From positions 1 through 32,418 of the forward strand of contig SHXO01000029.1 in assembly GCA_009693245.1 (NCBI GenBank): a DNA stretch of 32,418 bases, read 5' to 3'. The notes under the pieces were generated by a model that worked only from the letters and a program-made list of their open reading frames with translations, was not told the DNA's origin and made no database searches. A program made the position numbers and the translations under genes. The stretch is from Betaproteobacteria bacterium. Its GTDB lineage: Bacteria; Pseudomonadota; Gammaproteobacteria; Burkholderiales; SHXO01. Each line of letters begins with the position of its first letter. Positions within the stretch are counted from its first letter, which is position 1. Below are positions 1-32,418 of the stretch, piece by piece.

Positions 1-116
1 GGCACAGAGGAAAACCAAAGACTTGACTCGCATATGCTTCTCACCTATTGGGTGAAGCGGTATCGATCATTAACCCACTGTTTCCCTCTGTGATCTCTGA
101 GTCCTCCGTGGCTTGT
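1..116. repeat. Degenerate intergenic inverted repeat (CTCTGTG type)
   Basis: A block near the window start (about 3-13, CACAGAGGAAA) is an imperfect reverse complement of bases around 81-92 (TTTCCCTCTGTG), which run on into CTCTGAGTCCTCCGTGG. This wording resembles a dispersed non-coding repeat common between genes of betaproteobacteria. The left end may be cut by the window edge. No gene is seen in bases 1-207. Confidence 0.35.
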
Positions 117-207
117 ATTGCGGTTTTTAGGTTCATAGGTTTCCTTTCGTGTACGCTCGTACCCTTCGTGGGAAAGATTTTTTTAGCATCAAAAGTATGG
201 AGAAAAC

Positions 208-969
208 ATGACTCAATATAATCTCGCCGGCCGCGCCGCACTCGTCACCGGCGGCGCCTCCGGCATCGGATTTTCCATCGCCACCCAGATTGGCCGCAAT
301 GGTGGCACCGTGGCAGTAAATTTTCTGAGCGATGATCCGCGCGGCCCGCAAGCCGTGGAGAAACTCAAGGCGGAGGGCATCAACGCCGTTGCCGCACCGG
401 GAAACGTGGCTGTGGCGGGAGACGCCGAGCGCATGGTCAACGACGCCGTACAAAAACTCGGCCGCCTCGATTTTTTGGCGAACAACGCGGGGACCCCTAA
501 CTCCCGCCGCAAGATCGAACCCCGCGAACTGGACATGATGACGGAAGAGTTCTGGAACACTATCTTGCAGACCAACCTGCTGGGCGTGTTCCGCTGCGCG
601 CACGCCGCCGCGCCAGCGCTGAAAGCTTCGCACGGTGCCATCGTCAACACCGCATCCATCGCAGGCCTGGGCCGCGCGGGTTCGAGCGTGGCCTATTCCG
701 CCAGCAAGGCCGGCGTGGTAAGCCTGACGCAGAATCTCGCACGCTCATTGTCGCCAGAAGTGCGCGTGAACGCCGTGGCCCCCGGTGCCGTGGATTCCGC
801 GTGGATGGTGGAATGGTCCGAGGAAGAGCGCGCCGCCACCGCGAACGGGGCGTTACTCAAACGCCGCTGCACCACGGACGACATCGCCGAAGTGGTGGTG
901 TTCCTGGGCTTCGCGGCGGCGATGGTGACGGGGCAGACGCTCACGGTGGATGGGGGGTTGACGCTTTAA
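208..969 (+). CDS. SDR family NAD(P)-dependent oxidoreductase
   Basis: This is a classical short-chain dehydrogenase/reductase of 253 residues, the usual length for the family. The nucleotide-binding motif TGGASGIG is at residues 14-21, NNAG at 92-95, and the catalytic Ser150, Tyr163 and Lys167 (YSASK) are all present. The C-terminus VTGQTLTVDGG is typical of FabG-like enzymes. It probably interconverts a hydroxyl and a keto group on a small or CoA-linked substrate in the cytoplasm, but the substrate cannot be read from the sequence. The ATG is preceded by GGAG at a good distance (ATGGAGAAAACATG). It stands alone on its strand, 88 bases before the HTH/PIN pair, so its pathway is unknown. Confidence 0.9.
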   Translation: MTQYNLAGRAALVTGGASGIGFSIATQIGRNGGTVAVNFLSDDPRGPQAVEKLKAEGINAVAAPGNVAVAGDAERMVNDAVQKLGRLDFLANNAGTPNSRRKIEPRELDMMTEEFWNTILQTNLLGVFRCAHAAAPALKASHGAIVNTASIAGLGRAGSSVAYSASKAGVVSLTQNLARSLSPEVRVNAVAPGAVDSAWMVEWSEEERAATANGALLKRRCTTDDIAEVVVFLGFAAAMVTGQTLTVDGGLTL

Positions 970-1016
970 TTCCGACAGTGAGAAAGGGATTTCTGGAGTG
1001 GTTTCGAATAGGTAGA

Positions 1017-1022
1017 TATAAT
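1017..1022 (+). promoter_or_regulatory. Candidate -10 element for the HTH/PIN operon
   Basis: A perfect TATAAT hexamer lies 35 bases upstream of the GTG start at 1058, within the 88-base gap after the SDR gene. In such GC-rich DNA this is unlikely to be chance. No convincing -35 hexamer sits 16-18 bases upstream, so the promoter may be weak or assisted. Confidence 0.45.
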
Positions 1023-1057
1023 CGAAAGGTCTCCAGGCTCTCAAGAGGAGTTGTACC

Positions 1058-1507
1058 GTGACTGCAAACACCATCCCTCCGCCGCGTGCCAAGCGTGCGC
1101 CATCCATGCGCCGCGCGTGCGAAAAATCCGCACGCTCTCTTATTTCGGTTATCCGTCGTGCGAGGCCTGGCAAAACTTCCTCGGAAGTCTTGACCGATTT
1201 GGTTGAACCGCTGACTGGCGCCATCGAACGAACAGCGGAGCTGCTTTTGGCCGGCAAACATGTCCGCGTAATCGAGGACGATGATTCCATTACCACGCAG
1301 GAGGCGGCTGACCTGCTCAACATTTCACGCCCGTCTCTGGTCAAGTTGCTCGAAACTGGAAAAATTCCGCAATTGCCCAAGGCTGGCCGCCATCGCCGAA
1401 TCGCTCGGTCTGCGGTGCTCAAGTACAAGCGCAAACGAGACGCGGAACGGGAATCGGCGCTCAAGGCGCTCGCAGCCGTATCGCAACGCCATGGTCTCGG
1501 CTATTGA
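1058..1507 (+). CDS. HTH (excisionase-type) DNA-binding protein, probable antitoxin
   Basis: The protein has 149 residues. A MerR/excisionase-type helix-turn-helix spans about 78-125 (ITTQEAADLLNISRPSLVKL, then GRHRRI). A basic N-terminal tail of about 35 residues and a helical linker precede it. The start is GTG, set by a strong AAGAGGAG at 1043-1050. Its stop overlaps the start of the PIN gene by four bases (TTGA), so the two are translationally coupled. The pairing suggests an antitoxin that binds its own promoter and neutralises the PIN nuclease. This role is inferred from gene pairing; the HTH itself is clear. Confidence 0.8.
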   Translation: MTANTIPPPRAKRAPSMRRACEKSARSLISVIRRARPGKTSSEVLTDLVEPLTGAIERTAELLLAGKHVRVIEDDDSITTQEAADLLNISRPSLVKLLETGKIPQLPKAGRHRRIARSAVLKYKRKRDAERESALKALAAVSQRHGLGY

Positions 1508-2085
1508 CCGTGCCGCCTGTCGTCGTGCTCGATGCGTGCGTTCTTTATCCGGCGGCGCAGCGCGACTTGTTCATGTGGCTGGCTGCGGGAGGAGCGATTC
1601 GCGCCCATTGGACCGATGAGATCCACAACGAGTGGATGCGCAATGTTGAGCGCGATTACGCCATCGAGCGCCGCGTCCTGGATCGCGTGCGCGAGTTGAT
1701 GGATCGAGCGGCTGGCGATGCCTTGATCGGCGGGTACCGCCAGTATGAGAGACTTTTCCCCAAGACCGATAGCAAGGATCGTCATGTCGCCGCTGCTGCC
1801 GTCGCGGCACGCAAACGTTCCGGCGCGGACATGGTTACGATTATCACTTGGAACTTGAAGGATTTTGATCGCGAGGATCTGGCGAGAGCCCGAGTAACCG
1901 CCGAAAATCCAGATGCTTTCTTATGCCGTCTGTTTGCGGATTCGCCGGATCATGTTGTGGCGGCATTCTCACGGATGAGCGATAACCTTCGAAACCCTTC
2001 GAAGACGGCGCAAGAATGTGCCGGTACGCTCGCTGCGCAAGGCTTGAAGAGGTTTGCCAGACTGATTGGGGCAAGACTTGGATAA
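1504..2085 (+). CDS. PIN-domain ribonuclease, probable toxin
   Basis: This 193-residue protein opens with the PIN hallmark VVVLDACVLYP, giving the first acidic residue Asp10. Further acidic candidates are Glu39/Glu43 (DEIHNEW), Asp92 (DSKDRH) and Asp120 (TWNLKDF), the four-acid pattern of Mg-dependent PIN nucleases. About 50 extra residues follow the core, longer than a minimal VapC. The start is either TTG at 1504, overlapping the upstream stop, or GTG at 1510. The tight coupling to an HTH gene supports a type II toxin-antitoxin module in which this protein cleaves RNA. The target RNA cannot be predicted. Confidence 0.82.
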   Translation: MTVPPVVVLDACVLYPAAQRDLFMWLAAGGAIRAHWTDEIHNEWMRNVERDYAIERRVLDRVRELMDRAAGDALIGGYRQYERLFPKTDSKDRHVAAAAVAARKRSGADMVTIITWNLKDFDREDLARARVTAENPDAFLCRLFADSPDHVVAAFSRMSDNLRNPSKTAQECAGTLAAQGLKRFARLIGARLG

Positions 2086-2208
2086 TCTGGTGGCTCCGAA
2101 TTTATCGAACGTTGGAGATGGTCAGATGAATAGCGCCCCGCCACGGTGAACACGGCGTTATCGAGACACATATGGCGGCGATCGTATGAACGACTCCATT
2201 AGTTTAAG

Positions 2209-2543
2209 ATGTTTGCGCTCATGTGGCCGGTAAATTCGCGCCCTGCCAGAATCGCAGCTTGGTTATCGATAAGCATTTTATTTTTTCCCCAATCCTACTT
2301 CGGCATCGCATATTGCATGAGCGAGCCTGTTGGGTCTTTCGTCGCTGCCGGGTTATTCGTATCTCCTGCCTTAGCGATGGCATTTACCAAGAACCTTTAC
2401 CGCAGCATAGGCTGCCAGCTTTGGCATGCTTCCATTTCTCATATGGGCGGGCTACGTGACATGTATCGCACCGGACATGTCAAGCGGCCCGCCGTTGGCA
2501 TATGCGTCCGTTCTAATGTTTGGAGTTCCAGCCGCTATGGTTG
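2209..2543 (+). pseudogene. Small multi-pass membrane protein, apparent frameshift remnant
   Basis: From ATG 2209 the first frame encodes hydrophobic stretches (IAAWLSISILFF and FVAAGLFVSPALAMAF) up to about base 2409. From about 2411 the hydrophobic character continues in the next frame (AASFGMLPFLIWAGYV and LAYASVLMFGVPAAMVV). Joined, they give a plausible four-helix membrane protein of about 110 residues, needing one +1 or -2 slip near 2408-2412. The second frame then runs into the 3' end of the minus-strand enzyme gene and loses hydrophobicity, so the 3' end may also be lost. Bases 2086-2208 show nothing else. The family is not recognised; this is an inference from hydrophobicity. Confidence 0.4.
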
Positions 2544-3647
2544 TTATGACTTCCAGCAGAACTCGCGAACGGCATCCTCGTCCACCTCGATACCGAGCCC
2601 CGGACCCTTGGGCACTTCCGCGAAGCCGTGATCGATCATGATGGGTTGCCGAGCCAGATCCCGCGCCAGATATTGGCTCGACAGGCTGACTCCCCAATCT
2701 AGGCGTGGCAATGCGGCGGCCACGTGCAAGATGGCGGCGCTGGCGATGCTGGACTCGGCGATTTTGCAGGCGAGGTTGACATGAATGCCGATCTGTTCGC
2801 AAAGAATGCCCGCTTGATAGACGGCGCGCAGGCCGCCCAGCTTGATGATTTTGAGGCTGCCGCCTTCGGCGGCGTGTGCGCTGCGGTGGAGTTCGATGTC
2901 ATCCAGGCTGTGGATGCCTTCATCGGCGCCAATGGCGATGCCGCTGGCAGCCGCCACGCGCGCCATGCCTTCCAGGTCGTCCCCCGCGACGGGTTGCTCC
3001 ACGAAGTCCATGGCGCAGTGCTCCACCGCGCGGACGTACTGGATGGCATCTTCCACGCTGTAGCCTTGATTGGCATCGGCGCTGATCAGCATGCCCGATC
3101 CTAGCGCTTCGCAGATGGCGATGGTGCGCTGCGCGTCGGCTTGGGGATCATTGGCGCCGATCTTAATTTTGTAGGCGATCACGCCCTGCGCTTTCTTGGC
3201 GCGTGCCTCGGCGACATCCCCCTCCAAGGATCCGGTGCCGATGAGCCAGAGAACCGGCACCCGGCCGCGCTGCTTCGCACCCAGCAATTCGTGCACTGGT
3301 TGACGGTGCGCGCGGCCCACCAAATCTAGCATAGCCACCTCGATGGCCGCCTTGGCGGCGTGGTTGCCATACATGCGCCAAGCCAGCTCGCGATCGGTGG
3401 CCGCGAAGTTTTCCGCATCCATGCCTATCAAAAAAGGCGCTAGATAGCGCACGGCGGCCATCATGCTCTCCACGGTTTCACCGGTCATGGTGGGTGCGGC
3501 CGCGGCCTCGCCCCATCCTGTTTCGCCACTCTCCGAAGTGATGCGTACCAGAACATTGTCCGCGGTGCGAAGTTCCACACCCGCCATCTTCATGGGTTTC
3601 ACCATGGGCAGGCTGACGGCAAAAGGTTCCACGCGGCGGATCTTCAT
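2544..3647 (-). CDS. Mandelate racemase/muconate-lactonizing enzyme family protein
   Basis: This is an enolase-superfamily enzyme of 367 residues with an N-terminal capping domain and a C-terminal barrel. The barrel residues are visible: Lys160 and Lys162 (YKIKIG), metal ligands Asp191 (SADANQGY), Glu217 (FVEQP) and Asp242/Glu243 (GADEG), and lysines at 266-269 (LKIIKLGG). The KxK motif and late lysine fit the MLE or dipeptide-epimerase/OSBS-like branches more than mandelate racemase. The substrate is not determinable. The start chosen is the ATG at 3647 (MKIRRVEPF), the usual family start. A longer frame reaches 3728, but its extra 27 residues are encoded largely by the palindrome at 3658-3718, so that extension is rejected. 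Confidence 0.85.
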   Translation of the reverse strand: MKIRRVEPFAVSLPMVKPMKMAGVELRTADNVLVRITSESGETGWGEAAAAPTMTGETVESMMAAVRYLAPFLIGMDAENFAATDRELAWRMYGNHAAKAAIEVAMLDLVGRAHRQPVHELLGAKQRGRVPVLWLIGTGSLEGDVAEARAKKAQGVIAYKIKIGANDPQADAQRTIAICEALGSGMLISADANQGYSVEDAIQYVRAVEHCAMDFVEQPVAGDDLEGMARVAAASGIAIGADEGIHSLDDIELHRSAHAAEGGSLKIIKLGGLRAVYQAGILCEQIGIHVNLACKIAESSIASAAILHVAAALPRLDWGVSLSSQYLARDLARQPIMIDHGFAEVPKGPGLGIEVDEDAVREFCWKS

Positions 3648-3657
3648 GCTTGCTGTG

Positions 3658-3718
3658 CTAGGGTCTGTTGGCATATATTTCGTGGGCGATCCACGAAATA
3701 TATGCCAACAGACCCTAG
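3658..3718. repeat. 61-bp perfect palindrome with CTAG ends
   Basis: Two 28-base arms (3658-3685 and 3691-3718) are exact reverse complements around a 5-base loop (GCGAT). The outer ends read CTAGGGTCTGTTGGC and its complement. It lies just upstream of the MLE-type gene. Perfect long arms with CTAG at both ends resemble terminal inverted repeats left by an excised insertion sequence, or a minimal non-autonomous element. In RNA it would form a very stable hairpin. The AT-rich centre of each arm (CATATATTTCG) differs from the surrounding DNA. Confidence 0.8.
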
Positions 3719-3770
3719 GATTTTCCACTTCGGCGAATTGTTCATTTCAACCTTAGAAAATAGCGGAATA

Positions 3771-3868
3771 AATCTTCCGTTCGTGGTGAGCGTGTCGAAC
3801 CATGAACGGAAGATTCGATTACTTAAACTTATTACAAAGAGCGCCCTTCGACTAGCTCAGGGCAAACG
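3771..3868. repeat. REP-like paired intergenic repeats
   Basis: A hairpin with 12-base perfect arms (3771-3782 and 3804-3815) encloses GTGGTGAGCGTGTCGAACCAT. A second unit at about 3842-3868 reads GCCCTTCGACTAGCTCAGGGC. Units with the wording TTCGACAAGCTCAGG and GAGC-TGTCGAACCATGAACGG are widespread extragenic palindromes in proteobacteria. They fill most of the gap between the palindrome and the crotonase gene. Confidence 0.65.
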
Positions 3869-3900
3869 TACTAAATCAGCACACTCCCAACCCGCACACC

Positions 3901-4806
3901 ATGGCCGCTAAAACTTCTTCCGCCAAATCCGAGAAACGCTACGGCGACATCATCTTCGAGGTCAAAAGCCAAGTCGCCTGGATCACCATCGACCGGCCGC
4001 GCGTCCACAACGCCTTTCGCGAGCAGACCTTGGACGAAATGATTGACGCTTTCAAGTCTACACGCGAAGACCCGACAATCGCCTGTGCGGTGGTGACCGG
4101 CGCGGGTGATAAAGCTTTCTCCGCGGGCGGCGACTTCCACGCCATGATGCGACTGAACCGCGCCAACGCCTATATGTGGAACGACCGCATGCTGGGGCTT
4201 GCCATGACTATTCGTGGGTTGCCGATTCCCGTGATCGCCATGATCAACGGATGGTGCATGGGAGGCGGCCATGAATTGGCGCTATGGTGCGACTTGGCCA
4301 TCGCGTCGGATCGCGCCGTGCTCGGCCAGACGGGGGCCAAGGTCGGGGCGTGCCCCACGGTGGGGGCGACGCAGTACCTGCCGCGCATCATAGGCGAGCG
4401 CCTGGCGCGCGAGATGATTTTTCTGGGGCGCAGATTTCCGGGGGAGGAGGCCGAGCGCATCGGTCTTATCAACAAGTGCGTGCCCCATGCGGATCTCATC
4501 GCCGAGACCTTGAAGTGGTGCGAGACCATCAAGGGCCACAGCTCGCAAACGCTGCGCTACACCAAGAAATCCTTCAACAGCGAATCCGACGAGCTATACG
4601 CTTCGTGGCAGCAAGGCATGGAGATGCTGGCCATGGTGTGGGGATCGGAGGAAAGTTTGGAGGGCATGCAAGCGTTCCTCGATGGACGCAAACCTGACTT
4701 CAACCAATTTCGCGCGCGCAACAAGAAAGCCTTGGACGAGTATCTGGATGGGTTCGAGAAACATTTGAACGCCGCGCCGGAAATGCGCCCGAAGGCGAGG
4801 AAGTGA
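3901..4806 (+). CDS. Enoyl-CoA hydratase/isomerase (crotonase) family protein, MenB/BadI-like
   Basis: This 301-residue crotonase-fold enzyme acts on an acyl-CoA. The oxyanion-hole segments are FSAGGDF (73-79) and the glycine-rich run at 117-128 (GWCMGGGHELAL), with Glu125 at the position of one crotonase catalytic glutamate. The second crotonase glutamate is absent. That region reads GQTGAKVGACPTVG (142-155), like the GQTGxKVG motif of MenB (naphthoate synthase) and BadI (ring-opening 2-ketocyclohexanecarboxyl-CoA hydrolase). Simple beta-oxidation hydration is therefore less likely than ring closure or opening, or hydrolysis. The tail after 260 is lysine- and arginine-rich. No clear Shine-Dalgarno precedes ATG 3901. 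The acyl-CoA ligase downstream could supply its substrate. Confidence 0.85.
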   Translation: MAAKTSSAKSEKRYGDIIFEVKSQVAWITIDRPRVHNAFREQTLDEMIDAFKSTREDPTIACAVVTGAGDKAFSAGGDFHAMMRLNRANAYMWNDRMLGLAMTIRGLPIPVIAMINGWCMGGGHELALWCDLAIASDRAVLGQTGAKVGACPTVGATQYLPRIIGERLAREMIFLGRRFPGEEAERIGLINKCVPHADLIAETLKWCETIKGHSSQTLRYTKKSFNSESDELYASWQQGMEMLAMVWGSEESLEGMQAFLDGRKPDFNQFRARNKKALDEYLDGFEKHLNAAPEMRPKARK

Positions 4807-4850
4807 TCCGCGCTTTCTTAGTTCTAACCTTGCCAACCTAAACCAATTAT

Positions 4851-4922
4851 CAACGCAAAGACGCAAAGGGCGCAAAGGAAATCTTTATTGGGTTTCTTTG
4901 CGCCCTTTGCGTCTTTGCGTTG
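4851..4922. repeat. Dispersed inverted repeat (CGCAAAG type), possible terminator
   Basis: Arms 4851-4877 and 4896-4922 are perfect 27-base complements built from repeated CGCAAAG units, with an 18-base loop. A T-rich stretch (GGTTTTATTTTC) follows, so it may also end transcription of the crotonase gene. The wording is that of a known dispersed intergenic repeat of proteobacteria. The rest of the 235-base gap holds no gene. Confidence 0.75.
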
Positions 4923-5041
4923 AGAGGTTTTATTTTCTTGCGTCATCGTAGAATCATGTATGTTCAAAAACCATTCTCCTCCACAGGGCAGCCTCCACGA
5001 TTCGCTAATGGCGGTGCTTTGCGTCGGAGTCAAGGCCAGCT

Positions 5042-6979
5042 ATGACTGAGGACCTCGTCTGGAACCCCACGCAAGAGATCATCCGTGAAACCAACATCCA
5101 TGCGTTTCTAAAGCGCCATGGCTTAGGCACTCTTGAGGATCTCATGCGGCGGGCGGATGCCGAGCCGCACTGGTATTGGCAGGTGCTGTTGGAGTTCTTC
5201 GACATTCGCTTCGAGACTCCCTATACGAACGTGATGGATTTGTCCGCGGGGATCGAATGGCCCAAGTGGTGTGTGGGCGGCACCACCAATCTCGTGATGA
5301 ATTGCCTGGACCGTCATCGCGGCACGGCCACTTGGGCGAAACCAGCGTTGGTGTGGGAAGGCGAAGACGGCTCCACGCGCGAGTGGAGTTATGCCGAACT
5401 CTCCGCCGAGGTGGATCGTCTAGCGGCGCTGTTGCGCGCAAGAGGGATAGGCCGGGGCGACGTGGTCGCTATTTTCTTGCCCATGATTCCGGAAGCCGCC
5501 GCCGCATTCTTCGCGGTGGCCAAGATTGGCGCCATCATCACGCCACTATTTTCCGGTTTTGGCCCCCAGCCCATCATCGACCGCTTGACCGATGGCGATG
5601 CGGTAGCCGTCATCGCCGCGGACATTTCATGGCGGCGCGGCAAAGTAGTGGCCATGAAGGAGGTGCTCGACGAAGCGTTGGCTTCGGTGGCGAGCGTGCA
5701 CACGGTGGTGGTGCTCGGCCGGAGCGCAAGGAGTTCGGTGGTGGCAACACGTGACGTGGCCTGGCCAAGCGCGCACGACGCAGCCGATGCGCGCACAGAA
5801 ATCCTGGATGCGGAAGCCCCCGTCATGCTCATGTATACCTCTGGCACCACGGGTAGACCTAAGGGAACCGTCCACACGCACTGCGGGGTACTAGCCAAGA
5901 ACGCACTCGACATGGGGTTGTGCATCGATTTGAAGGCGAGCGACCGTCTCATGTGGATGAGCGACATGGGCTGGATCGTGGGACCGAAGATCATCATCAG
6001 CGGCGCATTGTTGGGCGCTACCCTGGTCATTTCCGAAGGCACGCCCGATTGGCCCGATCCCGTGCGCATGTGGCGCATGGTAGAGAAGCACGCGGTGACC
6101 ATCGTGGGCGTGGTGCCTACCATGGTGCGGCAGTGGATGCACGCCAAGGTGGAAGACGTGCTCGCGGGCATCGATTTGTCCGCATTGCGCGCGACCATCT
6201 CCGTGGGCGAACCCTGGACGCGCGAAGCATGGGAATGGTTCTTCCGCCACGTGTGCGCCGGGCGAATCCCCATTCTGAATTACGCGGGCGGCACCGAGTG
6301 CGGTGGCGCCATCTTGATCGGCAGTTTTCTGCGCCCCATTCGCCCGGGCGCGTTCTCCCATCCCGTGCCGGGGTGTGGCGCGGATATCGTCGATGCCACC
6401 GGACGCTCCGTGGCTTCTGGCGAGATTGGCGAGTTAGTCATGCGCCGGCCTTCCATTGGCATGACGCGCGGGCTGTGGAAGACGCCGGAGCGCTACATCG
6501 AAAGTTACTGGCGGGTGATCGAGGGCGTGTGGGTGCAGGGGGATCTCGCCTCGCGCGACGGCGAAGACCTGTGGTATCTGCACGGCAGATCGGATGACAC
6601 CATCAAGATCGCGGGCAAGCGCACGGGGCCGGCCGAGGTGGAGGCGGTGCTCATCGGAACCGGCCTCGTCAAGGACGCCGCCGTGATTGGCGTGCCCGAC
6701 GAATTGACCGGTTCCGCGCTCGTATGCGTCTGCGTACTTAGTTCTGGCGGCCAGGACAATGTGGAAAAAGAACTGATCAAGGCCGTGGCGGACAGGCTGG
6801 GTAAGGCTTACCGCCCAAGGCGCGTTTTGTTCGTGGCGGACCTGCCGCGAACGCGTAATCAAAAGATCATGCGCCGGGTGGTGCGATCGGTTCTCACCGG
6901 CGCTCCCGCGGGCGACTTGAGCTCGCTGGCGAATCCAGAATCCGTCGAAGAGATCCGGCGGTTGGCGGTGGGAGGGTGA
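5042..6979 (+). CDS. AMP-dependent acyl-CoA synthetase (acetyl-CoA synthetase-like)
   Basis: This 645-residue member of the ANL superfamily activates a carboxylic acid with ATP to an acyl-AMP and transfers it to CoA. The phosphate-binding loop YTSGTTGRPKG is at 265-275. A conserved YAGGTEC segment follows near 419. The hinge HGRSDDTIKIAGKR starts at His514, and the catalytic Lys608 lies in TRNQKIMRR. Length, the N-terminal segment (WPKW, then NLVMNCLDRH) and the C-terminal lysine motif match acetyl- and propionyl-CoA-synthetase-like enzymes more than medium-chain ligases. The acid is not predictable. It follows the crotonase gene by 235 bases on the same strand, so the two may belong to one degradation pathway. 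Confidence 0.88.
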   Translation: MTEDLVWNPTQEIIRETNIHAFLKRHGLGTLEDLMRRADAEPHWYWQVLLEFFDIRFETPYTNVMDLSAGIEWPKWCVGGTTNLVMNCLDRHRGTATWAKPALVWEGEDGSTREWSYAELSAEVDRLAALLRARGIGRGDVVAIFLPMIPEAAAAFFAVAKIGAIITPLFSGFGPQPIIDRLTDGDAVAVIAADISWRRGKVVAMKEVLDEALASVASVHTVVVLGRSARSSVVATRDVAWPSAHDAADARTEILDAEAPVMLMYTSGTTGRPKGTVHTHCGVLAKNALDMGLCIDLKASDRLMWMSDMGWIVGPKIIISGALLGATLVISEGTPDWPDPVRMWRMVEKHAVTIVGVVPTMVRQWMHAKVEDVLAGIDLSALRATISVGEPWTREAWEWFFRHVCAGRIPILNYAGGTECGGAILIGSFLRPIRPGAFSHPVPGCGADIVDATGRSVASGEIGELVMRRPSIGMTRGLWKTPERYIESYWRVIEGVWVQGDLASRDGEDLWYLHGRSDDTIKIAGKRTGPAEVEAVLIGTGLVKDAAVIGVPDELTGSALVCVCVLSSGGQDNVEKELIKAVADRLGKAYRPRRVLFVADLPRTRNQKIMRRVVRSVLTGAPAGDLSSLANPESVEEIRRLAVGG

Positions 6980-7068
6980 TTACCGGGAAGCTCAGATTAA
7001 AGACTGAGGTTTTAAGCTAGACTTCGCCCCCTTCATACCTTCCCCCTGCGCCCCTGCGGCGCGCACCC

Positions 7069-7923
7069 TTGAAAACCCCCAAGCGTCTCGAATCTCTCGT
7101 CGAGGAAGGTCTCATCGACGCAGTCACCGGCCAGCTCATGAGCGGCAAGGAAGCCACCGTGTTCATCGTGCGCTGTGGCGAAGAAGTCCGTTGCGCGAAA
7201 GTCTACAAGGACGCCAACAAACGCAGTTTCCGCCAGAGTGTCAAGTACACGGAAGGCCGCAAGGTTAAGAACAGCCGCCGCGCCCGCGCCATGGACAAGG
7301 GTTCGCGTTTCGGCCGCCAGGAGCAGGAGGATGCTTGGCAGAACGCCGAGGTGGATGCGTTGCGCCGGCTCGCAACCGCTGGCGTGCGCGTTCCGCAGCC
7401 CTACAACTTTCTCGACGGCGTGTTGCTCATGGAGATGGTGGCGGACGCCAACGGCCATGCGGCGCCAAGGCTCAACGACTTGGTGCTCACGCCGGAGCAA
7501 GCGCGCGAATATCATGGAATTCTGATCATGGAGGTGGTGCGCATGCTGTGCGCCGGGATCGTTCACGGTGACTTATCCGAGTACAACGTGCTGGTGGGGC
7601 AGGACGGTCCGGTCATCATCGACTTGCCCCAAGCGGTGGATGCGGCGGGCAACAACAACGCCGGCCGTATGCTGGAGCACGATGTGGAGAATCTGACCCG
7701 CTATTTTGGCCAGTACGCGACGGAGCTTCGTGGCACGGATTACGGCAAGGAAATTTGGGCGCTCTACGAAAGCGGCAAGCTACATCCGGATGTGGTGCTG
7801 ACCGGTTGCTTCGAACGCGTCGAAACGGCCCCTGACGTGGATGGCGTGATGCGCGAGATAGATGACGTGATCAGGGAAGAGGCCGCGCGCCAGCGTTATA
7901 AGGAAATGCTGGAGGAGGGTTAG
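7069..7923 (+). CDS. RIO-type serine/threonine protein kinase
   Basis: This 284-residue kinase-like protein belongs to the bacterial RIO group. The ATP-site region includes SGKEATVFIVRCG and CAKVYK (invariant-lysine strand), the catalytic loop HGDLSEYNVL has Asp168, and the metal-binding IDLPQAVD has Asp185 in place of the DFG aspartate. In archaea and eukaryotes RIO proteins act in ribosome maturation; in bacteria the role is unsettled. The start is TTG at 7069. It is preferred because KTPKRLESLVEEGLID matches my recollection of the conserved N-terminus and no ATG lies nearby. No Shine-Dalgarno is seen. It appears monocistronic and ends at a terminator-like hairpin. Confidence 0.88.
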   Translation: MKTPKRLESLVEEGLIDAVTGQLMSGKEATVFIVRCGEEVRCAKVYKDANKRSFRQSVKYTEGRKVKNSRRARAMDKGSRFGRQEQEDAWQNAEVDALRRLATAGVRVPQPYNFLDGVLLMEMVADANGHAAPRLNDLVLTPEQAREYHGILIMEVVRMLCAGIVHGDLSEYNVLVGQDGPVIIDLPQAVDAAGNNNAGRMLEHDVENLTRYFGQYATELRGTDYGKEIWALYESGKLHPDVVLTGCFERVETAPDVDGVMREIDDVIREEAARQRYKEMLEEG

Positions 7924-7939
7924 TAGGCCCCCACCCTAA

Positions 7940-7963
7940 CCCTCCCCCGCGAGCGGGGGAGGG
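7940..7963. terminator. GC hairpin between convergent genes (also a dispersed repeat)
   Basis: An 11-base perfect stem (CCCTCCCCCGC / GCGGGGGAGGG) lies between the ends of the RIO kinase and the cyclase-family gene. No T-run follows. Its wording matches a common intergenic repeat with CCCTCTCCCGCGAGCGGGAGAGGG-like units. It could stop transcription from both sides. Confidence 0.5.
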
Positions 7964-7977
7964 ACACGGAGGATCGG

Positions 7978-8847
7978 TTAGTACGTGGCGACGGGGTTGC
8001 CGGGCGATCCGGTGGCTCCCACCAACTTCAATGGTGCCCAGGCGAAATTGAACTCATAGGCCTTGTCGGCGGCTAAATCGTCCAGGGACAGGTTCTCGAA
8101 GTTGCTGATGCCACGGCGTGCCACCAGGTTCATGTGGCAATAGGCGAAGGCATCGGGCACGCCTTGGGCGAAGTCGTAGGGCTCCAGACCCCAGGTATCG
8201 GATCCGATCATGGCTATTTTCTTGGCCGCTAGGTGATCGCAGACTTCCGGAGAGACACCCGGTTCGCCCGAGCCGAACTCGGCGTTGTCCTTCGCCAATT
8301 GCTCGTCGGTCTTCACCTTTTCGCCGGCAGGCCGGCCTAGGTGGTTGGTATTCCACAGGCTATTCCAACCCGTGCGGAAGAGCACCACATCGCCTTGAGT
8401 GGCGTCGCCGATGCCTTGCCTTTGCAGCGCAGCGCGGTAATCGGCCATGGTGATGGAGTAGCCCTTCGCAAGGCGGGTAGTTCCATTCAGCCCCGCGATG
8501 TCGATCAAGATGCCGCGCGTAAAGAAGCCGCCGGCTTTCTCCGTGCCGACCTTCTTCATGCCGCGCGCGGTTTCCACGTCTTGCAGACGGTGCTTGTTGT
8601 AGAAATAGTCCCCGTCCTTCCAGCCAGGAACGCCTTCCACGCGGATCATCGGATGGGCAAAACCGTCCCATTGCGTTTCCACCTGGCCAATCTCCGCGGT
8701 GAGTATCTCGTCCATGAAAGTCATGATGAAGTTGTCGCCCGGCCAGCTCAAGGGCCCGTGGGTGGGCGCGCCGGGGATGCTCAAGGCGAAAGTGCGGCCT
8801 GGCACCAGGGGCATGTGATTGCTGTAGGGGTGGCCCAATAGCGCCAT
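7978..8847 (-). CDS. Cyclase family protein (kynurenine formamidase-like fold), main body
   Basis: This 289-residue frame resembles the metal-dependent cyclase/amidohydrolase family (PF04199 type), which hydrolyses or cyclises small amides or lactones. The metal-site-like motif is WDGFAHPM with Asp61 and His65, and GDVVLFRTGW and MIGSDTWGLEPYD are further family-like segments. The N-terminus is missing. The natural protein continues upstream in the same frame to about 9051 but is broken by a TAG at 8887-8889. ATG 8847 has no clear Shine-Dalgarno, so it is probably an internal methionine. Unless the stop is read through, the gene is likely inactive or encodes a shortened, unexported protein. 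Confidence 0.75.
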   Translation of the reverse strand: MALLGHPYSNHMPLVPGRTFALSIPGAPTHGPLSWPGDNFIMTFMDEILTAEIGQVETQWDGFAHPMIRVEGVPGWKDGDYFYNKHRLQDVETARGMKKVGTEKAGGFFTRGILIDIAGLNGTTRLAKGYSITMADYRAALQRQGIGDATQGDVVLFRTGWNSLWNTNHLGRPAGEKVKTDEQLAKDNAEFGSGEPGVSPEVCDHLAAKKIAMIGSDTWGLEPYDFAQGVPDAFAYCHMNLVARRGISNFENLSLDDLAADKAYEFNFAWAPLKLVGATGSPGNPVATY

Positions 8848-8886
8848 CTTGCCGCGCTTGACCAGTTTGGCCGCCGCGATGCGCTT

Positions 8887-9051
8887 CTAGGGGGTGATGT
8901 ACTTGGCCCCGCCCATTTCGTCATCGGCACCCAACTCGCTGGGCCACCAATTCTCGTCAATGGGGTTGTTGCCCGCGATTGCCTTACCGCATAAGACGAC
9001 CGGGGCCAGAGCCGCGATCGCGAAATAATGATGCGTCTCGATCCTGATCAA
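8887..9051 (-). pseudogene. 5' part of the cyclase-family gene, ended by in-frame TAG
   Basis: From a TTG at 9051 the same frame encodes a signal-peptide-like stretch (HHYFAIAALAPVVLCGKAIA) followed by NPIDENWWPSELGADDEMGG and AKYITP. It then meets TAG, followed in frame by KRIAAAKLVKRGK and the main body. The WWPS-LGADDE-G-AKYITP wording is the typical start of exported cyclase-family proteins, so this is coding sequence. One base change in the TAG codon would restore a protein of about 357 residues. A sequencing error or stop-codon readthrough cannot be excluded. Confidence 0.65.
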
Positions 9052-9060
9052 CCGAGAGGG

Positions 9061-9351
9061 TTAGGCCGCACGATAGCCGCCGGGAAACGGCGTGGCGAAC
9101 GCAAGAGGAACCTCGCCGAAAATAGCGCCGGGCAAGCGCCAACCGAGGGTACGCGAAATACCGTCGAATTGCTTGACCACCTCGATCTTGCCAGACAGCA
9201 CCGCAAAAAGGGCGCGCTCCCCTCCCTCATGCACGGCGTACTCGCCCGCCTGAAGTTGTATATCGGCCGAATTGCGAACCAGGCGCTCGAGTTCTCGTTC
9301 CGCCAGAGTGGCGAATAGCGGAATGGCACGAATATCTTCGATGCTCAACAT
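9061..9351 (-). pseudogene. Truncated cyclic nucleotide-binding domain, probable remnant of a CRP/thioredoxin-reductase fusion gene
   Basis: From ATG 9351 (MLSIEDIRAIPLFATL) the frame encodes 96 residues of a CRP-type cyclic nucleotide-binding domain, including EYAVHEGGERALFAVLSGKI and RLPGAIFGEVPLAF. It stops abruptly after FPGGYRAA. This wording recalls the N-terminal sensor domain of FAD-dependent thioredoxin-reductase-like proteins of more than 500 residues. The end of the cNMP domain and the whole reductase are missing. The stop lies only nine bases before the start of the broken cyclase gene, so a deletion probably joined the two. It could instead be a free-standing short sensor, which I consider less likely. 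Confidence 0.55.
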
Positions 9352-9532
9352 GAAATCCGGCTCATTTCGGGTGCGTGTCCGATGTGACGCGAACCAGCGG
9401 CCGAGGCTCAAGGATCGCACTGTTCGAAACGGACTGTCACGCTCGAGACTCAGTATAGGGGAAGCGTTTTGGAAGGTACATCTCCCGCGGCCCCCGGCGT
9501 ACTGCTAGACTGGCTTACGGAGGAGGCCGGAT

Positions 9533-10069
9533 ATGATGTTACGAATGGAAGCCGCGTGTAGAAGTTTGATGGGCATGGCCGTGGGGATGGCCTCGGGCGT
9601 TGTCTTGGCCTGCGTGGAGGGAGATTTGCGCGGCGATATGGTCACCGCCGAGCGGCAGGTTGGGACCACGGCCGTTGGCGAGGCGGCCAGCTTCAATGTT
9701 CTGGGCGCGGGTTGGTTTCGCGCGGCGGAGGTGGTCAAGCTGGGCGGCAAGAGCGATAAGACTTATGTCACCCTCGAGCTCGATGGCGTGCCAATGATCA
9801 CCACGTCCTTCGCGGCTCTCAAGAATCCGTGGATGCAGTTGAGCACTTCGTTCATCGTCGCCAACGTGCGAACCGAAGGCGATGTGAGCACGATGACCAT
9901 CTGGTATTCGCCGGAATTGAAATTTCGCGCCATGGCGGCGCTGCGTGCCGACGTGGAAGAAGAGGGCGTGGAGAGCTTGAAGCTAAAGGCCGTGATGAAC
10001 AAGCCCGCGCCTCATGAGCACTTGCCTGGGCAGGCCCCCACCGCGCTGGCGTTGCCGACGTTCAAGTAG
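9533..10069 (+). CDS. Exported protein of unknown function (possible lipoprotein)
   Basis: This 178-residue protein is not recognised. Residues 1-28 form an export signal (AVGMASGVVLACVEG). The LAC segment could be a lipobox, making it a lipoprotein anchored at the cysteine, though the following residue is not the usual glycine or serine. The rest is a soluble, mostly beta-type sequence (TYVTLELDGVPMITTSF, VSTMTIWYSPELKF) ending in a proline-rich tail. The start is set by GGAGGAGG at 9519-9526; ATG 9533 and ATG 9536 are both possible. It converges on the DUF3299 gene, and the two stop codons share a small palindrome. Confidence 0.7.
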   Translation: MMLRMEAACRSLMGMAVGMASGVVLACVEGDLRGDMVTAERQVGTTAVGEAASFNVLGAGWFRAAEVVKLGGKSDKTYVTLELDGVPMITTSFAALKNPWMQLSTSFIVANVRTEGDVSTMTIWYSPELKFRAMAALRADVEEEGVESLKLKAVMNKPAPHEHLPGQAPTALALPTFK

Positions 10070-10084
10070 TTTGGAAGAAACTAC
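10066..10084. terminator. Short dyad spanning both convergent stop codons
   Basis: GTAGTTT (10066-10072) and AAACTAC (10078-10084) are perfect complements around GGAAG. The plus-strand TAG (10067-10069) and the minus-strand TAG (10081-10083) lie one in each arm. It might act as a weak bidirectional terminator. The stem is short and AT-rich, so this is tentative. Confidence 0.3.
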
Positions 10085-10752
10085 TCCTTATAGGCCTCCA
10101 CCACGCTTGCCTTGAGCGTGTAGCCGATATCGACGTTGGACGCGCCATCCACCAAGTACAGGGATTTCTTGCTCCCAGCGGTGGATAGGCGGCCGGTGAC
10201 CCAGACCGCGGCGTAGAGCCCCGTGCTCTGGAAAGGTTTGTCCGCCTTCACGTGCACGATTTGGTTGGGCGGCGGGGGCGGCGTGTGGATACAAGCGCCC
10301 ACCCAGGGGACGAGTAGGAACTCGGTGATTTCCTTGCCCGCGAAATCGAGAGGCAGCAGATAGCCGGGGATGCGTACGAATTGCCCGTCGAGTTCGGTGT
10401 TCACGGACTGGGCGCGCTGGCGCTTCTGCTCCATGATTTCCTTGCGCTTGGCGAGCAGGCTGTTCACATCCACCTCCGCTTGTTCGAGCTTGCGGGTGCC
10501 CGCTCTCTCGTCTTCGAGTTCGATGGGAGATATTTTTTCGTTACGCTCCTGTCGCTCTCGCACCGACGCGATGTCGGTCAGGAGCAGGAGCTGCTGCTTG
10601 GAGAGTTTGCCGAAGGGGTTGCCGCCGGACAATTCCGGCACCAAATCCTTCCACATGATGGCGCGCGGCGCTTCGGCCTGGGCGAAGGGTGCTAGGAGCG
10701 TGATGAGAACCATCGCGCAGATTTTCAGAAGCCGGTGATCGTTGGTCTGCAT
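10081..10752 (-). CDS. DUF3299 domain-containing periplasmic protein
   Basis: This 223-residue protein has a cleavable signal peptide (LLKICAMVLITLLAPFAQAEA). A charged helical segment (about 60-120, rich in Glu, Lys, Arg) is followed by the DUF3299 core: GQFVRIPGYLLPLDF, then PWVGACIHTPPPPPNQIV with a conserved cysteine-histidine pair, then VWVTGRL. The family's function is not established. It lies just downstream of an FtsX-type permease and its ATPase on the same strand, an arrangement I recall from other proteobacteria, so it is probably a periplasmic partner of that ABC system. A role in metal handling is possible from the Cys-His motif, but this is speculation. Confidence 0.8.
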   Translation of the reverse strand: MQTNDHRLLKICAMVLITLLAPFAQAEAPRAIMWKDLVPELSGGNPFGKLSKQQLLLLTDIASVRERQERNEKISPIELEDERAGTRKLEQAEVDVNSLLAKRKEIMEQKRQRAQSVNTELDGQFVRIPGYLLPLDFAGKEITEFLLVPWVGACIHTPPPPPNQIVHVKADKPFQSTGLYAAVWVTGRLSTAGSKKSLYLVDGASNVDIGYTLKASVVEAYKE

Positions 10753-10783
10753 GTTCGGGGATGGAACGGTGAATTCGATGCGT

Positions 10784-12028
10784 TCAGATTCGTATAGTCA
10801 TGCCGTCGGTGAGCGAGCGCCGGTAGATGCGGTAGGCGGGAATAAGTCCGATAAGCACTCCCGCGATGCCAACCAGCGCCAGCAATCGCAGCTCATGGGC
10901 GGAGGGCCAGGCCAATTCGATGAACAGGCCGAATTGAGTTTCCAGCCATCCGCGACCAAGGATCAAGCCGCCATAGAGTACCGCCAAGCCTAACACCATG
11001 CCCGACAGGGTGAGAAAGCCCGCCTCGCCGAGGATCAGGGCGAATACATGCGCGGGCCGCGCGCCCACGGAGCGCAGCACGGCCATTTCGCGGCGGCGCT
11101 CGTTCAAGCTTGTCAGAAGGGCCACCAGCATACCGGCCAGGCCCACGATCACCACCAAGACCGACACAGCGAACAGGGTCTGCTCCACGGTCCCAAGGAT
11201 TTCCCATACTTCTTGAAGCGTCGCACCCGGAAGAATAGCCGTGAGTGGCTCGGGCTCGTACTCGTTGGCCAGGCGCTGCACCGCCAAGGCCGCGCCGCGG
11301 ATCTTGAGCCCGAGAAGAAACGCGGAGATGGGAGCGTGCCGTGCCTCGTCGTGGCGGGTGGCCGCGGCCAGGGGATCGTCTTCCTCCGCGCCGGCGCGTG
11401 CATGCATGTCTTCCAGCGCTTCCAGGCTCACGTGCACCGCACGGTCAATGGGGGTGCCGGTGCGCGCCAGTATGCCGCTCACGCGCAAGGGATGGTCATC
11501 GTGGGTGATGAAGCTCACATCTCCCGCGCCATGGGCGAGCACGATGCGTTCGCCAACGCGGTAACCGAGCCGCCGCGCGGCATCGGCTCCCAATACAGCC
11601 TCTCGTGCGTTCGCAAAGGGATTTCCTTGCGCCAGAACGAGGGACCGGTTGCCGCCGAAGCGAAAGTGCTCGAAGAAGGCGGCGGTGGTGCCAAGCACGC
11701 GAAAGCCGCGGTGCGAGTCGCCGAGCGAAAAGGGTATGGCCCACGCCACTTCGGGGCGTTGCGCGATACCGAGATAACTCTCCCAGCGCAAGTTGTTGGT
11801 GGGGTTGCCCACATGGAACACCGAGTACAGCAGCAAATGCACGGGGCTGCTTCTCGCGCCCACTATGAGATCGGTTCCGGACACCGTGGCGGTGAAACTC
11901 GTGCGCGATTCGTTGCGCATGCGCTCCACGCCCAGCAGCAACATCACCGAGAGCGCGATGGAAAACGCGGTCAGCGCCGCGGTGAACTTGCGGTTGCGCA
12001 GGCTCTTGAGGGCCAGTTGCGCGATCAT
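10784..12028 (-). CDS. ABC transporter permease, FtsX/MacB-like
   Basis: This 414-residue inner-membrane protein has the MacB/FtsX plan. One N-terminal helix (TAALTAFSIALSVMLLLGV) is followed by a large periplasmic domain to about residue 280, then three helices (TLFAVSVLVVIVGLAGML, GEAGFLTLSGMVLGLAVLY and LRLLALVGIAGVLIGLIPAY). The cytoplasmic segment NERRREMAVLRSVGA is the typical FtsX coupling loop. Such permeases usually act on lipoproteins, peptides or envelope enzymes. The start is ATG 12028, which overlaps the ATPase stop by four bases (ATGA). A longer open frame reaches 12418, but it only shadows the ATPase gene. Confidence 0.87.
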   Translation of the reverse strand: MIAQLALKSLRNRKFTAALTAFSIALSVMLLLGVERMRNESRTSFTATVSGTDLIVGARSSPVHLLLYSVFHVGNPTNNLRWESYLGIAQRPEVAWAIPFSLGDSHRGFRVLGTTAAFFEHFRFGGNRSLVLAQGNPFANAREAVLGADAARRLGYRVGERIVLAHGAGDVSFITHDDHPLRVSGILARTGTPIDRAVHVSLEALEDMHARAGAEEDDPLAAATRHDEARHAPISAFLLGLKIRGAALAVQRLANEYEPEPLTAILPGATLQEVWEILGTVEQTLFAVSVLVVIVGLAGMLVALLTSLNERRREMAVLRSVGARPAHVFALILGEAGFLTLSGMVLGLAVLYGGLILGRGWLETQFGLFIELAWPSAHELRLLALVGIAGVLIGLIPAYRIYRRSLTDGMTIRI

Positions 12029-12771
12029 GCGCTCACGCCCTCTCTCATGGCGCGATTGATATCCTTGAAGGCGATATCCCGGTGGAAGCCCGGCGCAAGG
12101 GAAGCGTCGTGGCTCACCAGCAGCAACGCGGCGGATTCGCGCTCGCACTCCCGAAAAAGAAGACTGAGAAAATCTTCCCGGCTCCGCGTATCCAGAGCGG
12201 ATGTGGGTTCGTCCGCGATAATGATTTCCGGAGCACCGATCAGGGCGCGTGCCGCCGCCACGCGTTGTTGTTGTCCCACGCTCAATTGCGTCACCGAGCG
12301 CTGAAGCAAGTGCGCCATGCCCAGTTGCTCCAATATTTTTCTCGCTTGCGCCCGCACGCTTCCGCCCGCTCGCATGGCCCGCTCGCGCCGGCGCTCGGAG
12401 AAACCGCAAGGCAAGCACACATTCTCCACCACGGAAAGATATGGTACGAGGTTGAACAACTGAAAGATGAAGCCGATATGACCGGCGCGGAAGCGGTCGC
12501 GCGCCGAGTGGCCCAACTCGCTCAAGTTGCGCCCTAGCACCGTTACGCTACCTTGGCTGGGCGTCACGATGCCTCCGATCAAACTCAGCAAGGTGGATTT
12601 GCCGCTTCCGCTGGCCCCGCGCAACAACACGCGCTCGCCGGGCGCGATATGCATGTGCTCGATGTCCACCACCGGTGCTTCGCCCGGCGCCCAGGCGAAG
12701 CGCGCGTCCCGCAATTCGATCACGCTTGGCGTCCCGGGTGGTGGCGCGGGGGCGCGGCCGGAGAGTGTCAT
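12025..12771 (-). CDS. ABC transporter ATP-binding protein (LolD/MacB type)
   Basis: This 248-residue ATPase belongs with the FtsX permease encoded next. Walker A GASGSGKST is at 52-60, the Q-loop glutamine at 104 (FIFQLFNLVP), the signature LSVGQQQR starts at 163, Walker B IIIADE at 183-188 and the H-loop SHD lies near 219. FQLFNLVPYLSVVENV is characteristic of the LolD/MacB/FtsE group. The start chosen is ATG 12771 (MTLSGRAP). The frame stays open to 12906, but the added 45 residues cross the divergent promoter region and look non-coding. It is divergent from the RND pump gene and translationally coupled to the permease. Confidence 0.88.
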   Translation of the reverse strand: MTLSGRAPAPPPGTPSVIELRDARFAWAPGEAPVVDIEHMHIAPGERVLLRGASGSGKSTLLSLIGGIVTPSQGSVTVLGRNLSELGHSARDRFRAGHIGFIFQLFNLVPYLSVVENVCLPCGFSERRRERAMRAGGSVRAQARKILEQLGMAHLLQRSVTQLSVGQQQRVAAARALIGAPEIIIADEPTSALDTRSREDFLSLLFRECERESAALLLVSHDASLAPGFHRDIAFKDINRAMREGVSA

Positions 12772-12796
12772 TTGGAAATACGAGCGGCAAGTTAAC

Positions 12797-12822
12797 GGCG
12801 CCGCAGTGTACTCCACGGCGCC
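12797..12822. promoter_or_regulatory. Candidate operator dyad between divergent ABC and RND genes
   Basis: GGCGCCG (12797-12803) and CGGCGCC (12816-12822) are perfect complements. The 12 bases between them are partly symmetrical around GTAC. The element lies in the 120-base gap between the ABC operon (start 12771) and the RND pump (start 12892), where a regulator could control both. No regulator gene is adjacent. Confidence 0.35.
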
Positions 12823-12891
12823 TGTAAATCCACTAACATGCACGAGCTTGATCCTTCCGGGATCGTGCTCTTTCAACTTCCCGTCTTCACC

Positions 12892-15800
12892 ATGTGGATC
12901 GTCCAACTCGCGCTGCGCCGCCCCTACACTTTCATCGTGCTGGCGCTACTCATCCTGCTCGGGGGGACGGTCGCCATATTGCGCACGCCCGTCGATATCT
13001 TCCCCAACATCAACATCCCGGTGGTGAGCGTGGTCTGGCGTTACACGGGACTTGCCTCCGAGGAAATGGAAGCGCGTATCGTGGCGCCCTTCGAGCGTGC
13101 AATGACCGCGACGGTGAACGACATCGAGCGCATCGAATCCCAGACCGTCAACGGCGTGGGCGTGGTGAAAGTGTTTTTCCATCCGGGCGCCCTCATTCAG
13201 ACCGGGTTGGCGCAGGTGATTGCCATCGGGCAAACCATGCTGGGGCAGTTCCCGCCGGGTGCCACGCCGCCTCTGGTATTGAGCTACAACGCCTCCACGG
13301 TGCCCATCGTGCAACTGGTGCTGTCGAGCAAGAGTTTGGCGGAGCACGAGCTATTCGATCTCGCCAACAGCAACATGCGCACTCAACTGGCCACGGTGCA
13401 AGGCGCCATCCTGCCCTTTCCCTACGGTGGCAAATCGCGCCAAGTGGTGGTGGACCTGGATCCGCGCGCGCTGCAAGCGAAGGGATTGTCCGCGCTCGAC
13501 GTGGTGAACGCCGTCAATGCCCAGAACCTGGTGCTGCCCACGGGGACGGTGAAGATCGGGGGCTTCGAGTACGTGGTGGGGCTCAACGGCAGCCCGCGCT
13601 CCATCGCGGAGCTGAACGACTTGCCCATTCGCACGGTGGGGGGCAGCACCCTCTACATCCGGGATGTGGCCAATGTGCGCGATGGTTTTCAACCGCAAAC
13701 CAACATCGTTCGCCACGACGGCCAGCGCGCGGTGCTGATGAGCATTCTCAAGTACGGCCAGGCCTCCACGCTGGATATCGTTCAGCGCGTGCTAGATGAG
13801 GTGCCTCGCATGAAGGCGGGCCTGCCGCCCGAGTTGGACATTCAGACCGCGCTCGACCAGTCTTTGTTCGTGCGTGCGGCGGTGGAAGGGGTGGCACAAG
13901 AGGCCGTGATCGCCGCTTGCTTGACGGCGCTTATGATTCTGCTATTCCTGGGCAGTTGGCGCAGCACCTTCATCGTCGCGGTATCGATTCCCCTGGCCAT
14001 TCTTTCCTCCCTGGCGGTTCTCCACATGCTGGGCGAGACCATCAATATCATGACCCTGGGAGGTCTCGCGCTCGCGGTGGGTATTTTGGTGGACGATGCC
14101 ACCGTGGCCATCGAGAACATGGAGCAGCACCTGGAACGCGGTAAGTCCTTGGACGCGGCCATCCTGGATGGCGCCCAAGAGATCGCGGTGCCCACCTTCG
14201 TATCCACCTTGGCCATATGCATCGTGTTCGTGCCGATGTTTTTCCTGGCGGGCGTGGCGCGCTATTTATTCGCGCCGCTGGCCGAGGCCGTGGTCTTCGC
14301 GATGCTGGCCTCCTATCTGCTGTCTCGCACCTTGGTGCCCACGCTGGCCAAGTACCTGCTGCGCAAGGAAACCCATCAGCCCGGCGCTCCTCGCCGCAAT
14401 CCGCTCGCGATGTTTCAGCGCGCCTTTGAGCGGGGCTTTTCCAACATGCGCTTGCGCTATCGCAGCATGCTGGAAAGTTGTCTCGCGTACCGAACGCTTT
14501 TCCTCTCCTTGTTCATGGCGGCTTGTATCGCTTCCGCTGCCCTCATGCCGTGGCTGGGGCAGGACTTCTTCCCGGCCGTGGACGCTGGCCAGTTCAAACT
14601 GCATTTGCGCGCCAAGACCGGAACCCGCATCGAGGAAACGGCGCGCTTGTGCGATTTGGTGGAATCGCAAATTCGCCGCATCATTCCGGCGGAGGAGTTG
14701 GACACGATCATCGACAACATCGGATTGCCCTCCAGCGGTACCAACCTGTCTTACAACACCTCCGGGACGGCGGGAACCGCCGATGCCGACATAAACGTGG
14801 CGCTGAAGAAGGGCCACCGTCCCACGGAAGAGTACGTACGCATCTTGCGCAAGGAACTGCCGAAACTTTTTCCGGGGATCACTTTTTACTTCCTACCGGC
14901 CGATATCGTCAGCCAGATTCTCAACTTCGGATTGCCATCGCCCATAGATATACAGGTCGTGGGCCGCAACATCGAGGGCAATCGCAAATTCGCACTGAGT
15001 CTCTTGCAACGCCTGCGCGAGGTGCCAGGCCTTGCCGACGTGCGTATCCAGCAGGCCTTCGACCAGCCCAAACTCGATATTAACGTGGACCGCACCAAGG
15101 CCCAGCAAATCGGTTTTTCGCAACGCGATATCGCCAGCAGCCTGCTGATCACGCTGAGCGGCAGTTTTCAAACCAACCCGGCGTTCTGGCTCAATCCCAA
15201 GAACAGGGTGAACTACTCCGTCATCACGCAGACGCCGCAGTACACCATGGACTCGCTGGACGCACTCTTCAACATCCCGGTAACCGGGCAAAACGGCGCG
15301 CGCGCGGAGGTACTAGGTAATCTCGCCACCATGGAACGCGGTAGCGAGCGCGCGCTCATCAGCCACTGGAACGTGCAACCGGTCATCGACCTGTATGCCT
15401 CCACGCAGGGGCGCGATCTGGGTGGCGTGGCGAAGGACGTGACCAAGATCGTGCGAGATATGGAGAAGGAATTGCCGAAGGGTTCGCGGATTCTTCTACG
15501 CGGCCAGATGGAAACCATGAATTCCTCCTTCACCGGGTTGCTCATAGGCTTGGCGATCGCCATCGTGCTCGTCTATCTGCTGATGGTGGTGAATTTCCAG
15601 TCCTGGCTCGACCCCTTCATCATCATCACCGCTTTGCCGGCGGCGCTGGCGGGCATCCTGTGGATGCTGTTTGTCACTCACACCACCCTTAGCATTCCCG
15701 CCTTGACGGGCACGATCATGGCCATGGGTATCGCCACCGCCAACAGTATTCTGGTGGTGAGCTTCGCGCGCGAGCAGTTGCGCCAGGGTGCTAACTCCAT

Positions 15801-16074
15801 CACTTCAGCCATCGAAGCGGGATTCGGGCGCTTTCGCCCAGTGCTGATGACGGCCTTGGCCATGATCACCGGCATGGTGCCCATGGCCTTGGGGTTGGGC
15901 GAGGGCGGGGAGCAGAACGCGCCCCTGGGGCGGGCCGTGATCGGAGGGTTGGCATTCGCCACCGTGGCCACACTGTTTTTTGTTCCCGTGGTGTTCGCGG
16001 CCATTCATAATAAGCGGGGTGTGTTAAGCCTACCTGGCACCGCCGGGGAAGCATTGCAAAGGGTACCGGGCTAG
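12892..16074 (+). CDS. RND efflux transporter permease subunit (AcrB-like)
   Basis: This inner-membrane, proton-driven pump of 1060 residues has the usual AcrB length, with two halves of six helices and two large periplasmic loops. The start MWIVQLALRRPYTF at 12892 is the typical short cytoplasmic lead; a frame from 12838 adds 18 unlikely residues. The proton-relay pair Asp401-Asp402 (GILVDDATVAIENM) is present. The helix that carries the essential lysine in AcrB (Lys940, AKN) reads ATANSILVVSFA here, with Ala950 before Asn951, so the lysine is missing. The adaptor gene follows eight bases downstream. No outer-membrane channel gene is next to it. The substrate cannot be told from the sequence. 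Confidence 0.9.
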   Translation: MWIVQLALRRPYTFIVLALLILLGGTVAILRTPVDIFPNINIPVVSVVWRYTGLASEEMEARIVAPFERAMTATVNDIERIESQTVNGVGVVKVFFHPGALIQTGLAQVIAIGQTMLGQFPPGATPPLVLSYNASTVPIVQLVLSSKSLAEHELFDLANSNMRTQLATVQGAILPFPYGGKSRQVVVDLDPRALQAKGLSALDVVNAVNAQNLVLPTGTVKIGGFEYVVGLNGSPRSIAELNDLPIRTVGGSTLYIRDVANVRDGFQPQTNIVRHDGQRAVLMSILKYGQASTLDIVQRVLDEVPRMKAGLPPELDIQTALDQSLFVRAAVEGVAQEAVIAACLTALMILLFLGSWRSTFIVAVSIPLAILSSLAVLHMLGETINIMTLGGLALAVGILVDDATVAIENMEQHLERGKSLDAAILDGAQEIAVPTFVSTLAICIVFVPMFFLAGVARYLFAPLAEAVVFAMLASYLLSRTLVPTLAKYLLRKETHQPGAPRRNPLAMFQRAFERGFSNMRLRYRSMLESCLAYRTLFLSLFMAACIASAALMPWLGQDFFPAVDAGQFKLHLRAKTGTRIEETARLCDLVESQIRRIIPAEELDTIIDNIGLPSSGTNLSYNTSGTAGTADADINVALKKGHRPTEEYVRILRKELPKLFPGITFYFLPADIVSQILNFGLPSPIDIQVVGRNIEGNRKFALSLLQRLREVPGLADVRIQQAFDQPKLDINVDRTKAQQIGFSQRDIASSLLITLSGSFQTNPAFWLNPKNRVNYSVITQTPQYTMDSLDALFNIPVTGQNGARAEVLGNLATMERGSERALISHWNVQPVIDLYASTQGRDLGGVAKDVTKIVRDMEKELPKGSRILLRGQMETMNSSFTGLLIGLAIAIVLVYLLMVVNFQSWLDPFIIITALPAALAGILWMLFVTHTTLSIPALTGTIMAMGIATANSILVVSFAREQLRQGANSITSAIEAGFGRFRPVLMTALAMITGMVPMALGLGEGGEQNAPLGRAVIGGLAFATVATLFFVPVVFAAIHNKRGVLSLPGTAGEALQRVPG

Positions 16075-16081
16075 AGAAGCA

Positions 16082-17263
16082 GTGGAAACCGATGAAATGA
16101 CGCCTCGCCGCGGCCATCCGTTACGCAAGGTCCTTGCGTTTTGCGGGGGATTGGCCTCGATCGCGCTGTTGTTGTGGTTCGCGATCCACCCTCGCATGGA
16201 GAGCACCGCGGCGCTCAAGAAGGACACGGAGAACCTGAATGTTCCCACCGTGGCGGTGATCTCGCCGAAAAATGGGAGCCCCGGCCAGACCTTGGTACTG
16301 GCCGGCAACATGCAGGCGCTCACGGAGGCGCCCCTCTACGCGCGAACCAATGGCTACATCAAGCGGCGGTTGGTGGATATTGGCACGCGCGTGACCGCCG
16401 GCCAATTGCTGGCCGAGATCGACACGCCCGAGGTCGATGAACAATTACAGCAGGCACGGGCCGACCTCGCCACCGCCACGGCGAACTACGAGCTGGCGCG
16501 GAAGACCGCCGAGCGCTGGCAGGAATTGCTGAAATCCAACACCGTGTCCAAGCAGGGTGCCGATCAAACCCACGGCGATATGCAGGCCAAGAAGGCGGCA
16601 CTGGATTCGGCGCGCTTCAACGTGGCGAGATTGGAGAAGACCCAGTCATTCAAACGCATTTTTGCGCCCTTTGCCGGCGTGATCACCACGCGCAACGCGG
16701 AGGTGGGCGCGCTTGTGGATGCGGGCGCCGCGGGCAAGGATAAGGAGCTGTTCCACGTGGCGGCCACCGACAGGCTGCGCGTGAACATCAGCGTGCCTCA
16801 GGTTTATTCGCGCGAGATCACCCCTGGGATGGAAGCGGAGCTGGTGCTGGTGGAGTTTCCAGGGCGCCGCTTCAAGGGCATGCTGGTGCGCACCGCCCAA
16901 TCCATAGACGCGACCTCCCGCACATTGCAGGCGGAAGTGGAAGTGGATAACCCCACGGGCGAGTTGCTACCCGGGGCCTACGCGCAGGTGCATCTGAAAC
17001 TTCACGCCGGCAAGCCCGCTTTGATCCTGCCCGTGAATGCGCTGCTGTTCCGTCCCGAAGGCGTGCAGGTGGCCGTGGTGGCGGCGGACAACAAGGCAGT
17101 ACTCAAGAAGGTGGCGCTCGGTAAGGATTTCGGTACGCAGATCGAAGTCGTCTCGGGCCTCGACGCCAACGAACAAGTCATTCTCAATCCCTCCGATTCG
17201 CTCATCTCCGGAACCGTGGTGCGGCCAGTCAAGCAACAAGAGGAAAAAAAGCCTGGTGGCTAG
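16082..17263 (+). CDS. RND efflux periplasmic adaptor subunit (membrane fusion protein)
   Basis: This 393-residue HlyD/AcrA-type adaptor links the upstream RND pump to an outer-membrane channel. An N-terminal membrane anchor (about 15-35, VLAFCGGLASIALLLWFAI) carries no lipobox. Lipoyl-like halves (ARTNGYIKRRLVDIGTRV and FAPFAGVITTRNAEVG) flank a coiled-coil hairpin (about 118-185, rich in Ala, Gln, Glu), and beta-barrel and membrane-proximal parts follow. The start is GTG at 16082 or ATG at 16097, and neither is decided by a clear Shine-Dalgarno. The order pump-then-adaptor is the reverse of acrAB. Confidence 0.88.
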   Translation: METDEMTPRRGHPLRKVLAFCGGLASIALLLWFAIHPRMESTAALKKDTENLNVPTVAVISPKNGSPGQTLVLAGNMQALTEAPLYARTNGYIKRRLVDIGTRVTAGQLLAEIDTPEVDEQLQQARADLATATANYELARKTAERWQELLKSNTVSKQGADQTHGDMQAKKAALDSARFNVARLEKTQSFKRIFAPFAGVITTRNAEVGALVDAGAAGKDKELFHVAATDRLRVNISVPQVYSREITPGMEAELVLVEFPGRRFKGMLVRTAQSIDATSRTLQAEVEVDNPTGELLPGAYAQVHLKLHAGKPALILPVNALLFRPEGVQVAVVAADNKAVLKKVALGKDFGTQIEVVSGLDANEQVILNPSDSLISGTVVRPVKQQEEKKPGG

Positions 17264-17342
17264 CTGTTGATATTAGATACGCATCGCGCCACGGGCACTC
17301 ATCATGCGTGAGATCCGCGCCCTTTTCTATCAGGAGACTGGG

Positions 17343-17867
17343 ATGCGGACCGAATCGATTCGTGAATACATCGGCGAAGCCTGGAAACGCGAGACTAGCC
17401 ATGGCCAGTTCGCCGCCTTGGTCAGAAAGCAGTTGCTCGAAGCAGGGCAGGATCCGAAGGACGCGCAAGCCGAACAGGAAATCCTGCAAATGTGGCGGGC
17501 GCAATTGGAACGCTTGCCCAACTTGCTCGTGGATTTGCACCAAGCCGCGAAGAAGGCCGGAGTGTCGCAGGTCGCGAACCACGTGATCGAAGCCGCGGAG
17601 GCCTACCTACTCAAGGAACGCGATCTTCTTCCCGATTCCCACGGGATCATGGGGCTGATCGACGATATGTACGTGGCTCTGAGCCTGATCCTGAACGTGT
17701 CCGAAGGGCACCGCGCCAACACGGGCCTGCCCTTGCTCGGCGTGGATCTGCGCGAGTCCGTCGAGGTGGCCCGGGGATTGTTTCAGGGTGCGCGTCTCGC
17801 AAAATTGGACCAGCATATCCAAACCGTTATGGACGATGCCGGCGTGGCGTACTACGCGGTAGGTTGA
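17343..17867 (+). CDS. Uncharacterised protein with a DUF1232/YkvA-like segment
   Basis: This protein of 174 residues is predicted to be largely helical. The segment ERDLLPDSHGIMGLIDDMYV resembles the DxIPD...GxxDD pattern of YkvA/DUF1232 proteins, but the match is short and the assignment is tentative. ATG 17343 is chosen because AGGAG lies six bases upstream. An ATG at 17304 in the same frame would add 13 residues but has no Shine-Dalgarno. It lies 79 bases after the adaptor gene and ends six bases before the convergent beta-barrel gene. No function is assigned. Confidence 0.6.
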   Translation: MRTESIREYIGEAWKRETSHGQFAALVRKQLLEAGQDPKDAQAEQEILQMWRAQLERLPNLLVDLHQAAKKAGVSQVANHVIEAAEAYLLKERDLLPDSHGIMGLIDDMYVALSLILNVSEGHRANTGLPLLGVDLRESVEVARGLFQGARLAKLDQHIQTVMDDAGVAYYAVG

Positions 17868-17873
17868 GCAGTA

Positions 17874-19190
17874 TTAGAAGAACCAGCGAATCTCCGCGAA
17901 CAGCGCTTTGTTTTTCGCTAGGAGCTGGTAGGAGGTGTTGTCCGAACCGCTGGAATACTCGTAACCGCCTAACAGCTTGATGCTGTCGCTCCAGATGTAG
18001 CTTACTTTCGTGCGCAGGAAGTATCCGGCACGGTTGAGCAGCACGGAGCCGGCGAATTCGCCTTCGAGGGTTTCGTTCATCCACTTCTTGGCTATCCGGG
18101 CGCTCAAGCCGTGCTGGTTCTCGTCGTATTGGTTGTTGAGCACGGCGTTGTCGGCGGCCGCGTTGCGGACATCGGGATTGGCGATGGCATCCACCGGGTT
18201 GAAGTGAAAAACGTGGCGGTAGAAGTACTGCACGATGCCGCTTAGGTTGTTGGTGAAGTCATGCTCGAGCCCGAACACGCCGTAGAAGTGCGGGTTCTTG
18301 ATGGACGGATTCGCACCGTCCGAATCCTCGGTGCGCGTGTAGGCGGCTTCCACCGCGTACCGGTTCGCCCCGCGCGTGGTGGCCGCATCGGCGCCTAGCA
18401 CTTTGACGCGGTGATGCCGGAGATCGATGAACGTGTGCATGGCCGTCACTCGCGCCAGGGATATATCGGGCGTGAGATCGAAGCCGTCGTAGTAGGACGC
18501 GGACCAATCGATGTTGCCTCCGGAAACGTCGTACTTGATACCGAATTGGCGCGCGCTGCTTGGCTCGTCGTGGTTGAAGGTAACGTCAGGATTATTGGTG
18601 AAAGGATATTCATGGGATTGGAAGTCCGGCAACCACGCGGCGGTGACGCTCTGGCCTTGTCCCCAATTGAAGGAGTCCTTCGCGGCGAGCGACCCGAAGC
18701 GGTCTTCGTCGAATTCTGGTGACAGCAAAGTGAAGTCCCGCGGCGTGAGATTGTCCGATGGGTTCAAGCGGTCCGTGCGGCCCCAGGCCAATATCTGCTT
18801 GCCAACGCGGAAATCCCATTTGTCATGGCGAAAATCCAAATAGGCTTCGCGTACGCGATGGGTGCTGCGTTTATCGCCAAGGATGTCTTCCTTCCCAAGA
18901 TAGCCCTCGGCGAATACCCCCATCCCTTTTCCGAGCTTGCGGTCGAGCTTCGCCCAAAGCTGGCCCACGCCCAGGTGGCTCTCGTCATCCGAGCGGCGGT
19001 TCGATGACCAATAGGCGCCGCGCGCGGAGCCCGTGACGCCCCAATCGCGCAATGTTGCCTTGATGCCGGAGCTGGCGGCAGCCCCCTCCGGAGGCGCCAG
19101 AGGAGGTTCGTCATCCTGCGCATTGCAAGTTGTGCCACCGAGCAGGGCGAGCGCAAGAGTGAGTGCGTAAGCGGGCTGTCTTAGCCTCAC
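17874..19190 (-). CDS. Outer-membrane beta-barrel protein (DUF1302-like porin)
   Basis: This protein has 438 residues with a signal peptide (AYALTLALALLGGTTCNAQ). The rest is a succession of amphipathic strands ending in RWFF, a C-terminal phenylalanine typical of outer-membrane barrels recognised by the BAM machinery. The segment VREAYLDFRHDKWDFRVGKQ with AWGRTDRLNPSD resembles DUF1302 and related porin-like proteins. The start is GTG 19190, overlapping the stop of the RND/LolA gene by four bases (GTGA), so its translation is coupled. The neighbours suggest it receives or exports the substrate handled by the RND transporter and the LolA-like domain. Confidence 0.8.
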   Translation of the reverse strand: MRLRQPAYALTLALALLGGTTCNAQDDEPPLAPPEGAAASSGIKATLRDWGVTGSARGAYWSSNRRSDDESHLGVGQLWAKLDRKLGKGMGVFAEGYLGKEDILGDKRSTHRVREAYLDFRHDKWDFRVGKQILAWGRTDRLNPSDNLTPRDFTLLSPEFDEDRFGSLAAKDSFNWGQGQSVTAAWLPDFQSHEYPFTNNPDVTFNHDEPSSARQFGIKYDVSGGNIDWSASYYDGFDLTPDISLARVTAMHTFIDLRHHRVKVLGADAATTRGANRYAVEAAYTRTEDSDGANPSIKNPHFYGVFGLEHDFTNNLSGIVQYFYRHVFHFNPVDAIANPDVRNAAADNAVLNNQYDENQHGLSARIAKKWMNETLEGEFAGSVLLNRAGYFLRTKVSYIWSDSIKLLGGYEYSSGSDNTSYQLLAKNKALFAEIRWFF

Positions 19191-19999
19191 TCCTGCTCCA
19201 TGTAGCGCGTGGTGAAGTATTCGTCCTTGACCCCCGTATTCGCCTTGGACGTGTCGATACGAATCTCGGTCTTGTGCTCGGTCTGGACGTTGTGCGTTTC
19301 GAGCAGGAAAGCCTGGTAGCGCTGCTTGGCGGGATCGGTGAGCTTATAGTTGGAAAACTTCGTTTGCTTTAGCAACTCGCCTGCTTCGTCGTAGAGCTCT
19401 CCCTTGAGAATCACGAAAGCCGCCTTGTCGATCCAGCCGATGCGCTTGGAGTAGCCGGTGTTGGATTTGACGGTGGGACTGGCGGGAATGGATTCGATCA
19501 CATAGCAATCCTTGCCATCCACTTGCTCTTCCCTGAGGATCTTGTGACTCCATTCCTTGGGCTTGTGGCCGATCACGTCGCCGTAGGAGAAGTCCGTTCC
19601 CACGAAGCTGTCCTTCTTGTTGCTGGAAATCAGGCGGCGGACCTTCTTGGTGCTGGGCAGGTAGATCCAGATATCGTCGTCCTTTTCGGAGTGCTCGATC
19701 AAGAGCGAGACGGTGCCCTTGACGTCCGTGGGTTCGAGAAAACGCGTCATGCGCATGTTGTCGATGCCGTTGGCTTGAAGCTTCGAGGTGCCAAAGGTCT
19801 TGCGCACGCGCTGCTTGCCTTGCTTGTTGGTCAAGGTCATCGTGGTCTGCGAAATGGAGTCTTGGTACTTGTTGGAGAGAAAATTCTTCTCCATGATCTC
19901 CAGGGACGTTAGCGCGTACGCCGGTTGCGGCAGCGCCATGAATAATGCGGTCAAGCCCGCGATGGCGATGGCGGCGGGGGCCAGAGTGGGTTTTTTCAC
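19187..19999 (-). CDS. LolA-like protein, possible separate product from an internal GTG
   Basis: Inside the RND frame, a GTG at 19997-19999 starts a complete 270-residue secretory preprotein. It has a KK n-region, a hydrophobic core (LAPAAIAIAGLTALFMAL) and an AYA cleavage site, followed by the mature LolA-like domain. GGAG lies eight bases upstream. The same residues can therefore be made either as the C-terminus of the transporter (from codon 878) or as a free periplasmic protein. The family binds acyl chains and carries lipoproteins or lipids across the periplasm. Whether independent initiation happens cannot be told from sequence alone. Confidence 0.5.
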   Translation of the reverse strand: MKKPTLAPAAIAIAGLTALFMALPQPAYALTSLEIMEKNFLSNKYQDSISQTTMTLTNKQGKQRVRKTFGTSKLQANGIDNMRMTRFLEPTDVKGTVSLLIEHSEKDDDIWIYLPSTKKVRRLISSNKKDSFVGTDFSYGDVIGHKPKEWSHKILREEQVDGKDCYVIESIPASPTVKSNTGYSKRIGWIDKAAFVILKGELYDEAGELLKQTKFSNYKLTDPAKQRYQAFLLETHNVQTEHKTEIRIDTSKANTGVKDEYFTTRYMEQE

Positions 20000-22630
20000 G
20001 TGGGAAGCTCCGTTGAAAATGAATTTTGGTCTGAATTTGTGCACCAGCGCGGGCATGACGGTCAATGCAGAGGTCACGCTGACAAGCATGGCGGTGCCGA
20101 TCAAGATGGCGTTCCAGGTGTGCGGGTAGTAGCCACGCGAGAGCGCCTGCACGGCATAGCCGCCGGCCACCGCGGAGGCGACGAACAGGCAAGCCTTGCC
20201 AGCCGTGGTAAGCACCGTGTGGAAGGCCTGCGTTTCCTCCGTGCCCTTGCCTAATTCCTCGCGTAAGCGGAACAGCATGTAGATGGCGTAATCGGCGCCG
20301 ATGCCGATGGCCAAGGCGGAGGTGAGTGCCACCGGTACGTTGAGATGCAAGCCCATGAGGCCCAGCAATCCCATGTTCACCAGCACCGAGAGCAGAAGCG
20401 GCGTGATCACCAGCGCACCCGCCACGGCGGAACGGAACACAAGCGAAGCGATCAAGAACACGACGCCGGCGATCTGCACCACGTTGAGGATCTTGTCCTT
20501 CACGATGACTTCGGTGATGGCCGCGGACTGCGCCACGCTGCCGCCGAGGTTGACCTTGATGTTGGGCGGGAACTCTTTCTTGACGAACTCCTTGGCCTTT
20601 TCCCACATGGCCAGCATATGAACGGTGCTGTCGCTGTGAGAGAAGACCACCATGTTGGCGAGGCGGTATTCGTAATCGACGTAGGTGTCGAAATCGCCGG
20701 GCTCTCCGGACATGGAATAGAGCAGCATGAACTCGGCGATGGTCGCCTGGCTATCCGGGATCTTGAAGAAAGCCGGATCGTTGTTGTTCATGGATTGGTT
20801 CATGCGTTTGATGAATTCCGCGAGCGACATGACCTTGCCGATATGGGGTTGCTGGCTGATGAAAGTCTGCAGCTTGTCCATGGCTTTCAATACCGCGGGG
20901 TCCTTGATGTCGTCGGGCTTTTCCCCCTCGATCAACACGTACACGTTGTTGGTGCCGGCCATGCGGTCGTTCAGCATGCGGTCTTGCACCAACAGCGGCA
21001 GGTCGCGGTCGAAGTATTTCTTCAGCGAACTTTCCACGCCTAGCCGGCTCATGCCGATGAGGGAGAGCACGATCACCACGCCTGCGATGATGAACAACCG
21101 GCTGCGGTTAGGTCCCGTGATGGTGCGGGCGTAGAAACCCGTGAGGCGGCCCCACACGCGCTCTTCGCTTTCCATGCGCGCTTCCTTCTTGCCGGGAGGA
21201 GGCAGGATGGCCCGTAGCGCCGGGATGAAGGTCATCTCGACGATCAGCACGCTCAGAATACCGAGGCCGGAGAAGATACCGAAAACCTGAATGGATATGA
21301 TGTCGAAAATAGCCAGGGAGAAAAATCCGCAGGCGGCAACGATCCCCGCGGTCATCATGACGGGGCCGATTTTCGTGATCGATTCGACCACCGCCTCGCG
21401 GTTGGCGCGGATGTCGCGTTCGCTGGCATAAGCGCGCGGCTTCAACCAGAAGCGGATGAGGTGCCATCCACCCGAGTAAACGAAGTAGGAGGCGTAGGCC
21501 AATACCGCGGAGGAGACCACCAGCCCAGCGGTGAGCGCTCCGCCCTTGAGTCCGAGCAAGGATCCCAGCATACCGGTGATTCCAGCCTGCCATTGCTTGA
21601 AGTACAGCGTGGCGAAGATGGCGGCGAAGGAGAGCCACATCGCGATGCGTTCGGTCTTGCCCATGGCGCCCCAAAGCTCGTCAATGTCGATGTCGGGCTT
21701 GGGATTGATGCGCAAATACTCTTCGTAATAGCGTTTAAGCAACTGAACGGCATGGCCCGCGCCCACGGCCAGAATCAGAATCGGCGTGGACATGTTGAAA
21801 ATATCCAGTGGTACGTTGGCGAGTCCCATGAAGCCCTTGCTCCATTCCACCGCCACCAGCGGCGTCAAGAGCGGAAGAATGAGACCTTGCCAGGTACGGA
21901 AGGCCTCGAAATGGATGAGGCCGATGATGACCAGCGCGGCCAATAGCAGCATCGGCGTGCGGCCCGCGAATTTCTCGAACATGGACAGGAATGGTGGGTA
22001 ACCGCTCACCATGATGTCCACGCTATCGTCCCGCTCCGCGTCGACGATAGCGTTGATCTTGCTCGCCACGAAGGTGAACCCGCCCTTGACGTCCTTGCTA
22101 TCGGTGGGTTTCCTGTCGCGTACTTCGGCGAGGATGACCGTCGTCTTCCAGTCCGTGGAGACAACGGAGTTCATGTAAGCGGTGTTACGTTGCAACGCGT
22201 CCTTCAGGGCGGCCATCTGCTCGGGCGTGACGGGCACGTCCGCCATCATCTGCTTGACCTCCATGCCATCCACGGTTCCCCGGATGTCCTTGGCGCGGCG
22301 CGCGGAGAGCGACAAGATGTTGGTCTTGACGATACGCGGGGTTTCGCGCAGCTTGTTGGTGATGCGCTGAACTTTTTCCAGCACGAAGGGCTGGAACACG
22401 TCGCCTTGCTTCGGCGTGATGCCGATCACCGCGACGTAACGCGAGCCGAATACCTCTTCCACCTTCAAGGTGGTGGCGATGAAAGGATGCGAACGCGGCA
22501 CGATGTTGTTCGGATCGATGATCACGGTGAGGTTGCCGCCCTTCGAATTCATGAACCAGGTCATCGCCAGAATGACAACGATCACTATCCAGCGGAACTT
22601 TACGATGAAGTCAACGTAACTGCGTAGCAT
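19187..22630 (-). CDS. MMPL-type RND transporter fused in frame to a LolA-like lipoprotein-sorting domain
   Basis: This frame has 1147 residues. Residues 1 to about 870 are an RND/MMPL exporter of the hydrophobe type. There are two sets of transmembrane helices with periplasmic loops, GAGHAVQLLKRYYEEY in the first half and AIGIGADYAIYMLFRLREEL in the second. Residues from about 905 to the end form an outer-membrane lipoprotein-sorting (LolA-like) domain (LIEHSEKDDDIWIYLPSTKK, DFSYGDVIGHKP). Between them lies a signal-peptide-like stretch (VKKPTLAP... to PQPAYA). ATG 22630 is preferred to TTG 22636 because AAGGGAG precedes it. The two domains are, to my knowledge, usually separate genes. The substrate is probably a lipid or hydrophobic compound, by family. 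Confidence 0.87.
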   Translation of the reverse strand: MLRSYVDFIVKFRWIVIVVILAMTWFMNSKGGNLTVIIDPNNIVPRSHPFIATTLKVEEVFGSRYVAVIGITPKQGDVFQPFVLEKVQRITNKLRETPRIVKTNILSLSARRAKDIRGTVDGMEVKQMMADVPVTPEQMAALKDALQRNTAYMNSVVSTDWKTTVILAEVRDRKPTDSKDVKGGFTFVASKINAIVDAERDDSVDIMVSGYPPFLSMFEKFAGRTPMLLLAALVIIGLIHFEAFRTWQGLILPLLTPLVAVEWSKGFMGLANVPLDIFNMSTPILILAVGAGHAVQLLKRYYEEYLRINPKPDIDIDELWGAMGKTERIAMWLSFAAIFATLYFKQWQAGITGMLGSLLGLKGGALTAGLVVSSAVLAYASYFVYSGGWHLIRFWLKPRAYASERDIRANREAVVESITKIGPVMMTAGIVAACGFFSLAIFDIISIQVFGIFSGLGILSVLIVEMTFIPALRAILPPPGKKEARMESEERVWGRLTGFYARTITGPNRSRLFIIAGVVIVLSLIGMSRLGVESSLKKYFDRDLPLLVQDRMLNDRMAGTNNVYVLIEGEKPDDIKDPAVLKAMDKLQTFISQQPHIGKVMSLAEFIKRMNQSMNNNDPAFFKIPDSQATIAEFMLLYSMSGEPGDFDTYVDYEYRLANMVVFSHSDSTVHMLAMWEKAKEFVKKEFPPNIKVNLGGSVAQSAAITEVIVKDKILNVVQIAGVVFLIASLVFRSAVAGALVITPLLLSVLVNMGLLGLMGLHLNVPVALTSALAIGIGADYAIYMLFRLREELGKGTEETQAFHTVLTTAGKACLFVASAVAGGYAVQALSRGYYPHTWNAILIGTAMLVSVTSALTVMPALVHKFRPKFIFNGASHVKKPTLAPAAIAIAGLTALFMALPQPAYALTSLEIMEKNFLSNKYQDSISQTTMTLTNKQGKQRVRKTFGTSKLQANGIDNMRMTRFLEPTDVKGTVSLLIEHSEKDDDIWIYLPSTKKVRRLISSNKKDSFVGTDFSYGDVIGHKPKEWSHKILREEQVDGKDCYVIESIPASPTVKSNTGYSKRIGWIDKAAFVILKGELYDEAGELLKQTKFSNYKLTDPAKQRYQAFLLETHNVQTEHKTEIRIDTSKANTGVKDEYFTTRYMEQE
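20008..20011 (-). promoter_or_regulatory. Internal Shine-Dalgarno for the LolA-like start
   Basis: On the minus strand GGAG (20011 to 20008) is followed by CTTCCCAC and then GTG (19999-19997), a spacing of eight bases. It lies within the open RND/LolA frame, exactly where a signal-peptide coding stretch begins. Confidence 0.5.
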
Positions 22631-23304
22631 CTCCAATCTCCCTTGTAATCGCTATTCTTACTACCCGCGATAGCCATTGTGCGCAAAAAACAATCGACGA
22701 TCCGTTCGCACTGCTGTTGCTCGTTTGTTCTTGAAATCTTCATTCCATAAAGCAAGCGCGCTCTGTCGTAACCGGTCAGCATGCTCATCAACATCTCGGC
22801 CGCGAACCGCGCGTCCGTCTTGCGAAGTTCCTTGCTCGCCATGCGGCGTTCCAAGAACTGCGCGAGGGCGTCCTGCGCCGCCTGCGGCCCCGTCTTGTAA
22901 ATCAACCTTGCCAGGGACGGGAAGCGCGGCGCTTCCGCCACCAGGGCGCGGTAAACCCCAATTCCCTCGGGAGACAGCGTGCGGGCGCGGATGGCCTTGG
23001 CAAAGCGCAGGAGCGCTGTTCTGACGGAGACGTCGGGTTCGCCTAGCGACACCACGATGGTGCCGGCGATGTGCCGAATGACTTCCTCGAACAACTTTTC
23101 CTTGCTGCCGTAATGGTTGTAGACCGTCTGCTTGGCGACCTTGGCTTGCGCCGCGATATTGTCCATGCTCGCGTGAAATCCTTGCGCCATGAAAACCTTG
23201 ACCGCGGCCGCCAGCAAGCATGCGCGTTTGTCCGTGCCGTTATCCGCCGCCTTGGGTGCGCGGCTGGATACGGCCGGTGCTTCGGTCGTGGCAACTCGCG
23301 GCAC
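22600..23304 (-). CDS. TetR family transcriptional regulator
   Basis: This 234-residue regulator has the TetR DNA-binding domain at about 26-76 (MDNIAAQAKVAKQTVYNHYG, then SKEKLFEEV), after a 25-residue disordered lead. The C-terminal half is a helical ligand-binding domain (GVYRALVAEAPRFPSLARL, typical of the AcrR-like C-terminal family). The start is GTG with GGGGGGAAG upstream. Its 3' end overlaps the RND transporter start by about 31 bases, so it leads the operon. It probably represses its own operon through the palindrome at 23332-23350 and responds to a hydrophobic ligand. Confidence 0.88.
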   Translation of the reverse strand: MPRVATTEAPAVSSRAPKAADNGTDKRACLLAAAVKVFMAQGFHASMDNIAAQAKVAKQTVYNHYGSKEKLFEEVIRHIAGTIVVSLGEPDVSVRTALLRFAKAIRARTLSPEGIGVYRALVAEAPRFPSLARLIYKTGPQAAQDALAQFLERRMASKELRKTDARFAAEMLMSMLTGYDRARLLYGMKISRTNEQQQCERIVDCFLRTMAIAGSKNSDYKGDWRCYAVTLTSS

Positions 23305-23331
23305 CTCGTACTTCCCCCCAAAAAGGCGCTA

Positions 23332-23350
23332 AGACTAGACCGTCCAGTCT
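23332..23350. promoter_or_regulatory. Probable TetR operator
   Basis: The 19-base sequence AGACTAGACCGTCCAGTCT is symmetrical at 16 positions. It mismatches only at the centre and at one pair (positions 6 and 14). It lies 28 bases upstream of the TetR start, between the TetR gene and the end of the RraA gene, where the operon promoter should be. Confidence 0.6.
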
Positions 23351-23389
23351 AATTGGTCAATAGAGAATTCCGGCCCCCGGCCAAGACGA

Positions 23390-24049
23390 TCAGAACTTGC
23401 CGAACTTCAGATAAGCCTCTTGCGGATCCATTCCGCGAAGGATGGCCGTGCGCACCCGGTTTTCGGTCAAGAGGGTTTCCTCCGTCTTGGCCACCACGGC
23501 ATGCGCGATCTTGCCCGGAATGATGACGACGCCGTCGCGGTCGCCCAGCAAGTAATCTCCAGTGCATACAGTGACCCCGCCGATGGTGACCGGTTCGCCG
23601 AAACGGTCCGGCATCCAGCGGCCAACGATGTCCGCGGGCGTGTTCAAGTTGCAGAAGACGCGGAAGCCTTGTTTCAGAATGAGCTCCGTATCCCGGCAAC
23701 GCCCGTCGACTACATAGCCCCGCACGCCCTTGTACTTAAGCGTTTCGGCGGAAAGTTCGCCCATGAGGGCCACGGCGTAAGTATTGGGCTGGCATACCAG
23801 CACCTTTCCCGGTGGTGCCTTGGATAACACTCCGGTCCAAGCCACCAAGGTCTCGTGGGGATCGCGCGTTTGGTCCATGTAGCCGCTGAAGGTGTAGATC
23901 TCCCCAGCGAGTTTCCGCGTGGGATCCAAGGGCCGGATTTTCGGAGGCAGCACGCACCTGTCGTAACCCATGGCGCGCAGCACATCGTGCACCGCGGAAG
24001 CATGGCAGTTCTCGAGGCGGGCGGCGAGATCGTCAGCTTGGCTGGTCAT
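23390..24049 (-). CDS. RraA family protein (HMG aldolase-like)
   Basis: This 219-residue protein has the RraA/dimethylmenaquinone-methyltransferase-like fold. The hallmark spans 97-120, from GELSAETLKYKG to VVDGRCRD, with Arg119 and Asp120 at the positions used by 4-hydroxy-4-methyl-2-oxoglutarate aldolases for substrate and metal binding. GDYLLGDRDGVVIIP is also a family signature. True RNase E inhibitors (RraA) are shorter, about 160 residues. The extra N-terminal part and the retained RD pair favour a metal-dependent aldolase or oxaloacetate-decarboxylase-like activity. ATG 24049 has AAGGAG upstream. It is the last gene of the run reading down from 30399. Confidence 0.82.
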   Translation of the reverse strand: MTSQADDLAARLENCHASAVHDVLRAMGYDRCVLPPKIRPLDPTRKLAGEIYTFSGYMDQTRDPHETLVAWTGVLSKAPPGKVLVCQPNTYAVALMGELSAETLKYKGVRGYVVDGRCRDTELILKQGFRVFCNLNTPADIVGRWMPDRFGEPVTIGGVTVCTGDYLLGDRDGVVIIPGKIAHAVVAKTEETLLTENRVRTAILRGMDPQEAYLKFGKF

Positions 24050-24109
24050 GGATGTGCTCCTTGAGGCGGGGGAAGTATTGTATGGGCGTGAGGCGAGAGG
24101 CGGAAGCGC

Positions 24110-25054
24110 TCAGTGTCCAGATGAAGATTGCAGTGCCTGCTTTTCGGTGGGCGTCAGCGATTGGCGGCGCATGCCGATTAGTTCGTTTAGCGCCAGGGCG
24201 CCAATCACCACGAGTCCGCCCGTCAAGGTGGCCAGCGCCGGGCGCTCGCCGGCGAAGAGCCAAGTGGCGAAGGTGCCGAACAAAGTCTCCAGGATGGAGA
24301 GCAACCCGATCTCGGCCGCCGCCAGGCGCGGTGTGGTATGGATCATCAACAAACAACCCAGTCCCAATTGCACCGAACCCATGATGGCGAGCAAAGCCAA
24401 ATCCTTGGCGCCTACTTCAAAGGGCAGCGCCACTGGCAGCGTCACCAGCATGGAGATGATGCCGGAGGCAAGCAAAGTGACGGTCGTATCCGCGCTGGCG
24501 TGCATGCGGCGCAGCATGACGACATTGGCGGCGAAGGCAATGGGGATCAGCACCGCGATGAGATTGCCGAGCCACGCGCCGCCTCCCATCGAACCGGCAA
24601 ACATGACCGCGATGCCGCTGAAAGCCACCAGCATGGCCACCCAAGTACGCGCGGGGAGAGATTCTTGCAGAAACAATTTGCCGGCCAGCGCCGCGAGGAA
24701 AGGCGCGATGCTGCATATCACCAAGGTGCTCGCCACCGTGGTTCTGCCCAGAGCCACCAAGAAGGAAACGTACATGGAAGCCCACAGCATGCCCGAGACC
24801 AGGCCCGCGCGGCCAATCTGAAAATTGACCGGCGCGCCCGTGCGCCGGCGTTTGTGGAGGAGATAGCCGCCGATGAAGATCATCATGAACAAGGAGCGCC
24901 AGAAGGTGATTTCCCAACTGTCCTTGACGGACATATGGCGCACCAGCGTGCCGGCGCTGGCCCAGCACACGGTCGCGCCAATCATCAAGAGAACGCCTTG
25001 GCGGTGTTGCGCGCGCGCGCTCACTACAAGGTGAAGATTTGCCGCGCCGCGCAA
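24110..25054 (-). CDS. DMT superfamily transporter (EamA family)
   Basis: This inner-membrane protein of about 314 residues has ten predicted helices in two EamA repeats. The first begins GVLLMIGATVCWASAGTLVR and the second GAWLGNLIAVLIPIAFAANV. The family exports or imports small metabolites such as amino acids, purines or sugars. The start is uncertain: TTG 25054 or GTG 25024, neither with a good Shine-Dalgarno. It lies between the SDR and RraA genes on the same strand and could move a metabolite of their pathway. Confidence 0.83.
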   Translation of the reverse strand: MRGAANLHLVVSARAQHRQGVLLMIGATVCWASAGTLVRHMSVKDSWEITFWRSLFMMIFIGGYLLHKRRRTGAPVNFQIGRAGLVSGMLWASMYVSFLVALGRTTVASTLVICSIAPFLAALAGKLFLQESLPARTWVAMLVAFSGIAVMFAGSMGGGAWLGNLIAVLIPIAFAANVVMLRRMHASADTTVTLLASGIISMLVTLPVALPFEVGAKDLALLAIMGSVQLGLGCLLMIHTTPRLAAAEIGLLSILETLFGTFATWLFAGERPALATLTGGLVVIGALALNELIGMRRQSLTPTEKQALQSSSGH

Positions 25055-25145
25055 CCGGACAGCGCGGCCTCGCCGAAGGGAAGCTCCTTGTCTATCTTCA
25101 CTCGTTTTCCCCTAGCTCATAGACCCGAGCGCCTAGCTCCTGTCC

Positions 25146-25898
25146 TTAGTACGTCGCCCGGCCGCCGGACAAATCCAGCGCCGAACCCGTGGTGAAGGAA
25201 CAATCTTCCGTGCACAGCCATGACACGGCGGCGGCGATTTCCTCCGTTAACCCAAAACGTCCGATGGGAATTTTTTGCAGCATGTAGTCGACGTGCTGCT
25301 GCGACACTTGGTCGAAGATGGGAGTCCTCACCGCCGCCGGTGTGACGCAGTTGACGGTGATGTTGTTCTTGGCGAGTTCCTTGGCCAGGGACTTGGTCAA
25401 TCCAATCACGGCCGCCTTGGATGAACTGTAAGCGCTCGCCGTGGGATTGCCTTCCTTGCCCGCGATCGAGGCGATGTTCACGATGCGCCCGTACCCGTTG
25501 GCGATCATGTGCGAAGCTGTTGTGCGGCAGCAGTAGAAGGTGCCGTTCAAGTTGATGTCGTGCACGCGCAGCCATTCCTCCACCGGATACTCCCAAGTCA
25601 TGGCATTCTTGCCCGCGACGCCGGCGGAATTCACCAATGCGTCCACCTTGCCGAGCGCCGCAACCGTGGCCTTGAAAGCCGCTTCCACTTGCTCGATCTT
25701 GGCGACGTCCACTTTCTGCGTGAGAGTCTTGGGAGCGCCCGTGAGTGTCTTCGCTGCATTGTTCATGGACTGCTCGTTCATATCCCATATAGCCACGGAC
25801 GCACCCGAGCGCGCCAGCCGTTGCGCGATGGCGAGCCCAATTCCCGATGCGCCGCCGGTGACAATGGCGCACCTGCCTTTCATGTCCAGATTGTTCAC
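25146..25898 (-). CDS. SDR family oxidoreductase
   Basis: This is a classical SDR of 250 residues. TGGASGIG is at 14-21, NSAG at 90-93, and the catalytic residues are Ser144, Tyr157 and Lys161 (YSSSK). Asp39 at the end of strand two (AIWDM) predicts preference for NAD over NADP. The C-terminus FTTGSALDLSGGRATY is complete. It is similar in outline to sugar-acid or 3-hydroxyacyl dehydrogenases, but the substrate is unknown. The start is GTG 25898, with GGAG eight to nine bases upstream. It follows the CoxG-like gene by 60 bases on the same strand and may be co-transcribed with it. It is not closely similar to the SDR at 208-969. Confidence 0.88.
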   Translation of the reverse strand: MNNLDMKGRCAIVTGGASGIGLAIAQRLARSGASVAIWDMNEQSMNNAAKTLTGAPKTLTQKVDVAKIEQVEAAFKATVAALGKVDALVNSAGVAGKNAMTWEYPVEEWLRVHDINLNGTFYCCRTTASHMIANGYGRIVNIASIAGKEGNPTASAYSSSKAAVIGLTKSLAKELAKNNITVNCVTPAAVRTPIFDQVSQQHVDYMLQKIPIGRFGLTEEIAAAVSWLCTEDCSFTTGSALDLSGGRATY

Positions 25899-25958
25899 TA
25901 TGAATCTCCGTGATGTATCAAGGGCCGGATTCTACCGGTCGCGGCGAATCCCGGTACC

Positions 25959-26411
25959 TCAACCCTGGTTCGTGGGAACCAGCACTTCATTGAATTTCGC
26001 GAAGAACTGGTCCGCGATCTTCTTGGCCGCGCCACTCACCAGGCGCGAGCCGATCTGCGCGATCTTTCCGCCTACCGAGGCCTTGGCGTTGTAACTTAAC
26101 TTGGTGCCCGTGGGATCTGAGCTGAGTGTCACCTGGCAACTGCCCTTCCCGAAACCCGCCACACCGCCCGTGCCCTCGAAATGCAAGGTGTAAGTGTCCG
26201 GTACGCTTACATCGGTGAGCGTGAGCTTGCCGCTGAATTTCGCTTTCACCGGGCCAATGGAGGCGACCATGGCCATCTTGTATTCGCTATCCGTGATCAT
26301 CTCCACGGTCTCGCAACCGGGAATGCATTGCTTGAGGATCGCGGGGTCGTTCAGCGCTTCCCACACTTCTCGTTGCGGAAGGGCGATGATTTGCTCGCCA
26401 ATCATTTCCAT
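25959..26411 (-). CDS. coxG: CoxG-like SRPBCC family protein
   Basis: This 150-residue protein is of the CO dehydrogenase subunit G family, with a START/SRPBCC-type hydrophobic-pocket fold. Typical segments are LPQREVWEALNDPAILKQCI followed by PGCE, GPVKAKFSGKL and VGGKIAQIGSRLV. In carboxydotrophs CoxG is linked to membrane anchoring or maturation of CO dehydrogenase; in other clusters it accompanies molybdenum hydroxylases. The start overlaps the end of the VWA gene by ten bases. The symbol is given by family and does not imply CO oxidation. Confidence 0.83.
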   Translation of the reverse strand: MEMIGEQIIALPQREVWEALNDPAILKQCIPGCETVEMITDSEYKMAMVASIGPVKAKFSGKLTLTDVSVPDTYTLHFEGTGGVAGFGKGSCQVTLSSDPTGTKLSYNAKASVGGKIAQIGSRLVSGAAKKIADQFFAKFNEVLVPTNQG

Positions 26412-27574
26412 CGTTGTGTTGTCCTTGTAGTCGTGGCGGCACGATCCGGCGAGAGCGCGTGCGCCAAGTCCATCAAACTGCTTACATTATGAGCCGGCCG
26501 GAACTCGTCCACGTGGGGCAGCATGAGCCGCACGCCCTGCGCCAAGGGCTTGAAGCCATCGTAACGCAGCAGCGGGTTTAGCCATAGCAGTTTCCGGCAG
26601 GATTTGTGAAGGCGTTCCATGGCCTCTGACAGGACTTCCCCGCCATCGCGCTCCAACCCGTCGGTGATGATGAGCACCACGGCATTCTGCCCCAACACCC
26701 GGCGCGACCAGCGCTGGTTGAATTCGCGCAAACTCGTGCCGATGCGGGTCCCGCCCGACCAGTCGGCAACCAGGCATGACACGGCGCCCAAGGCCGCCTC
26801 CACGTCGCGATGGCGTAGCGCTCGCGTGACATTGGTCAGCCGGGTGCCGAACAAGAACACATGCACCCGGTCGCGGTCGTTGGTGATGGCGTGCAAAAAG
26901 TGCAGCAGCATCTCGGAGTAGCTATTCATGGAACCCGATATGTCGCACAACACCACCAGCGGCGGATGGCGCAAGCGCGGCGAGCGTTTCGCGAGCAGCA
27001 GCAGTTCGCCTTGTCCGCGCAGGCTTGCGCGCAAAGTGGCACGCAGATCCACTCGCGGGCCGCGAGGGTCGGGCCTGGAGCGCCGCGTTTTGATTTCTGG
27101 TATGGGCAAGCGCAAGCGCGCGAGCATGCGCTTGGCTTCGCGAATGTCTTGCGCGCTCATGGACTGAAAATCCATGGCCCGCAGTTGCTCCTCCCGGGAG
27201 GCGGTGAAGGTGGCATCGAGACTCTCGGTATCTTCCGGGCGTGGCGAATTTGTTCTCGGTGTAAATGCCTCGGCGACCCGCCGCGAGATCTCATCGCCTT
27301 CCGCGTTGCCGTTGTTGTCTCGGCCGCTGGCTTCGGTAACGAAGGGTTTTTGCTCCCAGAAATAGCGAAATGCCGCGTCGAACAATTCCAGTTGCGCGTG
27401 CCGGTCAGTCAATATGGATGCGAGCCCCCAGTAGAAGTCATCCCTTTCTTCCACCCCGACCAGTTCCGCCGCACGCAGCGCATCCAGAATTTGCCCCGAG
27501 CCGATGGGCAACCCGGCGCGCCGCAATCCGCGGGCGAAGTGGACGATGTTTGGGGCTAAGGTGCCGGCGGGCAT
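26402..27574 (-). CDS. coxE: CoxE-like VWA domain protein
   Basis: This 390-residue protein has an N-terminal helical region (GLRRAGLPIGSGQILDALRA, the usual CoxE opening), a low-complexity charged middle (about 85-130), and a C-terminal von Willebrand factor A domain. The metal site DISGS starts at Asp211 (VVLCDISGSMNSY) and LIITDGLERDGG follows. With its MoxR partner it is thought to act in assembly of the Mo-Cu or Mo-S active site of CO-dehydrogenase-like enzymes. GGAGG lies upstream of ATG 27574. It is 28 bases after the MoxR gene. Confidence 0.87.
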   Translation of the reverse strand: MPAGTLAPNIVHFARGLRRAGLPIGSGQILDALRAAELVGVEERDDFYWGLASILTDRHAQLELFDAAFRYFWEQKPFVTEASGRDNNGNAEGDEISRRVAEAFTPRTNSPRPEDTESLDATFTASREEQLRAMDFQSMSAQDIREAKRMLARLRLPIPEIKTRRSRPDPRGPRVDLRATLRASLRGQGELLLLAKRSPRLRHPPLVVLCDISGSMNSYSEMLLHFLHAITNDRDRVHVFLFGTRLTNVTRALRHRDVEAALGAVSCLVADWSGGTRIGTSLREFNQRWSRRVLGQNAVVLIITDGLERDGGEVLSEAMERLHKSCRKLLWLNPLLRYDGFKPLAQGVRLMLPHVDEFRPAHNVSSLMDLAHALSPDRAATTTRTTQRWK

Positions 27575-27602
27575 GCGGCATTTCCTCCGGAGGGTTGCTG
27601 GG

Positions 27603-28487
27603 TCAGGAACTCAACAGCGCTTGGCCTTCCTTGCCCTTGATCCGCTCGATGTCGTCGCGATACTTGAGCAGCACACCCAAGGTTTCATCAACCACTTCGG
27701 GATTGATTTCAGTGACGTTTAGAACGGACAGCGCCTTGGCCCAATCGATGGTCTCGGCCACGCCGGGGGGTTTGAACAATTCCATTCCACGTAACTTTTG
27801 CACCAGGGCCACCACTTGGGCCGATAGGCTCGCGGCTAGGCCGGGCACTTTGCGAGAGACGATCTGTAGTTCCCGCTCGGCGCTGGGGTAATCCACCCAG
27901 TGATACAAGCAGCGGCGCTTCACCGCGTCGTGTATTTCGCGCGTTCGGTTGGAGGTGATGATCACCACGGGAGGTTCGCTGGCTTTCATGGTCCCAAGCT
28001 CGGGGATGGTGACCTGGTAATCCGAGAGCACTTCGAGCAGGTAGGCCTCGAAGGGTTCGTCGGCGCGGTCCAGCTCGTCGATGAGGAGCACGGGCGGTGC
28101 GCCCAGATCGCCTTCCAGTGCCTGCAGAATGGGCCGGCGAATGAGGAAGCGCTCGGAGAAGATATCTTGCGCGAGGCCTTCGCGGGAGCGTGCCCCTTCC
28201 ACTTCCGCGAGGCGGATCTCGATCATCTGCCGGGAGTAGTTCCACTCGTACACCGCGGAGGCGATGTCCAGCCCTTCGTAGCATTGCAGCCGAACTAATT
28301 TGCGGCCCATGGTGCTGGCGAGGACCTTCGCGATTTCCGTCTTGCCCACGCCCGGCTCGCCTTCGAGAAAAAGTGGCCGGCCCATGCGTAGCGCAAGATA
28401 TACCGACGTCGCAAGGCTGCGCTCGGCGATATAGTCGCCGCGATTGAGAAGTTCCAGGGTGTCGCCGACGGAAGCGGGGAGGGGCAT
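27603..28487 (-). CDS. coxD: MoxR family AAA+ ATPase (CoxD-like)
   Basis: This 294-residue AAA+ chaperone has Walker A GEPGVGKT at 43-50, Walker B LLIDELDRAD at 134-143 and sensor residues around IITSNRTREIHDAVKRRCL. MoxR ATPases pair with VWA proteins to insert metal or sulfur into enzymes; CoxD does this for CO dehydrogenase. ATG 28487 (MPLPASVGD) is chosen. An ATG at 28511 in the same frame overlaps the loop of a stable hairpin and would add eight residues. Confidence 0.87.
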   Translation of the reverse strand: MPLPASVGDTLELLNRGDYIAERSLATSVYLALRMGRPLFLEGEPGVGKTEIAKVLASTMGRKLVRLQCYEGLDIASAVYEWNYSRQMIEIRLAEVEGARSREGLAQDIFSERFLIRRPILQALEGDLGAPPVLLIDELDRADEPFEAYLLEVLSDYQVTIPELGTMKASEPPVVIITSNRTREIHDAVKRRCLYHWVDYPSAERELQIVSRKVPGLAASLSAQVVALVQKLRGMELFKPPGVAETIDWAKALSVLNVTEINPEVVDETLGVLLKYRDDIERIKGKEGQALLSS

Positions 28488-28501
28488 GGTTACAAGCGAA
28501 A

Positions 28502-28522
28502 CGGGCCTCATCGCGAGGCCCG
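28502..28522 (-). terminator. Hairpin between the FAD subunit and MoxR genes
   Basis: A perfect stem CGGGCCTC / GAGGCCCG with a five-base loop (10 base pairs counting flanking AA/TT) lies 20 bases past the FAD-subunit stop. Read on the minus strand it is followed by TTTCGCTT. It could terminate or attenuate transcription, giving less of the assembly genes than of the enzyme subunits. Confidence 0.5.
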
Positions 28523-28541
28523 TTAGCGTGGGAGTGATGGG

Positions 28542-29345
28542 CTACCGGCCGGAGATTGCTTCAGCGACGGCGCGCTTGGCCATCACCGTAACCAGGTGCG
28601 CACGATATTCCGCCGAGGCATGCATGTCGGAACTCAAATCGTCCGCGGCAACGACGACGCTGGCCACGGACTCGGGGGCGAACTTCGCCGCCAACGCTTT
28701 TTCCATGGCGGGCACCCGGAACACGCATGGCCCCGCACCGGTCACCGCGACGCGAATTCCAGAGGAGGTCTCGCTCACGAACACACCCACCATGGCGTAG
28801 CGCGAAGCTGGGTTGGGGAACTTCACGTAACCGGCTCGATTAGGCGCGGGGAACGAAACGGACGTGATGATCTCGCCCGTTTCGAGCGCGGTGCCATACA
28901 TGCCGGTGAAGAAACTGTCGCCGTTTATCTTGCGCTTGTTGGTGTGGACGGTGGCGCCCAATCCGAGTACCGCTGCGGGGTAGTCGGCGGCTGGGTCGTT
29001 GGTGGCAAGCGATCCGCCGAGGGTTCCCATGTTGCGGATCATGCGATCCCCGATGCCGCCCGCCAGTTTGGAGAGTGCTGGAATGGATTTGCTCACTTCG
29101 GCCGATCTCGCCACTTCCGCGTGCCGGGTCATGGCGCCGATGACGAGCGCACTGCCTTCGGTTTTGATTCCCGCTAAGTCCGCGATGCCAGCCAAGTCCA
29201 CCAATTCGCTGGGAGAAGCCAAGCGCAGTTTCATGGCCGCGAGCAAGGTCTGTCCGCCGGCAAGCAGCTTGGCTTCAGGGTTTGCGCTAAGTTTGGCGGC
29301 GGCGTCCGTGATACCCGCGGCTTTGGAATAGTTGAATGCATACAT
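28542..29345 (-). CDS. coxM: Xanthine dehydrogenase family FAD-binding subunit (CoxM-like)
   Basis: This 267-residue medium subunit of a molybdenum hydroxylase carries FAD between the iron-sulfur subunit and the outside electron acceptor. The two FAD motifs are AGGQTLLAAMKLRLASP, starting at residue 29, and TLGGSLATNDPAADYPA at 108-124. The family usually has about 280 residues. ATG 29345 (MYAFNYSKA) follows AAAGGA, and the gene starts five bases after the 2Fe-2S subunit stop. A longer frame to 29525 only overlaps that gene. The symbol is by family. Confidence 0.88.
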   Translation of the reverse strand: MYAFNYSKAAGITDAAAKLSANPEAKLLAGGQTLLAAMKLRLASPSELVDLAGIADLAGIKTEGSALVIGAMTRHAEVARSAEVSKSIPALSKLAGGIGDRMIRNMGTLGGSLATNDPAADYPAAVLGLGATVHTNKRKINGDSFFTGMYGTALETGEIITSVSFPAPNRAGYVKFPNPASRYAMVGVFVSETSSGIRVAVTGAGPCVFRVPAMEKALAAKFAPESVASVVVAADDLSSDMHASAEYRAHLVTVMAKRAVAEAISGR

Positions 29346-29350
29346 GATGG

Positions 29351-29824
29351 CTATCCTTTCATGGCGGTGGCGCCAGCGCGCACGGCCTTCACGATGTTGT
29401 GATAGCCCGTGCACCGGCAGATGTTGCCGTCGAGTTCGGCGCGTACTTGCTCTTCGGTGAGATTGGCGTGCCTGCGCGCCAGATCGATGGCGCTCATCAC
29501 CATGCCCGGCGTGCAGAATCCGCATTGCAATCCATGATGATCGCGGAAAGCCGCTTGCATGGGATGCAGTGTGCCGTCACTGGGCGTTACCCCTTCGATG
29601 GTGACCACTTGGGCCCCATTGGCTTGAACGGCGAGCATGTTGCAGCACTTGACCGCATTGCCATTCACGTGGATGGTGCAGGCGCCGCATTGGGCGGTGT
29701 CGCATCCCACGTGGGTGCCGGTGAGTTTCAATTTGTCCCGGATGAAATCCACCAGCAACGTGCGCGCCTCCACATCCGCGCTTACCGGCTTCCCGTTTAC
29801 CGTCATCGACAGCTTGACTTGCAT
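29351..29824 (-). CDS. coxS: 2Fe-2S subunit of a molybdenum hydroxylase (CoxS-like)
   Basis: This 157-residue small subunit holds two 2Fe-2S clusters. The plant-type ferredoxin cysteines are Cys41, Cys46, Cys49 and Cys61 ([10 protein letters not shown], then KCC). The second cluster uses Cys101, Cys104, Cys136 and Cys138 (CGFCTPG and CRCTGY). It passes electrons from the molybdenum site to the FAD subunit. AGGAGG sits directly before ATG 29824, inside the eight-base gap after the YceI gene. No large molybdopterin-binding subunit gene lies next to it, although the other parts are present. Confidence 0.92.
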
Positions 29825-29832
29825 AGGACCTC

Positions 29833-30399
29833 CTAATCCTTGAATGCTTCCACGGCGATCATGATTTTGATGTCGTCGCCAATCCCGGGTAGTGCGCGCG
29901 TCATGCCGAACTCCGAGCGTTTGATCTGAGTGCTCACGTTAGCCCCGCACATGGGTTTCTTGTTGATGGGGTTTGGCCCGCACTTGAATCCGGCGATGGC
30001 AAGGTTAACAGGCTTGCTTACTCCCAAGAGCGTCAGCGTACCCTCTGCGGCCACGGGCTTGTCGCCCAGGAAAAGAACCCTGTCCGACCGGTAGGTAATG
30101 GCGGGAAATTGCTCGGTATTGAAATAGGCATCGGACTTCATCTGCTCATCCCACTTGTCGATGCCCATGTCGATGGTGTTCGCGTCGATGACGATCTCGA
30201 TGGAGCCTGACTTGGTGGCGTTGTCGAGCGTCACCTTGCCCGTGGTCTTGTTGAAGCGCCCCCGTTGCAGGGAGAAATCGTAGTGCGATACTTCGAACAC
30301 TGGGAAGGTGTGGCGGGGGTCGAGGGTATAGGTGTCGGCGGCCGCCGCGGGAATGACGACGGAAAGGCCCAGCAAGAATCCGCATGGCAAGTGGTTCAA
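29833..30399 (-). CDS. YceI family periplasmic protein
   Basis: This 188-residue lipocalin-like protein binds isoprenoids or other hydrophobic molecules in the periplasm. The signal peptide is [20 protein letters not shown], and the mature part begins [18 protein letters not shown], the usual YceI opening. It ends with the family segment [20 protein letters not shown]. The start is TTG 30399, supported by GGAGGAG at 30409-30403. The open frame reaches 30645, but the extra part has no coding signs. It is directly upstream of coxS and probably shares its transcript. It may bind a quinone or the hydrophobic substrate of that enzyme, which is inference. Confidence 0.83.
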
Positions 30400-30659
30400 A
30401 ATCTCCTCCGTTAACAGAAAGCGTCCAAAACGCGATTGTGAGGCATTTTGGCCATAAGATGAAATCCGCCGTGTAAAAGGGGCGATGATTGGCGATGGAC
30501 GGTTGCCGCGTTCAGGAATAGATTGGTGAGCCGCTGAAGTGGGTGGACTGCCGGTGTTGCGATGCAACGTGAGCCACGCCGGTATATGGGACTGCTCATT
30601 CCTGGCTGGAGGTGTCATTAACAGACCGGCGGACGCCGGCATCACAAAGTGATGAGACC

Positions 30660-31847
30660 ATGATGAAATTCCATAATGCCAGCCGTCTACTGGCCGGTGC
30701 CGCTACGGCAGTGGGTTTTGCACTCGCGCCGGTGGCTTCCCAAGCCGCCAACGTGAATACTCTGATGATGAAAGCGCTGGGCACCACGGACAATCCCGGG
30801 CCGGTGGTGGCGGAAGCCTTCAAGCGTGCGGCCATCGATCTAACGCCGGAACAGCGCGCACTGGCGCTGAAGTGCTGGAAGGCATCTGTCTGCGAGACGG
30901 GCCGCGGCACGCTCACCATTGCCTACGCCGATGGCTTTGGCGAGAACGTGTGGCGCCAGGTCACCAAGATGGAGTTCATCGTCCAGGCGCTGACCTATCC
31001 CGACGTCAAGAAGATCATCTACACCTCGGCCGCAGGCGATGCCGCCAAGGCGGTGTCGGACTTGCGCGCCTACATCGCGCAAAAGGTAGACGTCATCGTG
31101 ATATTCGCCGATGCGGGTGCGGCGTTGCTGCCGACGGTGAAGGAAGCCACCGCCGCGGGAATAATAGTGGTCACGCACAACGGTACGGATGTGGGCGGCA
31201 AGGTTGGTAAGGATTACTTGTCCGTTGTCGCCGAGAATATCTGCAACTTGGGCGCTGGGTTCATCAAGATCGTGGCCGAGAACTCGAAGAAGAATCCGAC
31301 GAGTGTCGTCGAACTGGGCGGCACGCCGGGTAACCCGCTGAGTGCCACTTGGCAGAAGTGTTCGGATGCCGAAATCGCCAAGCACCCGCACTTGAAATTG
31401 CTCGGTAAGGCCGACACGAATTGGACGCAAGAAGGAACCTTCGAGGCGATGTCGAGCTTCCTCTCCCGGCACGGGAGCGTGGATTCCGTGGTCTACGAAT
31501 ACGCCGACGGTTTCCGTGGCGGGCTGCGCGCCTACCAAGCTGCCAACAAGAAGCCCAAGGTCATCGTCGCCTTGCGCACCGACGAGCAGGGTCTGTTCTG
31601 CGACTGGGAAAAAGCCAACGAGCCTGACTTCAAGATCTTCTTTTCCTCGGGCCAGAATTATCAGTCGCGCATCGCTCTCACGGCGGCCATGATGAAGAAG
31701 GCGGGCCAAGAGGTTGCGCCCAACATCGATGTGCCCTTCCGCATGAAGCAAGTGGTCAAGGGCATGTGCAATCCCGCCCTGCCGCTGGACGCGTCGGTTT
31801 CGACTTTGCTCGATAACGACATGCTCAAGGTGATGTTCACCAAGTAA
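30660..31847 (+). CDS. Sugar-type ABC transporter substrate-binding protein
   Basis: This periplasmic binding protein of 395 residues is of the RbsB-like family (Peripla_BP_4 type). The signal peptide LLAGAATAVGFALAPVASQA is followed by a mature protein with the two-lobed pattern (LTIAYADGFGENVWRQV, VDVIVIFADAGAALLPTVKE). An early cysteine-containing segment (ALKCWKASVCETG) precedes the first lobe. The ligand may be a sugar, polyol or a small aromatic or cyclic acid; this family is broad. ATG 30660 is used; 30663 is equally possible. The 260-base gap to the divergent YceI gene should hold both promoters. Confidence 0.87.
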   Translation: MMKFHNASRLLAGAATAVGFALAPVASQAANVNTLMMKALGTTDNPGPVVAEAFKRAAIDLTPEQRALALKCWKASVCETGRGTLTIAYADGFGENVWRQVTKMEFIVQALTYPDVKKIIYTSAAGDAAKAVSDLRAYIAQKVDVIVIFADAGAALLPTVKEATAAGIIVVTHNGTDVGGKVGKDYLSVVAENICNLGAGFIKIVAENSKKNPTSVVELGGTPGNPLSATWQKCSDAEIAKHPHLKLLGKADTNWTQEGTFEAMSSFLSRHGSVDSVVYEYADGFRGGLRAYQAANKKPKVIVALRTDEQGLFCDWEKANEPDFKIFFSSGQNYQSRIALTAAMMKKAGQEVAPNIDVPFRMKQVVKGMCNPALPLDASVSTLLDNDMLKVMFTK

Positions 31848-31862
31848 CCACGCACCAAATCC

Positions 31863-31888
31863 GGACGCGAGCGCGCGTCCGCGAGCGG
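31863..31888 (+). terminator. Hairpin after the binding-protein gene (attenuator)
   Basis: GGACGCG (31863-31869) pairs with CGCGTCC (31874-31880). A second small stem CCGC/GCGG overlaps it at 31879-31888, followed by TTTTCATTTGTTT. Such a hairpin between a binding-protein gene and its ABC ATPase commonly keeps binding protein in excess. Confidence 0.5.
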
Positions 31889-31942
31889 TTTTCATTTGTT
31901 TCCCCACTGGGTAGCAACCACGAATTGCCGGGCTTCAGCCTG

Positions 31943-32418
31943 ATGGCGTCCCCGTCCCTCCAACTCTCCGGCATCACCAAACGCTACCCCGGTGTGCTGG
32001 CGCTCGATCGCGTGGATTTAGAGTGCCGGCCGGGGGAGATCCACGCCGTCGTGGGAGAGAACGGCTCAGGCAAGAGCACTTTGCTAGGGATCGCCAGCGG
32101 CGCCATCGTGCCCGGGGAGGGCGAAATCACCATCATGGGTACGAAGCTGGCAACCGCCGACCCGTTGCTGGCACGGCGCCTAGGGTTGGCAGCCGTGTAC
32201 CAGGACGATTCGCTGGTGCGCGAACTGAGTGTCGCGGAAAATCTCTTGCTGGGCGCCGGTGAAAGCGCGGTAGCCTTGCCTGGCGCCAATGAATGGGCGG
32301 CGCGGCTGCTGGCGCCTTACGAGTTCGGCATTTCTCCGCGCACGCTGGTGGGTGATCTCGCTCCCGCCCTGCGGCAATTCCTGGAGATCGTCAAGGCCCT
32401 GGCGAACAACCCGAAGGT
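31943..32418 (+). CDS. Sugar ABC transporter ATP-binding protein (RbsA-like), 3' end beyond window
   Basis: The visible 158 residues are the N-terminal ATPase domain of a sugar/autoinducer-type importer ATPase, probably with a second domain beyond the window. Walker A GENGSGKST is at about 40-48 and the Q-loop is AAVYQDDSLVREL. The expected signature (LSxxxRQ) reads DLAPALRQFLEIVKAL here, so the serine and glycine are replaced. That is a degenerate signature in this domain. ATG 31943 has no strong Shine-Dalgarno. It follows the binding-protein gene by 95 bases, and permease genes are expected downstream. Confidence 0.85.
   Translation, partial: MASPSLQLSGITKRYPGVLALDRVDLECRPGEIHAVVGENGSGKSTLLGIASGAIVPGEGEITIMGTKLATADPLLARRLGLAAVYQDDSLVRELSVAENLLLGAGESAVALPGANEWAARLLAPYEFGISPRTLVGDLAPALRQFLEIVKALANNPK

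Follow-up and report, generated by a model that had tools for sequence, protein, structure and literature searches.

In the window, i.e., the whole stretch of 32,418 nucleotides analysed here, an RND transporter and a LolA-like carrier are encoded in one open reading frame, in which the carrier part begins with a Shine-Dalgarno-like (SD) site, a start codon and a signal-peptide-like segment of its own. Related loci conserve this internal start and a cut-site motif, share the operon and have repeatedly interchanged between fused and split arrangements of the two genes. The pattern is probably explained by an overlap in frame of the pump gene and the carrier gene, which would yield two primary products, both cut to one free periplasmic carrier.

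Comparison of the sequences leads us to infer that the internal start is used and the products are cut, along with the topology and the handling of a substrate, as follows. Ribosomes would make two products, a 1147-residue pump-preLolA polyprotein and a 270-residue preLolA initiated at the GTG at position 19999. RND pumps have 12 transmembrane segments and a cytoplasmic C-terminus, for which reason the retained signal peptide is expected to insert as one further N-in segment, with the LolA domain carried to the periplasm. Signal peptidase I (SPase) could cut after the AYA motif in both products, so that each would release the same free carrier. This carrier may receive a hydrophobic substrate from the pump and hand it over to the DUF1302-like outer-membrane protein of the next gene; by analogy with AmeABCD, a hydrophobic compound is likely moved from the inner towards the outer membrane. 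Because the same carrier would be released whichever way LolA synthesis starts, fusion and fission would be nearly neutral and could interchange.

A putative gene start within one reading frame

The frame spans positions 19187-22636 of the reverse strand and encodes 1147 residues from the ATG at 22630 or 1149 residues from the TTG at 22636. Its pump part (20000-22630, reverse strand; residues 1-877) is HAE3/MmpL-like. It belongs to the MMPL family of Pfam (PF03176, 155 bits; gathering score 20.5), and MmpL4, MmpL5 and MmpL3 are its sequence relatives among PDB chains. Because its score with TIGR00921 (HAE3), 224.3 bits, lies under the curated cut-off of 351.9, the pump is here called HAE3-like and is not assigned by that model to the family. 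It also has an additional region, some 90 residues long and containing hydrophobic segments (21416-21697, residues 312-405). Its place is taken by 5-12 residues in 36 of 46 orthologues and by 84-103 residues in the window, L003, L004 and seven further loci (L095-L101), with sequences that differ among the three printed in full; in the AlphaFold model, residues 332-399 mostly have pLDDT values below 50.

The sequence-only reading had described, at codon 878 of the transporter frame, the elements of a separate secreted-protein gene with no stop codon before them, and each element was found by direct reading and Pfam searches. On the reverse strand, a GGAG (20008-20011) is followed after eight bases by the internal GTG (19997-19999). 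The signal-peptide-like segment that begins there (19913-19999, residues 878-906; VKKPTLAPAAIAIAGLTALFMALPQPAYA) has a KK n-region, a hydrophobic core and an AYA end. What follows (19190-19912, reverse strand; residues 907-1147) would, if cut after AYA, be a mature carrier of 241 residues and about 27 kDa. Residues 959-1146 belong to the LolA_like family (PF17131, 185.2 bits; gathering score 30), and among LolA-like chains of solved structure PDB 3bk5 is closest in sequence (E 7e-36). The AlphaFold model gives residues 873-907 pLDDT values below 50 and leaves the junction and the topology undefined.

Downstream, an outer-membrane β-barrel-like protein of the DUF1302-like type (17874-19190, reverse strand; PF06980, 26.7 bits, cut-off 23.2) starts at a GTG that overlaps the TGA of the fusion by four bases. 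Upstream, a TetR-family protein (22600-23304, reverse strand; PF00440 and PF14246) is a possible regulator of the operon. Elsewhere in the window, an AcrB-type RND pump is followed by its periplasmic adaptor, pump first (12838-17263, forward strand), and a VWA protein (MadC-like, 64 of 600 bits) lies adjacent to a MadB-like AAA ATPase (278 of 475 bits) at 26402-28511, both scores being under the cut-offs.

Fused and split relatives

After removal of duplicates and of rows that could not be judged, the comparison comprised 26 fused loci, including the window, and 18 split orthologues. A scan of genome contigs gave 13 loci, i.e., six fused (L003, L004, L005, L008, L011 and L012), six split (L006, L007, L010, L013, L014 and L015) and one, L009, that ends at a contig edge past its RND stop, with LolA off the contig, and that was counted as split because this stop is visible. 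Whole-genome searches identified relatives in 31 of 369 genomes of the class, 7 of 299 of the phylum, 15 of 300 and 19 of 398 in two overlapping draws from the order, and 8 of 17, 4 of 12, 2 of 4 and 13 of 100 in the families of other hits; these counts hold at the threshold of each search; distant relatives are among them, and so is the genome of the window wherever it was drawn. Duplicate pairs were L129 and L012, L136 and L014, L123 and L003, and L127 and L004. Three loci were left out of the trees, namely L109 (broken RND frame), L139 (partial) and L125 (LolA at the contig start). Loci of genus g528 are referred to as Nitrotoga on the basis of L012 and L014.

The sequence-only reading had also considered that a stop codon or an indel might have been missed around 20000-20060. 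The existence of split orthologues and a single-base difference between the two arrangements in Nitrotoga speak for such an error, but 25 loci besides the window are fused in the same way. Among these are L003, with a fusion protein that shares 89% identity with the window's and has the same GGAG-8-GTG junction, and three loci in single-contig genomes (L106 in G602, L134 in G1078 and L130 in G1087). Because relatives are fused alike, an assembly artefact in the window is exceedingly improbable and was rejected. One genome, G386, carries two diverged fused copies, L004 and L091, which are 69% and about 58-61% identical to the window.

The genome of L003 (G438) has a family code different from that of the window, and the outer-membrane proteins of the two loci are only 55% identical, compared with the 89% of the fusion proteins. 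The fusion locus was absent from all three other genomes of the window's genus (E 0.001), two of which are only 68% and 78% complete. Relatives are also present in sequence records that carry the labels Zixibacteriota and Bdellovibrionota. Because of the close match under another family code, the genus-mates that lack the locus and the relatives in these two groups of records, horizontal transfer is probable.

LolA can be seen in 17 split loci, in all of which its frame differs from that of the pump; in 16 of them the pump stop overlaps the LolA start, by four bases in 15 loci and by more in L100; in L013, the first LolA start lies one base past the pump stop. With LolA out of frame and the overlap this tight, one small indel would fuse or split the pair. 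Such events were counted on a maximum-likelihood tree of 47 rows, built from the RND part only with the junction removed. Parsimony required eight changes between the fused and split states, at least six of which are forced by well-supported branches, and bootstrap replicates gave 7-8 (26 fused and 20 split rows). This count treats as split L094, an RND orthologue with no LolA nearby; when it was left uncounted together with L124, which meets a contig end, eight changes remained (26 fused and 19 split rows, the outgroup L121 being one of the latter), while the six forced changes refer to the count with L094. L094, L009 and L124 were scored as split in a first tree, which had eleven additional distant rows, all split, and gave nine changes, five of them forced. 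In L094 (genome G465), both LolA and the outer-membrane partner are absent from the stretch fetched, and the neighbours resemble, as read from their translations, an acyl-AMP ligase and a phosphopantetheinyl transferase.

On the pump tree, the fused L005 is nested in split relatives and the split L014 in fused Nitrotoga. Between AGGAG and GTG, both of which are kept, L014 is one base shorter than the fused L012 and otherwise free of substitutions; this difference is possibly a sequencing error of that single genome.

The operon contains a second junction for comparison. A homologue of the barrel is found downstream in all 42 ingroup loci with enough sequence left, and by our count LolA and the outer-membrane protein overlap by four bases in 21 of the 42. 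These two genes are fused in none of the 42 loci, whereas the pump and LolA are fused in 26 of them, and in all 43 loci with LolA its frame ends within six residues of the LolA match. A signal peptide placed behind LolA would emerge in the periplasm and could not work. A wider reading, plausible yet evenly poised, is that a one-base change merges the overlapping genes while two selected starts are kept, that elsewhere the inner start is lost to give obligate polyproteins dependent on SPase, and that flips occur only where topology allows. The state would flip because SPase makes the fusion nearly invisible to the cell, at topology-permitting junctions only.

Inner start, predicted cut site and probable fate of the fused product

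By energy alone the SD site of the window is unexceptional, since its score is reached by 5 of the 101 other internal starts in the frame. Because this measure is unconvincing, conservation was compared with that of the same codons elsewhere in the gene. Fifteen fused loci (the window, L003, L004, L005, L091, L092, L102 and eight Nitrotoga) keep GGAG or AGGAG with ATG or GTG where the start of split relatives sits. A comparable pair is absent in ten (L008, L089, L093, L103-L108 and L138), and L011 is ambiguous. Among all 20-codon stretches of the frame, those that match the SD energy account for 0-5% in 13 of the 15 loci, 7.8% in the window and 16% in L003, compared with 0.11 in L011 and 0.23-0.99 in the ten. 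A single change on the tree separates fused rows with the inner start from those without it (L011 omitted).

In both groups tested, conservation of the SD and start codons exceeds that of the same codons at other places in the gene, which, together with the pair at the homologous place in 14 further fused loci, makes the window's pair more than a chance match. In the first group (the window, L003, L092, L004, L005 and L091, which together do not form one fused clade and whose GGA shares are 0.06-0.24), only one of 36 conserved pump glycines is GGA in all six rows, and it is that of the SD site. The window, L003 and L092 have an invariant GGA at one of 55 conserved glycines, or one of 49 when L004 is added; of 293 four-fold codons, 146 are the same in the window and L092. 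Split relatives behave alike, with GGA throughout 11 rows at one of 39 conserved glycines; in the split L101, GGAC replaces GGAG. In the second group, the eight fused Nitrotoga, 38 arginines are conserved, and of their codons just one is AGG and just one AGA in every row, both of them in AGGAG, while the start is GTG in seven rows and ATG in one, i.e., the residue changes and the start is kept. In this group, L012 has 49-69% of its four-fold codons in common with the other rows. The control throughout is the other codons of the same rows, and because these rows are related, no probability is given.

A cut-site-like motif follows the hydrophobic segment of the fused proteins more often than it follows hydrophobic segments of the RND part. 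A loose AxA-like rule is satisfied by 26 of 26 fused rows and 204 of 329 RND segments, [AV]xA by 20 of 26 and 76 of 329, and a strict pattern by 16 of 26 and 27 of 329; a separate comparison gave 16 of 26 and 35 of 379. For the ten rows that lack the inner start the corresponding fractions are 10/10 against 79/126 (loose), 9/10 against 35/126 ([AV]xA) and 5/10 against 14/126 (strict). The rows are related, and Fisher values for these comparisons overstate significance. In a shuffle test, 17 of the 26 fused rows reached full score, a number equalled in 0 of 2000 shuffles (mean 5.2); for the ten rows the result was weak, 6 compared with a mean of 2.9 (74 of 2000 as high). The scoring rule is itself poor, because split preproteins, which must be secreted, mostly miss full score: only 2 of 16 reach it (shuffle mean 3.4; L137, which lacks the anchor motif, omitted), and no site is found in L014. 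The rule picked AWS in L106 and, in L008, L012, L104 and L105, a site adjoining the one chosen by eye. Overall, these comparisons leave the predicted cut site supported but not proven, and give moderate support for its retention in the ten fused lineages without an inner start.

Three readings had been offered for the fused frame, namely a fusion that tethers the carrier to the pump, a fusion cut by SPase and two overlapping products. A permanent tether, in which the signal peptide would stay uncut as an additional transmembrane helix and keep the LolA domain next to the exit of the pump, would give a sensible 1:1 ratio of pump to carrier, and the fused state can be stable, being common to all eight rows of one clade (100/99). 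A tether is nevertheless unlikely in view of the eight interchanges (six forced) with split orthologues within the same operon, the SD and start retained in 15 fused loci, the retained AxA-like sites, and a distance of 2-9 residues (by our rule) from the predicted cut to the first conserved LolA motif, which is short for a shuttle that crosses the periplasm.

The conserved SD and start of the tested groups, and the one base that separates the two arrangements in Nitrotoga, would also fit release of free LolA from the internal start alone, with the long product a tolerated by-product and the in-frame arrangement neutral. This, too, is improbable: the ten fused loci without a clear inner start would depend on the fusion, and because the pump has no stop codon, every complete pump is made as a fusion that must be cut or tolerated. 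These ten loci also imply that dual initiation is not general. Of the readings offered, two products from one frame is supported by an SD site and a start that fused genes in the tested groups conserve more strongly than their synonymous codons in general, and SPase cutting by the [AV]xA motifs of the ten rows, tempered by their weak shuffle test. We therefore favour the two readings together, i.e., two overlapping products that would both be cut by SPase to the same free carrier.

Known systems and the meaning of the fusion

The closest known arrangement is AmeABCD of Castellaniella defragrans, in which an HAE3 RND pump, a LolA-superfamily periplasmic protein and a DUF1302 outer-membrane protein form one cassette linked to monoterpene tolerance (PMC6394551). 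The present locus resembles it in having a pump, a LolA-superfamily protein and a DUF1302 partner (the last by a PF06980 score above its cut-off). The AmeABCD pump (787 residues) and its LolA-superfamily protein, of the DUF1329 type, are separate, whereas here pump and LolA_like domain share one frame; AmeABCD also includes a fourth protein, AmeC (COG4447), whereas here the TetR protein, the fusion and the barrel fill 17874-23304, where neither a separate DUF1329 protein nor AmeC is found.

The HpnN and MmpL transporters belong to the same pump family, but their models match the pump part only, with best stretches that end by residue 871, and the LolA_like part is extra in the window's protein. 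PDB 3bk5 resembles the C-terminal domain but is a separate chain of 237 residues.

In Bradyrhizobium, FbcH, the cytochrome b/c1 protein, is a polytopic membrane protein in frame with a preprotein that keeps an internal signal peptide, and it is cleaved into two. The proteins are unrelated to those discussed here, cleavage is established for FbcH and predicted for the pump-carrier fusion, and we know of no inner start in FbcH. The pump, the carrier and the barrel are thus of known kinds, and a polyprotein cut by SPase has a precedent in FbcH. An in-frame RND-LolA fusion was not encountered among the titles and abstract openings listed in literature searches on RND with LolA, DUF1302/DUF1329, bacterial polyproteins, internal initiation and the Nitrotoga proteome; nor did those on RND with LolA and on bacterial polyproteins show a pump-carrier fusion with two putative starts and repeated interchange.

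Gene fusions are often taken as a sign that two proteins act tethered together. The present comparison points the other way: the fused pair probably still ends as two proteins, and fusion would be evolutionarily cheap because the signal peptide of the second protein would still work. Split loci, fused loci with an inner start and fused loci without one form a natural series in which it may be tested how in-frame overlaps and bacterial polyproteins arise. The series also carries a warning that domain architecture alone is no basis for predicting a tethered complex.
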